A DNA stretch of 64,000 nt from Pseudomonas sp. BN102 (GTDB taxonomy: Bacteria; Pseudomonadota; Gammaproteobacteria; Pseudomonadales; Pseudomonadaceae), in NCBI RefSeq assembly GCF_029871245.1, contig NZ_SSON01000059.1, positions 1 through 64,000 of the forward strand, written 5' to 3'. Under the pieces are notes generated by a model that made no database searches, was not told the DNA's origin, and saw nothing but the letters and a program-made list of their open reading frames with translations. The position numbers and the translations under genes are program-made. Of this stretch, positions 1 to 64,000 are shown in pieces. Within the stretch, counting starts at the first letter, position 1. Each line of letters starts with the position of its first letter.

Positions 1-1805
<1,805 letters not shown>

Positions 1806-1861
1806 GGGATCGACTCCTGGCAATGAGTGGGTTGGAACGAGAGCAGGATTTCCATTGCCGA

Positions 1862-2893
1862 CTAGCTGCTCTCGCGGACCATCAGCTCGAAGCCCATGTC
1901 CTGGACCGGCTCCTCGATCACCTTGCCGGCGATCAGGGCGAGTATCTGCTCGGCCGCACGGCGGCCGATGGCTTCCCGCGGGGTGCGGATGCTGCTGAGG
2001 CGCGGCACCATGAAGGCAGAACTGGGAAGGTCGTTGAAACCGAGTACCGCGACCTGCTCGGGAATCTTCACGCCGAGGCGCATGGCCTCCAGCAAGGCAC
2101 CCTGGGCCAGGTCGTCGTTACCGAAGAAGATGCCGTCGATCTCGGGATGGCTGGTCAGCAACTGGGTGAAAATCTCCCCGCCCAGACCGACGGACGATGG
2201 CCGCGGCGTCAGCATCTCCAGGCTCGGGTCATAGACCCCGGCCTTCTGCAGGGCGCGGCGGAATCCTTCGCCACGCAACAGAGTACGCTGGTCGAGCTGT
2301 GCGCCGACGAACGCCAGGCGTTTGCGCCCGCGCGACAGCAGATGTTCCGCCGCCGTTGCGCCCGCCTGCAGCTGCGAGAAGCCCACGCAATGCAGCCCTG
2401 ACCCCGCGTCCAGATCCATCATGTAGACACAGGGAGTGCCGCTGGCCTCGATCATCCGCCGCGCGCTTTCGGTCCGCTCGAAACCGGTGAGCAGCAAGCC
2501 GCGCGGCTGGTAGGCCAGGTAGTTGCGGATCAGGTCTTCTTCCTCGTCGCGGGAGTAGTGGAAGTTTCCGATCAGCACTTCCAGGCCCTTGGGACGCAGC
2601 ACTCCGTGAATGGCTTCGAGGGTGTCGACGAACAGCTGGTTCGACAGCGAGGGCACCAGCACCACCACCGACTGGCTCTGGGCGGATGCCAGGGCGCGCG
2701 CCGCGGGGTTGACCACATAGCCCAGCTCGCGGGCGGCCTCGCGGACTTTCAGCGCCAGGTCCTCGGCAACCGTGGTGATGCCGCGCAGGGCCCTGGAGGC
2801 CGTGATCGGACTGACGCCGGCGCGCCGTGCCACCTCGTTGAGGGTGGGCCGCCCCGTCGTGCGGGTATTCTTTTCGTTGTTGGCGGATGTCAT
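1862..2893 (-). CDS. gntR: LacI-family gluconate utilisation repressor GntR
   Basis: This 343-residue regulator has an N-terminal LacI helix-turn-helix ([20 protein letters not shown], about residues 18-37), followed by a periplasmic-binding-protein-like effector domain ([13 protein letters not shown] onward). It faces away from gntK and gntP and most likely represses them and itself until gluconate or 6-phosphogluconate is present. I chose the ATG at 2893 (MTSANNEK), with AAGCAGG just upstream. A TTG 15 bp further out is possible but lacks a ribosome binding site. An operator-like palindrome lies 34 bp upstream of the start. Identity as GntR rests on family and context (gntK, gntP and edd adjacent). 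Confidence 0.92.
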
Positions 2894-2926
2894 GGGCCTG
2901 CTTGTCAAACAAAAAATCAGACATTA

Positions 2927-2940
2927 AGGTAGCGCTGTCT
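2927..2940. promoter_or_regulatory. GntR-type operator 1 (gntR promoter)
   Basis: The 14 bp AGGTAGCGCTGTCT differ by one base from the sites at 3074-3087 and 3649-3662. The position just upstream of gntR suggests autoregulation. The core TAGCGCT matches what I recall of the P. aeruginosa GntR operator. Confidence 0.7.
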
Positions 2941-3073
2941 CGGCGATTCGGCAATTGCCTGATCACATCTGACCGCCTGATCAGTTCGAGAATGCCCCTA
3001 CGGCATTAGCGGCAATCCACAAAAATGACAAAATGCGGCGACACGGCCTGCTTTTCGTGATTTAGATTCGGAA

Positions 3074-3087
3074 AGATAGCGCTGTCT
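3074..3087. promoter_or_regulatory. GntR-type operator 2 (gntK promoter)
   Basis: AGATAGCGCTGTCT is a near-perfect palindrome (one mismatch from AGATAGCGCTATCT). It lies 17 bp upstream of the gntK start and is the exact reverse complement of operator 3, so a shared repressor is likely. Confidence 0.8.
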
Positions 3088-3104
3088 CCGCCCAGAGGTG
3101 CCAC

Positions 3105-3626
3105 ATGGTTCAACCCATCAATGCGCTCGTGATCATGGGCGTTTGCGGTTGCGGCAAGTCCAGCGTCAGCCACGCGTTGTGCGTGCGCAGCGGCGCTGTC
3201 GCCATCGAAGGCGACGCCTTCCACCCCCCGGAAAACATCCGCAAGATGAGCGCCGGAATCCCCCTCTCCGACCACGACCGCGCAGGCTGGCTGAGCCGCC
3301 TGGGCGACGAGTTGCGCCTGGCCGTCGAAGCCGGGCAGCGCCCGGTGCTGACCTGCTCGGCCCTGAAGTTGTGCTATCGGGAGCGGCTGCGCGCCGCAGT
3401 CCCCGGCGTCGCCTTCGTATTCCTCGAACTGACCCCCGAGGTCGCCGCCCGGCGCGTCGCCCACCGCCCGGGCCATTTCATGCCGGCGACCATGATCGAC
3501 AGCCAGTTCGAAGCCCTGGAGCCGCCGCTGGGCGAGCCTCTGACCCTGGTCCTGGACGCGACACAGGATGTCGAACGGCTGGCCGAAGCCGCCCACCATT
3601 GGTGGCTCGACCATACTCCGGCGTAA
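3105..3626 (+). CDS. gntK: Gluconokinase
   Basis: This 173-residue cytoplasmic kinase phosphorylates gluconate to 6-phosphogluconate with ATP and so feeds Edd. It has the thermoresistant gluconokinase (GntK/AAA-like) layout: a P-loop GVCGCGKS at residues 12-19, then EGDAFHPPENIRKMSAGIPLSDHDRAGWL, which contains the gluconate-binding region, and the lid sequence AHRPGHFMPATMIDSQFEALE. Full length for the family. It is divergent from gntR and 79 bp ahead of gntP, with an operator in front of each gene, so each may have its own regulated promoter. Confidence 0.95.
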   Translation: MVQPINALVIMGVCGCGKSSVSHALCVRSGAVAIEGDAFHPPENIRKMSAGIPLSDHDRAGWLSRLGDELRLAVEAGQRPVLTCSALKLCYRERLRAAVPGVAFVFLELTPEVAARRVAHRPGHFMPATMIDSQFEALEPPLGEPLTLVLDATQDVERLAEAAHHWWLDHTPA

Positions 3627-3648
3627 CCGGCCAAGCTTTGCCCTACAA

Positions 3649-3662
3649 AGACAGCGCTATCT
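3649..3662. promoter_or_regulatory. GntR-type operator 3 (gntP promoter)
   Basis: AGACAGCGCTATCT lies between gntK and gntP, 43 bp upstream of the gntP start. It is the exact reverse complement of operator 2. Its presence inside the presumed operon implies separate control of the permease. Confidence 0.8.
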
Positions 3663-3705
3663 CAAGCGGCGCCCGTCCACAACAATGACAATATGAGAAC
3701 TCTCC

Positions 3706-5058
3706 ATGCTTGCCATCTCCCATGACACCTTTCTACTGCTGGATGCAGTGGTCACCATCATTGGCCTGATCGTCCTGATTACCCGCTTCAAGTTTCACCC
3801 CTTCATTGCACTAATCATTGCTGCGATCTTCCTCGGCCTGACGTCTGGAATGCCGGTAGAGAAAATCGTCAAATCCTTTCAGGAAGGCTTCGGCGGCGTC
3901 CTCGGCTTTGTCGGCGTGATCCTGGCGCTGGGCACCATGCTCGGCAAGTTGATGGCCGAATCCGGCGGTGCCGACCAGATCGCCCGCACGCTGATCCAGG
4001 CATTCGGAAAAGAGCGCGTCCAGTGGTCGATGATGTTCGCGGCCTTCCTGGTTGGGATCCCGCTGTTCTTCGAGATCGGTTTCGTCCTGCTGATACCCCT
4101 GGTGTTCATCGTCGCGCGGCGTACCGGGGTGTCGCTGATCAAGATCGGCATCCCGCTGCTCGCCGGCCTCTCCGTGGTCCACGGCCTGGTGCCGCCGCAC
4201 CCGGGCCCACTGCTGGCCATCGGCGTGTTCGGCGCGGACATCGGCAAGACCATCCTCTATGGCCTGATCGTCGCCCTGCCGACGGCCATCATTGCCGGCC
4301 CGCTGTTTGGCAGCCTGATCGCACGCCGCATCCCTGGCAGCCCCTCGCCTGAGCTGGTGGAGCAACTCGCCCACGAACCGGAAGCCAGCAACCTGCCGAG
4401 CTTTGGCGTGACCCTGATCACCGTGCTGCTGCCGGTGTTCCTGATGCTGCTGAAGACCTTCGCCGACGTCGTGCTTCCCGAAGGGCACATGGCTCGCGCC
4501 TGGATGGACATGATCGGCCACCCCATCAGCGCCCTGCTCCTCGCCCTGCTGCTGGCGCTCTACACCTTCGGCCATGCCCGCGGCTTCTCCTCCAAGCGCC
4601 TGCTCAAGCTGCTGGACGAGAGCCTCGCCCCCACCGCCGCGATCGTGCTGATCATCGGCGCCGGCGGCGGCTTCAAGCAGATGCTGGTGTCCAGCGGCGT
4701 GGGCGATGTGATCGGCCACCTGGCGGTGAATGCGCAGATATCGCCGATCCTCCTCGCCTGGCTGGTGGCGGCGCTGATCCGCATCGCCACCGGTTCGGCG
4801 ACGGTGGCCACCATCACCGGCGCCGGCATCGTGGTGCCCGTGGTCGAGCTGATTCCCGGGGTCAACCGAGAGCTGCTGGTCCTGGCCACTGGTGCTGGCT
4901 CGCTGATCCTCTCCCACGTGAACGACGCCGGCTTCTGGCTGGTCAAGCAGTACTTCAATATGAGCGTGAGCGAAACCTTCAAGACCTGGACGGCCATGGA
5001 AACCATCCTGTCCGTGGTCGGCCTGGTATTCATCCTGCTGCTCTCGCTGGTGGTCTGA
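3706..5058 (+). CDS. gntP: Gluconate:H+ symporter (GntP family)
   Basis: This 450-residue inner-membrane permease imports gluconate. It belongs to the GntP/GntT family: alternating hydrophobic helices throughout, the conserved GIPLFFEIGFVLLIPLVFIVARRT segment near residue 118, VHGLVPPHPGPLLAIGVFGAD near 155, and the C-terminal IATGSATVATITGAGIVVPV. Length is typical for the family. It has its own operator-like site upstream and ends just before a strong hairpin shared with the convergent MHS transporter gene. The substrate gluconate is inferred from the adjoining kinase and repressor. Confidence 0.93.
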   Translation: MLAISHDTFLLLDAVVTIIGLIVLITRFKFHPFIALIIAAIFLGLTSGMPVEKIVKSFQEGFGGVLGFVGVILALGTMLGKLMAESGGADQIARTLIQAFGKERVQWSMMFAAFLVGIPLFFEIGFVLLIPLVFIVARRTGVSLIKIGIPLLAGLSVVHGLVPPHPGPLLAIGVFGADIGKTILYGLIVALPTAIIAGPLFGSLIARRIPGSPSPELVEQLAHEPEASNLPSFGVTLITVLLPVFLMLLKTFADVVLPEGHMARAWMDMIGHPISALLLALLLALYTFGHARGFSSKRLLKLLDESLAPTAAIVLIIGAGGGFKQMLVSSGVGDVIGHLAVNAQISPILLAWLVAALIRIATGSATVATITGAGIVVPVVELIPGVNRELLVLATGAGSLILSHVNDAGFWLVKQYFNMSVSETFKTWTAMETILSVVGLVFILLLSLVV

Positions 5059-5069
5059 GCGCCAGCAAG

Positions 5070-5091
5070 GCCCCTCCCCTGCGGGAGGGGC
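5070..5091. terminator. Bidirectional hairpin between gntP and MHS transporter
   Basis: A 9-bp perfect stem (GCCCCTCCC / GGGAGGGGC) with a CTGC loop lies between two convergent stop codons. There is no long T tract on either side, so efficiency is uncertain. Confidence 0.6.
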
Positions 5092-5098
5092 TGCCGGC

Positions 5099-6424
5099 TC
5101 AGTCGGCCGCGCAGGCCCCGGGCGCCCAGGTCTGCTCGTCGATCTCGGCCATGCCGAGGTGCGCGGTCTCCCTGAGAAGCAGGGAACAGATCGCCACGAT
5201 GCTCAGCGCGAAGGCGCCATACAGGGCCACGCCGAACGGGTTGTTGCCCGTAGCGATGAGGATCGCCGTCGCAATGCTCGACGCCGTGCCGCCGCCCAGC
5301 GCGGCGCCGATCTGGTAGGACGCGGACATCCCCGAGTAACGCACCGCCTGCGGGAACTGCTCGGCGAGGAAAGCGGGAATCGGCCCCTGGGTCGCCCCCA
5401 TGAAGGCGCCGACCACGACGTAGGCCGCGATCGAGATCAGCATGCTCTTCATGCCCACCAGCGGGAAAAACAGGAAGAAGCCCATGGCCATGATCAGCGA
5501 GCCGAGGACCATCACCTTGCGCCGTCCGATCCGGTCGGATAGCAGGGCGAACAGCGGCGCGGTGATGATGATGGCTATCGACAACGCCAGGTCGAAGATG
5601 AGCGCATCGGTGCTGCCGTAGCCGAGCTGGGTCGCATAGGCGAGGAAGAAGGTGCTGCCGATGTAAGCGATGGTCACGTAGCCGAAGGCGATGCCCGTGC
5701 ACAGCAGCATTTCCCGTGGGCGGGAACGCAGCGCCTCCACCAGTGGAATACGCGCCTCTTCCTTTTGCTCGGGCTTTTCCTTCAGTGGGTTCTGCAGCCT
5801 GGCGTACAGCCCGATTAGCACCAGGATCCCACCCAGCCAGAAGGGAATTCGCCAGGCGAAGCTGGCCAGGTCCGCGTCGAACGCTGTGCTGACCAGGGCG
5901 AAGACCGAGGAACCGAGCAGGCCGCCGATGCCGATCCCCATGCTCGTGAAGCTGCCCCACAGGCCGCGCCGACCGGGCGGTGCCGATTCGATGCCGAACA
6001 GCGCGGCACCGCCCCACTCGCCGCCGGCCGCGAAACCCTGGACCAGCCGCAGCAGCACCAGCAGCGCCGGCGCGGCCAGGCCGATGGCGTCGTAGCCGGG
6101 CAGGCAGCCGATCAGCAGCGTGCTCAGGCCCATCAGCAACAGCGTGACCACGAGCACCTTCTGCCGACCGACCTTGTCGCCGTAATGGCCGAAGACCATG
6201 CCGCCCAGCGGGCGGGCGAAGAAGCCCGCACCGAATGCGCCGAAGGCCACCAGGGTGCCGGTGAGGGGGTCCATGTCCGGAAAGAACACCTGCGGAAAGA
6301 CCAGCGCGGCAGCGATTCCGTAGATCACGAAATCGTAGAACTCCAGCGCTGTGCCCATGCCCGATACGAAGAATGTCCTCAGCGCGGATTGCGAACCCGC
6401 CACTCTTTGAGCTGATTTACCCAT
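5099..6424 (-). CDS. MHS-family MFS transporter
   Basis: This 441-residue protein is a metabolite:H+ symporter-type member of the major facilitator superfamily. It begins with the family hallmark GMGTALEFYDFVIYG in the first helix, has the RxxGGMVFGHYGDKVGRQKVL loop 2-3 motif, and a second DRIGRRKVMVLG motif in the second half, with about 12 hydrophobic segments. It is the last gene of a three-gene run (amidohydrolase, C45 acyltransferase, transporter), 114 bp after the C45 gene. It may import the substrate or export a product of those hydrolases. The substrate cannot be named. Confidence 0.85.
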   Translation of the reverse strand: MGKSAQRVAGSQSALRTFFVSGMGTALEFYDFVIYGIAAALVFPQVFFPDMDPLTGTLVAFGAFGAGFFARPLGGMVFGHYGDKVGRQKVLVVTLLLMGLSTLLIGCLPGYDAIGLAAPALLVLLRLVQGFAAGGEWGGAALFGIESAPPGRRGLWGSFTSMGIGIGGLLGSSVFALVSTAFDADLASFAWRIPFWLGGILVLIGLYARLQNPLKEKPEQKEEARIPLVEALRSRPREMLLCTGIAFGYVTIAYIGSTFFLAYATQLGYGSTDALIFDLALSIAIIITAPLFALLSDRIGRRKVMVLGSLIMAMGFFLFFPLVGMKSMLISIAAYVVVGAFMGATQGPIPAFLAEQFPQAVRYSGMSASYQIGAALGGGTASSIATAILIATGNNPFGVALYGAFALSIVAICSLLLRETAHLGMAEIDEQTWAPGACAAD

Positions 6425-6538
6425 TTGGCTTTCCCATCTTGTATTTGTTGGGGAGATTGCGTGTGGCCGGCCGCGAAACCTGGCCGGCCTGGAGGACCGC
6501 AGGGGCGCCAGGGCGCGCCCGCGGCTTGAAATCAGGCC

Positions 6539-7615
6539 TCAGAAGCGCACATGGCCATTGCCGGCGAGAAACTTCGGGTTGCCGGCGGCGTAATCCAGTG
6601 CGAAGTCCTGGGTGTCGATGCCGATGGTCAGCAGGGTTTCCCAGCGCTCTTTCGGCGGCTGGCTCATGTCCGGGTGGAAGCAGATCGGCGCGTCGTTGCC
6701 GGCGGCGCCGCACATGGCGTCAGCACGGGCCGCCAGTTCGAGCGCGGTCATGCCGGCCAGCTCGCCGTTCACATGGTCGAGACGGGCGTAGGTGGTGGAG
6801 ACGTCCGGAGTGCGTTCGCCACGGCTCAGGGCGCCGTCGAGGAAATGGTTGGTGTGGGTGATCCAGCCATCCGCGCGCGGCGACACCACCGCGGTCGCCT
6901 CCCTGGAGAGCTCGATGCTCGCCGCCCGTGGCGCCGCATCCTGGCGGGAGAAAACCGTCAGCACAGTCGAGGCACTGACCCGCGCGGTGCGCGCCAGGGC
7001 GATGGCCTCCTCCACGCTGGTGGCCTCCTCCAGGATGCGCCGCGCGATGGCATGCACCGGCACGCCACCGCTGTCGTTGTCGCTGGCGTGGTGGAGAATG
7101 TTGAAGTGCAGCCCGAGACCGGCGCTGTTCACCCCGATCTTGCCAAGCATGCCGAACTCGGTGAACAGCTTGACGCTGATGCCGGAGCTGGCCGTGAGCT
7201 GCAGCATCAGGCCGTGTGGCACCAGGGAGTCGTGCCAGTCCCAGGTCTGGATGGTCCGGGGTACCTGAGGGCCGGCCGGCGCGAATACCGCAGTCGAGCA
7301 TTCCCCTTCGGTGGACGCCGGCATCACCGCGAGGATTTCCGTGCGGGCGTTCAGGCTCGCCAGTTGCCACAGCGGCAGCCGGGCGCCATCGGCGATGGCA
7401 CAGACTTCCTGGGCAAGGCTGGGGCTCCAGGCTTCCAGCGCGCCCAGGCTGGCCTCACCGAGGGAGCGCACGCGCTCGGGAGCGACGCCCACCTGGGAGA
7501 AGAAATCCAGATAGAGCGACACCGTTTGGCGAATCTGCTCGGCCCAGGTTTCCCCGATCTGCCGTCCGCGAATGTGCGGGTCCAGGGTGTCGGTCACGAA
7601 GGAATGAACTTTCAC
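6539..7615 (-). CDS. C45-family autoproteolytic acyltransferase/amidase
   Basis: This 358-residue protein resembles the acyl-CoA:6-aminopenicillanate acyltransferase (C45, Ntn-hydrolase) family, whose fungal member is also about 357 residues. In that family a Cys becomes the N-terminal nucleophile after self-cleavage. Here the candidate is C106 in GECSTAVFA, followed by TWDWHDSL and, later, NSAGLGLHFNIL and THTNHFLDG, all characteristic. The start ATG at 7615 follows the amidohydrolase gene by 87 bp on the same strand. It probably hydrolyses or transfers an acyl group on an amide; the substrate is unknown. The adjoining YtcJ-like amidohydrolase and MHS transporter suggest a scavenging pathway for an N-acyl compound. 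Confidence 0.8.
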   Translation of the reverse strand: MKVHSFVTDTLDPHIRGRQIGETWAEQIRQTVSLYLDFFSQVGVAPERVRSLGEASLGALEAWSPSLAQEVCAIADGARLPLWQLASLNARTEILAVMPASTEGECSTAVFAPAGPQVPRTIQTWDWHDSLVPHGLMLQLTASSGISVKLFTEFGMLGKIGVNSAGLGLHFNILHHASDNDSGGVPVHAIARRILEEATSVEEAIALARTARVSASTVLTVFSRQDAAPRAASIELSREATAVVSPRADGWITHTNHFLDGALSRGERTPDVSTTYARLDHVNGELAGMTALELAARADAMCGAAGNDAPICFHPDMSQPPKERWETLLTIGIDTQDFALDYAAGNPKFLAGNGHVRF

Positions 7616-7651
7616 TGCTAGCTTCCTATTTTCACTGCGAATGCACCGCCG

Positions 7652-7683
7652 GAAGGCACCCCTCGTGTGAGGGGGGCGCCTTC
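7652..7683 (-). terminator. Hairpin between amidohydrolase and C45 genes
   Basis: GAAGGC and GCGCCTTC arms enclose a CCCCTC-GTGT-GAGGGG stem with a small bulge. It lies in the 87-bp gap between two co-directional genes, so it may attenuate transcription or stabilise mRNA rather than end it. Confidence 0.4.
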
Positions 7684-7702
7684 AACCGTGCGCTTGGGTA
7701 AG

Positions 7703-9430
7703 TCAGGGGGTTATGGAGAAGACTTCGCGGCCGGCGAAGAAGGTCTTGAGCACCTGGGTGTCGCGCAGGGCTTCGGGCTCGACCTGGAATACGTCGCGGT
7801 CGAGCAGGATCATGTCGGCCTGCTTGCCCGGCTTGAGCGAGCCGATCTCGCTGTCCAGGCGGATGGCGCGCGCGGCATCAAGGGTGTAAGCCTGGAACAT
7901 GGTCTCGCGGTCGATGCCTTCGGTGGCGTTGAGCACGCCCTTCGGCCCCGTGCGGCTCACCGCCTGGTAGATGGCCTTCCAGGGATCGGCCGTGGTGATG
8001 GGCCAGTCGCTGGCGCCGGCGATGGTGGCGCCGTGCTTCAGCAGCGAGCGGGCTGGGTAGGAGTACTGGAAGGCCATGGCGCTGACGTAGGGTTTCACCA
8101 GGTCCATGCTCGCCTCGTCGGCGCTGGCCCAGTAGAGCTGCATGGAGGCGATGACATCCAGGGGCTTGAAGCGGGCGAACTCCTTCGGGTTGACCATCTG
8201 CAGGTGGGTGATGGAGTGCGGGATTCCGCTTTGGCGGGCCTTGCGCGCCTGTTCGATGCCATTGAGCGACTCGCGCACCGCACGGTCGCCGATGGCGTGG
8301 ATGTGCACCAGCCAGCCACGGGCATCGGCGGCGCTGACCAGCTCGCCGAAATGCGCGGGTTCGATCAGCAGTTCACCCGACTGCTTCGAGTTCGAATAGG
8401 GCTCCAGCATGGCGGCGCTCTGCGCCGGGATTTCCGCCACGCCGTCGGCGAAGACCTTGATGCCGGGCAGCGTCAGGTTGGGAATGCCCTTGAACTGCTG
8501 GCGCACCTTGTCCAGGGCAGCGAGGTCGGCAGGAGCGGCTTTCGAGTCGGCCATCAACAGCGCGGCAACGTGGGCCGTCAGCTCACCCCGCTCGGCCAGC
8601 GCCTTGTAGATCGGCAGGACGCCGACAGACGCGTTGTTCACCTCGCCCCCGGGTATCTCGTTGGCGATGGGTTCCATCCAGCCGGTGATGCCGAGGCGCT
8701 TGTAGTGCTCCAGGGCAGCCCGGCCGCCGGCCATCAGCTCCGCCTCGGTGGGTGGTGGCAGCAGTTCCTGTACCGGGTAGAGGCCGGCGTCGACCAGGAA
8801 GCCGTTGGGGCGTCCATCCGGGTGATGGCCGATGGTGGCCAACTCCTCACCCTTCAGCGATTTCACCTTGGCTGTGTCGATCCCGGCGCGCTCGAGCATG
8901 GCCGCGTTCGCCCAGCCGGTGTGCAGGTCCCAACCGACGAAGAGGATCGGCAGGTCCGCCCACTCGCCCTGGTTGAAGCGTTGCTCGAACTGCTCCACCT
9001 GGCTCCAGTAGGTCGAAGGCAGTCCGCCGATGCTGAGGAAATCGCCATGCTTCGCCTTGCCGTCTTCGCGCCATTGGCGCAGGCGCTGCTCCAGTTCGTC
9101 CATCGACAGCATCTGTCCATCGAGGTTGGCCTGCTGCAATTGCAGGCCACCCTTGATGACATGGGCGTGGGAGTCGATGAAGCCCGGCATCAATACCTTG
9201 CCGCCCAGGTCGAGCACGCGGGTGCCGGCTTGCTTGCGGCGCAATACCTCGCTATCGGAGCCGACGGCCAGGACCTTGCCGTTCTCGATGGCCACCGCCT
9301 GCTGCAGGGCTTGCCCCGGCTCGGCGGTGTAGACCTTGCCGTTGTGGAGGATGAGGTCGACAGCAGCCATAGTTTCCTGGCAGGAACAGACCAGTGCGGT
9401 AGAGAACACCAAGGGGAATAGCGACTTCAT
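7703..9430 (-). CDS. Exported YtcJ-like amidohydrolase (Amidohydro_3)
   Basis: This 575-residue metal-dependent hydrolase starts at ATG 9430 (MKSLFPLVFSTALVCSC), chosen because a signal peptide follows directly; it probably ends near TMAA about residue 23. Metal-binding motifs of the amidohydrolase superfamily are visible: GFIDSHAHV (H88, H90), VHIHAIGDRAV in the middle, and GASDWPI near the C-terminus. YtcJ-like enzymes hydrolyse amides or N-acyl compounds; the exact substrate is unknown. It is divergent from a LysR gene 106 bp away with an 8-bp inverted repeat in between, and is followed on the same strand by a C45 acyltransferase and an MHS transporter, probably one operon. Confidence 0.85.
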   Translation of the reverse strand: MKSLFPLVFSTALVCSCQETMAAVDLILHNGKVYTAEPGQALQQAVAIENGKVLAVGSDSEVLRRKQAGTRVLDLGGKVLMPGFIDSHAHVIKGGLQLQQANLDGQMLSMDELEQRLRQWREDGKAKHGDFLSIGGLPSTYWSQVEQFEQRFNQGEWADLPILFVGWDLHTGWANAAMLERAGIDTAKVKSLKGEELATIGHHPDGRPNGFLVDAGLYPVQELLPPPTEAELMAGGRAALEHYKRLGITGWMEPIANEIPGGEVNNASVGVLPIYKALAERGELTAHVAALLMADSKAAPADLAALDKVRQQFKGIPNLTLPGIKVFADGVAEIPAQSAAMLEPYSNSKQSGELLIEPAHFGELVSAADARGWLVHIHAIGDRAVRESLNGIEQARKARQSGIPHSITHLQMVNPKEFARFKPLDVIASMQLYWASADEASMDLVKPYVSAMAFQYSYPARSLLKHGATIAGASDWPITTADPWKAIYQAVSRTGPKGVLNATEGIDRETMFQAYTLDAARAIRLDSEIGSLKPGKQADMILLDRDVFQVEPEALRDTQVLKTFFAGREVFSITP

Positions 9431-9449
9431 GAGGGCGCCTTCGATTTTT

Positions 9450-9472
9450 GTTAGTCTGGAGCAAAGACTAAC
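9450..9472. promoter_or_regulatory. LysR-type operator, amidohydrolase/LysR intergenic
   Basis: Perfect 8-bp inverted repeats GTTAGTCT and AGACTAAC are separated by 7 bp. They lie 19 bp from the amidohydrolase start and 64 bp from the LysR start. This fits an operator for the divergent LysR protein. Confidence 0.7.
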
Positions 9473-9536
9473 CAAACCATGGGCACGGCAGAATGCTGAA
9501 TCCCGCACAACTTCTTTTCCCGACAGGAATAGGTTG

Positions 9537-10457
9537 ATGGACAAACTGAGCGCACTGAATATGTTTGTCGCCACGGCCGAGCACGGCAATTTCAGCCGTG
9601 CCGCCGAGCAGCTCGGCAAGACGCCCTCCGCCCTGACCAAGGCCGTCGCGCAACTCGAAGACGAGCTGGGCGCACGCCTGTTCGAACGCACCACCCGGCG
9701 CATGGCGCTGACCGAAGCCGGGCAGATCTACCTGGAAGGCGCCCGTCAGGCGCTGATGCAGTTGCAGCTTGCCAGCGAGGGCGTGGAGCAGTTGCAGCAC
9801 GAACTGCGCGGCGGCCTGCGCATCACCGCCCCGCCCTCCTTCGGTCCGGCCTTCCTCAATCAGGTGTGCTGCCGCTATCTGCGCGCCCATCCGCAAGTGC
9901 ATCTGGAGGTGGAACTGAGCGACACCTTCGTCGACCTGGTGGACGGCGGCTACGACCTCGCCCTGCGCGATGGGCCGATCGACCAGCCGGGCGTGATCGC
10001 CCAGCCGCTGGTGGAAAACCGCATCCTGCTCTGCGCGAGTCCGGCCTACCTGGCGCGCAAGGGCGAGGATGTGACACTGGAGAACTATCAGCAGCATGAC
10101 TGGCTGATCTTCCGCCATCCCCTGCTCAACCGGCATTTCTGGTGGGTGATGCGCGGCGACCAGCGCATCCGCCTCGCCCAGCCCACACCACGCCTGGCCA
10201 GCGACAATTACGACTTCCTCCTCGCTTGCCTGCTGGATGGCCAGGGTCTGCAGTTCCTCCCGCAATGGAGCGCCGCGCCCTACCTCGCCCGCGGCGAGCT
10301 GGTGGAAGTAATGCCCGAGTACTGGCGCGAACCCAGCGCCTTCGGGCCCTGGATCTACCTGCTCTACCTGGCCCACCGGCGCAACACGCGCAAGGTCAAG
10401 GTGTTCATCGAGTTCCTGAAAGAGCATTGGCGGGAAGGCGGGGGCGATCAGGGTTGA
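9537..10457 (+). CDS. LysR-family regulator (CrgA/AaeR-like group)
   Basis: This 306-residue transcription factor has an N-terminal winged helix (MDKLSALNMFVATAEHGNFS, FERTTRRMALTEAG at residues 43-56) and a LysR effector domain beginning near LRGGLRITAPPSFG. The start ATG at 9537 has GACAGGAATAGG upstream. It is transcribed away from the amidohydrolase operon and probably controls it through the inverted repeat in the shared promoter. The FVDLVDGGYDLALRDG segment is typical of LysR proteins that have a DALxxNRL-type homologue. The inducer is unknown. Confidence 0.9.
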   Translation: MDKLSALNMFVATAEHGNFSRAAEQLGKTPSALTKAVAQLEDELGARLFERTTRRMALTEAGQIYLEGARQALMQLQLASEGVEQLQHELRGGLRITAPPSFGPAFLNQVCCRYLRAHPQVHLEVELSDTFVDLVDGGYDLALRDGPIDQPGVIAQPLVENRILLCASPAYLARKGEDVTLENYQQHDWLIFRHPLLNRHFWWVMRGDQRIRLAQPTPRLASDNYDFLLACLLDGQGLQFLPQWSAAPYLARGELVEVMPEYWREPSAFGPWIYLLYLAHRRNTRKVKVFIEFLKEHWREGGGDQG

Positions 10458-10522
10458 GGCGGCGTCTCCAAAAACGTGTGAAGGGACGAACCCTCAGCAC
10501 TGGAACCTGCGATACCCATCAA

Positions 10523-10542
10523 ACGGGGGCGTCCGCCCCCGT
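10523..10542. terminator. Hairpin after LysR gene
   Basis: An 8-bp perfect stem (ACGGGGGC / GCCCCCGT) with a GTCC loop lies between the convergent LysR and 10570-10911 genes. There is no clear T tract. Confidence 0.5.
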
Positions 10543-10569
10543 CAATTGGCGAACAATCTGTCTACTGCC

Positions 10570-10911
10570 CTACCCCAACTGGTCGATCATTACCGAGTTG
10601 GTGTAGATCAGGCTGCCGTCGCTCTCGCGATGGCCCACCAGGTGGAACTGTCCGCGTTCGTCGCCTCTGCTCAGATAGACGCGGAACTGCAGATCCGACA
10701 AGTTCCCGCATTCGGCCGGCGTCACCAACTCCATGTTGGTCATGTCGGCATCGATGAACATTTCCCGCTCATGGGTTTCCTGCAGGCGCTCTTCCGCCTC
10801 TTCGAGGCGCAGATGGTCAGCATCATTGACGTGGAAATGAAACTCGCCCATCGGGATGGACTTTTCCGCGCCGCTGGGTTTGTACCAACTTTCGATAGTC
10901 AAGGTGTTCAT
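10570..10911 (-). CDS. Conserved-looking hypothetical protein, 113 aa
   Basis: I do not recognise this family. The 113-residue soluble, acidic protein begins MNTLTIESWYKPSGAEKSIP; the ATG at 10911 is preceded by GGAGATTGCGAG. A central stretch rich in Glu and His (EEAEERLQETHEREMFID) is followed by an alternating beta-like segment (LQFRVYLSRGDERGQFHLVGH, SDGSLIYTNSVMIDQLG). No signal peptide, membrane segment or metal motif is evident. It is convergent with the LysR gene and divergent from the membrane protein at 11163. Codon use matches its neighbours, which supports a real gene. Confidence 0.65.
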   Translation of the reverse strand: MNTLTIESWYKPSGAEKSIPMGEFHFHVNDADHLRLEEAEERLQETHEREMFIDADMTNMELVTPAECGNLSDLQFRVYLSRGDERGQFHLVGHRESDGSLIYTNSVMIDQLG

Positions 10912-11036
10912 CTCGCAATCTCCTCGCCTGGCGTCACTGCGCCCGCTGTTCACTCACCATTTTAGACAAGGCACAGCCGGGTCCAGTCCACGAACATTAC
11001 TGAAAGCCGCGCGGGCCAAGGGGTTACAGGTGCCGG

Positions 11037-11045
11037 TGCTATAAT
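11037..11045 (+). promoter_or_regulatory. Extended -10 promoter
   Basis: TG-C-TATAAT is a perfect sigma-70 -10 hexamer with the extended TGn motif. It lies 118 bp upstream of the ATG at 11163. The -35 region is weak (TTACAG further upstream), consistent with an extended -10 promoter and a long leader. Confidence 0.6.
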
Positions 11046-11162
11046 TTTTCAGTGAAAGAACCCTGCCCTTTCAATCAGGGCTCGACGATAACAATCAGGA
11101 ATAAAAGCCATCAGTTTTCAGGAGACGGCAAACAAGATCGAACACGAGTCCGGAGGTGCGTC

Positions 11163-11717
11163 ATGAATCGGCACTATTACATCAGCAACAACCTTGATGA
11201 TCTGGAAACCGTTGAAACCGAGCTCGAAGCCAATGGCATAAATACCGAGCAGATCCACGTACTCAGCGACAGGGATGCCGATGTGGAAGAGCACCATCTG
11301 CACGACGTGAATTCGTTCATGAAGCAGGACGTCGTTCATTCCGGCGAAATAGGCGCGGCAATAGGCGTTCCGCTGGCGGCACTCGTGCTCCTCGGCGCCT
11401 GGCTGGCGGGCTGGACCGATACGCCGGCGGGTTGGGTGCCCTTCGTCTTTCTGGCCGTGGTGATCCTGGGGTTCTGCATCTGGGAAGGCGGCTTCTTCGG
11501 GATCCAGGTGCCCAATGCGCATTTCCGGAACCTGAAAGACAAGGTCAAGGACGGCGAACATATCTTCTTCGTCGATGTGGAACCCGGCCAGGAGTCCATT
11601 CTCGATCGGGTCATCAACCACCATCCGCAACTCAGGCTCGCAGGCACCGGCCCGGCGTCGCCGCACTGGATAGTGGCCTGGCTCCATCGCTGGCATCAGT
11701 TCAAGCGGACCATCTAG
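11163..11717 (+). CDS. Hypothetical inner-membrane protein, 184 aa
   Basis: This protein begins MNRHYYISNNLDDLETVETE, with GGAGG placed well before the ATG at 11163. Residues 1-55 form a soluble domain that reads like a beta-alpha-beta fold (ETELEANGINTEQIHVLSDRDAD). Two hydrophobic segments follow (about residues 65-82 IGVPLAALVLLGAWLAGW and 88-110 WVPFVFLAVVILGFCIWEG). A second soluble part then contains KVKDGEHIFFVDVEPGQESIL. I recall similar Pseudomonas proteins annotated only as hypothetical; the layout resembles sensing or stress membrane proteins, but no function is claimed. It has its own promoter and a 118-nt leader. Confidence 0.75.
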   Translation: MNRHYYISNNLDDLETVETELEANGINTEQIHVLSDRDADVEEHHLHDVNSFMKQDVVHSGEIGAAIGVPLAALVLLGAWLAGWTDTPAGWVPFVFLAVVILGFCIWEGGFFGIQVPNAHFRNLKDKVKDGEHIFFVDVEPGQESILDRVINHHPQLRLAGTGPASPHWIVAWLHRWHQFKRTI

Positions 11718-11728
11718 GTATCAATGCC

Positions 11729-11794
11729 GTAGGAGCGAGCTCGGCCCGCGAAGCTTTCTGAGCAGGGATATTCGCGAGCAGAGCTCGCTCCTAC
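11729..11794. repeat. REP-type inverted repeat (REPIN-like)
   Basis: GTAGGAGCGAGCTCGGCCCG and its inverted partner ending GAGCTCGCTCCTAC flank a short spacer with TTCGCGAG. This is the usual Pseudomonas REP pair. The stop codon of the oxidase subunit IV gene (11791-11793) lies inside the right arm. Confidence 0.8.
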
Positions 11795-12114
11795 TGGCCG
11801 AGGAACGTGCCTCGGGTGAAGAACACATAATCCGCCTCGGCAGCCATCAGCCCCACCAGTACCAACAAGCACATCGGCGGCACCAATATGGCGTAGACCA
11901 GCGCCAGGCGTTCCCATGCCATGTGCATGAAGATCGAGACGATGAGCCCCGCCTTCAACAGCATCAGGATGATGATCATCGACCAACGGAAATAACCCTG
12001 GAAGTGGAAGTAGTCCACCAGGTAGGACAGGGTGCTGAGGACGAACAGCAGTCCCCAGATCTTCAGGTACAGGCCGATCGGATGTTGCTGACCTTGCACG
12101 TGTGCCATCTGCAT
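11791..12114 (-). CDS. Cytochrome c oxidase subunit IV-like (COX4_pro)
   Basis: This 107-residue protein has three hydrophobic helices (about residues 18-35, 43-65 and 70-92). It includes the LLKAGLIVSIFMHM segment typical of prokaryotic oxidase subunit IV (CtaF/CyoD-like). It is the last gene of the five-gene oxidase operon, 12 bp downstream of the subunit III gene. It presumably stabilises the complex in the inner membrane. The C-terminal stop TAG is contributed by a REP-type repeat, so the last residues may differ from homologues. Confidence 0.8.
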   Translation of the reverse strand: MQMAHVQGQQHPIGLYLKIWGLLFVLSTLSYLVDYFHFQGYFRWSMIIILMLLKAGLIVSIFMHMAWERLALVYAILVPPMCLLVLVGLMAAEADYVFFTRGTFLGQ

Positions 12115-12126
12115 CGCTCCCCTGCT

Positions 12127-12819
12127 CTACCACAGATAGAAAAACGCGAAGATGAACACCCAGACCAGGTCCACGAAGTGCCAGTACAACCCGGTGATTT
12201 CGACGATCTGGTAGTTCCCGCGTTTCTCGTAGTCGCCACGCAGCACCTTGAATGCCACGGTGCACAGATAGATCACCCCGACCGACACGTGCAGCCCGTG
12301 GAAGCCGGTGATCATGAAGAAGCAGGCGCCGAACTGCGCCGCGCCCATGGGATTGCCCCAGGGCCGCACGCCTTCGGCGATCAGCTTGCTCCATTCGAAT
12401 GCCTGCATGCCGACGAAGGTGGCGCCGAGGGCCGCCGTGGTCAGCATCAGCGCCGCACTGCGCACGCGGTCGCGGCGGTAGCCGAAGTTCACCGCCATGG
12501 CCATGGTGCCGCTGCTGGTGATCAGCACGAAGGTCATGATGGCGATAAGGATCAGCGGGATGTGCGCACCGCCGATGTTCAGGGCGAAGACTTCGCTCGG
12601 GTTGGGCCAGGTGGCGGTGGTGCTGATGCGTACCGACATGTAGCCGGTGAGGAAGCAGGTGAAGATGAAGGTGTCGCTGAGCAGGAAGATCCACATCATC
12701 GCCTTGCCCCAGGGCACCTGCTTGAAGGCATCGCGATCCGAGGACCAGTCCCTGGCTATCTCCTGCCAGGTGGAGGGGGATTCGACCGGGGTCTGAAGTT
12801 CCCGTGGGGACGCTGCCAT
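12127..12819 (-). CDS. Cytochrome c oxidase subunit III
   Basis: This 230-residue membrane protein belongs to the heme-copper oxidase subunit III family. It has WIFLLSDTFIFTCFLTGYM near residue 43, GTMAMAVNFGYRRDRVRS, GMQAFEWSKLI, and the hallmark MITGFHGLHVSVGVIYL and LYWHFVDLVWVFIFAFFYLW at the C-terminus. It follows the other subunit III-like gene by 4 bp. It may correspond to CoxO/CoxP in the Bradyrhizobium alternative oxidase coxMNOP. A full seven-helix subunit is about 260-290 residues; this short form is typical of caa3/bo3-like operons. Confidence 0.9.
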   Translation of the reverse strand: MAASPRELQTPVESPSTWQEIARDWSSDRDAFKQVPWGKAMMWIFLLSDTFIFTCFLTGYMSVRISTTATWPNPSEVFALNIGGAHIPLILIAIMTFVLITSSGTMAMAVNFGYRRDRVRSAALMLTTAALGATFVGMQAFEWSKLIAEGVRPWGNPMGAAQFGACFFMITGFHGLHVSVGVIYLCTVAFKVLRGDYEKRGNYQIVEITGLYWHFVDLVWVFIFAFFYLW

Positions 12820-12823
12820 GGCT

Positions 12824-13507
12824 TCACCTCAGCCCGCAGAAGGCCGCGATGGCCTGATAGGTTTCGGGCGTACTGGTCAGCAGTGCGAAGAGCACCAGCC
12901 AGAGGCCCAGCAGGTAGTGCCAGTAGATCGCGCACAGCTCCATGCCGGACCTGAGCCGCGCGAGCGGCGCGTGACGCAGCACCCGAATCAGCACCCCACC
13001 CCAGGCCACCAGGCCGCCAGCGAGGTGCAGGCCATGCAGCCCGGTCAGCAGGTAGAAGAAGCTGTTGGCCGGGTTGCCCGAAACGAAATAGCCCCAGGCG
13101 ACGAATTGTTGCCAGACCCAGAGCTGCCCGCCGAGGAAGGCCATGGCGAAGGCCCCGCCGAGCACGAAGGCCCTGGCGGCCGCGCCTTGCCGGTTGCGCC
13201 CTATCGCCACTTTCGCCCACTGCAGGAAGAGGCTGCCCAGAGCCAGCAGCGCGGTGTTCACCCAGAGCATCCAGGGATGGGCCAGGGGCGCCAGCGGATC
13301 GGTCAGCGGCCGCCAGTCCGAGACCTGGGAGCGGGCGATGAAGGCCAGCAGGAACAGCAGGAAGAGCGAGGTCACGGCACAGAGGAAGACCCCCAGGCCG
13401 ACCTTGGCGGTCCTGCTCCTGTCGCGGGTCGGCGCCTCATGCCGGTCGCCGTCGCTCCAGCCGCCGGGATCAGAGTTCCCGGCGTTTTTCCAGAATTGCG
13501 CGCTCAT
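12824..13507 (-). CDS. Second, divergent cytochrome oxidase subunit III-like protein
   Basis: This 227-residue membrane protein starts MSAQFWKNAGNSDPGGWSDG with a hydrophilic, charged N-terminus of about 33 residues, then about five helices. The subunit III signature is retained but diverged: FFYLLTGLHGLHLAGGLVAWGG and IYWHYLLGLWLVLFALL. Its start overlaps the coxA stop by 4 bp (ATGA type), which implies translational coupling. Two subunit III-like genes in one operon match the coxO/coxP arrangement of the alternative coxMNOP oxidase. Its specific role is not known. Confidence 0.85.
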   Translation of the reverse strand: MSAQFWKNAGNSDPGGWSDGDRHEAPTRDRSRTAKVGLGVFLCAVTSLFLLFLLAFIARSQVSDWRPLTDPLAPLAHPWMLWVNTALLALGSLFLQWAKVAIGRNRQGAAARAFVLGGAFAMAFLGGQLWVWQQFVAWGYFVSGNPANSFFYLLTGLHGLHLAGGLVAWGGVLIRVLRHAPLARLRSGMELCAIYWHYLLGLWLVLFALLTSTPETYQAIAAFCGLR

Positions 13508-15279
13508 GGGTGTTTCTCCGCGGTAGCGGCCTTGCCATTGGCCTCGCGCATGCGCTGCAGCTCTTCTTCGGACACCGTCTGCGGCACGTAGTCCTGCTCG
13601 ACTCCCGGCACGCTGTAGTCATAGGCCCAGCGATGCACCACCGGCAGCTTGTCCCGCCAGTTGCCGTGCACCGGCGGCGTGTCCGGTGTCTGCCATTCCA
13701 GGCTGACTGCCTTCCACGGGTTGCCGCCGGCGGGCCGGCCCCTGAAGGCGCTCCAGGCCATGTTGAAGACGAACAGGAACTGGGCCACACCCACGGTCAG
13801 CGCCGCCACGGTGATGAAGGCATTCAGGTCCTGGGCCGACTGCGGGATGAACTCGTAGTCGGGATAGGCGTAGTAACGCCGCGGCATGCCGAGGAAGCCC
13901 AGGTAGTGCATGGGGAAGTAGATGGCGTAGGTGCCGAGGAAGGTGATCCAGAAATGCCACTTGCCGAGCGTGTCGTTCATCATCCGCCCGGTGACCTTCG
14001 GGAACCAGTGGTAGAGCGAGCCGAACACCACCAGTATCGGCGCCACCCCCATGACCATATGGAAGTGCGCCACGACGAAATAGGTGTCGGACAGCGGGAT
14101 GTCCACTATCACATTGCCGAGGAATAGCCCGGTCAGGCCGCCCACCAGGAAGGTGATGATGAAGGCCAGGGCGAACAGCATCGGCACCGTCAGGTGGATG
14201 TCGCCATGCCAGAGGGTCAGGGTCCAGTTGTAGACCTTGAGTGCTGTCGGCACCGCGATGACCAGGGTGGTGACCGCGAAGAAGAAGCCGAAGTAAGGGT
14301 TCATCCCGCTGACGTACATGTGGTGAGCCCAGACCACGAAGCTCAGCACGCCGATGGCGACTATGGCCCAGACCATCATGCGGTAGCCGAAGATGTTCTT
14401 CCGGGCGTGGGTGCTGATCAGGTCCGAGACCAGGCCGAAAGCCGGCAGCGCGACTATGTACACCTCCGGGTGGCCGAAGAACCAGAACAGGTGCTGGAAC
14501 AGGATCGGACTGCCGCCCTGGTGGTCCAGCTGCTGCCCCATCGAAATCAGTGCCGGCATGAAGAAGCTGGTGCCCAGTAAGCGGTCGAACAGCATCATCA
14601 CCGCGCTGACGAACAGGGCCGGAAACGCCAGCAAGGCGAGGATCGAGGCCATGAAGATGCCCCAGACAGAAAGCGGCATGCGGAACAACGTCATGCCCTG
14701 GGTGCGCGCCTGCAGCACCGTGGTCACGTAGTTCAGGCCGCCCATGGTGGCGGCGACTATGAAGATCGCCAGGGACACCAGCATCAGCACGATGCCCCAT
14801 TCGGTGCCCGGCGTGCCCTGGGTGATCGCCTGCGGTGGATAGAGGGTCCACCCCGCGCCCGTCGGCCCGCCTGGCACGAAGAAGCTGCTCAGCAGCACCA
14901 GTACCGAGAGCAGGTAGAACCAGAAGCTCAGCATGTTGACGTAAGGGAAGACCATGTCCCGCGCACCGACCATCAGCGGAATCAGGAAATTGCCGAACCC
15001 GCCGAGGAACAGCGCCGTCAGCAGGTAGATGACCATGATCATCCCGTGCATGGTCATGGCCTGGTAATAGGCACTGGGGTCCATGAATTCCAGGCTGCCG
15101 GGGAAACCGATCTGCATCCGCATCAGGCCGGACAGCACGAGGGCTATGAGGCCGACGAAGATGGCGGTCAGGGAGTACTGGATGGCGATGACCTTGTGGT
15201 CCTGGCTCCAGATGTAGCGGGTAAAGAAGCTCCTCGGCTCGTGCAGCACATCGGTTTCGGCATGCTCGACTTCGGCCAT
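13504..15279 (-). CDS. coxA: Cytochrome c oxidase subunit I (alternative caa3 type)
   Basis: This 591-residue catalytic subunit reduces oxygen to water and pumps protons in the inner membrane. Ligands are visible: H78 in YQAMTMHGMIM (low-spin heme a), H270 and Y274 in WFFGHPEVYI (CuB and cross-linked Tyr), HH 319-320 in WAHHMYVSGMNPY (CuB), and H405/H407 in VAHFHMVMG (heme a3 and heme a). GHPEVY marks an A1-type oxidase. The C-terminal tail is longer than usual (YDYSVPGVEQDYVPQTVSEEELQRM). It follows coxB by 39 bp with GGAGGAAATCTG before the ATG. Comparable to CoxN of Bradyrhizobium. Confidence 0.96.
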   Translation of the reverse strand: MAEVEHAETDVLHEPRSFFTRYIWSQDHKVIAIQYSLTAIFVGLIALVLSGLMRMQIGFPGSLEFMDPSAYYQAMTMHGMIMVIYLLTALFLGGFGNFLIPLMVGARDMVFPYVNMLSFWFYLLSVLVLLSSFFVPGGPTGAGWTLYPPQAITQGTPGTEWGIVLMLVSLAIFIVAATMGGLNYVTTVLQARTQGMTLFRMPLSVWGIFMASILALLAFPALFVSAVMMLFDRLLGTSFFMPALISMGQQLDHQGGSPILFQHLFWFFGHPEVYIVALPAFGLVSDLISTHARKNIFGYRMMVWAIVAIGVLSFVVWAHHMYVSGMNPYFGFFFAVTTLVIAVPTALKVYNWTLTLWHGDIHLTVPMLFALAFIITFLVGGLTGLFLGNVIVDIPLSDTYFVVAHFHMVMGVAPILVVFGSLYHWFPKVTGRMMNDTLGKWHFWITFLGTYAIYFPMHYLGFLGMPRRYYAYPDYEFIPQSAQDLNAFITVAALTVGVAQFLFVFNMAWSAFRGRPAGGNPWKAVSLEWQTPDTPPVHGNWRDKLPVVHRWAYDYSVPGVEQDYVPQTVSEEELQRMREANGKAATAEKHP

Positions 15280-15318
15280 CAGATTTCCTCCGGGTTGGAG
15301 TCGGAGTCCTTCTGCAGC

Positions 15319-16782
15319 TTACGGCGCCTGTTCCTGCCTTGCGGCGTCGGGATTCGCCCTGGACTTGATGAAGGCGATCACTGCGTTCAGTTCCTGGTCA
15401 CCGAGGGTGAAGGCCGGCATCACCGGTGCGTAACCCTTGACCAGCGCATCTGCGGGTTTGAGCACGGAGTCCCTGAGGTAGGCATCGTCCACCTTGACCT
15501 GGCTACCGTCGGCCAGGGTCTCGGTCTTGCCGTACAACCCCTGCCAACTGGGCCCTACACCCTTGCTGCCGTCGAGGCTGTGGCAGGCCAGGCAACCGAG
15601 GGACTCGGCCAGGCGTTGCCCCTGCTCCGTGGCATCGCCTGGCTCTCCCGTCGGGCTGGCGGCGCCCTGCTCTTCCTGCCCGGCCGCGCTCAGCGATTTG
15701 ATGAAGGCCACCAGGGCGGCCAGTTCGTCCTGGTTGAAAGTATAGGGCACCATCACCGGCGGATAGCCCTGCACCTGCCGCGCCTTGGGATCGGTGATGG
15801 ACTCCCGCAGGTACGCGTCGTCCACCGGCACGCTGCTGCCGTCCACCAGCTTTTCCTCGCGGCCGTAGAGGTCCTTCCAGCCCGGCCCCAGGCTGGCGCT
15901 GCCATCCTGGCTGTGGCAGGCCCGGCAGCCGTGGCTTTCCGCGAGCTGGCGGCCGTTCTCGATCAGGCTTCCCTGGCTGGGCTTGCTGGCGGCGGCCAGG
16001 GTCTGGGCGAAGGTGGGTTGCGCGGCCAGCCATTGGTCGAAGGCCTGCTCCGGCTCGACGAACAGCATCCCGCGCATGTTGAAGTGCCCGACGCCGCAGA
16101 ACTCCGCGCAAAGGATTTCGTACCTGCCCGCTACGGTAGGAGTGAACCAGAAGTGCGACACCATGCCCGGGACCATATCCATCTTTCCGCGGATCTGCGG
16201 AATGTAGAAGTTGTGCAGCACGTCCTTGGAGCGCAGCAGCACCTTCACCGGCCGATCCAGCGGCAGGCGCACCTCGTTGCGCTTGATCAGCACATCGTCC
16301 TGGCCGGCCGGATCCTCACGGTCCAGCCCGAGTGGGTTGGCCGCATCGACCCACTTCACATTGGCGCGGCCGAGCTGGCCGTCCTGACCGGGAAAACGGA
16401 ATGCCCATCGCCACTGCTGGGCGACCACCTCCAGCGAGTAGGCGTCCTTGGGCACCTGGACGAAGTCGTTGTAAACCACCAGACCCGGCGCCAGCATGCC
16501 GACGATGCCGATGGAGGTCACCACTATCAGCCACCACTCCAGCTTCCGGCTCTCGGGTTCGTAGGCGGCTCTGCGGCCTTCCCGATGGCGGAAGCGGACG
16601 ATCGCCAGCGCCATGAAGCCGACGATGGCGATGAAGAACACGCCGGTGATGATCAGGGTAATGAGCAGCGTGGTATCGATCGAGCCCCAGTTGGACGCGG
16701 CCGGGGTCAGGTGCCAGGGGGCCAGGAGGTGGAACAGGACAGACGCAGCAACGATGAGCACCAAGACGATTGCAATGGCCAT
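15319..16782 (-). CDS. coxB: Cytochrome c oxidase subunit II fused to two cytochrome c domains
   Basis: This 487-residue subunit has three hydrophobic segments near the N-terminus (residues 1-20, 38-63 and 84-102), then a periplasmic CuA domain. The CuA ligands read H190 and C225-A-E-F-C229-G-V-G-H233-F-N-M236. It is followed by two c-type heme domains with CRACH (286-290) and CLACH (397-401), and likely axial Met residues M344 and M455. Single-cytochrome fusions define caa3 oxidases; two tandem domains are less common. The domains are about 110 residues apart and similar to each other (DGS-VDDAYLR repeated), so they probably arose by duplication. First gene of the oxidase operon. Confidence 0.95.
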   Translation of the reverse strand: MAIAIVLVLIVAASVLFHLLAPWHLTPAASNWGSIDTTLLITLIITGVFFIAIVGFMALAIVRFRHREGRRAAYEPESRKLEWWLIVVTSIGIVGMLAPGLVVYNDFVQVPKDAYSLEVVAQQWRWAFRFPGQDGQLGRANVKWVDAANPLGLDREDPAGQDDVLIKRNEVRLPLDRPVKVLLRSKDVLHNFYIPQIRGKMDMVPGMVSHFWFTPTVAGRYEILCAEFCGVGHFNMRGMLFVEPEQAFDQWLAAQPTFAQTLAAASKPSQGSLIENGRQLAESHGCRACHSQDGSASLGPGWKDLYGREEKLVDGSSVPVDDAYLRESITDPKARQVQGYPPVMVPYTFNQDELAALVAFIKSLSAAGQEEQGAASPTGEPGDATEQGQRLAESLGCLACHSLDGSKGVGPSWQGLYGKTETLADGSQVKVDDAYLRDSVLKPADALVKGYAPVMPAFTLGDQELNAVIAFIKSRANPDAARQEQAP

Positions 16783-17072
16783 TTTCCCGTCATCCCGTTC
16801 CAGATGCTCGTGCGCTGGTGGAGCGTGCGACGGTCATCGGCAGTGCAATGAAACCCTCGGTCCGGTTTCCGCATCCGCGGAAAATCGACCTCTATCTCCC
16901 CCCTGACACAGGTCGAGGCAAGTATAGCCGGCCCTGTCCGGGGCACTTTCCCGGGCGCTCCGCTGCGCCTGATCGGACTACAATCCGGCATCCGGCGATG
17001 CCGCGAGATAATCGAGGCCTTCTGCTCGCCGGATGATAGATAGTCGAAATCAAGTCATTTGCGACCTCTATC
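16783..17072. other. Upstream region of oxidase operon, no gene seen
   Basis: About 290 bp between coxB and the TetR-associated operators. No convincing ORF, RNA or strong palindrome was seen. It must hold the promoter of the oxidase operon, but I cannot place it with confidence. Confidence 0.4.
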
Positions 17073-17086
17073 AGAATGACCATTCA
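17073..17086. promoter_or_regulatory. TetR-type operator a
   Basis: AGAATGACCATTCA is an imperfect palindrome (GAATG-AC-CATTC). It shares the pattern AGAATGAyCrTTCw with the site at 17118-17131; the two are 45 bp apart start to start. Confidence 0.55.
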
Positions 17087-17117
17087 TACCTTTTTCATAA
17101 ATGAGGCTTGATCGTGG

Positions 17118-17131
17118 AGAATGATCGTTCT
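17118..17131. promoter_or_regulatory. TetR-type operator b
   Basis: AGAATGATCGTTCT is a palindrome with one mismatched pair. It overlaps the region where TTG/GTG starts for the TetR gene would lie, which favours the downstream ATG at 17144 as the real start. Confidence 0.55.
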
Positions 17132-17143
17132 ACTATCTCTCGC

Positions 17144-17707
17144 ATGGACAGCAAATCAACTTCCGATGTCAGAGAGAAACTTCTCGAAACCGCCGAAGAT
17201 CTGATCTACAGAAATGGCATCAATGCTACGGGCATGGACTTTCTGGTCAAGACTTCCGGCGTGTCGAGAAAGAGTATCTACAAATACTTCGGAACCAAGG
17301 ACGAGCTGGTAGCAGAGGTATTGAAACGGCGTGACGAGCGCTGGATGAACTGGTTCATGACCGAGGTCCGCAAGGCGGAAACGCCCGAAGCACAGCTGCT
17401 GCACATCTTCAGCGTGCTCAAAGGCTGGTTCGTCGCGGCAGGCTTCCGGGGCTGCGCCTTCATCAATACCGCGGGCGAAACGGGAGCTCCATCCGACCCG
17501 GTCCGCCTGGCTGCCAAAGAGCATAAAGAGAAGTTGCTCGGCTTCGTTCGGGGGATTTGCCAGGAATATGGTGCCAATGATCCGGATGCCCTGGCCAGGC
17601 AGTTTCTGATCCTGATCGATGGCGCCATTACTGTTGCCCATGTGCTTGGTGATTCCGGCGCGGCGGATAATGCGCAAGAAGTAGCGCGCAAACTGCTGAA
17701 CACCTAG
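17144..17707 (+). CDS. TetR-family regulator
   Basis: This 187-residue repressor-type regulator starts [20 protein letters not shown] with a TetR helix-turn-helix ([32 protein letters not shown], about residues 22-53). The C-terminal ligand domain ([29 protein letters not shown]) is of the type next to NTF2-like or oxidoreductase genes. An alternative GTG at 17114 has GAGG in front, but would put an operator-like palindrome inside the coding region, so I prefer the ATG. Two related palindromes upstream suggest autoregulation. The next gene, 58 bp downstream, is the likely target. Confidence 0.88.
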
Positions 17708-17765
17708 GAAGTTATCGAGCGGGCAACTTCAAACTTTGAACGTCTATTTGCATTGGAGACAGATC

Positions 17766-18245
17766 ATGTCCTCTAACGATGAAGTTCGTCCGCCGCTTCC
17801 CCCGTTCACCCGTGAAACCGCCATCCTGAAAGTTCGCCTGGCCGAAGATGGCTGGAACAGCCGCGACCCGGAGAAGGTGTCCCTGGCCTACACCCTGGAT
17901 ACCAAATGGCGTAACCGCGCCGAGTTCGCTTACAACCGCGCCGAAGCCAAGGCCTTCCTCACCCGCAAGTGGGCCAAAGAGCATGAGTACCGGCTGATCA
18001 AGGAACTCTGGGCCTTTACCGAAAACCGCCTGGGGGTGCGCTACGCGTACGAGTGGCACGATGACTCCGGCAATTGGTTCCGTTCCTACGGCAATGAGAA
18101 CTGGGAGTTCGACGAGAACGGCCTGATGTTCAACCGCTACGCCTGCATCAACGACATGCCGATCAAGGAGTCCGAGCGCAAGTTCCACTGGCCGCTGGGC
18201 CGCCGCCCGGACGACCATCCGGGACTGTCCGAACTGGGCCTGTAG
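17766..18245 (+). CDS. DUF1348 / NTF2-like (SnoaL fold) protein
   Basis: This 159-residue protein has the DUF1348 family sequence: [62 protein letters not shown] and [21 protein letters not shown]. The fold is a small cone-shaped alpha/beta barrel; no catalytic activity has been firmly assigned to this family as far as I know. The start at 17766 has GGAGACAGATC upstream. It follows a TetR gene and ends at a strong terminator, so the two probably form one autoregulated unit. Confidence 0.9.
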
Positions 18246-18292
18246 TCCCGCCCTGGACAAGGGCGTCCAGGCGCTCCGGCTCGGCTCCCCTA

Positions 18293-18320
18293 GTGGCACC
18301 CTTCCGGTGCCACATTTTTT
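18293..18320 (+). terminator. Rho-independent terminator
   Basis: An 8-bp stem (GTGGCACC / GGTGCCAC) with a CTTCC loop is followed by A and six T. It ends the TetR/DUF1348 unit. Confidence 0.85.
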
Positions 18321-18494
18321 GATCGATGCGTTCTATTGACTGACGAACGGAAAGCGGCAGAACCGCCAGCAGGCTGCATGACTCATAGAGGCTATCGATC
18401 AATCGGTCACAACCAGCGATTGGACGCAAGGGCCATTGCACCGTAGTTTGCGCTCCAGTGGCCCTTCAACGACCGGCCTGGCGCAACTACCACC

Positions 18495-19394
18495 ATGATC
18501 GTCCGTCCCAAACCCAACCCACTCAGCATCCTGATCACCCTGAAGGGGTCCATCGCGCGCCACATTGCCCTGCGCACGTTGATGATCACCCTCCTGGCCT
18601 GCCTCATCGTTGTCGTGGAAAACCTGCACCCCGGCTGGTTCGCCAAGGTCAATGCCATGCCCTTCACCTTGCTCGGCCTGTCGCTGTCGATCTTCATGAG
18701 CTTTCGCAACAACGCCTGCTACGACCGTTGGTGGGAGGGCCGCAAGGCCTGGGGCCAGGTGATCGTCGAAGTCCGCTCTTTCACCCGCCAGAGCGTGGCC
18801 ATCACCGATGTCGGGCTACGCGAGGCCCTGCTTCGCGAGCTGTGCGGCTTCGTCCATGCACTCAACGCCAAGTTGCGCGGGGAGGACGAACGGGAGGCCG
18901 CGCGCAAGTGGCTAGCCGATTTGCCGGAGATCCACGGCTCGAATCTCAGCGACGGAATCCTCAGGCAAATCGGCAACCAGTGCACCTGGCTGGCCCGACG
19001 CGGCGACATCGGCGAGTGGCGCGCGATTGCCCTGGAGGAGCACCTGAACGGCCTGACCGAGGCCCAGGCCACCTGCGAGCGGATCAAGTCCACGCCGCTG
19101 CCGTTTCCCTACACCCTGCTGCTGCACCGCACCATCTATATCTTCTGCGTGCTGCTGCCCTTCGCCATGGCCGAGCCCCTGGGCTGGCTGGCGCCCATCT
19201 TCAACACCATAGTCGCCTACACCTTCTTCGGCCTGGACGCCATCGGCGACGAGTTGGAAGACCCCTTCGGCCACGACGAGAACGACCTGCCCACCGACGC
19301 CATGGTGCGCACCATGGAGCGGGAAATCCTCGACGCCCTGGGCCACAGCGAATTGCCCCCCGCCCTCGAGCCGGTCGATTACGTACTGACCTGA
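18495..19394 (+). CDS. Bestrophin-family ion channel (YneE-like)
   Basis: This 299-residue inner-membrane protein belongs to the bacterial bestrophin (UPF0187, YneE) family of anion or cation channels. Family features: MIVRPKPNPLSILITLKGSIARHI at the N-terminus, the LGLSLSIFMSFRNNACYDRWWEGRKAWGQVI block around residues 60-90, and TFFGLDAIGDELEDPFGHDENDLP near the C-terminus. Hydrophobic helices lie near residues 28-45, 55-72 and 205-245. It is a single gene, convergent with the next one (6 bp between stops). The physiological ion is unknown. Confidence 0.92.
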   Translation: MIVRPKPNPLSILITLKGSIARHIALRTLMITLLACLIVVVENLHPGWFAKVNAMPFTLLGLSLSIFMSFRNNACYDRWWEGRKAWGQVIVEVRSFTRQSVAITDVGLREALLRELCGFVHALNAKLRGEDEREAARKWLADLPEIHGSNLSDGILRQIGNQCTWLARRGDIGEWRAIALEEHLNGLTEAQATCERIKSTPLPFPYTLLLHRTIYIFCVLLPFAMAEPLGWLAPIFNTIVAYTFFGLDAIGDELEDPFGHDENDLPTDAMVRTMEREILDALGHSELPPALEPVDYVLT

Positions 19395-19400
19395 CGCCGC

Positions 19401-20294
19401 TCAAGGCGCCACGTAGGGCTCGATGAACCAGCAGCCGAGCAGATCGTCCAGGCGCTTGCCGTCGCTCAGGCGGCGAAAGAGTCCCGGCGTCATCCAGGGC
19501 GCGTAGCCATCGACATTGGGCGCGCCCCGGCCATCCGCCAGGTCCTGGATCAACAAGGTGCGGGTCTCGAAGGAAATGCGCGTGAGGCCGCTGCTATTGC
19601 CGACGCCCGCGTGGGCATGGGCACCAGAGAAGGCGATCAGCTCGCCCGGCTCGATCAGCACTGGCACGCCCTCCTCCGCCGGTTGCCCGAGCAGATGGGG
19701 AATGGCCTCGTCGGCATTCACCGAGTTGCGCCCGTCCTTGTGGGAGCGCTGGAGGATCGCCTGCATGTCGAAATCCGCGCTGGTGTTAGGCAGCGGCTGG
19801 CGCCAGAGATCTGGATAGATGGCGAAGGTGCGCTCGGACGAGACCGGGTAGATCGGCGCCCACCAGTTCGTCTGGCCGTAGAGGTTCGAGCCCCAGGTAT
19901 CCCGGTGGAAGGCGATGGTGGCGGTGGTCCGCGAGCGCGGCAGCGCCTGGCCGGCATCCTGATGCGGCTGGAAGCGCAGGTGCAGGCGATCGCAGGCGAC
20001 GCATTCGGCGTCGAACCCCAGCCCCTCCAGCAGCCCGCGCCAGAGCCGCTGCACCTCGCTCGAACGGGCGAACTCATGCTGACACTGGGCGAAGCACTGG
20101 GTCTGCCGGGCGTGGGAAAGGTGCAGGTGGATTTCTTCCGGGCAGTGGGGATGCAGGCGCGTCTCCAACAGCTCGCGGGTGAAGGCCACCAGCGCGGCCA
20201 TTGCCGGCTGCTGGCCGAAGCGCAGGATATCCCCGGCGTAAACACGCGACTGGAAACCGCGGGGGTCGAAGGGCGTGGCGAGCGAGCTGTACAT
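19401..20294 (-). CDS. 2-oxoglutarate/Fe(II) oxygenase-like protein
   Basis: I do not recognise a named family for this 297-residue protein. It shows a possible 2-His-1-carboxylate facial triad of the cupin/2OG-Fe(II) fold: H130-R-D132 in IAFHRDTWGSN, a distal H226 or H228 in LIAFSGAHAHAG, and R239 in LTRISFETRTL, the usual 2-oxoglutarate arginine position. A glycine- and tryptophan-rich NLYGQTNWWAPIYPV segment lies between. No signal peptide is seen. It is convergent with the bestrophin gene and divergent from an alpha/beta hydrolase gene. The substrate is unknown; the assignment rests on motif spacing only. Confidence 0.65.
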   Translation of the reverse strand: MYSSLATPFDPRGFQSRVYAGDILRFGQQPAMAALVAFTRELLETRLHPHCPEEIHLHLSHARQTQCFAQCQHEFARSSEVQRLWRGLLEGLGFDAECVACDRLHLRFQPHQDAGQALPRSRTTATIAFHRDTWGSNLYGQTNWWAPIYPVSSERTFAIYPDLWRQPLPNTSADFDMQAILQRSHKDGRNSVNADEAIPHLLGQPAEEGVPVLIEPGELIAFSGAHAHAGVGNSSGLTRISFETRTLLIQDLADGRGAPNVDGYAPWMTPGLFRRLSDGKRLDDLLGCWFIEPYVAP

Positions 20295-20473
20295 GGGGAC
20301 TCCATCCGGGGTGGCCTGAGCCTCGACTCTAGGAGCCAGCGGTGCGCGGAAACAGCGGCAGAAAGCGGTACGAAATGCGGATCAGCCTGGCGATCTGACG
20401 GGGAACCGGGCGCCCCGACTGGCGCTGGCTAGGCTTTGCAGGTGCCGCATCCACTTCATCGATGGAGAAGGTC

Positions 20474-21166
20474 ATGCCTGCCAAACCGAACATCTTGCTG
20501 GTCCATGGCGCCTGGGGCGATGCATCCCACTGGCGTCACCTGATTCCCCTGCTGCTCGATGCCGGCTACAACGTCGGCGCCGTGCAGAATCCCCTGACCT
20601 CCCTGGCGGATGACATCCAGCGCACCCGCAAGCTCGCCGAAGCCCAGGGCGGCCCCACGCTGCTGGTCGGCCACTCCTACGGTGGCGCGGTGATTTCCGG
20701 TGCCGGCCATGCCGCCAACGTGACCGGCCTGGTATTCATCGCGGCTTTCGCGCCGGACGAGGGAGACAGCCTCGGCAGTCTCTTCGCCCGCACAGATCCA
20801 CCCGCGGGCGCGGCGGGCATCCGCCCAGACCCGGATGGATTCCTCTGGCTGGCGCGGGACAGCTTCCGCGAGCACTTCTGCGCCGACCTGCCCGAACAGG
20901 ACGCCCGGATCATGGCAGTGACGCAGAAGCCCATCGCCGCGCGCTGCTTCGAGGACCAGGCCGGCGCCCCGGCCTGGCGCGGCAAGCCCAGCTGGTACCA
21001 GGTGTCGTCGGGCGATCACATGATCCCGCCCGCCACCCAGGCCTGGATGGCCGAGCGCATCGGGGCCAGGAAGACCATCACCCTCGACGCCAGCCATGCT
21101 TCGCTGGCCTCGCGGCCGAGGGAAATCTTCGCGTTGATCGAGGAGGCGGCGGGGGCAGTCGCGTGA
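20474..21166 (+). CDS. Alpha/beta hydrolase (EstA/YdjP-like small esterase group)
   Basis: This 230-residue hydrolase has the fold hallmarks ILLVHGAWGDASHW (oxyanion region, residues 7-20), LLVGHSYGGAVISG with nucleophile S68, and a late ITLDASHASLASRP that supplies the catalytic His. It belongs to the group with the HGAWGDASHWRHL start, which includes salicylate esterase-like and signal-peptidase-like alpha/beta hydrolases. The ATG at 20474 has GGAGAAGGTC upstream and is preferred over the ATG at 20462. Convergent with the next gene; no operon partner, substrate unknown. Confidence 0.88.
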   Translation: MPAKPNILLVHGAWGDASHWRHLIPLLLDAGYNVGAVQNPLTSLADDIQRTRKLAEAQGGPTLLVGHSYGGAVISGAGHAANVTGLVFIAAFAPDEGDSLGSLFARTDPPAGAAGIRPDPDGFLWLARDSFREHFCADLPEQDARIMAVTQKPIAARCFEDQAGAPAWRGKPSWYQVSSGDHMIPPATQAWMAERIGARKTITLDASHASLASRPREIFALIEEAAGAVA

Positions 21167-21170
21167 TCGA

Positions 21171-21971
21171 TCAGCCGTTCATTGGCGCATTGGGGTTGTT
21201 CAGCGCATAGAGGTAGCAGTCCGCCATGCTGTGGTCGCCTTCGACGCTGGTGTAGCTGGCGGTGAAGGTGATGGCCTGGCCCAGATGCTGGTAAACCCAC
21301 TTGTCGGTGACGCCCGGCGGCACCTCGGGTACCAGGTCGCTGTCGTTGACCACCCGGTAGGTGGGAACCGGCAGGCCGTTGTAGTAGCTGGCGAAGCTTG
21401 GGTCGACTACGCGCGGGCTGGCGAAGTTGTAGTGCTGCAGCGGCTGGTCCGGCCAGGTCTCATGCAGGTCGAGCACCGCCAGGCTGGAGAGCGCGCTGCC
21501 CAGGCTGTGGCCACAGACCCAGAGGTTGCCGGCAGGCTTGAGGCCGTCGACGGCCTGCAGGGCCAGGTCGCGCAGCGAGGTATAGAGCTTGAGGAAACCG
21601 GCGTGTACCAGCCCGACGTTGGACTGCCAGGGATAGGTGGTCTGCTTGACGTCCAGGTCGTCGACCCAGTCCTGGGCCGACTCGGTGCCGCGGAACACCA
21701 GGTAGACCTCGCCATTCGGATCGCTGGCGGCGAAACCGAAGGGCTCGGATTCGTTGATGTAGTGCAGTTCGCTGAGGATGCTCCAGACCGGCGCCGAGAA
21801 GCTCCAGCCGGTCATGCTCGGCTGCTGCCAGTTGAAGTCCTGGGGTTTGCGCGGCTTGTCCTGCTGCAGCCACTGCTCGTACTGGTCGTAGGCGGCTTCC
21901 ACCAGGTTGGCGCATTGCAGCGCCTGGGACAGGGAGAAAGCCGTGGGGAAGTACATGGGAAGACTGGGCAT
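21171..21971 (-). CDS. Class 3 lipase family protein
   Basis: This 266-residue protein belongs to the lipase class 3 (fungal lipase-like) family. The nucleophile elbow GHSLGSALSSLAVLDL has S156. EVYLVFRGTESAQDWVDDLDV carries the oxyanion RGT motif, NDSDLVPEVPPG has the likely catalytic Asp, and GDHSMADCY the catalytic His. The start ATG at 21971 has AGGAGGCCACC upstream. No Sec signal is apparent, so it may be cytoplasmic or exported by another route. It is not adjacent to a chaperone gene. Lipid substrates are likely but unproven. Confidence 0.88.
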   Translation of the reverse strand: MPSLPMYFPTAFSLSQALQCANLVEAAYDQYEQWLQQDKPRKPQDFNWQQPSMTGWSFSAPVWSILSELHYINESEPFGFAASDPNGEVYLVFRGTESAQDWVDDLDVKQTTYPWQSNVGLVHAGFLKLYTSLRDLALQAVDGLKPAGNLWVCGHSLGSALSSLAVLDLHETWPDQPLQHYNFASPRVVDPSFASYYNGLPVPTYRVVNDSDLVPEVPPGVTDKWVYQHLGQAITFTASYTSVEGDHSMADCYLYALNNPNAPMNG

Positions 21972-22088
21972 GGTGGCCTCCTTGCCGGTTGGGATGGGAT
22001 CACACTCTAGATCATGTCCATGCGTCCTACAGCGTAGTTCGTCAACCGGCCGCCGGTGCGTTGCCCGGCGGCCGGTCATCGGCCTGGC

Positions 22089-22919
22089 TCAGGCGTCGAA
22101 GTCGGTGGACAGGGTCAGGGGCTGCCACACCGCCATTTCGGCCTCCACCAGGCTGTGCTTGGCGCTGATCCGTGCCAGCGCATCGCTGCCCAGCGGCAGG
22201 CGTTGCGGCGGGTTGGGCGCATTCACCAGGCCAATGATGGCGCCGGCCAGCTTGCTCGGGTCGCCCGGCTGGGCGTGGTTGGCGCCGTGGGCGAAGCGGC
22301 GCATCGCGCCAACGGTTTCCTCGTAGTCCGGCAGCTCCAGGGCGGTCTTCACCAGGGACTGATCATCGAGGAAGTCGGTGCGGAAGAAGCCCGGCTCGAC
22401 CACCGTGGCGTGGATGCCCAGGGGCGCCAGTTCCTGGTGCAGCGCTTCGGTGATGCCTTCCACCGCGAACTTGGTGGAGCCGTAGACGCCCCAGCCCATG
22501 TAGGCCTGGTAACCGCCGAGGGAGGAAATGTTGATCACATGTCCGGAACGCTGGCGGCGCATGTGCGGCAGCACCGCGCGGGTCACGCTGAGCAGGCCGA
22601 ACACGTTGGTGGCGTAGATGCGCTCCACTTCCACCGCGCTGGTTTCCTCCACCGCGCCGAGAATGCCGTAGCCGGCGTTATTGACCAGCACATCGATGCG
22701 GCCGAAGCGCTCGACCCCCTCGGCCACCGCCTGCTGGGCCTCGCTCTCGCGGGTGACATCCAGGCGCACGGCCAGCAGGTTGGGATGCTCGCCCAGGCGG
22801 GCGGTGACGTCTTCGGGTTTGCGCGCGGTGGCGATGACGGCATCGCCGGCCTCCAGGGCCTGTGCTGCGATCAGGGCGCCAAAACCACGGGAAGCTCCAG
22901 TAATGAACCAGGTACGCAT
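22089..22919 (-). CDS. SDR-family oxidoreductase
   Basis: This 276-residue short-chain dehydrogenase has a Rossmann start FITGASRGFGALIAAQA, the VNNAGYGILGAVEE block, and a catalytic set S132, Y146 and K150 (YGSTKFAVEG). The sequence groups with classical NADP-type SDRs of the EMBL oxidoreductase/short-chain dehydrogenase/reductase type next to LysR regulators in Pseudomonas. It is divergent from LysR 23046, which probably regulates it. The substrate is unknown. Confidence 0.92.
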   Translation of the reverse strand: MRTWFITGASRGFGALIAAQALEAGDAVIATARKPEDVTARLGEHPNLLAVRLDVTRESEAQQAVAEGVERFGRIDVLVNNAGYGILGAVEETSAVEVERIYATNVFGLLSVTRAVLPHMRRQRSGHVINISSLGGYQAYMGWGVYGSTKFAVEGITEALHQELAPLGIHATVVEPGFFRTDFLDDQSLVKTALELPDYEETVGAMRRFAHGANHAQPGDPSKLAGAIIGLVNAPNPPQRLPLGSDALARISAKHSLVEAEMAVWQPLTLSTDFDA

Positions 22920-22988
22920 AGCAACTCCTCCTGTAGGGGAACCCGCACCGCGCGGGTTATCTGGTGAGTTGACGTCACTCTAGACTTC

Positions 22989-23007
22989 GATTACTCCTGT
23001 GATAATC
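22989..23007. promoter_or_regulatory. LysR-type operator, SDR/LysR intergenic
   Basis: GATTA and TAATC are exact inverted arms separated by 9 bp, giving the LysR T-N11-A pattern. It is located between the divergent SDR and LysR starts. Confidence 0.6.
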
Positions 23008-23045
23008 CCAAGAAAATGGCATGGGCTTTTGAATAGGATTCAGCA

Positions 23046-23942
23046 ATGAAAGCCGTTTCCGCAGCCGACCTCGCGGTGTTCCTCAGCATCGCCGCACACC
23101 TCAGCTTCAGCCGCGCCGCGGTTGAGCTCGGCCTTTCCCCGTCCGCCCTGAGTCATGCGCTTCGTGCGCTGGAAGAACGCCTGGGCGTGCGCCTGTTCAA
23201 CCGCACCACCCGCAGCGTGGCCCTGACCGAGGCCGGCGAACGCCTCTACGCACGGATCAAGCCGGCCTTTCGCGACATAGACGACGCCCTGGAGGACCTC
23301 AATCAGTTCCGCGACACGCCGTCGGGTACCCTGCGCATCAATGCCGGACGCGCGGCGGCGCAACTGGTATTGCTGCCCCTGGTCGAGCGCTTCCTCGAGG
23401 CCTATCCCGACGTCGCCATCGAGATCACCGCCAATGACGCGCTGGTGGATGTCGTGTCCGCCGGCTTCGATGCCGGCATGCGCTTCGGCGAGCGGCTGGA
23501 GGCCGACATGGTATCCCTGCCCATCGGCCCCGAGCTGCGCTCCGTGGTGGTAGGCGCGCCAGCGTTCTTCGAGCGCCACCCAGTGCCGCAGCAGCCGGAA
23601 GACCTGCATGGCCTGCCCTGCATCCGCCACCGCTTTCCGGGCGGCAATCTCTACCGCTGGGAGTTCGAACGCGATGGCAAGCAGCTGGACATAGCGGTGG
23701 ATGGCCCACTGACCCTGGATGACGTGGGCTTGATGCTCGGCCCGGCGCTTCACGGCACCGGCCTGGCCTATGTGTTCGAAGAGATGGTCAGCGAGCACCT
23801 GGCCGCCGGCCGGCTGGTCCGGGTACTGGAGGATTGGTGCCCCTATTACCCGGGCCTGCACCTCTACTACCCCAGCCGCCGCCAGGTGCCGGCGGCGCTC
23901 AAGGCCTTCATCGAGTTCGCCCGGGCGGCGCGGGAAAAATGA
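23046..23942 (+). CDS. LysR-family regulator
   Basis: This 298-residue LysR protein has the N-terminal helix-turn-helix MKAVSAADLAVFLSIAAHLSFSRAAVELGLSPSALSHALRALEERLGVRLFNRTTRSVALTEAG (split here only in description) and an effector domain from PSGTLRINAGRAAAQLVL. It is transcribed away from an SDR gene, with an inverted-repeat operator between them. Such LysR/SDR pairs are common in Pseudomonas and usually respond to an aldehyde, quinone or xenobiotic; none can be named here. Confidence 0.92.
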   Translation: MKAVSAADLAVFLSIAAHLSFSRAAVELGLSPSALSHALRALEERLGVRLFNRTTRSVALTEAGERLYARIKPAFRDIDDALEDLNQFRDTPSGTLRINAGRAAAQLVLLPLVERFLEAYPDVAIEITANDALVDVVSAGFDAGMRFGERLEADMVSLPIGPELRSVVVGAPAFFERHPVPQQPEDLHGLPCIRHRFPGGNLYRWEFERDGKQLDIAVDGPLTLDDVGLMLGPALHGTGLAYVFEEMVSEHLAAGRLVRVLEDWCPYYPGLHLYYPSRRQVPAALKAFIEFARAAREK

Positions 23943-23950
23943 ATCGCTCC

Positions 23951-24040
23951 GCAGGTTGCGGCTGAGCGAAGCGAAGCCCGACGTTTCATCGCCCGGGACA
24001 GCTCTGGCGTTGGGCCGCGCTTCGCTTGGCGCCAACCTAC
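23951..24040. repeat. Degenerate dispersed repeat, family A
   Basis: Two imperfect inverted arms (ending GAAGCCCGACG and CGCCAACCTAC) resemble the cleaner copies at 27258, 52712, 52762 and 57017-57098. Sequence drift suggests an old copy. Confidence 0.6.
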
Positions 24041-24054
24041 AAAAAGCGCAATGC

Positions 24055-24086
24055 AAAAGGCCGAACTCATTCGAGTTCGGCCTTTT
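24055..24086. terminator. Bidirectional rho-independent terminator
   Basis: A 14-bp perfect stem (AAAAGGCCGAACTC and its inverse) with an ATTC loop and A/T ends on both sides serves the convergent LysR and MHS transporter genes. Confidence 0.9.
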
Positions 24087-24101
24087 CGTCGCATCAAGCG
24101 A

Positions 24102-25448
24102 TCAGCGCAGCGGCTGCCCCTTGGTCTCCGGCATCCGCAGGTAGACGACCAGGCTGACGAAGCTCACCGCCACCAGGTAGATCCAGAACAGGTGGCCGTA
24201 ACCCCAACCGGACATCGCGGTCATGATGTAGGGCGAAGTGCCGCCGAACAGGGTCACGGACAGGGCGTAAGGCAGGGAAATCCCGGTGACGCGCACCTCG
24301 GCCGGGAACTGCTCGGCAATGGTCACGGCACAGGCCGCGCCAAAGCCGCTCATGATCACCAGGGAAATGGTCTGCAGCACCGCCACCTCGGCCAGGCTGA
24401 TGCCTTGGTACAGCAGGCCGAAGCTCGGCCAGGCCCAGAGCATGGAGGCCGCGGCGAAGGCGATCAGCACCGGGCGGCGGCCTACACGGTCAGCGAGCAT
24501 GCCCACCAGAGGCATCAGCACCAACGACACGCCCACGGCGATCACCCCCGAGAGCAGGGTCTCGCGGATCGGCATGCCGGTGACCAGGTGGACCTGCGAG
24601 GGGTAGCTCACCATCCACACGTAATTGAGCAGGTTGCCGGCCATGGCGATGCCGATCACCCGGCAGACGTCCTTGCGATGGGTGGTGAAAATCTCGCGGA
24701 TCGGCTTCTTCGGCACCTGCCCCTTGGCCAGGCGGGCCTTGAACACCTCGGTTTCACGCACCGAAAGGCGGATCCACAGGGTCAGCAGGCCGAGGAACGC
24801 GGCGATGATGAAGGCCACGCGCCAACCCCAGTCGGTCAGTGCGGTGTCGCTGCCCACCGAGGCCAGGACAAAGCCCAGCAGGAAAGACACCAGGGTCCCG
24901 GCGTTGATCGCGAACCACTGCCAGGAGCCAGCGAAGGCGCGGCGATGGGCCGGCGCCGACTCGATCAGGAAGGCCGAGGCGGAACCGAACTCGCCGCCCG
25001 CCGAAAAGCCCTGCACCAGCCGCGCCAGCACCAGGATGATGGGCGCGGCGATGCCGATGCTTTCGTAGTTCGGACAGACGCCGATGACGAAAGAGGCTAC
25101 CGACATCAGCAGGATGGACAGCGTCAGGCCCTTCTTGCGGCCATAGCGGTCGGCGAAGGCGCCGAGCACCGCACCGCCGATGGGCCGCATGAGGAAACCG
25201 ACAGCGAACACCGCCAGCACCGAAAGCAACGCCGTGAGGCTGTTCCCGGCGGGAAAAAATTGCTTGGCCAAAATGGAGGAGAAGGTCGCGTAGATCACCC
25301 AGTCGGTGTACTCGACTATGGTGCCGAGCGTGGCGGCGACTATCGCCTTTTTCTCCGTGTAGGTCAGCTTGCGCCCTTCGGTGACAGGGCCGGTGGCGGG
25401 GATGGGGTCAGGCATGAAACCACCGATCGCACTATTGTCGTTATTCAT
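24102..25448 (-). CDS. MHS-family MFS transporter (regulon member)
   Basis: This 448-residue transporter is of the metabolite:H+ symporter family: YTEKKAIVAATLGTIVEYTDW in the first helix, RPIGGAVLGAFADRYGRKKGL in loop 2-3 and MLADRVGRRPVL later. The usual E-(W/F)-(Y/F)-D-F first-helix signature is altered to EYTDWVIYATF, so its substrate may be unusual. The ATG at 25448 has GGGAGCG in front; a longer reading upstream lacks support. It has one copy of the six-copy regulatory element 92 bp upstream, linking it to the aldehyde dehydrogenase, porin and CoA cluster. Probable role: uptake of the pathway's substrate. Confidence 0.88.
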   Translation of the reverse strand: MNNDNSAIGGFMPDPIPATGPVTEGRKLTYTEKKAIVAATLGTIVEYTDWVIYATFSSILAKQFFPAGNSLTALLSVLAVFAVGFLMRPIGGAVLGAFADRYGRKKGLTLSILLMSVASFVIGVCPNYESIGIAAPIILVLARLVQGFSAGGEFGSASAFLIESAPAHRRAFAGSWQWFAINAGTLVSFLLGFVLASVGSDTALTDWGWRVAFIIAAFLGLLTLWIRLSVRETEVFKARLAKGQVPKKPIREIFTTHRKDVCRVIGIAMAGNLLNYVWMVSYPSQVHLVTGMPIRETLLSGVIAVGVSLVLMPLVGMLADRVGRRPVLIAFAAASMLWAWPSFGLLYQGISLAEVAVLQTISLVIMSGFGAACAVTIAEQFPAEVRVTGISLPYALSVTLFGGTSPYIMTAMSGWGYGHLFWIYLVAVSFVSLVVYLRMPETKGQPLR

Positions 25449-25540
25449 CGCATCGCTCCCGTGAGCACACTTGTTGTTGTTGATCACCCGAAGGCGTTCT
25501 CTTCTGGTTAGCGAGCAAGATGCAGCCGCCCGTGCAAGCG

Positions 25541-25584
25541 GTGAAGCGAGATTTCCGCCCGGCTCGCTTGACTTTAAATCAAGC
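25541..25584 (-). promoter_or_regulatory. Shared regulatory element, copy 5 (MHS transporter)
   Basis: Read on the minus strand, the element starts GCTTGA-N7-TCAAGC, an exact palindrome at its LysR-type core. It ends TCGCTTCAC, aligning without gaps to copies 1-4 and 6. It lies 92 bp upstream of the transporter start. Confidence 0.7.
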
Positions 25585-25622
25585 ATCGGCCCAGGCGGGG
25601 CGCGCGGTTCCGGTGTTTAGAC

Positions 25623-25666
25623 GCTTGAGTTTTTCGCAACTACCAGCGGCCTAAAATTCCTTTGAA
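25623..25666 (+). promoter_or_regulatory. Shared regulatory element, copy 6 (aldehyde dehydrogenase)
   Basis: The element begins GCTTGAG-N5-CGCAA and ends AATTCCTTTGAA, matching the core and the distal box of the other copies at identical spacing. It lies 100 bp upstream of the aldehyde dehydrogenase ATG. Confidence 0.7.
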
Positions 25667-25766
25667 GGAGACCCTGCCCAAGGTCGAACCTGCCGCCGAT
25701 GCCCAGGCCGACGAACAAGAGCGGTATCCATAGAGCGCCTGGGGTACGAAATGAGGAGACTCGAAG

Positions 25767-27203
25767 ATGTTCTTGAAAGTAGATAGCTACATCGGTGGGT
25801 GTTGCCTGGCTCCGGCCGAGGGCCGCTATGTCGACAAGCTCGACCCGCGCACCGGCGAGAAGATGGGTGAGGTCGCTAACAGCGGGCCGCAGGAAGTGGA
25901 GCTCGCCATCCAGTCCGCCGCCGATGCGCTGCCTGCCTGGCGCGACATGCGGCCTTCCGAGCGCGGCCGCATCCTGCTGGAGCTAGCGCGCATCGTGCGC
26001 CATAGCGAAGACCGCCTGGGCAAGCTGGAAAGCGCCGAAACCGGCAAGCCGGGCCGCGAGATGGCCACGCTGATGGACCTCACCGCCCAGTACTTCGAGT
26101 TCTATGCCGGGCTGGTCAACGTCATGGACGGTGAAGTCATCAACCAGGGCCCCAATTACCACGTCTACACCCGCCGCGACCCCTTCGGCGTGATCGGCGC
26201 CATCCTGCCCTGGAACGCCCCGTTGCATCAGGCCGCCCGCGCCATCGCCCCGGCCCTGGCCACCGGCAATACCGTCGTGGCCAAGCCCTCCGAGCACACC
26301 TCCGCCTCGCTGGTGGAACTGGCACGTATCGCGGTAGAAGAAGCCGGGTTGCCGGCCGGTGTGTTCAACGTGGTAGTGGGCAAGGGCAGCGTGATCGGCC
26401 CGGTGATGGCGCGCCATCCGCTGATGCGCAAGATCTCCTTCACCGGCGGCCTCACCGCCGGCCAGGAACTGGGCCGCATCGCCGCCGAGCGCATCCTGCC
26501 GCTGACCCTGGAACTGGGCGGCAAGTCCGCCAACATCGTGTTCGACGATGCCGACCTCGACGCCGCCGCCAAGGGCGCCACCACCGCCTTCACCTGGAAC
26601 AGCGGCCAGTGGTGCGCCGCGGGCAGCCGCCTGCTGGTGCAGGAGAACGTCCACGACCGCTTCGTCGAAAAGCTGGTGGCCCAGGTCGCCGCACTGCGGG
26701 TCGGCCCCGACTTCGACTCCACCTCCGGCCCCATCACCACCCAGGCGCAGTTCGAGAAGATCCAGAGCTACTTCGAGATCGCCGAGCGCGAGGGGCTCGA
26801 GCCTGCCATCGGCGGCAAGGTGGCCAGCGGCGCCAACCTCGGCGGCGGCTGGTACATCGAGCCCACCGTCTACACCGGCGTGACCAACGAGATGACTCTG
26901 GCCAAGGAAGAAATCTTCGGGCCCATCGTCTGCGTCATACCCTTCAAGGACGAAGCCGACGCGCTACGCATCGCCAATGACAGCGAATTCGGACTGGGTG
27001 CCGGCATCTGGAGCCGCGACATCGGCCGCGTGCACCGCATGGCCGCCGGCCTGGAAGCCGGGCGAATCGTGGTCAACGAATACAGCGGCGGTTTCGTGCA
27101 AACCCCCTGCGGCGGCTTCAAGCAGAGCGGTTATGGCCGCGAGCAAGGCATAGACTCCCTCTCCCACTACACCCAGCTCAAATCGGTGATCATCCGGCTC
27201 TGA
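25767..27203 (+). CDS. Aldehyde dehydrogenase (NAD(P)+)
   Basis: This 478-residue enzyme oxidises an aldehyde to the acid. Catalytic residues fit the ALDH superfamily: N150 (PWNAPLHQA), K173 (VAKPSEHTSAS), E249 (LELGGKSANIVFD) and C283 (NSGQWCAAGSRL). The C-terminal PCGGFKQSGYGREQG is also standard. The cytoplasmic enzyme is full length. The start has AATGAGGAGACTCGAAG upstream. It is a single-gene unit with its own copy of the shared regulatory element, ended by a strong terminator. It probably acts with the molybdenum oxidase at 36507-39145 on the pathway's aldehydes. Confidence 0.93.
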   Translation: MFLKVDSYIGGCCLAPAEGRYVDKLDPRTGEKMGEVANSGPQEVELAIQSAADALPAWRDMRPSERGRILLELARIVRHSEDRLGKLESAETGKPGREMATLMDLTAQYFEFYAGLVNVMDGEVINQGPNYHVYTRRDPFGVIGAILPWNAPLHQAARAIAPALATGNTVVAKPSEHTSASLVELARIAVEEAGLPAGVFNVVVGKGSVIGPVMARHPLMRKISFTGGLTAGQELGRIAAERILPLTLELGGKSANIVFDDADLDAAAKGATTAFTWNSGQWCAAGSRLLVQENVHDRFVEKLVAQVAALRVGPDFDSTSGPITTQAQFEKIQSYFEIAEREGLEPAIGGKVASGANLGGGWYIEPTVYTGVTNEMTLAKEEIFGPIVCVIPFKDEADALRIANDSEFGLGAGIWSRDIGRVHRMAAGLEAGRIVVNEYSGGFVQTPCGGFKQSGYGREQGIDSLSHYTQLKSVIIRL

Positions 27204-27220
27204 CATCGCACCGAGCAGCG

Positions 27221-27257
27221 CCCCGCAACGGATTCACCTCCGCTGCGGGGTTTTTTT
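27221..27257 (+). terminator. Rho-independent terminator
   Basis: CCCCGCA and TGCGGGG arms are followed by seven T after the aldehyde dehydrogenase gene. The remaining bases up to the porin stop (27544) hold repeats and the porin's terminator only. Confidence 0.85.
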
Positions 27258-27288
27258 GTAGGTTGGGCAGAGCGCAGCGAAGCCCAAC
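27258..27288. repeat. Dispersed repeat, family A, single arm
   Basis: GTAGGTTGGG...GCGCAGCGAAGCCCAAC is the same unit as at 52762 and 57017. It lies directly after the T tract of a terminator. Confidence 0.75.
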
Positions 27289-27313
27289 GATCCCGCGCTT
27301 TGCCGGCGTTCCT

Positions 27314-27408
27314 TGTGGGGGCGAATTCATTCGCCAAGCAGGCCGAAGGGTTGCCCTTGAGGCCTAGGGGACAGCTTTCTGTCCTAAGCGAATGAATTCG
27401 CCCCCACA
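27314..27408. repeat. Dispersed inverted repeat, family C (long)
   Basis: The TGTGGGGGCGAATTCATTCG arm and its inverted counterpart near 27385-27408 enclose about 50 bp. The arms share GGGGCGAATTC with the short palindrome at 41953-41976. Confidence 0.7.
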
Positions 27409-27497
27409 CAAAGACGGTTCATCGGCTCTCCGTCTGGTGGAAATCCGCTTCGTGGATTTTCAACCTACACACGCGCTACGTACCCTGCTTCGGGCAC

Positions 27498-27523
27498 AAA
27501 AAACCGGCCTCATATGGGGCCGG
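27498..27523 (-). terminator. Terminator of the porin gene
   Basis: On the minus strand, CCGGCC and GGCCGG arms with an 8-base loop are followed by six T. It lies 20 bp after the porin stop. Confidence 0.8.
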
Positions 27524-27543
27524 CTGCTTTGTTCCGATGCCAG

Positions 27544-28818
27544 TTACCAGAGCGGCACTGTGTAGGTCACGATCAGGCGGTTTTCATCGATATCGCTGCC
27601 GAAGTCGCTCCGCGTGCTCGCATTGCGCCACTTGATGCCGAGGTTCTTCAGCGCTCCGCCCTGGACCACGTAGGCGATGTCGGTGTCCCGTTCCCATTCC
27701 TTGCCCTCCTCCGCCCGGCCGGCCACGTCCACGTCACTACCGGAAAGGTAGCGGGTCATGAAGGTCAGGCCCGGAATGCCCAGGGCGGCGAAATCGAAGT
27801 CGTAGCGCGCCTGCCAGGAGCGTTCGTCCTCGTTGCCGAAGTCGTTGATCTGCACCAGGTTGACCAGGTAAGCGTCGGTGCCGTTGACGTTGGCGAAACC
27901 GGTGTCGCCGGACATGCGTTGGTAGGCCAGCCCAAGGGCGTGCGGACCGAACTTGTAGGTGAACATGGCGCCGAGGGCACGGTTGTCGACATTGCTGCCG
28001 CCGTCTTTCAGGCTGCGCGCCCAGCGCAGGTCGGACTTGAGGCTGCCGGCAGCACCCAGGTCAAGGCCATGGCCAAGGCTGAGGTAGTGCTGGCGGTAGA
28101 TGCCGTCCAGCTCGGCGTAGTGGTAGGACGTGCTCAGGGCCGAGGTCCACTTGTAGGTGGCGCCGGCGAAATCCAGCGCATCGCTGGTCCGGGTGTCGCC
28201 CAGCACAATGTTGCGCGCGCCAGCATTGAATACCTGCATCTCCTCGTTATCCGAGGAGTTGCGCAGGTTGATGCGGTTGAACCGGCCGAGATCCAGGGTC
28301 AGGTTCTCCAGTTCCGCGCTGGTCAGCCAGGTACCGAGAAAGGTCTGTGGCAGCAGGCGGCTGTCGTTGGCCAGAGCGATGGGCAGCTTGGGCTGCAGGG
28401 TGCCGAGCTTGAGCAAGCTGTTGGCGGCGCGCAGCTTGGCGGTCAGCCCCAGTTCGCCGTATTCGTCCTGGGCGCGGCCGGGCCTTTCGCGGTCGGACTT
28501 GAGCAGGCCGGTGCCGGTGCGGTCGGGGCTGGAGTCGAGCTTCACCCCCAGCAGGCCAAGGGCGTCGACACCAACGCCGACCGGTCCATCGGTGAAGCCG
28601 GACTCGTAGCGCAGCAGGAAGCCCTGAGCCCATTCCTCGGCCTTGTTCTGCGCGGCGCCGGCCTGGCGGAAGTCGCGGTTGAAGTAGAAGTTTCGCAGTT
28701 CCAGGCTGGCCTTGGAGTCCTTGAAGAACTCGGCGCAGGCCGGGGTGCTGGTCATGATCGGGATGAGGAAAAGCAAGGCGCGAGGGTCGAGATGATCGAC
28801 CCGCTTGGGGATGGTCAT
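27544..28818 (-). CDS. OprD-family outer-membrane porin
   Basis: This 424-residue protein has a signal-like N-terminus ending TPACAEFF (about residue 28). The OprD family hallmarks follow: ASLELRNFYFNRDFR, EEWAQGFLLRYESGFTDGPVGVGVDALGLLGVKLD, RYLSGSDVD and the final ENRLIVTYTVPLW. It forms an 18-stranded barrel for substrate-specific uptake of small carboxylates or amino acids. The last residue is Trp, an aromatic residue as outer-membrane assembly requires. It is divergent from LysR 28980, with a shared regulatory element 65 bp upstream. It presumably admits the substrate of the regulon. Confidence 0.9.
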   Translation of the reverse strand: MTIPKRVDHLDPRALLFLIPIMTSTPACAEFFKDSKASLELRNFYFNRDFRQAGAAQNKAEEWAQGFLLRYESGFTDGPVGVGVDALGLLGVKLDSSPDRTGTGLLKSDRERPGRAQDEYGELGLTAKLRAANSLLKLGTLQPKLPIALANDSRLLPQTFLGTWLTSAELENLTLDLGRFNRINLRNSSDNEEMQVFNAGARNIVLGDTRTSDALDFAGATYKWTSALSTSYHYAELDGIYRQHYLSLGHGLDLGAAGSLKSDLRWARSLKDGGSNVDNRALGAMFTYKFGPHALGLAYQRMSGDTGFANVNGTDAYLVNLVQINDFGNEDERSWQARYDFDFAALGIPGLTFMTRYLSGSDVDVAGRAEEGKEWERDTDIAYVVQGGALKNLGIKWRNASTRSDFGSDIDENRLIVTYTVPLW

Positions 28819-28883
28819 GGAGCGGCACTCTCTTGTTGTTGTGATAGGTCCGGAACCGATGCTAGGAACCCGCCGAAGGCCGC

Positions 28884-28927
28884 GACAAACGATTAAAACA
28901 GCGTTTTCGCTTGAGATTTACTCAATC
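28884..28927 (-). promoter_or_regulatory. Shared regulatory element, copy 1 (porin/LysR)
   Basis: Read on the minus strand, GATTGAG...CTCAAGC leads to AATCGTTTGTC. On the plus strand the core reads TTGAG-ATTTA-CTCAA, a perfect 5-5-5 palindrome with T-N11-A spacing. It lies between oprD and the divergent LysR gene. Confidence 0.8.
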
Positions 28928-28979
28928 AGAACTAGAGTAAGATTCCGCGCCATTCCTGGCTTCCAAGAAGAAGTTGCCG

Positions 28980-29888
28980 ATGATGGACAGACTGCCGCCC
29001 CTCAATGCCGTCCGGGCTTTCGAAGCCGTCGCCCGGCACCTCAGCATCACCCTTGCCGCCGATGAACTGAACGTCACCCCCGGAGCCGTATCGCGGCAGA
29101 TCCGCGCCCTGGAGGACTACATGGAGCAGCCGCTGTTTCTCCGCGGCCACCGGCAGATCACCCTCACCCCCGCCGGCGAGCAGTACTTCAAGGCGGTGGC
29201 GCGGATAATCGAGGACCTGCGCAGCGCCACCCGCAAACTCAAGCGTCCTACCAAGCGCCGGCAGATCAAGGTACGCGCCTACACCACCTTCGCCATGCAG
29301 TGGCTGATCCCGCGGCTGGCCAGCTTCCACCAGGAGAATCCGAAAATCGAGGTGCTGCTCACCGCCTCGCTGGACCCGGTGGATTTCTACAAGGAAGACC
29401 TCGACGCGGCCATCCGCCTGGGCTCCGGCGACTGGCCCAACTGCAATTGCTACACCTTGAGCGACAACATCCTCGCGCCGGTATGCAGCGCCGCCCTGCT
29501 CGTCACCGGCCCGGGCCTGCACGAACCGGCCGATGTGGGCGACTACACCATGCTGCACTCCATCGCCCGCCCCGATGACTGGGCCCACTGGCTGCAAGCC
29601 ACCGGCGTCGGCAGTGCGGTGGATGCGCGAGCCGGCATGACCTACCAGAGCTCCTCCATGGCCTACGCGGCGGCCGCCGGCGGCCAGGGCCTTGCCATGG
29701 CCCAGCTGTTCCTGGTGGAAAAGGAGCTGCGCGAAGGCACCCTGGTGCGGCCCTTCGAGCAGACCGTGGACATGGGCGCCTACACCTATTACCTGCTCAC
29801 CCCCAGGCACCGCGCGGAGAGCGAAGACATGGCCACCTTCCGCCAATGGCTGCTGGAACAGGCCCGGCAGACCCGCCACTCCGATTGA
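28980..29888 (+). CDS. LysR-family regulator (GcvA-like), probable regulator of the regulon
   Basis: This 302-residue LysR protein has the GcvA-type N-terminus RLPPLNAVRAFEAVARHLSI with TLAADELNVTPGAVSRQIRALE. It also has the GcvA-like effector-domain start (KVRAYTTFAMQWLIPRLASF) and an acidic pocket region (LDAAIRLGSGDW). GcvA-group proteins bind sites with T-N11-A symmetry. It is divergent from the porin, and the shared element lies in that promoter and again across its own stop codon (copy 4). It is therefore the best candidate to control all six units. The start ATG at 28980 could equally be 28983. Confidence 0.9.
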   Translation: MMDRLPPLNAVRAFEAVARHLSITLAADELNVTPGAVSRQIRALEDYMEQPLFLRGHRQITLTPAGEQYFKAVARIIEDLRSATRKLKRPTKRRQIKVRAYTTFAMQWLIPRLASFHQENPKIEVLLTASLDPVDFYKEDLDAAIRLGSGDWPNCNCYTLSDNILAPVCSAALLVTGPGLHEPADVGDYTMLHSIARPDDWAHWLQATGVGSAVDARAGMTYQSSSMAYAAAAGGQGLAMAQLFLVEKELREGTLVRPFEQTVDMGAYTYYLLTPRHRAESEDMATFRQWLLEQARQTRHSD

Positions 29889-29926
29889 GATTTCTTCAAG
29901 CCTTCCGCGCCAAAAAGTGCTTTGTC
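29883..29926 (+). promoter_or_regulatory. Shared regulatory element, copy 4 (HIBADH-like gene)
   Basis: GATTGAG-N5-TTCAAGC leads to CTTTGTC at the same spacing as in copy 1. It overlaps the stop codon of the LysR gene and lies 111 bp upstream of the dehydrogenase start. Confidence 0.7.
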
Positions 29927-30037
29927 CGCGCCGTTCGCCGCTTTCTAGGATGGGCCTGTCCGGCTGACTGCCGGCGGCGCCCAGGCACCGCCCTCCCGTC
30001 CGCCGGAACCTCACCTCGCAAAACGGGAGCAACAAGA

Positions 30038-30943
30038 ATGAGCGAACGCATCGGCTTCATCGGCCTCGGCGCCATGGGCCAGAAAATGGCGCGACACCTG
30101 CTGGACCACGGCTTCGGCCTGGAACTCTTCGATACCAACCCCGGGGCCCTGGCGCCCCTGTTGGCCCGTGGCGCACGCAGCCACGGCTCGCCACGGGAAG
30201 TGGGCGATGCTGCGGAAATCGTGCTGGTCTGCGTGCCGACGCCGGAGATCGTCGAGCAGGTGGTGCTGGGCGAGAACGGCGTGATCCGGGGCGAAGTGGT
30301 GCGCGTGCTCGTCGACCACTCGACGACCGGCCCGAGCATGGCTCGCCATCTGGAACAGGCGCTCAGGGCGCGCGGCATCAAAGCCCTGGATGCGCCCCTG
30401 GCTGGCGGTGTCGCCGGCGCCGAAGCCGGCACATTGTCGGTGATGGTCGGCGGTGACGCCGACGCCGACGCCTATGCCCGTTGCGAACCGGTGTTCGCGG
30501 CGTTCGGCCGCAAGGTAGTGCATATCGGTACCGAGGCTGGCCTGGGCCAGACCCTCAAACTGGTCAACAACATGATCGTCGGCGCCACCCTGGTGGCCAC
30601 CAGCGAGGCGGTGCTGTTCGGCATCAAGGCGGGGCTCGATCCGCAGCAAATGCTGGAAATGCTCAACGCCAGCACGGCGCGCAGCTACGCCAGCGAAAAT
30701 ATCGTCGCCGGCACCGTGCTCAGGCGCGAGTTCGACTTCGGCTTCCGTCTGGACCTGATGCGCAAGGACATCCGCCTGTTCCTCGCCGAAGCCGAGGCCA
30801 ACGGCGCGCCGGCTTTCACCTGCGCGGTGGTCAAGCAGTTCTTCGACCAGGCCGTGAATACCGGTGAGCCGAGCCGGGATATGACCCAGGTAGTGCAGGT
30901 ACTGGAGGGGCTGGCAGGGGTGAGGATCGAAGAGCGGGTGTGA
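30038..30943 (+). CDS. 3-hydroxyisobutyrate dehydrogenase-like oxidoreductase
   Basis: This 301-residue enzyme of the beta-hydroxyacid dehydrogenase family has the NAD(P) fingerprint IGFIGLGAMGQ (9-14) and the substrate-binding DAPLAGGVAGAEAGTLSVMVGG block. The catalytic lysine is K174 in GLGQTLKLVNNM. This family includes 3-hydroxyisobutyrate, tartronate semialdehyde and gamma-hydroxybutyrate-type dehydrogenases; which substrate applies is not clear. It is preceded by regulatory element copy 4 and followed by a terminator. It probably handles a hydroxyacid intermediate. Confidence 0.9.
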   Translation: MSERIGFIGLGAMGQKMARHLLDHGFGLELFDTNPGALAPLLARGARSHGSPREVGDAAEIVLVCVPTPEIVEQVVLGENGVIRGEVVRVLVDHSTTGPSMARHLEQALRARGIKALDAPLAGGVAGAEAGTLSVMVGGDADADAYARCEPVFAAFGRKVVHIGTEAGLGQTLKLVNNMIVGATLVATSEAVLFGIKAGLDPQQMLEMLNASTARSYASENIVAGTVLRREFDFGFRLDLMRKDIRLFLAEAEANGAPAFTCAVVKQFFDQAVNTGEPSRDMTQVVQVLEGLAGVRIEERV

Positions 30944-30958
30944 TGAGCTGAAGGGAAA

Positions 30959-30982
30959 AATCCCGGCCAGTTGGCCGGGATT
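30959..30982 (+). terminator. Rho-independent terminator
   Basis: AATCCCGGCC and GGCCGGGATT arms, AGTT loop, A-rich before and T-rich after. It lies directly behind the dehydrogenase stop. Confidence 0.85.
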
Positions 30983-31023
30983 ATTCTTGGGATAGGAGCC
31001 CCCTCCAGATCTGCAAGACAGGA

Positions 31024-31043
31024 CCGTAGGGTGCGCCCTACGG
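31024..31043. repeat. Short perfect palindrome, family B end
   Basis: CCGTAGGG-TGCG-CCCTACGG, 20 bp, is the fused end of the family B repeats seen at 45155, 55462 and 57909. It lies between two convergent genes. Confidence 0.7.
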
Positions 31044-31069
31044 TTCATCTCGTGAGTTGGTTAGCGATT

Positions 31070-32260
31070 TCAGATCACCGCCCCACACCCAAACAGCTCA
31101 TCCACTTCCCCTTCACTGAAGCCTGCCTCCAGCAGCAGCTCCCGCGAATGCTCGCCCTTGTCCGGCGCCGGCCGGTAGGGACACTCCGCCGCCTCCAGGC
31201 TGTTCACCGGGAAGCCGGGCACGCGCAGATCGCCGTGGCGGGGATGCTCGATCGACGCCAGCATGCCGTTGCTGGCGAGCTGGGGATGTTCAAGCAGATC
31301 GCTGTAGTCAGCCACCTTGGAGCAGAGGATGTCCGACTCGCGCAGCCGATCCAACCAGTACGCGGTGGGCTCGGTGCGGAACACGGCGGTGAGCGCCTCC
31401 TGCATTTCGGCGCGGTGCACCACTCGTTGGGCGGAGCTGGCGAAGCGCGGGTCGCTCGCCCATTCCGGGTGACGGAGCACGGCGCACAGGCGCTCCCAAC
31501 GGTTGCCGTTGTAGGCCGCCACCATCATCCAGCCGTCCTCGGTCTGGAATGCTTCGTTGGGTGCCGAGTAGGGCGCGGCGCTGCCGATGCGGGTAGGGAG
31601 TTCGCCGTCCCGCAGGTAGCTGGTGATGGACGACTGCTGCAACGCCAGGGCGGAGTTCATCAGGTTCACGTCCAGGTGCCCGCCCTGCCCGTCTCGGTGC
31701 CTGGCCTGCAGTTTGGCAAGTATCGCCATGCAGGCCATGTAGCCGGTCACCACGTCCACCACCGGCGCCTGCACCTTGCAGGGCGGCGCGCCGGGAGTGC
31801 CGATCAGGCTCATCAGCCCGGAATCGGCCTGGAGTATGCCGTCCACGCCGGCGCGGTCGGCGTAGGGCCCCTCCTGGCCGTAGGCGGAAATCGAGCAATA
31901 GACCAGCGCCGGGTTGAGCTGCGCCACGGCCTGGTACCCCAGGCCGAGCCGCTCCATCACACCCGGGCGCATGCTTTCGATCAGCACGTCGGCCTCGGCC
32001 ACCAGGCGTTGCGCCACGGCCAGCCCCGTGGGCTGCTTGAGGTCGAGGCAGAGGCCGAGCTTGCCACGGTTGAAGCTGTGGTAGAGCGCGCTGTCGTCAC
32101 CGACCCAGGCGGGCCCGAGGCTGCGGCCGAGGTCGCCTTCCGGCGCCTCGACCTTGATCACCCGCGCACCCATGTCGGCCAGCAGCATGGTGCAGGTGGG
32201 ACCGGCGGCGATCTGGGTGAAGTCCAGTACCCTCAGGCCCTGCAAGGCGTCACGCAACAT
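31070..32260 (-). CDS. CoA transferase family III (CaiB/BaiF)
   Basis: This 396-residue enzyme moves CoA from one acyl-CoA to a free acid and so activates the substrate. CaiB/BaiF family features: LQGLRVLDFTQIAAGPTCTMLLADMGARVIKVE at the N-terminus, RGKLGLCLDLK, and the likely catalytic D169 in VVDVVTGYMA, matching the family position (GDxxTG). The start at 32260 overlaps the thioesterase stop by 11 bp with GGAGGGAACCATC before it. It is the last gene of a six-gene operon starting at 35741. The partner acyl-CoA and substrate are unknown. Confidence 0.92.
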   Translation of the reverse strand: MLRDALQGLRVLDFTQIAAGPTCTMLLADMGARVIKVEAPEGDLGRSLGPAWVGDDSALYHSFNRGKLGLCLDLKQPTGLAVAQRLVAEADVLIESMRPGVMERLGLGYQAVAQLNPALVYCSISAYGQEGPYADRAGVDGILQADSGLMSLIGTPGAPPCKVQAPVVDVVTGYMACMAILAKLQARHRDGQGGHLDVNLMNSALALQQSSITSYLRDGELPTRIGSAAPYSAPNEAFQTEDGWMMVAAYNGNRWERLCAVLRHPEWASDPRFASSAQRVVHRAEMQEALTAVFRTEPTAYWLDRLRESDILCSKVADYSDLLEHPQLASNGMLASIEHPRHGDLRVPGFPVNSLEAAECPYRPAPDKGEHSRELLLEAGFSEGEVDELFGCGAVI

Positions 32261-32657
32261 GATGGTTCCCTCCACGCGGCGACGGCCGCTTGAAGCTGCC
32301 CTGGGCGGTGGCCAGCAGCTCGCCCCTGGCATTGCTGAGTTCCGCCTCGGCGAAATACAGGCTGCGGCCGCTGCGGCGCACCCGTCCGCGGGCGGTGACT
32401 GTGCCTTCGCGGGCCATTTGCAGGTAGGCGATGTTGAGCATCACGGTCAGGCCATGGACCTCCTCTTCGTCCTCCCCTGCATGCAGCCCGGAATAACCGC
32501 AGGCGGCATCCAGCAGGGTGGCGATCAGGCCGCCATGGAGGGCGCCCTGGCGATTGAGGTGGCGGTCGTCGATAGCCAGGCGGAACGTCGCCTCGCCCGG
32601 CCCCCAGTGCAGCAGCTCGATGCCCAGGCCCTGGAGGAAGGGATTGTGCAGGTCCAT
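32250..32657 (-). CDS. PaaI-like hotdog thioesterase
   Basis: This 135-residue protein has the PaaI/ComA hotdog pattern: NRQGALHGGLIATLLDAACGYSG (H41 in HGG and D50), then LTVMLNIAYLQMAREG and GRSLYFAEAELSNARGELLATAQGSFK. Such enzymes hydrolyse dead-end acyl-CoAs to free CoA. It starts 2 bp after the enoyl-CoA hydratase stop and overlaps the CoA transferase start, so translation is coupled. Confidence 0.9.
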   Translation of the reverse strand: MDLHNPFLQGLGIELLHWGPGEATFRLAIDDRHLNRQGALHGGLIATLLDAACGYSGLHAGEDEEEVHGLTVMLNIAYLQMAREGTVTARGRVRRSGRSLYFAEAELSNARGELLATAQGSFKRPSPRGGNHHVA

Positions 32658-32659
32658 GG

Positions 32660-33466
32660 TCAGCGCCCCCTGTAGTGCGGCGCGCGCTTCTCGGCGAAGG
32701 CCGCGCGCCCTTCGAGACGATCCTCGGTATCCCGCAGGACGCCCCAGTAGAGCTCGGTGAGGCGCTGGGCGTCGGCGTCGGACAGGTGCGCGGTCTGCCG
32801 CGCCAGCGACTGCAGGGACTGCACGGCCAGCGGTGCCTGGGCGGCGATTCGTTCGGCCAGGGCAAAGGCGCGGTCGAGCAGCGCCGCCGGGCCGTCCAGT
32901 ACCTCCGAGACCAGGCCGATGGACAAGGCCCTGGCGGCGTCGATGCGCTCGCCGGTCAGCGCCATCTGCATGGCGTGCGCCGGCGCCACCGCCTTTTGCA
33001 GGCGATGCAACCCGGACACCGCCGGTATCGAACCCACCACCGCCTCCGGCAAGCCGAAGCTGGCGTTGCCGGAAGCGATGCGCAGGTCGCACTGCAACGC
33101 CAGCTCCAGGCCACCGCCCAGGCAGTGGCCGTTGATGGCGGCGATCAGCGGCTTGTGCAGGTCGAGGTCGGCCAGGTCCATCAGGCGGATGTAGAGCCCG
33201 GCGTCGGCGGCCTGCTGCTTGCCGAGGAACAGGGCCTCTGCATAGGAAGCCGAGGATTCGCGGGTGCTCTTCAGGTCGGCGCCGACGCAGAAGGCCCGTT
33301 CACCGGTTCCCATCAGGATGGCCGCGCGAATCTCGCGGCGGTCACGGACCTCCGCCAGGTGTTCGCGCAAGCTGCGCAGCGAATCGATATCCAGGGCATT
33401 GAGGGCTTGCGGGCGGTCGAGGCTGAGCAAGGCGACCGCGCCATGGATTTGCAGATGGACAGGCAT
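32660..33466 (-). CDS. Enoyl-CoA hydratase/isomerase
   Basis: This 268-residue crotonase-fold enzyme adds water to an enoyl-CoA. Oxyanion-hole region: AFCVGADL and INGHCLGGG; catalytic glutamates E121 (GGGLELALQCD) and E141 (FGLPEAVVGSIP) are both present, which favours true hydratase activity. The ATG at 33466 has AAGGAGG ahead, overlapping the stop of the SDR gene. Third step of the beta-oxidation-like cluster. Confidence 0.92.
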   Translation of the reverse strand: MPVHLQIHGAVALLSLDRPQALNALDIDSLRSLREHLAEVRDRREIRAAILMGTGERAFCVGADLKSTRESSASYAEALFLGKQQAADAGLYIRLMDLADLDLHKPLIAAINGHCLGGGLELALQCDLRIASGNASFGLPEAVVGSIPAVSGLHRLQKAVAPAHAMQMALTGERIDAARALSIGLVSEVLDGPAALLDRAFALAERIAAQAPLAVQSLQSLARQTAHLSDADAQRLTELYWGVLRDTEDRLEGRAAFAEKRAPHYRGR

Positions 33467-33476
33467 GGCGGCCTCC

Positions 33477-34241
33477 TTACACGCTGGCCGAGGACAGGCT
33501 GCGCCCGCCACAGACATAAAGGGTTTGCCCGGTGACGTAGGAGCTGGCCGGGTCGAGGAAGAATTCGACAGCGTTGCCGATGTCCTCCGGGGTGCCGATG
33601 CGCTTGACCGGCACCGTGTCTTTCAGGCGGGCCTGCACCTCCGGTTCGAAGGCCTGGAACAGCGGCGTGTCGACGATACCAGGAGCGATGGTGTTGACCG
33701 TGATGCCCTTGGACGCGAACTCGATGGCCAGGCTGCGGGTCAGGCTCACCACCCCGCCCTTGGCGGCGGAGTAGTTGGCCTGGCCGAAACCGCCCAGCCA
33801 GGCGCGGGACGACAGGTTGACGATGCGCCCGAAGCCGCGCTCGAGCATCAGCGGCAGGGCCGCCTTGCAGCAGAGGAACTGTGCCCGCAGGTTGGTATCC
33901 ACCACCAGGTCCCAGTCCTCCTCGGTCATTTTCAGGAAGCGTTTGTCGCGCACCACGCCGGCGTTATTCACCAGGAAGTCCAGGCGCCCGGAGGCCTCGC
34001 GGATCTGCCCGAAGCCGTGCTCGACGGCGGCGCCGTCGGTGAGATCCAGGGCGATGCCGTGAGCAGCGAGGCCCTGATCCTGCAGCAGATTGACGGCATC
34101 GAGCAGGGCCGGCGCATCGCGGTCCAGCAAGTAGACGGTCACACCCTGGCGCGCCAGGCGGGTGGCAATGCCCAGGCCGATGCCACGGGCAGCGCCGGTG
34201 ACGGCGGCGACCTGGCCGCGATGGAATCGTTGAACGCTCAT
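33477..34241 (-). CDS. SDR oxidoreductase (FabG-like)
   Basis: This 254-residue dehydrogenase has VAAVTGAARGIGLGIA, VNNAGVVRDKRFLKMTEEDW and the triad S144/S145, Y157 and K161 (ANYSAAKGG). In this operon it most likely oxidises a 3-hydroxyacyl-CoA to the 3-keto form. It starts 1 bp after the thiolase stop; the upstream ORF extension was rejected because it runs through the thiolase 3' end. Confidence 0.92.
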   Translation of the reverse strand: MSVQRFHRGQVAAVTGAARGIGLGIATRLARQGVTVYLLDRDAPALLDAVNLLQDQGLAAHGIALDLTDGAAVEHGFGQIREASGRLDFLVNNAGVVRDKRFLKMTEEDWDLVVDTNLRAQFLCCKAALPLMLERGFGRIVNLSSRAWLGGFGQANYSAAKGGVVSLTRSLAIEFASKGITVNTIAPGIVDTPLFQAFEPEVQARLKDTVPVKRIGTPEDIGNAVEFFLDPASSYVTGQTLYVCGGRSLSSASV

Positions 34242-34242
34242 T

Positions 34243-35388
34243 TCACACCCCCAGCACGTGAACGGAAGACGCCGCGTGATCGACGCCGGCAATGCCGCCA
34301 CCGGTGCACTGGGCCACGCCTATCTTCGGACTGCCGGCCTGACGACCGCTGGCACGCCCCTGCAGTTGCCACATCAGCTCGACCATCTGCGCCACGCCGG
34401 TCGCGCCCAGCGGGTGCCCCTTGGCCAGCAGGCCGCCGCTGGGGTTCACCGGCACTCGGCCGCCAAGGGCGGTGGCGCCGGACTGCAGCAACGCCACGGC
34501 TTCGCCATGGGGCGCCAGGCTCAGGGCCTCGTAGTAGAGGAGTTCGGCGATGGTGAAGGCGTCGTGCAGCTCGACCACGCCGACGTCTTGCGGGGCTACG
34601 CCGGCTTGCTCGTAGGCCAGGCGCGCCGCGCGGGCCGTGATCTCGGCATCGAGGATGTCGTCGCGGGCGCCTTCGCGCAGGCCGGAAACCACGATCGAAC
34701 CGAGCACGCGCACGTCCTTCCCATGTGGACCGGGCCGGGTGCCGAGCACCAGGGCCGCCGCGCCATCCACCTGGGACGGGCAGCACTGCAGCAGGGTCAG
34801 CGGGTCGGCAATCATGCGCGAGCCCAGCACCTCTTCCAGCGTCACTTCGCTGCACTGCTGGGCGTATTCGTTGAGTGAGCCGTGATGGCGGTTCTTCACC
34901 GCCACCCGGGCCAGGTCCGCCGGGACGGCGCCGCGCTCATGCAGGAAGCGGGTGGCGCGCATGGCATATACCGCCGGCAGGACCATGCCGGCCTTGGCGA
35001 ACAGGTCGGTCTTCTCGTCATTGCGTTGCATCGGGATGGTGCCGCCGCCCAGCTGGGTCAGTTGCTCGATACCAAACACCAGCACTCGCTCGTACTGTCC
35101 GGCCAGCAGTGCGTGGCGCGCCAGGTGCACGGCGGTGGCGCCACTGGCGCAGGCGTTCTCGACGTTGTAGACGGGAATGCCGGCAAGGCCCAGGTCGCGC
35201 ACGATCACCTGCCCCAGGATCATGCCGCCGAGGACGTTGGCGCAGTAGATCGCCTGGATGTCCGCAAGCGCCAGGCCGGCGTCAGCCACGGCTTTGAGGA
35301 TCGCCCGCTGGGCCAGTTCCGGCGCCATCACGCCCTGGTGGCGGCCGAAGCGGGTCATGGCCCCGCCCATTACGTGCATCTGGCTCAT
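34243..35388 (-). CDS. Thiolase-family protein (SCP-x/Ltp type)
   Basis: This 381-residue protein has the thiolase fold with catalytic residues C80 (NACASG), H275 (ELHDAF), H325 (KGHPLGATG) and C361 (QCTGGG). The sequence is of the non-decarboxylating SCP-x/Ltp group, which is often paired with a DUF35 OB-fold protein, as here: its start overlaps the DUF35 stop by 4 bp (ATGA). In steroid side-chain catabolism such pairs act as thiolases or retro-aldolases. It would catalyse the final C-C cleavage of the pathway. The choice between thiolase and aldolase is open, but the Cys and His set favours thiolase. Confidence 0.9.
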   Translation of the reverse strand: MSQMHVMGGAMTRFGRHQGVMAPELAQRAILKAVADAGLALADIQAIYCANVLGGMILGQVIVRDLGLAGIPVYNVENACASGATAVHLARHALLAGQYERVLVFGIEQLTQLGGGTIPMQRNDEKTDLFAKAGMVLPAVYAMRATRFLHERGAVPADLARVAVKNRHHGSLNEYAQQCSEVTLEEVLGSRMIADPLTLLQCCPSQVDGAAALVLGTRPGPHGKDVRVLGSIVVSGLREGARDDILDAEITARAARLAYEQAGVAPQDVGVVELHDAFTIAELLYYEALSLAPHGEAVALLQSGATALGGRVPVNPSGGLLAKGHPLGATGVAQMVELMWQLQGRASGRQAGSPKIGVAQCTGGGIAGVDHAASSVHVLGV

Positions 35389-35741
35389 TGGCAGGCCTCC
35401 ACGGATTCGAACACATAGCCATAGGTCTCATCCGGCTGGATGCGGTAGCGGCCACCGATCACCGGGCGCTGGCTGCCGCCGATGCGGCCGAACAGGCGCA
35501 GCGGGCCTTCCATGTCCAGGTAGCCCAGGGCAAAGGGCACGAGACCGCTCTTCGGGCTCGGGTGGATGATGCTGAAGCTGTACAAGCTGCCCTCGTCGGC
35601 CAGCGCTTCGATGCGGTACTGGTCAGCCAGTGGGGAGTGCCCCGGCAACGCCGGGAACACCAACTCGCCGCTGGCGATATGACGGGAGCCAAGCAGGCGC
35701 GGGGGGCTATCGCTCCCCCAGAGGGATGGCAGCGGGTTCAT
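35385..35741 (-). CDS. DUF35 OB-fold protein lacking zinc-ribbon cysteines
   Basis: This 118-residue protein is the partner of the thiolase. It has the OB-fold part of DUF35 (LYSFSIIHPSP, VPFALGYLDMEGPLRLFGRIGG, GRYRIQPDETYGYVFES). The usual rubredoxin-like zinc ribbon CxxC-CxxC is missing: the region reads GSRHIASGELVFPALPG, with the only cysteine near the C-terminus. The start at 35741 has a perfect AGGAGGTCGAC. First gene of the operon; regulatory element copy 2 is 73 bp upstream. Proteins of this type bind acyl-CoA and partner enzymes. Confidence 0.85.
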   Translation of the reverse strand: MNPLPSLWGSDSPPRLLGSRHIASGELVFPALPGHSPLADQYRIEALADEGSLYSFSIIHPSPKSGLVPFALGYLDMEGPLRLFGRIGGSQRPVIGGRYRIQPDETYGYVFESVEACQ

Positions 35742-35814
35742 GTCGACCTCCTGTTGTTTTAAGCCGCGCGAACGGCTCTGGACTGGAGCTATGGTCGACA
35801 TCGGGCGGAACCCC

Positions 35815-35858
35815 GACAAACGATATAAAGACCACTTCTGGTTGAGTTTTCCGCAAGC
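35815..35858 (-). promoter_or_regulatory. Shared regulatory element, copy 2 (CoA operon)
   Basis: On the minus strand, GCTTGCGG and ACTCAACC lead to ATATCGTTTGTC. It is identical to copy 1 over its last nine bases (TCGTTTGTC) and aligns without gaps. It lies 73 bp upstream of the DUF35 start. Confidence 0.8.
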
Positions 35859-35940
35859 GAAAGTCCGCACCCGGCGATTCACGGCGCGGCCGCAGGCGTG
35901 GCGCCATCGGCGACGCCAGCACTCCTCACCGAGACCTTTC

Positions 35941-36426
35941 ATGCACATCAGCAACCTGATCCGCCGCCTCGCCCAGCCGAAGCTGGAGCAGCGCCAACTG
36001 CTGCGCCAGCGCTATGCGTTCTTCTGCGGCAGGCGCCACCGCTTCTTCGGGCGTAGCGACGTGACCCTGGAGGAGCTGCAGGGCGAGAACTTCGTCAGCT
36101 TCGTCAGCGACCAGATCGGCGGCAATCTCTCGCCCCTGGCGGTGTTCCGCGACCAGCAGGGCTTTACCGGACGGATAGTCGCCTCTTCATCGAGCTTCGA
36201 GGAAATTCACCGCCTGGTCTGTGCGGGATACGGCATCGGCTGCCTGCCGGAGCATCTGCTGAGCAAGGACATCGACGACGGCCTGTTGTGGCGGCTGCCA
36301 CCGGTGGAAGGCATAGTCGATGTCGATATCTTCCTGCTGTGGAACCGCGAGCAGAAGATGACCATTGCCGAGAACGTGTTCCTGGAAAGCTTCCAGCACA
36401 AGCTGGCGACCGCCGAGGGAGACTGA
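35941..36426 (+). pseudogene. LysR regulator remnant (C-terminal half only)
   Basis: From ATG 35941 the reading frame gives about 161 residues matching only the effector-domain C-terminal half of an LysR protein: LRQRYAFFCGRRHRFFGRSD, VSFVSDQIGGNLSPLAVF, FEEIHRLVCAGYGIGCLPEHLLSKDIDDGLLWRLP and EQKMTIAENVFLESFQHKL. The N-terminal helix-turn-helix is absent in all frames between 35742 and 35940, which instead holds the promoter of the CoA operon. It is most likely what is left of a dedicated LysR gene after a deletion of about 170 codons. A translated truncated product is possible but could not bind DNA in the normal way. Confidence 0.75.
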
Positions 36427-36506
36427 CCCGGGGCCGGCATCCTCGTCCGGCCCTTCACGTCGCCAACCTCCCCCAGCGCAGCTTCACCGGGTCAAGCTCC
36501 CGCCAC

Positions 36507-38666
36507 TCAGGCCTGGCGCAGCTGCTGTGGATCGATCGGCAACGAGCGCAGCCGCTTTCCGGTGGCGGCGAAGATGGCGTTGACCACCGCCGGGGCTATG
36601 ACCACGGTGGAGACCTCCCCAAGGCCGCCGGGGGATTCGCCACTGTTGATGATGTGCGTTTCAATGGGCGGCACCTCGTTGATGCGCAGCATCCGGTAGC
36701 TGTCGAAATTGCCCTGCTCCACCCGGCCATCCTTGTAGGTGATGTTGCCGTACAGCGCCGCCGTCAGGCCGAAGACGGTACCGCCCTGCATCTGCGCCAC
36801 CACCGAGTCGGGATTGATGGGGATGCCGCAGTCCACCACGCAGGTGACCTTGTGCACCTTCACCGCGCCGCTGGCGTCCACGCTGACCTCCGCCACCTGC
36901 GCGGCATAGGTGCTGAAGCAGTAGGTCAGGGCCAGGCCGCGACCGTGTCCGGCGGGCAGCGGCGAATCCCAGCCCGATTTCTCGCGCAGGGTTTCCAGCA
37001 CCTTCAGCGCACGCGGGTGCTTCTCCAGCAGCGGATAGCGGTAGCTGAAAGGATCGACCTTGTTCATGGCCGCCAGCTCGTCCATGAAGCCCTCCACCAT
37101 GAACGCGTTCTGGGTGTGCCCCACGCCGCGCCAAAAGGCGGGGGTGATGCCCTTGGGCGGCTCGTGGCGCACGTAGTGCACCGCCAGGTTGGGGAAGCCG
37201 TAGGGGCCGCAGGCGTCGCGCACCGCGTCGCCGTCGATGCCATTGGTGAAGCGCGCCGGCGCCCAGCGCGCGATGATCGAGCCGCCGGTGACCTTGTGGG
37301 TCCAGGCGATGGGCCGGCCCTGCTCATCCAGGCCCGCCGCGAGGTGGTTGTAGTGGAAAGGTCGCAGGGTGCTGTGGCGGGTGTCTTCCTCGCGGGAATA
37401 GATCACCTTCACCGGGTAATCCACCTGCTTGGCCACCTCCAACGCATGGCCGACGAAGTCCGTTTCCAGGCGCCGGCCGAAACCGCCGCCGAGCAGATGG
37501 TTGTGTACCTGCACCGATTCTTCCGGCAGGCCGGTGAGCTGCGCCGCGAGGGTTTTAGCCCTGGCTGGCACCTGGATGCCCAGCCAGAGGTCGCAACCGT
37601 CCTTGCGTACATGGGCAGTGCAGTTGACCGGCTCCATGCAGGCATGCGCGAGGAAGGGCACCTGGTAGGTCACCTCCACCTTCTTCGCCGCCTTGCCCAT
37701 GGCAGCCTGCACATCGCCTTCGGCGCGGGCCTGCACACCTTCGCCCCTGGAGGCTTCCTCGATATTCTTCAGCAGCTCGGCGCTGGACACCTTGGCGTTC
37801 GCGCCCTCGTTCCACTTGATCGACAGGGCAGCCAGGCCCTTGCGCGCCGCGCCGGTGTGGTCGGCGATGACCGCCACCGCATCCTTGGTGCGCACCACTT
37901 TGTGCACGCCCTTCACCGCCATGGCTGGGGCGTCGTCCACTTCGGCCAGGGTGCCACCGATCACCGGGCAGATGGTCAGCGCGGCGACCTTCACCCCTTC
38001 GGGGCGGGCATCGATGCCGAACTTCGCCTTGCCACGCACCTTGTCCGGCGAGTCCGTGCGCTTGGCGGGGGTGCCGATCAGGGTGAACCGGGACGGGTCC
38101 TTCAGTGGCACCTCACCCGGCACCGGCAACTTGGCGGCGGCGTCCACCAGCTCTCCGTAGCCCAGCTTGCGGCCGCTCTCCGCGTGCACCACAGCGCCAT
38201 TCACGGCCTGGCAACTCTCCACCGGCACCGACCACTGTTGCGCCGCCGCCGTCACCAGCAGGACGCGTGCCGTGGCACCGGCTTGGCGCAGGGGTTTCCA
38301 GTTCGCCGGCACCGAGGTGGAACCGCCGGTGACCTGGAAGCCGAGCATGGGGTTGGCGTAGCGCTTGTCGTCGGCCGGCGCGTGTTCGATCACCACCTGA
38401 TCGAGGCTGATTTCCAGCTCTTCGGCGATCAGCGCCGGCATGGAGGTGTAGGTGCCCTGCCCCATTTCCACCGGCTGGATGATGAAGAACACCTTGCCGC
38501 TGCGGTCAATGCGGATATAGGCGTTGGGGCTGAATTCGCCCTCCGCCGCCTGCGCATCGCCCATCAGGCCGGGCAGGCTGAAGCTGATTAGCAGGCCGCC
38601 ACCCACGGCGGCGCTGGCCTTGAGAAAACCACGGCGGCTGAGGCCGGAAAAGGTCAGGTCGTTCAT
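36507..38666 (-). CDS. Molybdopterin-dependent aldehyde oxidase, large subunit (IorB-like)
   Basis: This 719-residue catalytic subunit of a xanthine-dehydrogenase-family oxidoreductase belongs to the isoquinoline 1-oxidoreductase-like group. A Tat signal ([23 protein letters not shown]) directs folded export. Motifs: [54 protein letters not shown] and the C-terminal [24 protein letters not shown] with the active-site Glu region. It oxidises an aldehyde or hydroxylates a heterocycle in the periplasm. The start at 38666 overlaps the small subunit's stop by 4 bp. No cytochrome c subunit is encoded next to it, so the electron acceptor must come from elsewhere. Confidence 0.92.
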
Positions 38667-39145
38667 GCCGCATCCTCCGCCTTGGCCGGTTGCGCCTGGG
38701 CGGCCAGTTTGATGGCCTCGCGAATGCGCAGGTAGGTGCCGCAACGGCAGATATTGCCGGACATTGCGCCGTCTATGTCGGCATCGCTGGGGTTCGGGTT
38801 GGTCGCCAGCAGCGCGCTGGCGGACATGATCTGCCCCGACTGGCAGTAGCCGCACTGCACCACTTCGGTGGCCAGCCAGGCCTCCTGCACGCGCTTGCCG
38901 GCGTCGGTTTCACCGATGGCTTCGATGGTGGTGATTTCCGCGCCGACCATGCTGCTCACCGGCATCACGCAGGAACGGACCGCCGCGCCATTCATGTGCA
39001 CGGTGCAGGCGCCGCAGAGTGCCATGCCGCAGCCGAACTTGGTGCCGGTCATGCCCAGCACGTCGCGCAGTACCCAGAGGAGCGGCGTATCGGGGTCGAC
39101 ATCGACGCTGTGCTCGGTGCCATTGATCTTCAGGGTGAGGGCCAT
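38663..39145 (-). CDS. 2Fe-2S small subunit of aldehyde oxidase (IorA-like)
   Basis: This 160-residue electron-transfer subunit has both 2Fe-2S sites: C39, C44, C47 and C59 ([18 protein letters not shown]) in the plant-type ferredoxin domain, and C98, C101, C133 and C135 ([22 protein letters not shown]) in the helical domain. It has no Tat or Sec signal and would be carried out with the large subunit. It lies 107 bp after the small ORF at 39253-39333 and is translationally coupled to the large subunit. Confidence 0.95.
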
Positions 39146-39252
39146 ATCGCCTCCTAGTGGTTTTCATCAGGACGGCCGCCCGTCGTTGCGGGCGGTCTAC
39201 GGTTGGCCAGGGCGATACGGCGGCCCTGGAAGGAAAAGGGATGGGGGTTGGA

Positions 39253-39333
39253 TCAGGGAGCGCCGGAATGGGCTTCGGGAATCGTGCCTGGGGTGTCGTG
39301 GGCCAGCGGGCCATCGAGCAGAACCTGAAGCAT
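39253..39333 (-). CDS. Candidate 26-aa leader peptide
   Basis: A short ORF starts MLQVLLDGPLAHDTP and ends EAHSGAP, preceded by GGAGGCAACC at good spacing. It is the first ORF downstream of regulatory element copy 3. Its start lies 105 bp from that element, within the 65-111 bp range seen for the five other copies, whereas the 2Fe-2S gene itself would be 293 bp away. I do not recognise it; it could be a small protein, a leader peptide or a chance ORF. Between 39146 and 39550 nothing else coding was seen. Confidence 0.45.
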   Translation of the reverse strand: MLQVLLDGPLAHDTPGTIPEAHSGAP

Positions 39334-39438
39334 GGTTGCCTCCGTGGGCAGGCCGTTCCATCAGGGCTGGGCGACTGGCGGATCAAAGGCGCCAGCGCGG
39401 GGCGGACCCAAGGATGCTAGAAGCCCCTCGCGCACACT

Positions 39439-39482
39439 GCCAATCGAATTAAACGCACTATTGGGCTGAGTTTTTTTCAAGC
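39439..39482 (-). promoter_or_regulatory. Shared regulatory element, copy 3 (aldehyde oxidase)
   Basis: On the minus strand, GCTTGAAAAAAACTCAGCC leads to TTTAATTCGATTGGC. It has the same CGA-N19-TGAG spacing (plus strand) as copies 1 and 2. It lies between the oxidase unit and the divergent phosphatase gene. Confidence 0.75.
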
Positions 39483-39550
39483 CGTTTCGGAGCCATCCGC
39501 GCCACTCGCGGTATCCTGTTGCGCTCGTTCGCACAGGTTCCGTTGCCCCG

Positions 39551-41494
39551 ATGTCCGCAGTCTCCTCCCAGGAAAACCTCCCCTCCGTCCTTGCCGGCCC
39601 CCTGCTGCGCCGCATCGAAGCCCGCCGCCTGGTGCTCTGGCTGGTGGCGTCGCGCCCGCTGTCGCCGGTGCTGCGGCTGTCGCTGGACGGTGGCGTGGGG
39701 TACAGCCTGGACAGTGACGCCTGCCGCGTGATCGCCCTGGGGCGGCATGCCTTCCTGCACCTGATCGACCTGCGCCTGGAGGCCTCGCTGCCCCTGGACC
39801 AGCAGGTGGACTACGACCTGCTGATCGATGGCCAAGGCATCGCCGACTGGGCGCCACACCTGGTCTATGGCGAGGCGCGCCAGCCGAGCTTCGTACTGCG
39901 TAAACGCATCGACCAGTTGCTCCATGGCTCCTGCCGCAAGCCTCATCATCCGGCGCCGGACGGCCTGCTGTGCGCCGATCGCCTGCTGGCTGCCGGGCCG
40001 GCGCCCGAGGATCGACCCGCGCTGTTGCTGATGAGCGGCGACCAGGTCTACGCCGACGATGTGGCCGGCCCCATGCTGCGCGCCATCCACCAGCTGATCG
40101 CGCGCCTCGGCCTGTTCGACGAGCGCCTGGAAGGCGCCGTGGTCAGCGACAGCGCGGCGCTCTACACCCATCCGGCCAGCTATTACCACCGAGCCGACCT
40201 GCTGCCGGCGCTGGAAAGCAACGAAACCCTGCGCGAGCGCTTCTTCGGCGGTGCGCGCAAACCCATCTTCACCAGCAGCAACGCGGAAAACCACCTGGTG
40301 ACGTTCGCCGAGGTGCTGGCCATGTACCTGCTGGTCTGGTCGCCGGTGCCCTGGACCCTGGTCGACCCGCAGATGCCCGCCCTGGAAGCGGACAAGATCG
40401 AGCGCTACCGGCTGGAGGAATCCCGCCTGGCTGGTTTCCGCGCCGGCCTGCCCGGCGTGGCGCGGGTGCTCGCCCACCTGCCGACGCTGATGATCTTCGA
40501 TGACCACGACATCACCGACGACTGGAACCTCTCCGCCCAGTGGGAGCAGACCGCCTACGGCCATCCCTTTTCCAAACGCATCATCGGCAACGCGCTGCTG
40601 GCCTACATGCTCTGCCAGGGCTGGGGCAATGACCCGGACGCCTTCGGCGAACTGCTGGACCGGGCCGAGGCCCTGAGTGCCACCGCCGCCGGTGACGGCC
40701 ACCTGGACAGCATTCCCCAGGACGGGCTGATCGACCGCCTGCTGGGCTTCAACCGCTGGCAATACGTGCTGCCCACCACACCGGCACTGGTGGTGCTGGA
40801 CACCCGCACCCGCCGCTGGCGCAGCGAAATCGAGCTGAAGCGTCCGTCCGGCCTGCTGGACTGGGAGGCCCTGAGCGAGCTGCAGCAGGAGTTGCTGGAT
40901 CACCCGTCGGCCATCATCGTGTCACCGGCGCCGATCTTCGGCGTCAAGCTGATCGAAACGGTGCAGCGGGTATTCAGCTGGTTCGGCAACCCGCTGCTGG
41001 TGGACGCGGAGAACTGGATGGCACATCGGGGCGCGGCGCAGGTGATCCTCAACATCTTCCGCCACTCACGCACACCGGGCAGCTACGTGGTCCTCTCCGG
41101 CGACGTGCATTACTCCTTCGTCTACGAAGTGCTGATCCGCCATCGCCAGCAGGGCCCAAAGATCTGGCAGATCACCAGCAGCGGCATCAAGAATGAGTTC
41201 CCCCGCCGCCTGCTGGATGTATTCGACCGGCTCAACCGGTGGCTCTATTCACCGCGTTCGCCGCTGAACTGGTTCACCAAGCGCCGGCCCATGAAGGTGG
41301 TGCCGCGTACGCCGGAGCACAGCAAGGCCGGCGAGCGCCTGTGGAACTCCGCCGGCCTCGGTCAGGTGTTCTTCGACCCCCAGGGCCGGCCGGCGCGCAT
41401 CTTCCAGTTGAACGCCGACGGCTCGGTGCCCACCGAATTCATCGAGGACCGCGACGACCTGGCGGCTGAACATCCGGTGGCACGGCGGGTATGA
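39551..41494 (+). CDS. PhoD-like metallophosphatase family protein
   Basis: This 647-residue protein has the alkaline phosphatase D-type metallophosphoesterase motifs in order: LLLMSGDQVYADDV (near residue 160), LMIFDDHDITDDWN (near 315) and VVLSGDVHYSFVYE (near 517), which carry the metal-binding Asp and His residues. No signal peptide is apparent, unlike classical secreted PhoD, so it may be cytoplasmic or membrane-associated. The N-terminal 140 residues form a separate beta-rich region. The substrate is unknown; phosphodiesters are plausible. The truncated hemoglobin gene follows 31 bp later and may be cotranscribed. Confidence 0.85.
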   Translation: MSAVSSQENLPSVLAGPLLRRIEARRLVLWLVASRPLSPVLRLSLDGGVGYSLDSDACRVIALGRHAFLHLIDLRLEASLPLDQQVDYDLLIDGQGIADWAPHLVYGEARQPSFVLRKRIDQLLHGSCRKPHHPAPDGLLCADRLLAAGPAPEDRPALLLMSGDQVYADDVAGPMLRAIHQLIARLGLFDERLEGAVVSDSAALYTHPASYYHRADLLPALESNETLRERFFGGARKPIFTSSNAENHLVTFAEVLAMYLLVWSPVPWTLVDPQMPALEADKIERYRLEESRLAGFRAGLPGVARVLAHLPTLMIFDDHDITDDWNLSAQWEQTAYGHPFSKRIIGNALLAYMLCQGWGNDPDAFGELLDRAEALSATAAGDGHLDSIPQDGLIDRLLGFNRWQYVLPTTPALVVLDTRTRRWRSEIELKRPSGLLDWEALSELQQELLDHPSAIIVSPAPIFGVKLIETVQRVFSWFGNPLLVDAENWMAHRGAAQVILNIFRHSRTPGSYVVLSGDVHYSFVYEVLIRHRQQGPKIWQITSSGIKNEFPRRLLDVFDRLNRWLYSPRSPLNWFTKRRPMKVVPRTPEHSKAGERLWNSAGLGQVFFDPQGRPARIFQLNADGSVPTEFIEDRDDLAAEHPVARRV

Positions 41495-41525
41495 TGCCGT
41501 CCCCGAAATTCGACGAGGTCCATCC

Positions 41526-41957
41526 GTGAGCAGCACGCCCCCCTTCGGCACCGGCGACGCTTCCTACCAGGCCGCCGGCGGCATCGACGGCCTGCGCCGC
41601 CTGGTCGACGACTTCTACCGGCTGATGAACGAATTGCCCGAAGCCGCCGACCTGCGCCGCATGCACCCGCAAAGCCTGGAGCAATCCCGCGACAAGCTGG
41701 CCTGCTTCCTCAGCGGCTGGCTGGGCGGGCCGAAGCTGTTCAGCGAGAAGTACGGCCCCATCTCCATCCCCACCTTCCATGCCCAATGGCCGATCGACGA
41801 GGCGGGCAGCGCCGCCTGGCTCGGCTGCATGGAACGCGCCATCGCCCTGCAGCCCTTCTCGCAGGAGTTCGCCGAGTACCTGCTGGCGCAGTTGCGGGTG
41901 CCGGCGCACCGGGTGGTCCAGGCGAGCCGCGCGCGGTACGGCCAAGGTCAGTTGTAG
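41526..41957 (+). CDS. Group II truncated hemoglobin
   Basis: This 143-residue heme protein is of the trHbO type. Y31 (B10, DDFYRLM), the F8 proximal histidine H85 (IPTFHAQWPID) and W98 (G8, AAWLGCM) fit the family. It probably binds O2 or NO. The start is GTG at 41526, the only initiation codon in frame at the right place, with GAGG upstream. The stop TAG lies within the palindromic repeat at 41953-41976. Confidence 0.9.
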   Translation: MSSTPPFGTGDASYQAAGGIDGLRRLVDDFYRLMNELPEAADLRRMHPQSLEQSRDKLACFLSGWLGGPKLFSEKYGPISIPTFHAQWPIDEAGSAAWLGCMERAIALQPFSQEFAEYLLAQLRVPAHRVVQASRARYGQGQL

Positions 41958-41976
41958 GGGCGAATTCGCCCCTACA
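41953..41976. repeat. Perfect 24-bp palindrome, family C (short)
   Basis: TGTAGGGGCGAA and its exact inverse meet at GAATTC. It probably also works as a terminator for the hemoglobin gene, whose stop codon is inside it. Confidence 0.8.
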
Positions 41977-42000
41977 GGGTACCGGCCCATCCATCCCGTT

Positions 42001-42042
42001 TTGACGAGCCGCGTCGCACGGAGATATAGTAAGCAATGCTTA
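42001..42042 (+). promoter_or_regulatory. Promoter and MarR operator of efflux operon
   Basis: The -35 box is TTGACG (42001-42006), spacer 18, and the -10 box TATAGT (42025-42030). TAAGCA-A-TGCTTA (42030-42042), a perfect 13-bp palindrome, covers the start of transcription, as expected for repression by the MarR protein encoded just downstream. Confidence 0.8.
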
Positions 42043-42060
42043 TTATATGGAGACCTTAGC

Positions 42061-42489
42061 ATGGCCGCCCTTGAAGAGAGCCTGGGATTCCTCCTCGCTG
42101 ACGCCTCGCGCCTGATGCGCCGCGCCTTCGAACAACAGATTACCGGCAGCACCCTGACCCTCGGCCAGGCCCGCGCCCTGGCCCATGTCGCGCGCAACGA
42201 AGGTTGCCGCCAGGTGGAGCTGGCCGAGCAACTGGAGATCAAGCCCATCACCCTCGCCCGCCTCCTGGACCAGTTGGAGCAGGCCGGACTGGTGGAGCGC
42301 CGCGCCGACCCGGACGACCGCCGCGCCTACCGCCTCTACCTCCGGGAGCAGGCCGACAAGGCCCTGGAAGATATCCGCGCGGCCGGCGCCGCCATCCATG
42401 TCACGGCGCTGCAAGGCATCAGCGAAACCGAGGCGATGGTGCTTGCCAGTGCGCTGCGCAAGCTGCGCGCAAACCTGTCCTCCCGTTGA
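42061..42489 (+). CDS. MarR-family repressor of efflux operon
   Basis: This 142-residue winged-helix regulator (CRQVELAEQLEIKPITLARLLDQLEQAGLVERRADPDDRRAYRLYL) has the DxRxxR wing motif DPDDRRAYRL. It is the first gene of an operon with EmrA- and EmrB-type efflux genes and probably represses it, as EmrR does, by binding the palindrome over its own promoter. The ligand is likely a lipophilic toxicant. Confidence 0.92.
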   Translation: MAALEESLGFLLADASRLMRRAFEQQITGSTLTLGQARALAHVARNEGCRQVELAEQLEIKPITLARLLDQLEQAGLVERRADPDDRRAYRLYLREQADKALEDIRAAGAAIHVTALQGISETEAMVLASALRKLRANLSSR

Positions 42490-42511
42490 CTCCACAAGGA
42501 ACGGCAATGCG

Positions 42512-43585
42512 ATGAACACCCATACCGTCATAGTTCCGGAGCAGGATGCAGCGGTGGCCACCCAGCCTCGCCTCAAGCGCGTGGTGCTGATGCTGGGCGT
42601 CCCCCCGCTGGTGGTGGTGGCGGCGTTGTTCGCCTACCTCCACGGCGGCCGCTACGTCGAGACCGACAACGCCTACGCCAAGGCCGACAAAGTACCGGTG
42701 AGCGCCGATGTCTCGGGCACCATCGTCCAGGTGCTGGCCCGCGAGAACGACCAGGTGGAGGCCGGCCAGGTGCTGTTCCGCATCGATCCGGCCAGCTTCC
42801 GGATCGCTGTGGCCAAGGCCGAGGCGCGCCTCGCCCAGGTACGTACCGACCTCGCCGCGCTCAAGGCCGGTTACCAGGAGAAGACCGCCGAACTGGCGCT
42901 GGCCCGCACCCGCCACGCCTTTGCCGAGAAGGACCTGCAACGCCAGACCAACCTCGCGCAGAAGGGCTATCTCTCCCCTGCCCGCCTCGACGAATCCCGC
43001 CAGGCCACACAAGTGGCCGCGCAGGAGATCGACGCCCGTGAGCACGACCTCAAGCGCATCGCCGAGAACCTCGGCGGCAGCCTCGACCTGCCCATCGAGC
43101 AGCACCCCAGCTACCTCTCCGCCCAGGCCGAACTGGACCAGGCGAAGCTGGACCTGCAACGGGTCGAGGTGCGCGCCTCCCTGCCCGGCAGCGTCAGCAA
43201 GGTGCCACAACCGGGGCAGTACATCAGCGCCGGCAATACCGCCATGACCCTGGTGGCCGACGGCAACCTCTGGGTGGAAGCCAACTTCCCGGAGAAGGAG
43301 CTGACCTACGTGCGACCCGGCCAGCGCGTGGACGTGCGCTTCGACATCTACCCGGACCGCACCTGGCCGGGCGAGGTGGAAAGCCTGAGCCCGGCCACCG
43401 GCTCCGAGTTCTCGGTGCTGCCGGCGCAGAACGCCACCGGCAACTGGGTCAAGGTGGCCCAGCGGGTGCCGGTGCGCATCCACCTGCAACCCGGCCCCGA
43501 CCTGCCGCGCCTGCGCGCCGGCCTCAGCGCGGTGGTCGAGATCGACACAGGCCACCAGCGCAGCCTCGCCAGCCTGTGGCCCTGA
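42512..43585 (+). CDS. EmrA-type HlyD-family periplasmic adaptor
   Basis: This 357-residue protein has one N-terminal transmembrane helix (VVLMLGVPPLVVVAALFAYL), the biotinyl-lipoyl-like half motifs (ETDNAYAKADKVPVSADVSGTIVQVLARENDQVEAGQVLFRIDP and VRASLPGSVSKVPQPGQYI) and a central alpha-helical hairpin. It links the inner-membrane pump to an outer-membrane channel. It starts with AAGGA ahead, 22 bp after the MarR gene; no TolC-type gene is in the operon. Confidence 0.92.
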   Translation: MNTHTVIVPEQDAAVATQPRLKRVVLMLGVPPLVVVAALFAYLHGGRYVETDNAYAKADKVPVSADVSGTIVQVLARENDQVEAGQVLFRIDPASFRIAVAKAEARLAQVRTDLAALKAGYQEKTAELALARTRHAFAEKDLQRQTNLAQKGYLSPARLDESRQATQVAAQEIDAREHDLKRIAENLGGSLDLPIEQHPSYLSAQAELDQAKLDLQRVEVRASLPGSVSKVPQPGQYISAGNTAMTLVADGNLWVEANFPEKELTYVRPGQRVDVRFDIYPDRTWPGEVESLSPATGSEFSVLPAQNATGNWVKVAQRVPVRIHLQPGPDLPRLRAGLSAVVEIDTGHQRSLASLWP

Positions 43586-43597
43586 GGGACGCCCGCG

Positions 43598-45139
43598 ATG
43601 AACGCGACCGCCGCCCGTGACGCGGGCTCGCACCGCTGGCTGATCACCGTTTCGGTGATGCTGGCGACCATCATGCAGGCGCTGGACACCACCATCGCCA
43701 ACGTCGCCCTGCCGCACATGCAGGGGAGCATGGGTACCACCCAGGACCAGATCAGCTGGGTGCTGACCTCCTACATAGTCGCGGCTGCGATCTGCATGCC
43801 ACTGACCGGCTTCGTCGCCGCGCGCTTCGGCCGCAAGCGGCTGTTCATGTGGTCCATCGTCGGTTTCACCGTCGCGTCCATGCTCTGCGGCGCGGCCCAG
43901 AGCCTGGAGCAGATAGTGCTCTTCCGCCTGCTCCAGGGCGTGTTCGGCGCATGCCTGGTGCCGCTATCCCAGGCGGTGCTTCTGGATACCTACCCCACCG
44001 AGCAGCACGGCTCGGCCATGGCCATCTGGGGCGTGGGGGTAATGGTCGGGCCCATCCTTGGCCCCAGCCTCGGCGGCTGGCTCACCGAGTACTACAACTG
44101 GCGCTGGGTGTTCTACATCAACCTGCCCTTCGGCCTGCTGGCTTGGTTCGGCCTGGCGACCTTCCTCAAGGAAACCCCGATCGAGCGGGATCGTCGCTTC
44201 GACCTGCTCGGCTTCGCCCTGCTCGCCCTGGCCATCGGCGCCTTCCAGCTGATGCTCGATCGCGGTGAGTCCCAGGACTGGTTCCACAGCCGCGAAATCC
44301 TGATCGAAGGCGTGCTCGCCGGCCTCGCTCTCTATCTGTTCATCGTCCATCTGCTGACCCACCGCCAGCCCTTCATCGAACCGGCCATGTTCAGGGACCG
44401 CAACCTCAGCATCGGCCTGCTGTTCATTTTCATGATCGGCATCATGCTGTACGCCAGCATGACGCTGCTGCCGCCCTTCATGCAGAACCTGATGGGCTAC
44501 CCGGTGTTGGACGTGGGCAACCTGCTCGCCCCGCGGGGCTTCGGCACCATGCTGGCGATGATGCTGGTGGGCCGGCTGATCACCCGGGTCGACCCGCGCT
44601 GGATGATCGGCCTGGGCCTGCTGCTCACCGCCCAGTCCCTGTGGGAGATGACCTACTTCACCGCGGAGGTGAGCGCCTACGACATCATCCGCACCGGGGT
44701 GGTCCAGGGCTTCGGCCTGGGGCTGATCTTCGTGCCGCTTTCCACCCTGACCTTCTCCACCCTGGCACCGCGCTACCGCAATGACGGTACGGCGCTGTTC
44801 AGCCTGATGCGCAACGTCGGCAGCGGCATCGGCATCTCGGTGGTGATCAGCTACCTGGCCCAGCGCACTCAGGCCAACCATGCGGCATTCGTCGATTTCA
44901 TCACCCCCTTCAACCAGGCGCTGACCCATGCCACGGAAACCGGTGCCATCGACCTTTCCAGCCCCGCCGGGCTGGCGGCGCTGAACGTCGAGGTGACCCG
45001 CCAGGCCGCGACCCTGGCCTACCTGCAGGACTTCCGCCTGATGATGTTCATCACCCTCGCCGCCCTGCCCCTCTTGCTGCTCCTGCGCCGGCCGCCGAAG
45101 GCATCCGGCGCGCCCGATACCCATGTGGTGCTGGATTGA
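43598..45139 (+). CDS. EmrB/QacA-type DHA2 efflux transporter
   Basis: This 513-residue inner-membrane pump has 14 predicted helices. Motifs: ALDTTIANVALPHMQGSMG (DHA2 motif D1), LTGFVAARFGRKRLFMWSI (motif A), and LGPSLGGWLTEYYNWRWVFYINLPFG (motif C with the antiporter signature). It exports drugs with proton antiport. It forms a MarR-EmrA-EmrB operon, and a family B repeat follows its stop. Confidence 0.94.
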   Translation: MNATAARDAGSHRWLITVSVMLATIMQALDTTIANVALPHMQGSMGTTQDQISWVLTSYIVAAAICMPLTGFVAARFGRKRLFMWSIVGFTVASMLCGAAQSLEQIVLFRLLQGVFGACLVPLSQAVLLDTYPTEQHGSAMAIWGVGVMVGPILGPSLGGWLTEYYNWRWVFYINLPFGLLAWFGLATFLKETPIERDRRFDLLGFALLALAIGAFQLMLDRGESQDWFHSREILIEGVLAGLALYLFIVHLLTHRQPFIEPAMFRDRNLSIGLLFIFMIGIMLYASMTLLPPFMQNLMGYPVLDVGNLLAPRGFGTMLAMMLVGRLITRVDPRWMIGLGLLLTAQSLWEMTYFTAEVSAYDIIRTGVVQGFGLGLIFVPLSTLTFSTLAPRYRNDGTALFSLMRNVGSGIGISVVISYLAQRTQANHAAFVDFITPFNQALTHATETGAIDLSSPAGLAALNVEVTRQAATLAYLQDFRLMMFITLAALPLLLLLRRPPKASGAPDTHVVLD

Positions 45140-45154
45140 AGTCGGACTCGGTCC

Positions 45155-45235
45155 GTAGGGTGCGCCATGCGCACCAGGTCAAGTGGCCGTGGACACCGAG
45201 CTGGCACCAATCGCTGGTGCGCGCGGCGCCCCTAC
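45155..45235. repeat. Dispersed inverted repeat, family B
   Basis: GTAGGGTGCGCCATGCGCACC and an inverted, imperfect partner ending GGCGCCCCTAC. It lies between the convergent efflux and AraC genes and probably acts as a terminator. Confidence 0.65.
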
Positions 45236-45249
45236 CCATTGCGCCTGGA

Positions 45250-46221
45250 TTATCCCGCTGGCTGGCGCTGCGCCCGGCTGCGCCGCCAGGCCGCCGGCGG
45301 CGCGCCGAACTCGCGGCGGAAGGCCCGGCTGAAGGCGGTATCGGTCTGGTAGCCGACATCTTCGGCGATGCGCGCCAGCGGGGCGTTGCTGCGGCACAGC
45401 AGATTGGCCGCCAGCAGCATCCGCCACTGGGTCAGGTACTGCATCGGTGAGCTGCCTACCAAGAGCTGGAAGCGCTCGGCCAGCACCGAACGCGAGGTGC
45501 CGGAGGTACGTGCCAGCTCTTCCAGGGTCCAGGCCTGGGCCGGGCTGCGGTGCAAGGCGCTCAGGGCCGCGCCGACGATGCGGTCGCCAAGGCCGGCCAG
45601 CCAGCCGGTGCGACCTTCGGCCTGCTCGTTCATGTACAAGCGCAGCACCTCAATGAAGAGCACCTCCGCCAGCTTGGCCAATACGCCCTCGCCGCCCGGC
45701 CTCGGCGACTTGGCCTCGGCCAGGGCATAGCGCACCGACGCCTCCAGCCAGGCCCCGGCGCTGGAACCACGCACATTGACCCGCACCAGCGGTGGCAGAC
45801 CGGCCAGCAGCAGCTCCGCCAGCCGCGTATCGCAGGCCAGGTAACCGCACACCAGTCGCGTGATCGGGCCTCCGCCACCGTAGGACAGCTGCCGTGGCCG
45901 GCGTGCCAGCACTGCGTCCAGGCGCGCGCCGGTGGCCGGCGGCAGGCCGGGCTGGGAGGTCATCCGATGGGCATGGCCCTGGGGAAAGATCACCGCATCG
46001 CCAGCCACCAGGCGCACTGGCGCATCACGGCCGAGCTCGACGAAACATTCGCCCTCGGTGATCAGGTGGAAGATCACCAGCCGTTCGGCGCCGGGCTCCA
46101 GCAGCGGCGCCACGCTGTCTGCGCGGGGCGACTGGTAGCACCAGGGCGCACTGAACCTGGCATTGATAAAGATGGCGCCGACCAGATGGACGACGCGCAG
46201 GGTTTCCGACAGAGCGTCCAT
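45250..46221 (-). CDS. AraC-family regulator with cupin domain
   Basis: This 323-residue protein has an N-terminal cupin sensor (APLLEPGAERLVIFHLITEGECFVELG, then GDAVIFPQGHAHRM) and a C-terminal double helix-turn-helix (WTLEELARTSGTSRSVLAERFQLLVGSSPMQYLTQWRM, EDVGYQTDTAFSRAFRREFG). The cupin_6-type AraC group often senses aromatic or quaternary compounds. The start at 46221 is MDALSETLRVVHLVG. It is divergent from the DUF4242/methyltransferase pair with a direct repeat in between. Confidence 0.9.
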   Translation of the reverse strand: MDALSETLRVVHLVGAIFINARFSAPWCYQSPRADSVAPLLEPGAERLVIFHLITEGECFVELGRDAPVRLVAGDAVIFPQGHAHRMTSQPGLPPATGARLDAVLARRPRQLSYGGGGPITRLVCGYLACDTRLAELLLAGLPPLVRVNVRGSSAGAWLEASVRYALAEAKSPRPGGEGVLAKLAEVLFIEVLRLYMNEQAEGRTGWLAGLGDRIVGAALSALHRSPAQAWTLEELARTSGTSRSVLAERFQLLVGSSPMQYLTQWRMLLAANLLCRSNAPLARIAEDVGYQTDTAFSRAFRREFGAPPAAWRRSRAQRQPAG

Positions 46222-46306
46222 CCGCCCGCACCTCAGGCCGCACCCTGCAATTCTGGGCGCCAGCGGCGCAACGCGACTGCCGGCCGGATAAATGGACGCA
46301 CTCACG

Positions 46307-46339
46307 GACGATCGGACAAGCCTCGCCGACGCTCGGACA
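46307..46339. promoter_or_regulatory. Direct repeat, possible AraC half-sites
   Basis: GACGATCGGACA (46307-46318) and GACGCTCGGACA (46328-46339) are direct repeats 21 bp apart, two helical turns. This is the usual geometry for AraC dimer half-sites. Located between the AraC gene and its divergent neighbours. Confidence 0.6.
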
Positions 46340-46435
46340 GGACGGCGGCACGCCGGAGGCGGATAGTTCGCCTGCACGCCCCTTGCTGCCCAATCCACCC
46401 GAAGCGTGCCCGCAAGCCAAGATCAAGAGGTCACC

Positions 46436-46708
46436 ATGCCCAAGTTCCTCATCGAAAGAGAGATACCGGAAGCTGGAAAACTCACGGAACGAGACCTCAA
46501 GGCCATATCGCAGAAATCCTGCCGGGCGCTCGCCCAGCTCGGACCAGACGTGCAGTGGGTCCAGAGCTACGTCACCGACGACAAGCTGTACTGCGTCTAC
46601 ATCGCCGCCAGCGAGGAGCTGGTGAGGGAGCACGCCCGACAAGGCGGCTTCCCCGCCAATCGCATCTCCCGCATCAGCTCGATCATCGACCCTACTACAG
46701 CCGAGTGA
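46436..46708 (+). CDS. DUF4242 small protein (SCO4226-like)
   Basis: This 90-residue alpha/beta protein matches DUF4242: PKFLIEREIPEAGKLTERDLKAISQKSCRAL, VQWVQSYVTDDKLYCVYIAASEELVREHARQGGFPANRISRISSIIDP. A Streptomyces member binds nickel; no function is established here. It is cotranscribed with a methyltransferase 9 bp downstream and divergent from the AraC regulator. Confidence 0.88.
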   Translation: MPKFLIEREIPEAGKLTERDLKAISQKSCRALAQLGPDVQWVQSYVTDDKLYCVYIAASEELVREHARQGGFPANRISRISSIIDPTTAE

Positions 46709-46717
46709 GCCCAGAAA

Positions 46718-47539
46718 ATGACCAGCGAAACTGATTTCAGCGCCCTGAAAACCCGGCAGATGGCCTCCTGGGCCAGCGGCGACTACGCCGTGATCGGCAC
46801 CACTCTGCAACTCGTCGGCGAGCTACTGGCCGAGGCCTGCGACCTGCGTTACGGCGAAAGCGTGCTGGACGTCGCGGCCGGTAACGGCAACGCGACCCTC
46901 GCCGCCGCGCGCCGCGGTGGCCGGGTGACCTCCACCGACTACGTGCCGGCCCTGCTGGAACGTGGCCAGGAACGCGCGCGGGCCGAGCGCCTCGATGTGC
47001 ACTTCCAGGCCGCCGACGCTGAAGCCCTGCCGTTCGACGACGCCAGCTTCGATGTGGTGCTGTCCACCTTCGGCGTGATGTTCACCCCCGATCAGGCCAA
47101 GGCTGCCGCCGAACTGGCGCGGGTCTGCCGCCCCGGTGGGCGCATCGGCCTGGCCAACTGGACGCCGGAAGGCTTCATCGGCCAGGTGTTCAAGACCCTC
47201 GGCCGCCACCTGCCGCCCCCACCCGGGGTGCAACCGCCGTCGCGCTGGGGCGTCGAGGAGCACCTGCACAGCCTGTTCGGTGACAGCGCCCGGTCGATCT
47301 CGGTGACCCGCCGCCAGTTCAACTTCCGCTACCGCTCGGCCGCGCATTTCATCGAGGTCTTCCGCACCTGGTACGGCCCGGTCCACAAGGCCTTCGCCGC
47401 CCTCCCCGCCGATGGCGCCGAAGCCCTGGAGCGCGACCTGACCGAACTGCTGGAGCGCAGCAATCGGGCCGGGCCGGATTCCCTGGTCGTGCCCAGCGAG
47501 TACCTGGAAGTGGTGATCACCCGCAACTCGCGGTCCTGA
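46718..47539 (+). CDS. Class I SAM-dependent methyltransferase
   Basis: This 273-residue protein has the Methyltransf_11 motif I ESVLDVAAGNGNATLAAARRG (residues 47-67), motif II TDYVPALLERG and LPFDDASFDVVLSTFGVMFTPDQAKAAAELARVCRPGGRI. The target substrate is not identifiable. It follows the DUF4242 gene closely and is convergent with a phosphotransferase remnant. Confidence 0.9.
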   Translation: MTSETDFSALKTRQMASWASGDYAVIGTTLQLVGELLAEACDLRYGESVLDVAAGNGNATLAAARRGGRVTSTDYVPALLERGQERARAERLDVHFQAADAEALPFDDASFDVVLSTFGVMFTPDQAKAAAELARVCRPGGRIGLANWTPEGFIGQVFKTLGRHLPPPPGVQPPSRWGVEEHLHSLFGDSARSISVTRRQFNFRYRSAAHFIEVFRTWYGPVHKAFAALPADGAEALERDLTELLERSNRAGPDSLVVPSEYLEVVITRNSRS

Positions 47540-47663
47540 GCCGCACCCGCAGCCCGGATGGAATCCTGGAGGCTCGATGCAGCCCTCCCCGGATTTCATC
47601 CGGGCTCTTGTCCAGCCCCATCCTGAATATTCCGCAAATCTGGTAGCCTCGGCACATTCCGCC

Positions 47664-47849
47664 TCAGCGGCGGCAGCCCGGCATAGGCCAGCACATCAGC
47701 AAGGCGCCGACCTTCTCCTCGCTGTCGCGGGCGATCTTCAGCATGGCCGGCAGCCCCTCATGGCGCACCGGCAGCAGATCGCTGCCGGACGTGCGGATAG
47801 GCGCGCCGTCGAGTTGCAGGCTCCATTTCGTCATATAGGGCTCGAACAC
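47664..47849 (-). pseudogene. Aminoglycoside phosphotransferase APH(6)-like fragment
   Basis: From a GTG at 47849 with AAAGGAGC upstream, the frame reads VFEPYMTKWSLQLDGAPIRT, SGSDLLPVRHEGLPAMLKIA and EEKVGALLMCW, matching the N-terminus of APH(6)/streptomycin-phosphotransferase-like proteins. Homology stops near the Trp and the frame ends after 61 residues, without the kinase catalytic core. It is therefore a truncated remnant. It lies downstream of glcC. The similarity is recalled, not searched. Confidence 0.6.
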
Positions 47850-47902
47850 GGCCTTGTGCTCCTTTGGGATCGAAGTGCCATCTTCCGCACAGCAGATCCG
47901 AA

Positions 47903-48676
47903 TCAGGTCCAGCCCTCTAATCGCAGGGTCGCCCGCACCAGGCGCTGCTCCTCCTGCTCGATCTCCCTGAGGCTGTCGCGAATGCTGTGGATGTGGTCGC
48001 GGGCAGCGCGCTGGGCCTGTTCCGGCAGGCGCTCGATCACCGCGTGGTAGAGCCGCGAGTGCTGGCGGTCGAGTTGCTTCAGGCTGAGCGGCCGGTGGTA
48101 GAGGTTGTTCACCGAGGCGAACACCGAGCTCAGCATCAGATCGGTCAGGGACTGCAGCGTGTGCACCAGCACCGGGTTGTGCGAGGCCTCGCACACGGCC
48201 AGGTGGAAGGCGTGGTCCAGGTGGGCATGGGCCTGGGAGTCCAATCCCTCGGGTTCGGCGTGGGCCGCCAGCATTTCCTCGTAGCGTCGGGTGATCAGCA
48301 CGAAGTCCGCATCGGTACCGCGCAGCGCCGCCAGCCGGGCCGACTCGCCCTCCAGCAGCGCGCGCACTTCCAGCAGGTCGTAGAGGGTGCGCGGCTGGGA
48401 GCTGAACAGGTGCATCAGCGGGCTGGCGTCGCGTGGGCCGGTCAGCTCGGCGACATAGGAACCGCTGCCCTGGCGGGTCTCGATGATGCCGCGCCCTCGC
48501 AGCACCTTCAGCCCCTCACGCAGCGCCGAGCGGGAAATGCCCAGCTTGTCGCACAGGCGCCGTTCGGAAGGCAGCGCCTGCCCGGTCTTGAGCACGCCAT
48601 CGACTATCAGTTGCTCGATACGCTCGGCCACCACATCGGCGACCTGGCGGCGTTCAGCGGGCTTTTCGCCGGGCAT
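47903..48676 (-). CDS. glcC: FadR-family glycolate regulator GlcC
   Basis: This 257-residue GntR/FadR-type regulator has the winged helix GQALPSERRLCDKLGISRSALREGLKVLRGRGIIETRQGSG and an all-helical FCD effector domain (LYDLLEVRALLEGESARLAA, HLDHAFHLAVCEASHNPVL). It is divergent from glcDEFG-glcB and, by analogy with E. coli GlcC, activates the operon with glycolate. Two identical 15-bp palindromes in the shared promoter are its likely sites. The start at 48676 is MPGEKPAERRQ. Confidence 0.92.
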   Translation of the reverse strand: MPGEKPAERRQVADVVAERIEQLIVDGVLKTGQALPSERRLCDKLGISRSALREGLKVLRGRGIIETRQGSGSYVAELTGPRDASPLMHLFSSQPRTLYDLLEVRALLEGESARLAALRGTDADFVLITRRYEEMLAAHAEPEGLDSQAHAHLDHAFHLAVCEASHNPVLVHTLQSLTDLMLSSVFASVNNLYHRPLSLKQLDRQHSRLYHAVIERLPEQAQRAARDHIHSIRDSLREIEQEEQRLVRATLRLEGWT

Positions 48677-48690
48677 CGGTCTTTCCTCCA

Positions 48691-48705
48691 ACTGGTAGGA
48701 CCAGT
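48691..48705. promoter_or_regulatory. GlcC operator 1
   Basis: ACTGGT-AGG-ACCAGT, a perfect palindrome of the FadR-family TGGT-N3-ACCA type. It is located 14 bp upstream of the glcC start codon, suggesting autoregulation. Confidence 0.85.
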
Positions 48706-48799
48706 TACCAACCACATTTCCACGACCTGTATGAAACGCCCTACAGCATAGATACAGCCGGAAAACGAATGAAGCACCTTTGCCTCCCTCGGCGAAAAA

Positions 48800-48814
48800 A
48801 CTGGTAGGACCAGT
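48800..48814. promoter_or_regulatory. GlcC operator 2
   Basis: The same 15 bp as at 48691-48705, 109 bp away on the glcD side, about 96 bp upstream of glcD. Confidence 0.85.
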
Positions 48815-48910
48815 CGAGCAACCGGTGGACGACAGGCGAAAACAGGGCCAATGATGGATTCAGGAATGCCCGGCAACCGCCGGAGCCAGAACAACAAGAC
48901 CGAGCCTGCG

Positions 48911-50410
48911 ATGAACATCCTCTACGACGAGCGCGTGGACGGCGCGCTGCCGAAAGTCGACAAGGCCGCGCTGCTGGCCGAGCTGCGCGAGCGCCTGCCG
49001 GACCTGGACATCCTCCACCGCGAGGAAGACCTCAAACCCTACGAATGCGACGGCCTCTCCGCCTACCGCACCACGCCCATGCTGGTGGTGCTGCCGGAGC
49101 GCGTCGAGCAGGTCGAGCAGCTGCTCAGGCTCTGCCACCAGCGCCGCGTGCCGGTGGTGGCCCGTGGCGCCGGCACCGGCCTGTCCGGCGGCGCGCTGCC
49201 GCTGGAACAGGGGATCCTGCTGGTGATGGCGCGCTTCAACCGCATTCTCGAAGTCAGCCCCTCCGGGCGCTACGCCCGCGTCCAGCCTGGCGTGCGCAAC
49301 CTGGCGATTTCCCAGGCGGCGGCGCCCTTCGACCTCTATTACGCACCGGACCCGTCCTCGCAGATCGCCTGCTCCATCGGCGGCAACGTGGCGGAGAACG
49401 CCGGCGGCGTGCACTGCCTGAAATACGGCCTGACCGTGCACAACCTGCTCAAGGTGGAGATCCTCACGGTGGAAGGCGAGCGGCTGACCCTGGGCTCCGA
49501 CGCCCTGGACAGCCCCGGCTTCGACCTGCTGGCGCTGTTCACCGGCTCGGAAGGCCTGCTCGGCGTGGTCACCGAAGTGACGGTGAAACTGCTGCCCAAG
49601 CCGCAGGTGGCCAAGGTGCTGCTGGCGGCCTTCGACTCGGTGGAGAAAGCCGGCCGCGCGGTGGGCGATATCATCGCCGCCGGCATCATCCCCGGCGGCC
49701 TGGAAATGATGGACAACCTGGCCATCCGCGCCGCCGAAGACTTCATCCATGCCGGCTACCCGGTGGACGCCGAAGCTATCCTGCTCTGCGAGCTGGACGG
49801 CGTGGAAGCGGACGTCCACGACGACTGCGAGCGTGTGCGCGAGGTGCTGGAAGCGGCCGGCGCCACCGAGGTACGCCTGGCCCGCGACGAAGCCGAGCGC
49901 GTGCGCTTCTGGGCCGGACGCAAGAACGCCTTCCCGGCGGTGGGGCGCATCTCACCGGACTACTACTGCATGGACGGCACCATCCCGCGCCGCGAGCTGC
50001 CTGGCGTGCTGCGCGGAATCGCCGATCTCTCGGCCGAGTACGGGCTGCGAGTGGCCAACGTGTTCCATGCCGGCGACGGCAACATGCATCCGCTGATCCT
50101 CTTCGATGCCAACCAGCCCGGCGAACTGGAGCGGGCCGAGGCCCTGGGCGGGAAAATCCTCGAACTCTGCGTGGCGGTGGGCGGCAGTATCACCGGCGAG
50201 CACGGCGTCGGGCGCGAGAAGATCAACCAGATGTGCGCCCAGTTCAATGCCGACGAGCTGACCCTCTTCCACGGCGTGAAGGCGGCCTTCGACCCCAGCG
50301 GCCTGCTCAATCCCGGCAAGAACATCCCCACCCTGCACCGCTGCGCCGAGTTCGGCGCCATGCACGTGCACGCGGGACAGCTGCCCTTCCCCGAACTGGA
50401 GCGCTTCTGA
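48911..50410 (+). CDS. glcD: Glycolate oxidase subunit GlcD (FAD)
   Basis: This 499-residue FAD-binding catalytic subunit oxidises glycolate to glyoxylate. It is the same length as E. coli GlcD and nearly colinear with it by eye (NILYDERVDGALPKVD, PYECDGLSAYRTTPMLVVLP, RGAGTGLSGGALPLEQGI, IACSIGGNVAENAGGVHCLKYG, GSEGLLGVVTEVTVKLLPKP, FHAGDGNMHPLILFD). The FAD_binding_4 domain lies in the first half and FAD-oxidase C in the second. The stop overlaps the glcE start by one base. Confidence 0.97.
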   Translation: MNILYDERVDGALPKVDKAALLAELRERLPDLDILHREEDLKPYECDGLSAYRTTPMLVVLPERVEQVEQLLRLCHQRRVPVVARGAGTGLSGGALPLEQGILLVMARFNRILEVSPSGRYARVQPGVRNLAISQAAAPFDLYYAPDPSSQIACSIGGNVAENAGGVHCLKYGLTVHNLLKVEILTVEGERLTLGSDALDSPGFDLLALFTGSEGLLGVVTEVTVKLLPKPQVAKVLLAAFDSVEKAGRAVGDIIAAGIIPGGLEMMDNLAIRAAEDFIHAGYPVDAEAILLCELDGVEADVHDDCERVREVLEAAGATEVRLARDEAERVRFWAGRKNAFPAVGRISPDYYCMDGTIPRRELPGVLRGIADLSAEYGLRVANVFHAGDGNMHPLILFDANQPGELERAEALGGKILELCVAVGGSITGEHGVGREKINQMCAQFNADELTLFHGVKAAFDPSGLLNPGKNIPTLHRCAEFGAMHVHAGQLPFPELERF

Positions 50411-51465
50411 TGAGCCAGACATCCTTCGATGCCAGCGCCCGGTTGCTGGAACAGGTCAATGACGCCATCGCCGCGCGCCGTGCGCTGCGTATCCAGGGTG
50501 GCGGCAGCAAGGCGCGCCTCGGCCGGCCAGTGGCCGGCGAACTGCTGGAGACTCGCGAGCACCGCGGCATCGTCACCTACGACCCCACCGAGCTGGTGGT
50601 GACGGTGCGCGCCGGCACGCCGCTGGTGGAGCTGGAGCAGACGCTGGACGCCCAGGGCCAGTTGCTCGCCTGCGAGCCGCCGCACCTGGGCGCCGGCGCC
50701 ACTGTGGGCGGCATGGTCGCCGCCGGGCTGTCCGGGCCGCGCCGGCCCTGGGCCGGTTCGGTGCGGGACTTCGTCCTCGGCACGCGCGTGATCACCGGTG
50801 GCGGCAAGCACCTGCGCTTCGGCGGCGAGGTGATGAAAAACGTTGCCGGCTACGACCTGTCGCGGCTGATGGCCGGCAGCTTCGGCTGTCTCGGGGTACT
50901 CACCGAGGTTTCCCTCAAGGTGCTGCCCAAGCCCCGCGCCGTGGCCAATCTGCGCCTGGCGGTAGAGGTGGCGGAAGCCCTGCGCAAGCTTGCCGAATGG
51001 GGCCAGCAGCCGCTGCCCATCAGCGCCGCCTGCCATGATGGCGACTTTCTGCACTTGCGCCTGGAAGGTGGCGAGGGCTCGGTAGCCGCCGCCCGCGACC
51101 GTCTCGGCTGCGAAACCGTGGAGCCGGGCTTCTGGGAAGACCTCAAGGAGCAGCGCCTGCCTTTCTTCGCCGATCCCCGCCCGCTCTGGCGCCTGTCCCT
51201 GCCCAACGACACCCCGGCCCTGGACCTGCCCGGCGCCCAACTGGTGGACTGGGGTGGCGCCCAGCGCTGGCTCAAGTCCGAGGCACCGGCCGAGGAGATT
51301 CGCGCCGTCGCCAGCCGCGCCGGAGGCCACGCCACCTGCTTCGCAGCCTGCGACAACCCCTTCCAGCCGCTGCCGGCCGCGCTGCTGCGCTATCACCGCC
51401 AGCTCAAGGCGCAACTGGACCCGCAGGGGATCTTCAACCCCGGGCGGATGTACGCAGAGGTCTGA
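50410..51465 (+). CDS. glcE: Glycolate oxidase subunit GlcE (FAD-binding)
   Basis: This 351-residue second FAD_binding_4 subunit begins MSQTSFDASARLLEQV. It has RIQGGGSKARLGRP and GATVGGMVAAGLSGPRRPWAGSVRDFVLGTRVI for FAD, MKNVAGYDLSRLMAGSFGCLGVLTEVSLKVLPKP, and the ending LKAQLDPQGIFNPGRMY. It is translationally coupled to glcD (TGATG) and lies 8 bp ahead of glcF. Confidence 0.95.
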   Translation: MSQTSFDASARLLEQVNDAIAARRALRIQGGGSKARLGRPVAGELLETREHRGIVTYDPTELVVTVRAGTPLVELEQTLDAQGQLLACEPPHLGAGATVGGMVAAGLSGPRRPWAGSVRDFVLGTRVITGGGKHLRFGGEVMKNVAGYDLSRLMAGSFGCLGVLTEVSLKVLPKPRAVANLRLAVEVAEALRKLAEWGQQPLPISAACHDGDFLHLRLEGGEGSVAAARDRLGCETVEPGFWEDLKEQRLPFFADPRPLWRLSLPNDTPALDLPGAQLVDWGGAQRWLKSEAPAEEIRAVASRAGGHATCFAACDNPFQPLPAALLRYHRQLKAQLDPQGIFNPGRMYAEV

Positions 51466-51473
51466 GGCCGAAC

Positions 51474-52691
51474 ATGCAAACCCATCTGAGTGAACAGGCC
51501 CGCGCCCTGCCGCGCGGCGAAGAGGCCGAAGCCATCCTGCGCAGCTGTGTGCACTGCGGCTTCTGCAATGCCACCTGCCCCACCTATCAGTTGCTCGGCG
51601 ACGAACTGGACGGCCCGCGCGGGCGCATCTACCTGATGAAACAGGTGCTGGAAGGCCATGAGCCCAGTGCCAGCACCCTGCAGCACCTGGACCGCTGCCT
51701 GACCTGCCGCAACTGCGAGACCACCTGCCCATCCGGCGTGCAGTATCACAACCTGCTGGATATCGGCCGCGCGGTGGTCGAGGAACAGGTGCCACGCCCC
51801 CTTGGCGAGCGCATGCTGCGCGCCGGGCTGCGCACCCTGGTGCCCCATGCCGGGCTGTTCAAGGCGCTGGTGCACACCGGAAACGCCTTCCGCCCGCTGC
51901 TGCCGGAAGCGCTCAAGGCCAAGCTGCCGCGTGAGGTTCGCCCGGCCCGTCCACGCCCCGCTGTCCGCCACGCCCGCCATGTACTGATGCTCGAAGGCTG
52001 CGTGCAGCCGGGGCTTTCCCCCAACACCAATGCCGCCGCCGCGCGGGTGCTGGACCGCCTGGGCATCAGCGTCATACCGGCCCGCGAGGCGGGCTGCTGC
52101 GGCGCCGTGGATTACCACCTGAACGCCCAGGCCGCCGGCCTCGACCGAGCCCGGCGCAATATCGACGCCTGGTGGCCGTCCATCGAGGACGGCGCCGAAG
52201 CCATCGTGCAGACCGCCAGCGGCTGCGGCGCCTTCGTCAAGGATTACGGCCACCTGCTCAAGGACGACCCGCGCTATGCCGCCAAGGCCGAGCGGGTCAG
52301 CCAGCTGGCCCGCGACCTGGTGGAAGTGCTGCGCGACGCGCCGCTGGAAAGCCTCGGCATCCGCGGCGACCTGCGCCTGGCCTTCCACTGCCCCTGCACC
52401 CTGCAACACGCGCAGAAGCTCGGCGGCGCGGTGGAAAGCGTTCTCACCCGTCTGGGCTTCCACCTGACGCCGGTGCCGGACGCGCACCTCTGCTGTGGCT
52501 CCGCCGGCACCTACTCCATCACCCAGCCGGCGCTGTCGCGGCAGCTGCGTGACAACAAGCTCAACGCCCTGGAGAGCGGCCAACCCCAGGTCATCGCCAC
52601 CGCCAATATCGGCTGCCAGACCCACCTGGACGGCGCCGGCCGTACACCGGTGCGGCACTGGATCGAACTGGTGGACGAAGCCATGGGCTGA
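51474..52691 (+). CDS. glcF: Glycolate oxidase iron-sulfur subunit GlcF
   Basis: This 405-residue subunit has two 4Fe-4S ferredoxin motifs: C25-x2-C28-x2-C31-x3-C35 (SCVHCGFCNATCP) and C75-x2-C78-x2-C81-x3-C85 (RCLTCRNCETTCP). Two CCG-type domains follow (EAGCCGAVDYH, HLCCGSAGTYSI) that pass electrons towards quinone. Together with GlcD and GlcE it forms the glycolate dehydrogenase. Repeats lie between it and glcG. Confidence 0.96.
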   Translation: MQTHLSEQARALPRGEEAEAILRSCVHCGFCNATCPTYQLLGDELDGPRGRIYLMKQVLEGHEPSASTLQHLDRCLTCRNCETTCPSGVQYHNLLDIGRAVVEEQVPRPLGERMLRAGLRTLVPHAGLFKALVHTGNAFRPLLPEALKAKLPREVRPARPRPAVRHARHVLMLEGCVQPGLSPNTNAAAARVLDRLGISVIPAREAGCCGAVDYHLNAQAAGLDRARRNIDAWWPSIEDGAEAIVQTASGCGAFVKDYGHLLKDDPRYAAKAERVSQLARDLVEVLRDAPLESLGIRGDLRLAFHCPCTLQHAQKLGGAVESVLTRLGFHLTPVPDAHLCCGSAGTYSITQPALSRQLRDNKLNALESGQPQVIATANIGCQTHLDGAGRTPVRHWIELVDEAMG

Positions 52692-52711
52692 AGAAAGACC
52701 CTGCCAGCAAT

Positions 52712-52792
52712 GTTGGGCTTCGCAGGCTCAGCACCAACCTACGGGTGACCCCGGTGCCTTTGTAGGTTGGGCTGAGCGGAGCGAAGCCCAAC
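52712..52792. repeat. Dispersed inverted repeat, family A, inside glc operon
   Basis: Two arms of the family A unit (ending ACCAACCTAC and starting GTAGGTTGGG) face outwards around a 19-bp centre. Located between glcF and glcG, so the operon mRNA would carry the hairpin. Confidence 0.8.
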
Positions 52793-52857
52793 GAGCACAA
52801 GCCGATGCCCCGCTCGTGAGAGAGGGGAAACAGATCGAACAACCCTTCGAGGCCCCC

Positions 52858-53259
52858 ATGCAGCACAAAGCCATCCTGAGCTACACCGAAGTCACTCGAA
52901 TCCTCGCCGCTGCCCGTGCCGAGGCCGACGCCAACCAATGGAACGTGGCCATCGCCGTGGTCGATGACGGCGGCCATCCGCTGGCCCTGGAGCGCCTCGA
53001 CGGCTGCGCGCCGATAGGTGCCTACATCGCCACCGAGAAAGCCCGCACGGCCGCCCTCGGCCGCCGCGAGTCCAAGGCGTATGAAGACATGGTCAATGGC
53101 GGGCGCAGCGCCTTCCTCTCGGCGCCACTGCTCACCTCCCTGGAAGGCGGCGTGCCGGTGCTGGTGGACGGCCAGGTGGTCGGCGCCGTCGGCGTGTCCG
53201 GCGTCAAGGCCGAGCAGGATGCCCAGATCGCCCGTGCCGGCGCCCAGTGCCTGGCCTGA
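52858..53259 (+). CDS. glcG: GlcG/HbpS-family protein
   Basis: This 133-residue protein is of the GlcG/HbpS (DUF336) family: [93 protein letters not shown]. The function is not settled; family members bind heme or cobalamin-like ligands. The start at 52858 has GAGGCCCCC upstream. Part of the glc operon. Confidence 0.93.
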
Positions 53260-53278
53260 CATTCATCGGAGAAACAGC

Positions 53279-55453
53279 ATGACCGAACGCCTATCCCGCC
53301 ACCGCCTGCAGGTGGCAGCCGAATTGGCCGCCTTCATCGACAACGAAGCGCTACCGGGCACCGGCCTGGAACCGGCCGCCTTCTGGCAGGGCTTCGACGC
53401 CCTGGTACATGACCTGGCGCCGAAGAACCGTGCCCTGCTCGCAGAACGCGACCGCCTGCAGAGCGAACTGGACACCTGGCACCGCGCCAACCCCGGTCCG
53501 ATTCGTGACATGCCGGCATACCGTGCCTTTCTCGACGAAATCGGCTACCTGGTGCCGCAACCGAGGCAGGAACGGATCAGCACCGCCAATGTCGACCCTG
53601 AACTCGCCGAACAGGCCGGACCGCAGCTGGTGGTGCCGGTATCCAATTCGCGCTATGCGCTGAACGCCGCCAATGCGCGCTGGGGCTCGCTTTACGACGC
53701 GCTCTACGGCACTGACGCCATCCCCGAAGATGGCGGCGCGGAGAAAGGCGCCGGTTACAACCCGACGCGCGGCGCGCGGGTGATCGCCTTCGCCCGCGCC
53801 TTCCTCGACCAGGCCGCGCCGCTCGCCGCCGGCTCCCATGCCGAGGCCACTGGCTACCGGGTGGAGGACGGCCGGCTGCAGGTCAGCCTCGGCAACCTCC
53901 AGAGCAACCTGCGCGATCCGCAGCGCTTCGTCGGCTACCAGGGCCCAGCCGAGTCACCAAGCGCCATCCTGCTGAAGAACAACGGCCTGCACGTCGAGAT
54001 CCAGATCGACGCCACCCACCCGATAGGCAAGACCGACGCTGCCGGGGTCAAGGACCTGCTACTGGAGGCCGCCCTCAGCACCATCATGGATTGCGAGGAT
54101 TCGGTGGCCGCGGTGGACGCCTCCGACAAGGTGCAGGTCTACCGCAACTGGCTGGGCCTGATGAAGGGCGACCTCACCGAGGCCGTCAGCAAGGGCGGCA
54201 AGACCTTCTCCCGCAGCCTCAATCCGGATCGTGGCTACACCGCCGCCGACGGCTCGGCGCTTAGCCTGCCCGGCCGGTCGCTGATGTTCGTGCGCAATGT
54301 CGGCCACCTGATGACCAACCCGGCGATCCTCGACGGTGAAGGCCGGGAGATCCCCGAGGGCATCCTCGACGGCGTGATCACCACCCTGGCATCCCTGCAT
54401 GACCTGAAGAGCCGGCGCAACTCACGGCGCGGCTCCATCTATATCGTCAAGCCGAAGATGCATGGCCCGGCCGAAGTCGCCTTCGCCGACGAGCTCTTCG
54501 GCCGCGTCGAAGACCTGCTGGGCTTGCCCCGCCACACCCTGAAGATGGGCATCATGGACGAGGAGCGACGCACCAGCGCCAACCTCCAGGCTTGCATCGC
54601 CGCGGCCGCGGCACGGGTTGCCTTCATCAATACCGGCTTCCTCGACCGCACCGGCGACGAGATGCACAGCGCCATGGAAGCCGGTCCCATGCTGCGCAAG
54701 GGCGACATGAAGTCCACTGCCTGGATTCAGGCCTATGAGCGCAACAACGTGCTGGTGGGCCTGGCCTCTGGCCTGCGCGGCCGGGCGCAGATCGGCAAGG
54801 GCATGTGGGCCATGCCGGACCTGATGGCCGCCATGCTGGAGCAGAAGATCGCCCACCCCAGGGCCGGCGCCAACACCGCCTGGGTGCCCTCGCCCACCGC
54901 CGCGACGCTGCACGCACTGCACTACCACCAGGTGGATGTACAGGCGGTGCAGCAGGTGCTGGAGCGTATCGATCTCGCCGCCGAGCGCGAAGGGCTGCTG
55001 AACGGCCTGTTGACGGTGCCGGTCGCCGAAATTCCCGACTGGAGTCCGGACGCCATACGCGAAGAACTGGAAAACAACGCCCAGGGCCTGCTCGGCTATG
55101 TGGTGCGTTGGGTGGAACAGGGCGTCGGCTGCTCCAAGGTGCCGGATATCCACGACGTGGGCCTCATGGAAGACCGCGCCACCCTGCGCATCTCCAGCCA
55201 GCACATGGCCAACTGGCTGCGCCATGGCGTGGTCAGCCGCGAGCAGGTGCTGGACGTGCTGCAGCGCATGGCGAAGGTGGTAGACCAGCAGAACGCCAGC
55301 GACCCGAACTACCGGCCGATGGCGCCGGGCTTCGACGCCTCCATCGCCTTCCAGGCCGCCTGCGCCCTGATCTTAGAAGGCTGCGCCCAGCCCAGCGGCT
55401 ACACCGAGCCGCTGTTGCATCGGTTCCGCCTGGCGTTCAAGCACCAAGCATGA
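53279..55453 (+). CDS. glcB: Malate synthase G
   Basis: This 724-residue single-subunit enzyme condenses glyoxylate with acetyl-CoA to malate and completes glycolate use. Recognisable: [28 protein letters not shown] with catalytic Asp/Glu residues, [56 protein letters not shown] and [45 protein letters not shown]. Last gene of the glc operon, 19 bp after glcG. Confidence 0.97.
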
Positions 55454-55461
55454 CCCCATCC

Positions 55462-55525
55462 GTAGGGCGCGCCGCGCGCACCAAAGTACTCGCGCAGAGG
55501 TTCCGGTGCGCGCAGCGCACCCTAC
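55462..55525. repeat. Dispersed inverted repeat, family B
   Basis: GTAGGGCGCGCCGCGCGCACC and its inverted partner GGTGCGCGCAGCGCACCCTAC end the glc operon; it probably also serves as terminator. Confidence 0.75.
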
Positions 55526-55615
55526 GGCATGCCTCGAATCCGGGCCGGCCCTCGGCGACCCCACCTATTCCCGTCCGATAACCGCACGCTAATCCCTGCG
55601 GCAAATTGACCTAAT

Positions 55616-55625
55616 TAACTAGTTA
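55616..55625. promoter_or_regulatory. Palindrome in aroQ promoter
   Basis: TAACTAGTTA, a perfect 10-bp palindrome in an AT-rich patch after TTGACC, lies 69 bp upstream of aroQ. It is a possible operator for the TetR or IclR regulator of the cluster. Confidence 0.45.
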
Positions 55626-55694
55626 GTACATTTTCATTGTCATCCCGTCCCGGCTTCCTGGCCGGGCCAGAATAACAATGGAGATATCGCTGTA

Positions 55695-56138
55695 ATGACT
55701 CGCACTGTCCTGGTCCTCAACGGCCCGAACCTGAATATGCTCGGTACTCGTGAGCCCGCCACTTACGGCCATGAAACCCTCGCCGACATTTCCGCCCTGT
55801 GCAGCCGCGCCGCAGCCGGGCTGGGCTTCGAGGTGGACTTCCGCCAAACCAACCATGAAGGCGAACTGATCGACTGGATCCACCAGGCGCGCGGTCGCTG
55901 CGCCGGCATCCTGATCAACCCTGCCGCCTGGACCCACACCTCGGTTGCCATCCGTGACGCCCTGGTGGCCAGCGAGTTGCCGGTGATCGAGGTGCACCTG
56001 TCCAACGTGCACAAGCGCGAGGAATTCCGGCACCACTCCTTCGTTTCCGCCATCGCCATCGGCGTGATCTGCGGTCTCGGCAGCCAGGGCTACAGCCTGG
56101 CGTTGCAGCACTTCGGCCAACTGTTCAACAAGGGGTGA
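55695..56138 (+). CDS. aroQ: Type II 3-dehydroquinate dehydratase
   Basis: This 147-residue enzyme interconverts 3-dehydroquinate and 3-dehydroshikimate. Type II family: [19 protein letters not shown] with catalytic Y24, [17 protein letters not shown], and [21 protein letters not shown] with catalytic His. The genomic setting (quinate/shikimate dehydrogenases, QuiC) points to catabolism rather than biosynthesis (a QuiB role). Its stop is 5 bp before the next gene's ATG. Confidence 0.96.
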
Positions 56139-56143
56139 GCGCC

Positions 56144-57001
56144 ATGTCCCAGAACAAGACCTCCGTCCTCGCCGGCCTGATCGGCGCCGGTATCCAGGCT
56201 TCCCGCACCCCGGCCATGCACGAACATGAAGGTGACGCCCAGGGCCTGCGCTACCTCTACCGGCTGATCGATCTGGACCAGCTGAAACTGGACAGCGCCG
56301 CCCTCCCCGACCTGCTCAGTGCCGCCGAGCGCATGGGCTACACCGGTCTGAACATCACCTTTCCCTGCAAGCAGGCGATCATTCCGCTGCTGGACGAACT
56401 CTCTCCCGAAGCCGCTGGCATCGGCGCGGTCAATACCGTGGTGCTGAAGGATGGCAAACGCGTCGGCCACAACACCGATTGCCTCGGATTCGGCGAGGGC
56501 TTCCGCCGTGGCCTGCCCGACGTGCAACGCCGCCAGGTGGTGCAGATGGGCGCCGGTGGCGCAGGTTCCGCCGTGGCCCACGCCCTGCTGGCCGAAGGCG
56601 TCGAACGCCTGACCCTGTTCGAAGTGGACGCCGTCCGTGGCCAGGCCCTGGTGGACAGCCTCAACCAGCACTTCGGCGCCGGCCGTGCCGCACTCGGCAC
56701 TGACCTGTCCAGCGCCATGCTGGAAGCCGACGGCCTGGTCAACACCACCCCCATCGGCATGGCCAAGCTGCCAGGCACCCCGGTGCCGGCAGAACTGCTG
56801 CGGCCTGAACTGTGGGTGGCGGAAATCATCTACTTCCCGCTGGAAACCGAACTGCTGCGCGACGCCCGCGCCCTCGGCTGCCGCACCCTGGACGGCGGCA
56901 CCATGGCGGTGTTCCAGGCGGTGAAGGCCTTTGAACTCTTCAGCGGTATGGCCGCGAACGCGCCACGGATGATGGCCCACTTCGCCAGCCTGAATGGCTG
57001 A
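56144..57001 (+). CDS. Quinate/shikimate dehydrogenase (QsuD-like)
   Basis: This 285-residue enzyme resembles Corynebacterium quinate/shikimate dehydrogenase: LIGAGIQASRTPAMHEHEGDAQGLRYLYRLID, TGLNITFPCKQAIIPLLDEL with the catalytic Lys, GHNTDCLGFGEGF, QMGAGGAGSAVAHALL for NAD(P), and NTTPIGM. The SRT in place of SxS at the substrate site is what I recall for the quinate-using group. It oxidises quinate to dehydroquinate, or shikimate to dehydroshikimate. Start ATG 56144 chosen with AAGGGG upstream. Confidence 0.9.
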   Translation: MSQNKTSVLAGLIGAGIQASRTPAMHEHEGDAQGLRYLYRLIDLDQLKLDSAALPDLLSAAERMGYTGLNITFPCKQAIIPLLDELSPEAAGIGAVNTVVLKDGKRVGHNTDCLGFGEGFRRGLPDVQRRQVVQMGAGGAGSAVAHALLAEGVERLTLFEVDAVRGQALVDSLNQHFGAGRAALGTDLSSAMLEADGLVNTTPIGMAKLPGTPVPAELLRPELWVAEIIYFPLETELLRDARALGCRTLDGGTMAVFQAVKAFELFSGMAANAPRMMAHFASLNG

Positions 57002-57016
57002 CCACATCCGCACCTC

Positions 57017-57098
57017 GTAGGTTGGGCTGAGCGCAGCGAAGCCCAACATTTCCAGCTTCGGCTCCGCGTTGGGCTTCGCTTGGCTCAGCCCAACCTAC
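57017..57098. repeat. Dispersed inverted repeat, family A (complete pair)
   Basis: A complete 31-bp arm (57017-57047) and its inverse (57068-57098) with a 20-bp spacer; the cleanest copy in the window. The stop of the IclR gene (57095-57097) lies in the right arm. Confidence 0.85.
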
Positions 57099-57874
57099 AC
57101 GCCGGCATCCAGCACCGGCTTGAGGAGCGCCTGCGCCTCGTACAGGGGCGTCAGGTAGCGCTGGCGCATCTCGTCGCCGCTCATGCGCGAAGCATGGGTG
57201 GTGATGGTGAGGGTGGCCTTGAGTTCGCCCTTGCGGTTGGTCAGCGGCACGCCGAGCACACACATGCCCGCCTCGTATTCCTGGTCGACTACCGAATAGC
57301 CCTGGGCGCCCACCTTGCGCAGTTCTTCCTTCAACTCCTCGATGCCGGTACGGGTAAAGGGCGTCCGCTGGCGCGGCTCCACCCGCGCGAAGTAGGCATC
57401 CAGCTCCTCCTCTGAAAACGCCGCCAGCCAGATGCGCCCGCTGGCGGTGCAGTACATGGGCATGCGCGAGCCGGGGCGGATGGACAGCGAGGCGATATGG
57501 CTGTAGCGGCTGCGCACGATATGAACGATGTCGTCGCCGTCGCGCAGGCCCACCGACACATGCTCCTGGGTGGTCCGCGCCACCTGCTCGACTATCGGCC
57601 GCAGCATGCGCGGCAGCTGCGCCGAATCCACATAAGCCTGACCGATGCGCAGCGCCTTGGCGGTCAGCCAATAGTGGCGCCCGTCGGTCTCGGCGAAGCC
57701 TTCGTGCACCAAGGTCAGCAGGAAGCGCCGCGCAGCGCTCTGGGTCAGTCCCGACATGGCGGCTGCCTGCGGCACCGACAGGCGCGGGTGGTCCTCGCTG
57801 AACAGCTGCATCAATGCCAGGCCCTTCTGCAGCCCCGCAATCAGGTCGCGCTGGTGGATGACCGGCGTCTTCAT
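57095..57874 (-). CDS. IclR-family regulator (PcaR/PobR-like)
   Basis: This 259-residue regulator has an N-terminal winged helix (LQKGLALMQLFSEDHPRLSVPQAAAMSGLTQSAARRFLLTLVHEGFAE) and an IclR effector domain (MYCTASGRIWLAAFSEEELDAYF, EYEAGMCVLGVPL). Closest by eye to the PcaR/CatR group that controls protocatechuate and quinate catabolism. Divergent from the shikimate dehydrogenase-like gene at 58117. Confidence 0.9.
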   Translation of the reverse strand: MKTPVIHQRDLIAGLQKGLALMQLFSEDHPRLSVPQAAAMSGLTQSAARRFLLTLVHEGFAETDGRHYWLTAKALRIGQAYVDSAQLPRMLRPIVEQVARTTQEHVSVGLRDGDDIVHIVRSRYSHIASLSIRPGSRMPMYCTASGRIWLAAFSEEELDAYFARVEPRQRTPFTRTGIEELKEELRKVGAQGYSVVDQEYEAGMCVLGVPLTNRKGELKATLTITTHASRMSGDEMRQRYLTPLYEAQALLKPVLDAGV

Positions 57875-57908
57875 TCCCTACTCCCCTGTCCGGTTAATTT
57901 GCCTTTCC

Positions 57909-57971
57909 GTAGGGTGCGCCGTGCGCACCGGAAGCCCGCGCAGAAGATGCGGTGCGCGCAGCGCACCCTAC
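57909..57971. repeat. Dispersed inverted repeat, family B
   Basis: GTAGGGTGCGCCGTGCGCACC with inverted partner GGTGCGCGCAGCGCACCCTAC around about 21 bp. Located in the IclR/shikimate dehydrogenase promoter region. Confidence 0.8.
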
Positions 57972-58003
57972 AAGGAACCCAGCCAGCTGATTTCGCCGAC
58001 TGG

Positions 58004-58016
58004 TGCGATTATCGCA
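58004..58016. promoter_or_regulatory. Probable IclR operator
   Basis: TGCGAT-T-ATCGCA, a perfect 13-bp palindrome between the IclR gene and the gene at 58117, 100 bp from the latter's start. It fits an IclR-family operator. Confidence 0.65.
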
Positions 58017-58116
58017 ACCTCATTACGATTAACAACCAAAACGCCATTCTGGTTCATTGGCTGGCCCTGGGCCGCTGGCAATACTGCCGGCACAACAACA
58101 AGCCCAGGAGATCAGC

Positions 58117-58926
58117 ATGATCCGTGGTTCGACCCAACTGGTGGCCATCATCGGCCGCCCCATCGCCCAGGTGAAATCGCCGGAAAACTTCAACGCCTGG
58201 TTCGCAAGCAACGATCAGGACCTGGCGATGATCGCCGTGGACATGGCCGAAAAGAACCTGCCCGCCTTCATCGACGCCCTGCGCGGCTGGAACAACTTGC
58301 GCGGCTGCGTGGTGACTGTGCCCTACAAACAGGTGCTGGCCGGGCAACTCGACGCGCTCAGCCCGCGCGCCGCCGCATTGTGCTCGGTGAACGTGATCCG
58401 CCGCGGGGCAGATGGCCGCCTGCTGGGCGACAACGTCGATGGCGAAGGCTTTCTCAAGGCCACCCGCGCCCATGGCTTCCAGCCTGCCGGTCAGCGGGCG
58501 CTGGTGGTGGGTTCGGGTGGCGTCGGCGCGGCCATCGCCTATGCGCTCTGCGAAGGCGGCGTGCGCCAGCTGGTGATCGCCGACCTCGACAAACCCCGCG
58601 CCGAAGCCCTCGCAGACCTCCTGCGTAGCGCCTTCCCGCAGTTGGAAATCGGCAACCGGTACCCAAGCCTTGAAAACTTCGACCTGGTGGTGAACGCCAC
58701 GCCGGTGGGCATGGGTGGCACTGGCGAGATGCCCCTGCCCGGCCTGCTGCTGGAAACGCTTTCTCCAGGCGCCCTGGTGGCCGATGTGGTGACCAATCCG
58801 GTCGTCACGCCCTTCCTCGAATTCGCCCGCGACCTTGGTTGCCGCATCCAGACCGGCCCGGAGATGGCCCGCGCGCAGATGGGCAATCTCGGCGCCCATA
58901 TGGGCGTGATGCCCCTGGATGCCTGA
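58117..58926 (+). CDS. Shikimate dehydrogenase family protein (second copy)
   Basis: This 269-residue protein has the AroE fold: LVAIIGRPIAQVKSPENFNAWF at the N-terminus, GCVVTVPYKQ with the Lys, VGSGGVGAAIAYALCEGG for NAD(P), and NATPVGMG. It differs from the first dehydrogenase (56144) at the substrate pocket (VKSPENFN versus SRTPAMHE). It probably uses a related cyclohexane acid. It starts with CCAGGAGATCAGC upstream and heads a run of four genes with two flavoproteins. Confidence 0.88.
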   Translation: MIRGSTQLVAIIGRPIAQVKSPENFNAWFASNDQDLAMIAVDMAEKNLPAFIDALRGWNNLRGCVVTVPYKQVLAGQLDALSPRAAALCSVNVIRRGADGRLLGDNVDGEGFLKATRAHGFQPAGQRALVVGSGGVGAAIAYALCEGGVRQLVIADLDKPRAEALADLLRSAFPQLEIGNRYPSLENFDLVVNATPVGMGGTGEMPLPGLLLETLSPGALVADVVTNPVVTPFLEFARDLGCRIQTGPEMARAQMGNLGAHMGVMPLDA

Positions 58927-58936
58927 GGAGAGCCCC

Positions 58937-60655
58937 ATGAACACAGCCGTCCAGCCACCCCGCACCGAGAACGTGGCGGGTACTTATGACCTGATCGTGC
59001 TCGGCAGCGGCGCCGCCGGTTTCGCCGCGGCCACCACCGCTGCCTGCAAGAGCCTCAAGGTGCTGATGGTGGAGAAGGCCGCCAGCTTCGGCGGCACCTC
59101 GGCCATATCCGGTGGCGCCGTCTGGATCCACGACAGTGACCAGGCCCGCGCCGCCGGCATCCAGGACAGTCCGAAGGCCATCCGCACCTACCTGCGCAAG
59201 ACCATAGGTCCCGGCTACAACGCCGAACTGGTGGACGCCTTCATCGAGCATGGCCGCGAGGCGCTGCACTTTCTCGAAACCCACACGGACCTGGCCTACG
59301 CCCTGCGTCCCTTCTCGCCGGACTACTACCCGCTGGAGGAAGGCGCTACCGACCGTGGCCGCGCGCTGGAGATGGTGGAGTACGACGGCCGACGCTTGGG
59401 TGAGCGCTTCAAGGACCTTCGCCGGCCGCCGGAAGGCATGCTGCTGTTTGGCGGCATGATGGTGAACCGCGTCGATATCCAGCACTTCCTCAGCGTCCGT
59501 CGCTCGCCCAGGTCGCTCTGGCATTGCCTGAAGCTGCTGGCCCGCTACGGCCGGGACCGCCTTGGCTACGACCGCGGCACGCGCCTCACCGTGGGCAATG
59601 CCTTGATCGCCCGCCTGGCCACCACCGCCTTCGCCAAGGGCGTCGAGCTGTGGCTGAATTGTGGCGCCGATTCGCTGATCCTCGACCAGGGCTGCGTCTG
59701 CGGCGTGCGGGTACGCAAGGAAGGCCGGTTGCTCCACCTGCACGCTCGCGCCGGCGTGGTCTGCGCCATGGGCGGCTTCGCCGCCGGCGAGCAGGCCGCG
59801 CAGTTCCGCCCGGACACCGGCAGCGACCACCTGACCATGTCGCCGGCGACCAACGATGGCGCCGCCCTGGCTCTGGGCGCCGAAGTCGACGCGGCCACCG
59901 GCCAAGGCATGGCGGCCAACTTCTTCTGGGCGCCGGTTTCGCAGTTGCGTCGGCCCGGCGGGGAGCTGGAGCGCTTCCCCCACCTGGTCACCGACCGCGC
60001 CAAGCCGGGGATCATCGCGGTGAACCGCGCGGGCCGGCGCTTCACCAACGAGGCGAACTCCTACCATAGCTTCGTCCAGGCCATGCAGCGGGAAGGCAAT
60101 TCGCCCTGCTGGCTGATCTGCGATGCCGAGGCCATGGGCCGTTACGGCATGGGCCTGGCGCGACCGAGCCCGGTGGACAACAGCGCCCTGATCGACGCCG
60201 GCTACCTGTTCCGCGCCGATACCCCGGAGCAGCTGGCCCGCGCCCTTGGCGTCGACCCGCAAGGCCTTGCCGCCACCCTGGCGCGCCACAACGAGGATGC
60301 CCGCGCTGGCCAGGACCGCCAGTTCGGCAAGGGCGCCACCAGCTACAACCAGTCCCTGGGCGATCCGCATCACCAACCCAACCCCTGCCTGGCGCCGCTC
60401 ATCACGGCCCCCTGGTACGCCATCCGCCTGCATACCGGCGACCTGGGCTCGGCGCGCGGCCTGCTGACCGACGCCAACGCCAACGTGCTCGACCGCCGGG
60501 GCGCCCCCATCGCCGGCCTCTATGCCGCCGGTAACGACATGAACTCGATCATGGACGGCACCTATCCCGGCCCCGGCATCACCATCGGCCCGGGCCTGAC
60601 CTTCGGCTACCTGGCCGCCTGCCATGCCGCCAAACACCTGCAATCCCAATGCTGA
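58937..60655 (+). CDS. FAD-dependent dehydrogenase, ketosteroid-dehydrogenase-like (1)
   Basis: This 572-residue flavoprotein is of the FAD_binding_2 (KstD/fumarate reductase) family. GSGAAGFAAATTAA (23-36) and the MVEKAASFGGTSAISGGAVWI segment bind FAD; NEANSYHSFVQAM and the C-terminal YAAGNDMNSIMDGTYPGPGITIGPGLTFGYLAA resemble 3-ketosteroid delta-1 dehydrogenases. It has no signal peptide or heme motif. It follows the dehydrogenase gene by 10 bp. In this cluster it may desaturate an oxo-cyclohexane carboxylate. Confidence 0.88.
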   Translation: MNTAVQPPRTENVAGTYDLIVLGSGAAGFAAATTAACKSLKVLMVEKAASFGGTSAISGGAVWIHDSDQARAAGIQDSPKAIRTYLRKTIGPGYNAELVDAFIEHGREALHFLETHTDLAYALRPFSPDYYPLEEGATDRGRALEMVEYDGRRLGERFKDLRRPPEGMLLFGGMMVNRVDIQHFLSVRRSPRSLWHCLKLLARYGRDRLGYDRGTRLTVGNALIARLATTAFAKGVELWLNCGADSLILDQGCVCGVRVRKEGRLLHLHARAGVVCAMGGFAAGEQAAQFRPDTGSDHLTMSPATNDGAALALGAEVDAATGQGMAANFFWAPVSQLRRPGGELERFPHLVTDRAKPGIIAVNRAGRRFTNEANSYHSFVQAMQREGNSPCWLICDAEAMGRYGMGLARPSPVDNSALIDAGYLFRADTPEQLARALGVDPQGLAATLARHNEDARAGQDRQFGKGATSYNQSLGDPHHQPNPCLAPLITAPWYAIRLHTGDLGSARGLLTDANANVLDRRGAPIAGLYAAGNDMNSIMDGTYPGPGITIGPGLTFGYLAACHAAKHLQSQC

Positions 60656-60664
60656 GGAATCCCC

Positions 60665-60985
60665 ATGTATTACGAACTGCGCACCTACACCATCAAGCCC
60701 ACCAGGCTGGCCGACTGGCTGGCGCTGTACCGCAGCCACTGCCTGGAACTGCAGACTGAGCACCTGGGCAAGCTGGTAGGTTTCTTCACCACCGAGTTCG
60801 GCGAGGCCAACCAGGTGGTGCACATCTGGGCCTACGAGAGCCTCGACGATCGCGCCGAGCGGCGCGCGAAGATGGCGGCGGACCCGCGCTGGGCCGAGTT
60901 CGGCCGCCTGAACAAGGAGTTGGATGCCGTGGTGCATCTCGAGTCGCGCCTGATGCGCCCCACCGCCTTCTCGCCGCTGCAGTGA
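60665..60985 (+). CDS. NIPSNAP-family protein
   Basis: This 106-residue ferredoxin-like protein is of the NIPSNAP family (YYELRTYTIKPTRLADWLALY, EHLGKLVGFFTTEFGEANQVVHIWAYESLDDRAERRAKMAADPRW). Its function is not established; it commonly sits in catabolic operons. Here it lies between two related flavoprotein genes (9 bp and 5 bp away). Confidence 0.9.
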   Translation: MYYELRTYTIKPTRLADWLALYRSHCLELQTEHLGKLVGFFTTEFGEANQVVHIWAYESLDDRAERRAKMAADPRWAEFGRLNKELDAVVHLESRLMRPTAFSPLQ

Positions 60986-60990
60986 GCGCC

Positions 60991-62721
60991 ATGACCGAAC
61001 ACCACTGCGACGTGCTGGTGATCGGCTCCGGCGCCTCCGGCCTGGCGGCGGCGGTCACCGCTGCCCACCAGGGCCTGAAGGTTCTGGTGGCGGAGAAGTC
61101 CGGCCAGTTCGGCGGGACCAGCGCCTGGTCCGGCGGCTGGCTGTGGATACCGCGCAACCCGCTGGCCCGGGCCGAGGGCCTGGAAGATTCGGAGCAGGCG
61201 GTGGAAAGCTATCTGCGTACCGAACTGGGCGTGGAGCAACTGGACGAGCGCCTGCGAGCCTTCCTTCGCCGCGGCCCGGAAATGGTGGAGTTCTTCCAGA
61301 ACCACACCCATGTGCAGTTCTATTCGGGCAGCCGCATGCCGGACATGCATGACTCGCCCGGGGCTGTGAATGGCGGGCGCTCCCTCTGCGCCTTGCCCTT
61401 CGACGGTCGCCAGCTCGGGGCCTGGCTCGATACCCTGCGCCCGCCGCTGGACCTGATCAGCCTGGGCGGCATGGGCATAGCCGGCGGCGCCGACCTGGCA
61501 CATTTCCTCGATGCCAGCCGCTCGCCGCGCGCGGCCCTATACGTCGCCGGCCGCCTACTGCGGCACTGGCGCGACCGTCTGCTGCATGGCCGTGGCCTGC
61601 ACCTGGTCAACGGCAATGCCCTGGTGGCGCGTCTGCTGCGCAGCGCCCTGGACCTGGGCGTGGGCCTGGAAGCCAATGCACCGGCCCTGGCGCTGCTGCG
61701 CGAAGGCGAACGGGTGGTGGGCGCGGAACTGGAACTGGCTGGCAAGCGGGCAAAGGTCAGGGCGAGCCGTGGCGTGGTGCTGGCTTGCGGCGGCTTTTCC
61801 CATGACCCGCAACGCATCGGCGAGCTGTTCGGCCACAGGCATCTTTCCGCCGCGCCGCCGACCAACACGGGCGACGGCCTACGCCTGGGTGAAGCGGTCG
61901 GCGCCCGGGTCGCCGCCGATCTCGCCAGCCCCGCCGCCTGGGCGCCGGTCTCGCGGGTGCCGCGGGCAGACGGCAGCATCAGCGGCTTCCCGCACCTGAT
62001 GGAACGCGCCAAGCCGGGATTCATCGCCGTGCTCCGCAACGGCCGACGCTTCACCAACGAGGCCGATTCCTACCATGACTTCATGAATGCACTGTTCAAC
62101 GCGACACCAGCCGGGGAAGAACCGGCTGCCTGGCTGATCTGCGACCACCGCGCGCAACGCCGCTACGGCATCGGCTGGGCCCGGCCCTTTCCCTTCCCCA
62201 ACCGGCCCTATGTGCGCAAAGGCTACCTGCACAAAGCTGAGAACCTGGACGAACTGGCCCGGCAATGCGGCCTGGATGGGCGGCAACTGGAGGCGACGGT
62301 GGCGGCCTTCAACGCCAACGCCGAGCGCGGCATGGACCCCGAGTTCGGCCGTGGCGCCTCGGCCTACAACCGCGCCCAGGGCGAAGCACGGCACGGCCCC
62401 AATCCGTCGCTTGGGCCGCTGCGCAAAGGGCCTTTCCATGCGGTGAAACTGGTGCCCGGCAGCCTCGGCACCTTCGCCGGGCTGCGCACCGACGCCTCGG
62501 CGCGAGCGCTGGATAGCCAGGGCGAGGTGATCCCCGGCCTGTATGTGGTGGGCAACGACATGGCCAGCGTCATGGGTGGGCACTACCCCAGCGGCGGGAT
62601 CACCCTGGGGCCGGGAATGACCTTCGGCTACCTGGTGGGCCTTGCGCTCGCCGCCGGTGACCTCAGGCCTGCAGGTAACGCAGCACCGACTCGCAGATCA
62701 TCTCCTTGTGCCGCGCCTTGA
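60991..62721 (+). CDS. FAD-dependent dehydrogenase, ketosteroid-dehydrogenase-like (2)
   Basis: This 576-residue flavoprotein is a paralogue of the one at 58937: IGSGASGLAAAVTAAH, VAEKSGQFGGTSAWSGGWLWI, TNEADSYHDFMNALF and YVVGNDMASVMGGHYPSGGITLGPGMTFGYL. The ATG at 60991 is chosen over an upstream GTG that overlaps the NIPSNAP stop. Homology seems to end near 62660; the last 20 residues are read from the overlapping TetR gene on the other strand. It may catalyse the second desaturation of the pathway. Confidence 0.88.
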   Translation: MTEHHCDVLVIGSGASGLAAAVTAAHQGLKVLVAEKSGQFGGTSAWSGGWLWIPRNPLARAEGLEDSEQAVESYLRTELGVEQLDERLRAFLRRGPEMVEFFQNHTHVQFYSGSRMPDMHDSPGAVNGGRSLCALPFDGRQLGAWLDTLRPPLDLISLGGMGIAGGADLAHFLDASRSPRAALYVAGRLLRHWRDRLLHGRGLHLVNGNALVARLLRSALDLGVGLEANAPALALLREGERVVGAELELAGKRAKVRASRGVVLACGGFSHDPQRIGELFGHRHLSAAPPTNTGDGLRLGEAVGARVAADLASPAAWAPVSRVPRADGSISGFPHLMERAKPGFIAVLRNGRRFTNEADSYHDFMNALFNATPAGEEPAAWLICDHRAQRRYGIGWARPFPFPNRPYVRKGYLHKAENLDELARQCGLDGRQLEATVAAFNANAERGMDPEFGRGASAYNRAQGEARHGPNPSLGPLRKGPFHAVKLVPGSLGTFAGLRTDASARALDSQGEVIPGLYVVGNDMASVMGGHYPSGGITLGPGMTFGYLVGLALAAGDLRPAGNAAPTRRSSPCAAP

Positions 62722-63331
62722 CCTGCTCGTCGGTGAGGTCGATCTGGAAGATCTCGCCGAAGGTATTGCGGTTGGAGACACGGTAGAAGCAGAACGAGCT
62801 GATCAGCAGGTGCAGGTCCAGGGCGTTCAGGCCGGGGCGGAACACCCCCTCGGCCTCGCCGCGGCGGAGGATCTCGCCGAGGGCGTCGAGGACGGTGGTG
62901 CTCATGGAGCGGATGGCGGTGGACTGCTTGACGTATTCGCCATGGTGGATGTTCTCGATGCTGACGATGCGCACGAAATCCACGTTGCGGTCGTGGTGGT
63001 CGAAAGTGAACTCCACCAGGCGGCGGATGGCTTCGCGGGGTTCCAGCTCGGCCAGGTGCAGCTTGCCTTCGGTGCTGCGGATGTCGCCGTAGAGCTTCTC
63101 CAGCACTTCGACGTAGAGCTGCTCCTTGCTGCCGAAGTAGTAGTAGATCATTCGCTTGGAGGTCTGCATGCGCTCGGCGATGGCGTCCACCCGGGCGCCG
63201 GAAAGGCCCTGCTGGACGAACTCGGCGACGGCCGCCTGGAGGATGTTCTCGCGGGTTTTCTCCGGATTGTTCTTGCGCCCTTTGCGGGGAGCCTCTGCGG
63301 GCAGGTCTTGGAGTTCGGCGGTAATGGTCAT
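62663..63331 (-). CDS. TetR-family regulator (PA0243-like)
   Basis: This 222-residue regulator has the TetR helix-turn-helix VDAIAERMQTSKRMIYYYFGSKEQLYVEVLEKLYGDIRS and a C-terminal domain (HDRNVDFVRIVSIENIHHGEYVKQS, LISSFCFYRVSNRNTFGEIFQIDL). It matches my recollection of PA0243, which adjoins quiC in P. aeruginosa. It starts 97 bp downstream of quiC on the same strand and overlaps the flavoprotein 3' end by 59 bp. Confidence 0.88.
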   Translation of the reverse strand: MTITAELQDLPAEAPRKGRKNNPEKTRENILQAAVAEFVQQGLSGARVDAIAERMQTSKRMIYYYFGSKEQLYVEVLEKLYGDIRSTEGKLHLAELEPREAIRRLVEFTFDHHDRNVDFVRIVSIENIHHGEYVKQSTAIRSMSTTVLDALGEILRRGEAEGVFRPGLNALDLHLLISSFCFYRVSNRNTFGEIFQIDLTDEQVKARHKEMICESVLRYLQA

Positions 63332-63427
63332 CTTGGGCTCACGGCCAGCGGAAACTGGATCGATTATGGGCTGGGCGGCGGCCGTTAGGAAGCCTGGCGC
63401 GGGCACCGCACCAGGCTTCCCCGCGGT

Positions 63428-64000
63428 CTACAGCCTGGCCTTGGCGGCGGCACCGCTGCGCGCCTTGGCCATGGCCGCCAGGCGCACCGCGACGTTGGCC
63501 GCGCCGTAGCCGGCATAGCCGTTCTTGCGCTGCAGGATCTCGAAGAAGAAGCGACCCTCGAACGGCTCGGTATAGACGTGGAACAGTTCGCCGCCCTGGG
63601 TATCGCGGTCGTAAAGCACGTTGTAGTAGGCCAGTTCGCTGAGGAACTCGTCGTCGAAGTCGAAGCGCGCCGCCAGGTCGTCGTAATAGTTCAGCGGGAT
63701 GTCCAGCAGTGGCACGCCGGCATCCTTGGCGCGGCTCACCTCGGCGAAGATGTCCTCGCAGGCGAAGGCGATATGGTGGGCGCCCGAGCCGCGATAGCTG
63801 GACAGCGCGTGGGAGATGGCGGTGTTGCGGTTCTCCGAGACGTTAAGCGGCAGGCGGATGCTGCTGCAGCGGCTGCGGATGGCACGGCTCTTCACCAGGC
63901 CGTAGGGGTCGGGCAACACCACTTCGTCATCGGCTTCGAAGTCCAGCACGCTCTTGTAGAACAGCACCCAGTTATCCAGGCCGTCGGCCGGCAGGGCCAT
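63428..64000 (-). CDS. quiC: 3-dehydroshikimate dehydratase QuiC, C-terminal part (5' end outside window)
   Basis: About 190 residues of the HPPD-like C-terminal domain of bifunctional 3-dehydroshikimate dehydratase (QuiC1 type) are present: VLFYKSVLDFEADDEVVLPDPYGLVKSRAI, YRGSGAHHIAFACEDIFAEVSRAKDAGVPLLDIP, and GRFFFEILQRKNGYAGYGAANV with the metal-binding His and Glu. Its N-terminal sugar-isomerase-type domain would lie beyond the window. It converts dehydroshikimate to protocatechuate. Plain HPPD is the alternative but less likely in this setting. Confidence 0.85.
   Translation of the reverse strand: MALPADGLDNWVLFYKSVLDFEADDEVVLPDPYGLVKSRAIRSRCSSIRLPLNVSENRNTAISHALSSYRGSGAHHIAFACEDIFAEVSRAKDAGVPLLDIPLNYYDDLAARFDFDDEFLSELAYYNVLYDRDTQGGELFHVYTEPFEGRFFFEILQRKNGYAGYGAANVAVRLAAMAKARSGAAAKARL

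Follow-up and report, generated by a model that had tools for sequence, protein, structure and literature searches.

The window, that is, the whole stretch of 64,000 nucleotides analysed here, carries on its reverse strand an operon encoding the two subunits of an enzyme of the aldehyde oxidase/xanthine dehydrogenase family (Table 1). The molybdopterin-binding subunit scores above the cut-off of the Tat model in the NCBIfam scan and just below the cut-off of the Pfam Tat model. Neither subunit reaches the curated cut-off in any NCBIfam match to a named oxidase, so that no specific substrate is assigned. Genes encoding a thiolase, a CoA-transferase, an enoyl-CoA hydratase and an aldehyde dehydrogenase are located nearby. 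An ORF on the forward strand (35740-36426) has a match confined to the later part of the LysR effector-binding profile; a helix-turn-helix match is absent from the scanned ORF, the other frames having been inspected by eye, and this ORF is possibly a truncated regulator.

The leader of the oxidase operon contains a small ORF with a GGAGG motif and a clean stop, exactly as described in the original prediction, and its reality is confirmed. The oxidase ATG (39145) lies 107 nt downstream of its stop codon. The sigma-70 promoter listed in Table 1 is the only promoter-like match in the 39050-39700 region and sits at the downstream end of a repeated element, described later in the text. Because this promoter and the element lie upstream of the small ORF, the latter is the predicted first cistron of the operon, and transcription would start near 39406.

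Table 1. Features of the oxidase operon and of its leader, in window coordinates
Feature	Position	Strand	Basis or remark
LysR-type-site-like element (TTGAAAAAAACTCAG...)	39435..39480	-	Repeat family; upstream of promoter
Predicted sigma-70 promoter TTGGCA, 18 nt, TAGCAT	39414..39443	-	Promoter scan
Predicted hairpin, leader 5' of small ORF	39374..39396	-	7 pairs
GGAGG ribosome-binding site of small ORF	39339..39343	-	5 nt upstream of ATG
Small leader ORF, 26 codons, MLQVLLDGPLAHDTPGTIPEAHSGAP then TGA	39253..39333	-	Translation of window
Pyrimidine-rich, G-poor tract, rut-like candidate	39226..39252	-	Directly 3' of small ORF stop
Possible first spacer hairpin, CCAGGGC-N9-GCCCTGG	39207..39229	-	Folding prediction
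Second spacer hairpin, CGCCCG-N6-CGGGCG	39177..39194	-	Folding prediction
Hairpin pairing oxidase Shine-Dalgarno (39150-39154)	39149..39176	-	Folding prediction
2Fe-2S subunit gene, aldehyde oxidase/xanthine dehydrogenase family	38663..39145	-	NCBIfam matches
Molybdopterin-binding subunit gene with Tat signal	36507..38666	-	Overlaps 2Fe-2S gene as ATGA

In accordance with the expectation that the peptide would be conserved upstream of the oxidase genes, the small ORF was found in all 10 same-genus orthologous leaders, with GGAGG at 5-6 nt from the ATG in each and a stop located 105-111 nt upstream of the oxidase ATG. The peptides have 26, 26, 26, 26, 25, 25, 26, 25, 21 and 21 residues. All of them end in Pro-TGA, with one synonymous Pro codon (CCT), and their conserved part is E-x-H-S-G-[AS]-P-UGA; the peptide of genome G006 combines a divergent first half (MFREALDRRSS) with the same ending (PELHSGAP-stop). 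Three genomes have a 3-nt gap within the small ORF and two have a 15-nt gap, all of them in frame. Counting each genome separately, 25 of the 27 gaps in the spacer have a length that is not divisible by three.

In the last 12 codons, third positions are variable in 9 of 12 cases versus 7 of 24 for the other positions (Fisher p 0.012); this and the other p-values are to be taken as guides, since the 10 genomes are related to one another and both the tract criterion and the C-terminal motif were chosen once the sequences had been seen. Taken by themselves, the N-terminal and middle codons lack this bias (p 0.56 and 0.43, respectively). The pN/pS of the small ORF is 0.52, a value reached by 5 of 500 column shuffles. 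Neutral simulations were rooted in the ORF of the window, with substitutions only and base frequencies taken from untranslated columns; ATG, frame and stop never persisted across all tips, either in 2000 runs at the rates of the spacer or in 2000 at the ORF's own rates. A terminal Pro codon was kept at every tip by 139 and 266 of 2000 such runs, so that its conservation in 10 of 10 genomes, a TnaC-like trait, is weak evidence when taken alone. The small ORF evolves only somewhat slower than the spacer (tree lengths of 1.27 and 1.66). The operon leader thus contains a short conserved ORF with a ribosome-binding site and with selection at the amino-acid level, the third-position signal being confined to the C-terminal half; a substitution pattern typical of noncoding DNA, named beforehand as the outcome that would speak against a peptide, did not appear. 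On these grounds, translation of the small ORF in vivo is very probable.

Among 148 genomes of the family, orthologues of the 2Fe-2S subunit with 89-100% identity are present in 10 of the 18 same-genus genomes, the window's own included. An orthologue from another genus (G111, 85% identity) has no such small ORF in its oxidase leader, and the eight same-genus genomes without an oxidase orthologue gave no convincing match to the small ORF, which therefore co-occurs with the operon (10 of 10 with, 0 of 8 without). In genome G011, the leader and the oxidase are found together with no PhoD-like match in the 6.5 kb examined, indicating that the small ORF accompanies the oxidase. The 10 peptides were turned into a profile and run against 398 family genomes, with at most 21 candidates scored per genome. 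This profile recovered those 10 at E ≤ 1.3e-7; the next-best match (E 0.002) lies within a 227-codon open frame, and the weaker matches from there on look like chance. When ORFs with a Shine-Dalgarno-like site in front were screened for the motif, no match was found at 80 distant oxidase loci, some of them with little upstream DNA, or at loci L045-L063. Of eight oxidase loci examined whose subunits have 65-67% identity, the gene start was located in six, which have no similar leader ORF, and not in the other two. Searches of NCBIfam and Pfam with the 10 small peptides gave nothing up to E 10, the 275-nt leader is without a match in plasmid records, and a literature search found no paper joining isoquinoline 1-oxidoreductase with a leader peptide. 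We file this leader peptide as new and genus-restricted, and its kind, the regulatory leader peptide, as already known.

The 27 nt that follow the stop consist of 70-89% pyrimidine, 30-70% C and 4-15% G in all 10 genomes, a composition that is kept throughout although the sequence drifts. Their mean unpaired probability is 0.61 in the window and 0.47-0.70 over the 10 genomes; a C-rich, G-poor and unstructured tract is thus present right after the stop. It is the most extreme among 11 hand-picked intergenic stretches of the window, searched on both strands with pyrimidine and G limits taken from the tract itself: only 9 of 4446 27-mers have Y ≥ 0.81 and G ≤ 0.05, and all of them overlap or abut the small ORF stop. 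The original prediction was silent on this tract, as well as on the C-terminal focus of the conservation with a Pro before UGA.

Equilibrium folding did not show a switch in the leader. The spacer of the window folds better than most shuffles (z -2.05), the spacer with 6 nt of the gene ranges from z -3.02 to +0.53 across the 10 genomes, and the whole leader is no better folded than its shuffles (z -1.30, 22 of 200). The Shine-Dalgarno sequence of the small ORF is itself predicted to be mostly paired (unpaired probability 0.01-0.23). Covariation is weak (3 of 58 pairs, term -0.34). One of the seven pairs of the hairpin upstream of the small ORF is changed on both sides, in one sequence; the first spacer hairpin, which is missing from the lowest-energy fold of the window spacer plus 6 nt of the gene, has one such pair in 2 of 10 genomes, and the second spacer hairpin has none. 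A consensus scan of 39050-39700 found 0 terminator-like sites, and an attenuator with an intrinsic terminator was rejected. A known RNA family was also discarded, as a scan of 38900-39700 against Rfam gave nothing up to E 1.

Several known systems bear some likeness to this locus. The classical amino-acid attenuators trpL and hisL have a short ORF at the operon head, as is the case here; however, the small ORF has no run of codons for one amino acid and is not followed by a terminator-like site in the scanned region. TnaC has a conserved Trp, and tnaA lies downstream. In contrast, none of the 10 peptides contains a Trp and the genes downstream encode the oxidase, and membership of the TnaC family proper was therefore rejected. 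The likeness lies in the architecture: tnaC of the E. coli tnaCAB operon, in the passages of PMC8429421 devoted to it, has 24 residues, a Pro right before UGA, a rut site right after the stop and a catabolic operon downstream, and here a peptide of 21-26 residues has a Pro before UGA and a rut-like candidate tract directly behind the stop. According to excerpts of PMC7815308, mdtU has 34 codons and a conserved C-terminus, its stop lies 106 nt from the following AUG, and Rho is involved; the C-terminal conservation and the stop-to-AUG distance are comparable in our leaders. However, the peptide and the target differ from those of MdtU and of SpeFL in E. coli, and nothing suggests polyamines here. 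A C-terminal Pro slows release in some contexts and had no effect on expression in one library, as stated in part of PMC7246954, and the strong tagging motifs named in that same part, DP and EP, differ from the AP or SP ending of the small peptide.

As judged from the sequence, the leader peptide most likely functions, through its translation, as a switch for the downstream genes. The original prediction of a translated leader or small protein is supported, and we consider that the small ORF probably acts in cis, as an operon leader. In the mechanism that we propose, ribosomes would load on the new transcript at the GGAGG and ATG of the small ORF and make the 26-residue peptide, whose selected part would be the C-terminus with its Pro before UGA. 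Release at Pro-UGA would be slow, or blocked under an inducing condition, and the stalled ribosome would cover the start of the pyrimidine-rich tract and keep Rho off the 107-nt spacer. With Rho excluded, RNA polymerase would reach the oxidase genes; if the ribosome left at once, the tract would be exposed and the message would end early. We infer translation in vivo, the arrest, the slow release, the action of Rho, any ligand and the use of the promoter; the leader reading is supported by the conserved coding ORF, its position, its C-terminal focus and the tract. To such a cis-acting leader peptide, with arrest linked to termination and control of the Rho type, we give a little less than an even chance. 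A more specific version is doubtful, in which the peptide ending in E-x-H-S-G-[AS]-P-stop would be a new ribosome-arresting sensor that detects a compound consumed or made by the oxidase pathway and that gates the molybdenum-hydroxylase operon through Rho, on top of a LysR-type promoter.

Other readings of the same leader were weighed. The third-position bias in the C-terminal half and the co-occurrence of the peptide with the operon would also fit an independent microprotein that acts in trans and might, for instance, partner the oxidase or its regulator. However, the peptide is very short and its middle varies in length, it has no conserved Cys (a Cys is present in the G011 peptide only), it matches no NCBIfam or Pfam family and, among the candidates scored in the 398 genomes, it occurs in the oxidase leader only. 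This makes action in trans rather unlikely, and action in cis is favoured over it. It is highly improbable that the leader is non-coding, with conserved blocks corresponding to RNA structure or protein sites and an incidental ORF. Conservation in the 40 columns preceding the ATG is no lower than in the ORF (24 of 39 versus 33 of 66 invariant gap-free columns), the predicted hairpins are conserved and the tree length of the ORF is not far under that of the spacer, but the in-frame gaps, the third-position bias of the C-terminal half, the neutral simulations and the lack of an Rfam match all argue against this view. The 36 nt preceding the ATG (39334-39369, reverse strand) are identical in 7 of 10 genomes; G011 differs at one position, and G004 and G006 differ at several.

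Translational attenuation, in which the position of the ribosome would switch base pairing in the spacer and so mask or expose the oxidase start, appears improbable. It would be in line with the mostly paired state of the oxidase Shine-Dalgarno in all 10 genomes (unpaired probability 0.02-0.35) and with an 11-pair helix in the window, formed by GCCGUAUCGCC (39211-39221, reverse strand) and GGCGAUAUGGC (39141-39151) at the oxidase start, which competes with the first spacer hairpin. However, the start region likely pairs with this spacer segment in 6 of 10 genomes (0.73-0.84), and the value is at most 0.04 in the other 4. Moreover, masking a ribosome stalled at the stop hardly alters the pairing; the largest rise in the unpaired probability of the oxidase Shine-Dalgarno was from 0.08 to 0.13, and a stall-induced release of the oxidase Shine-Dalgarno is thus unsupported. 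As followed by eye, the 11-base helix is partly retained in G011, with a change on both sides, and is broken at its centre in G015.

If the cis-acting leader peptide is real, a molybdenum-hydroxylase operon would gain a leader peptide that bears signs of selection in its sequence, and one unit of a likely LysR-type regulon would gain a second, post-initiation layer of control. With its short C-terminal motif, naturally variable N-terminal part and directly adjacent pyrimidine-rich tract, the leader is suited to reporter mutants.

The element upstream of the promoter resembles a LysR-type site, and its TTGAAAAAAACTCA is kept in the 10 orthologous leaders. It is presumably bound by a regulator, for which the LysR-type regulator encoded next to the porin gene would be the candidate. 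Six copies had been claimed: three of them, at 28880, 35811 and 39435, form one repeat family in 26500-50000 (the other two being 72% and 61% identical to the first), two further copies at 25625 and 29885 look similar, and the sixth was not identified. With at most three mismatches, a simple element pattern gave 9 matches versus 3.95 expected, a number reached by 1 of 100 shuffles. Counted from 39438, the predicted distances of 105 bp to the small ORF ATG and 293 bp to the ATG of the next gene were both recovered. The spacing of 65-111 bp given for five other units held at the two that we re-measured in the same register, with 65 bp at an OprD-type porin gene (ATG 28818) and 73 bp at the unit with ATG 35741. 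The dyad TTGAG-N5-CTCAA at 28911-28925, between the OprD-type porin and LysR-type regulator genes, is the most symmetric copy of the element seen.
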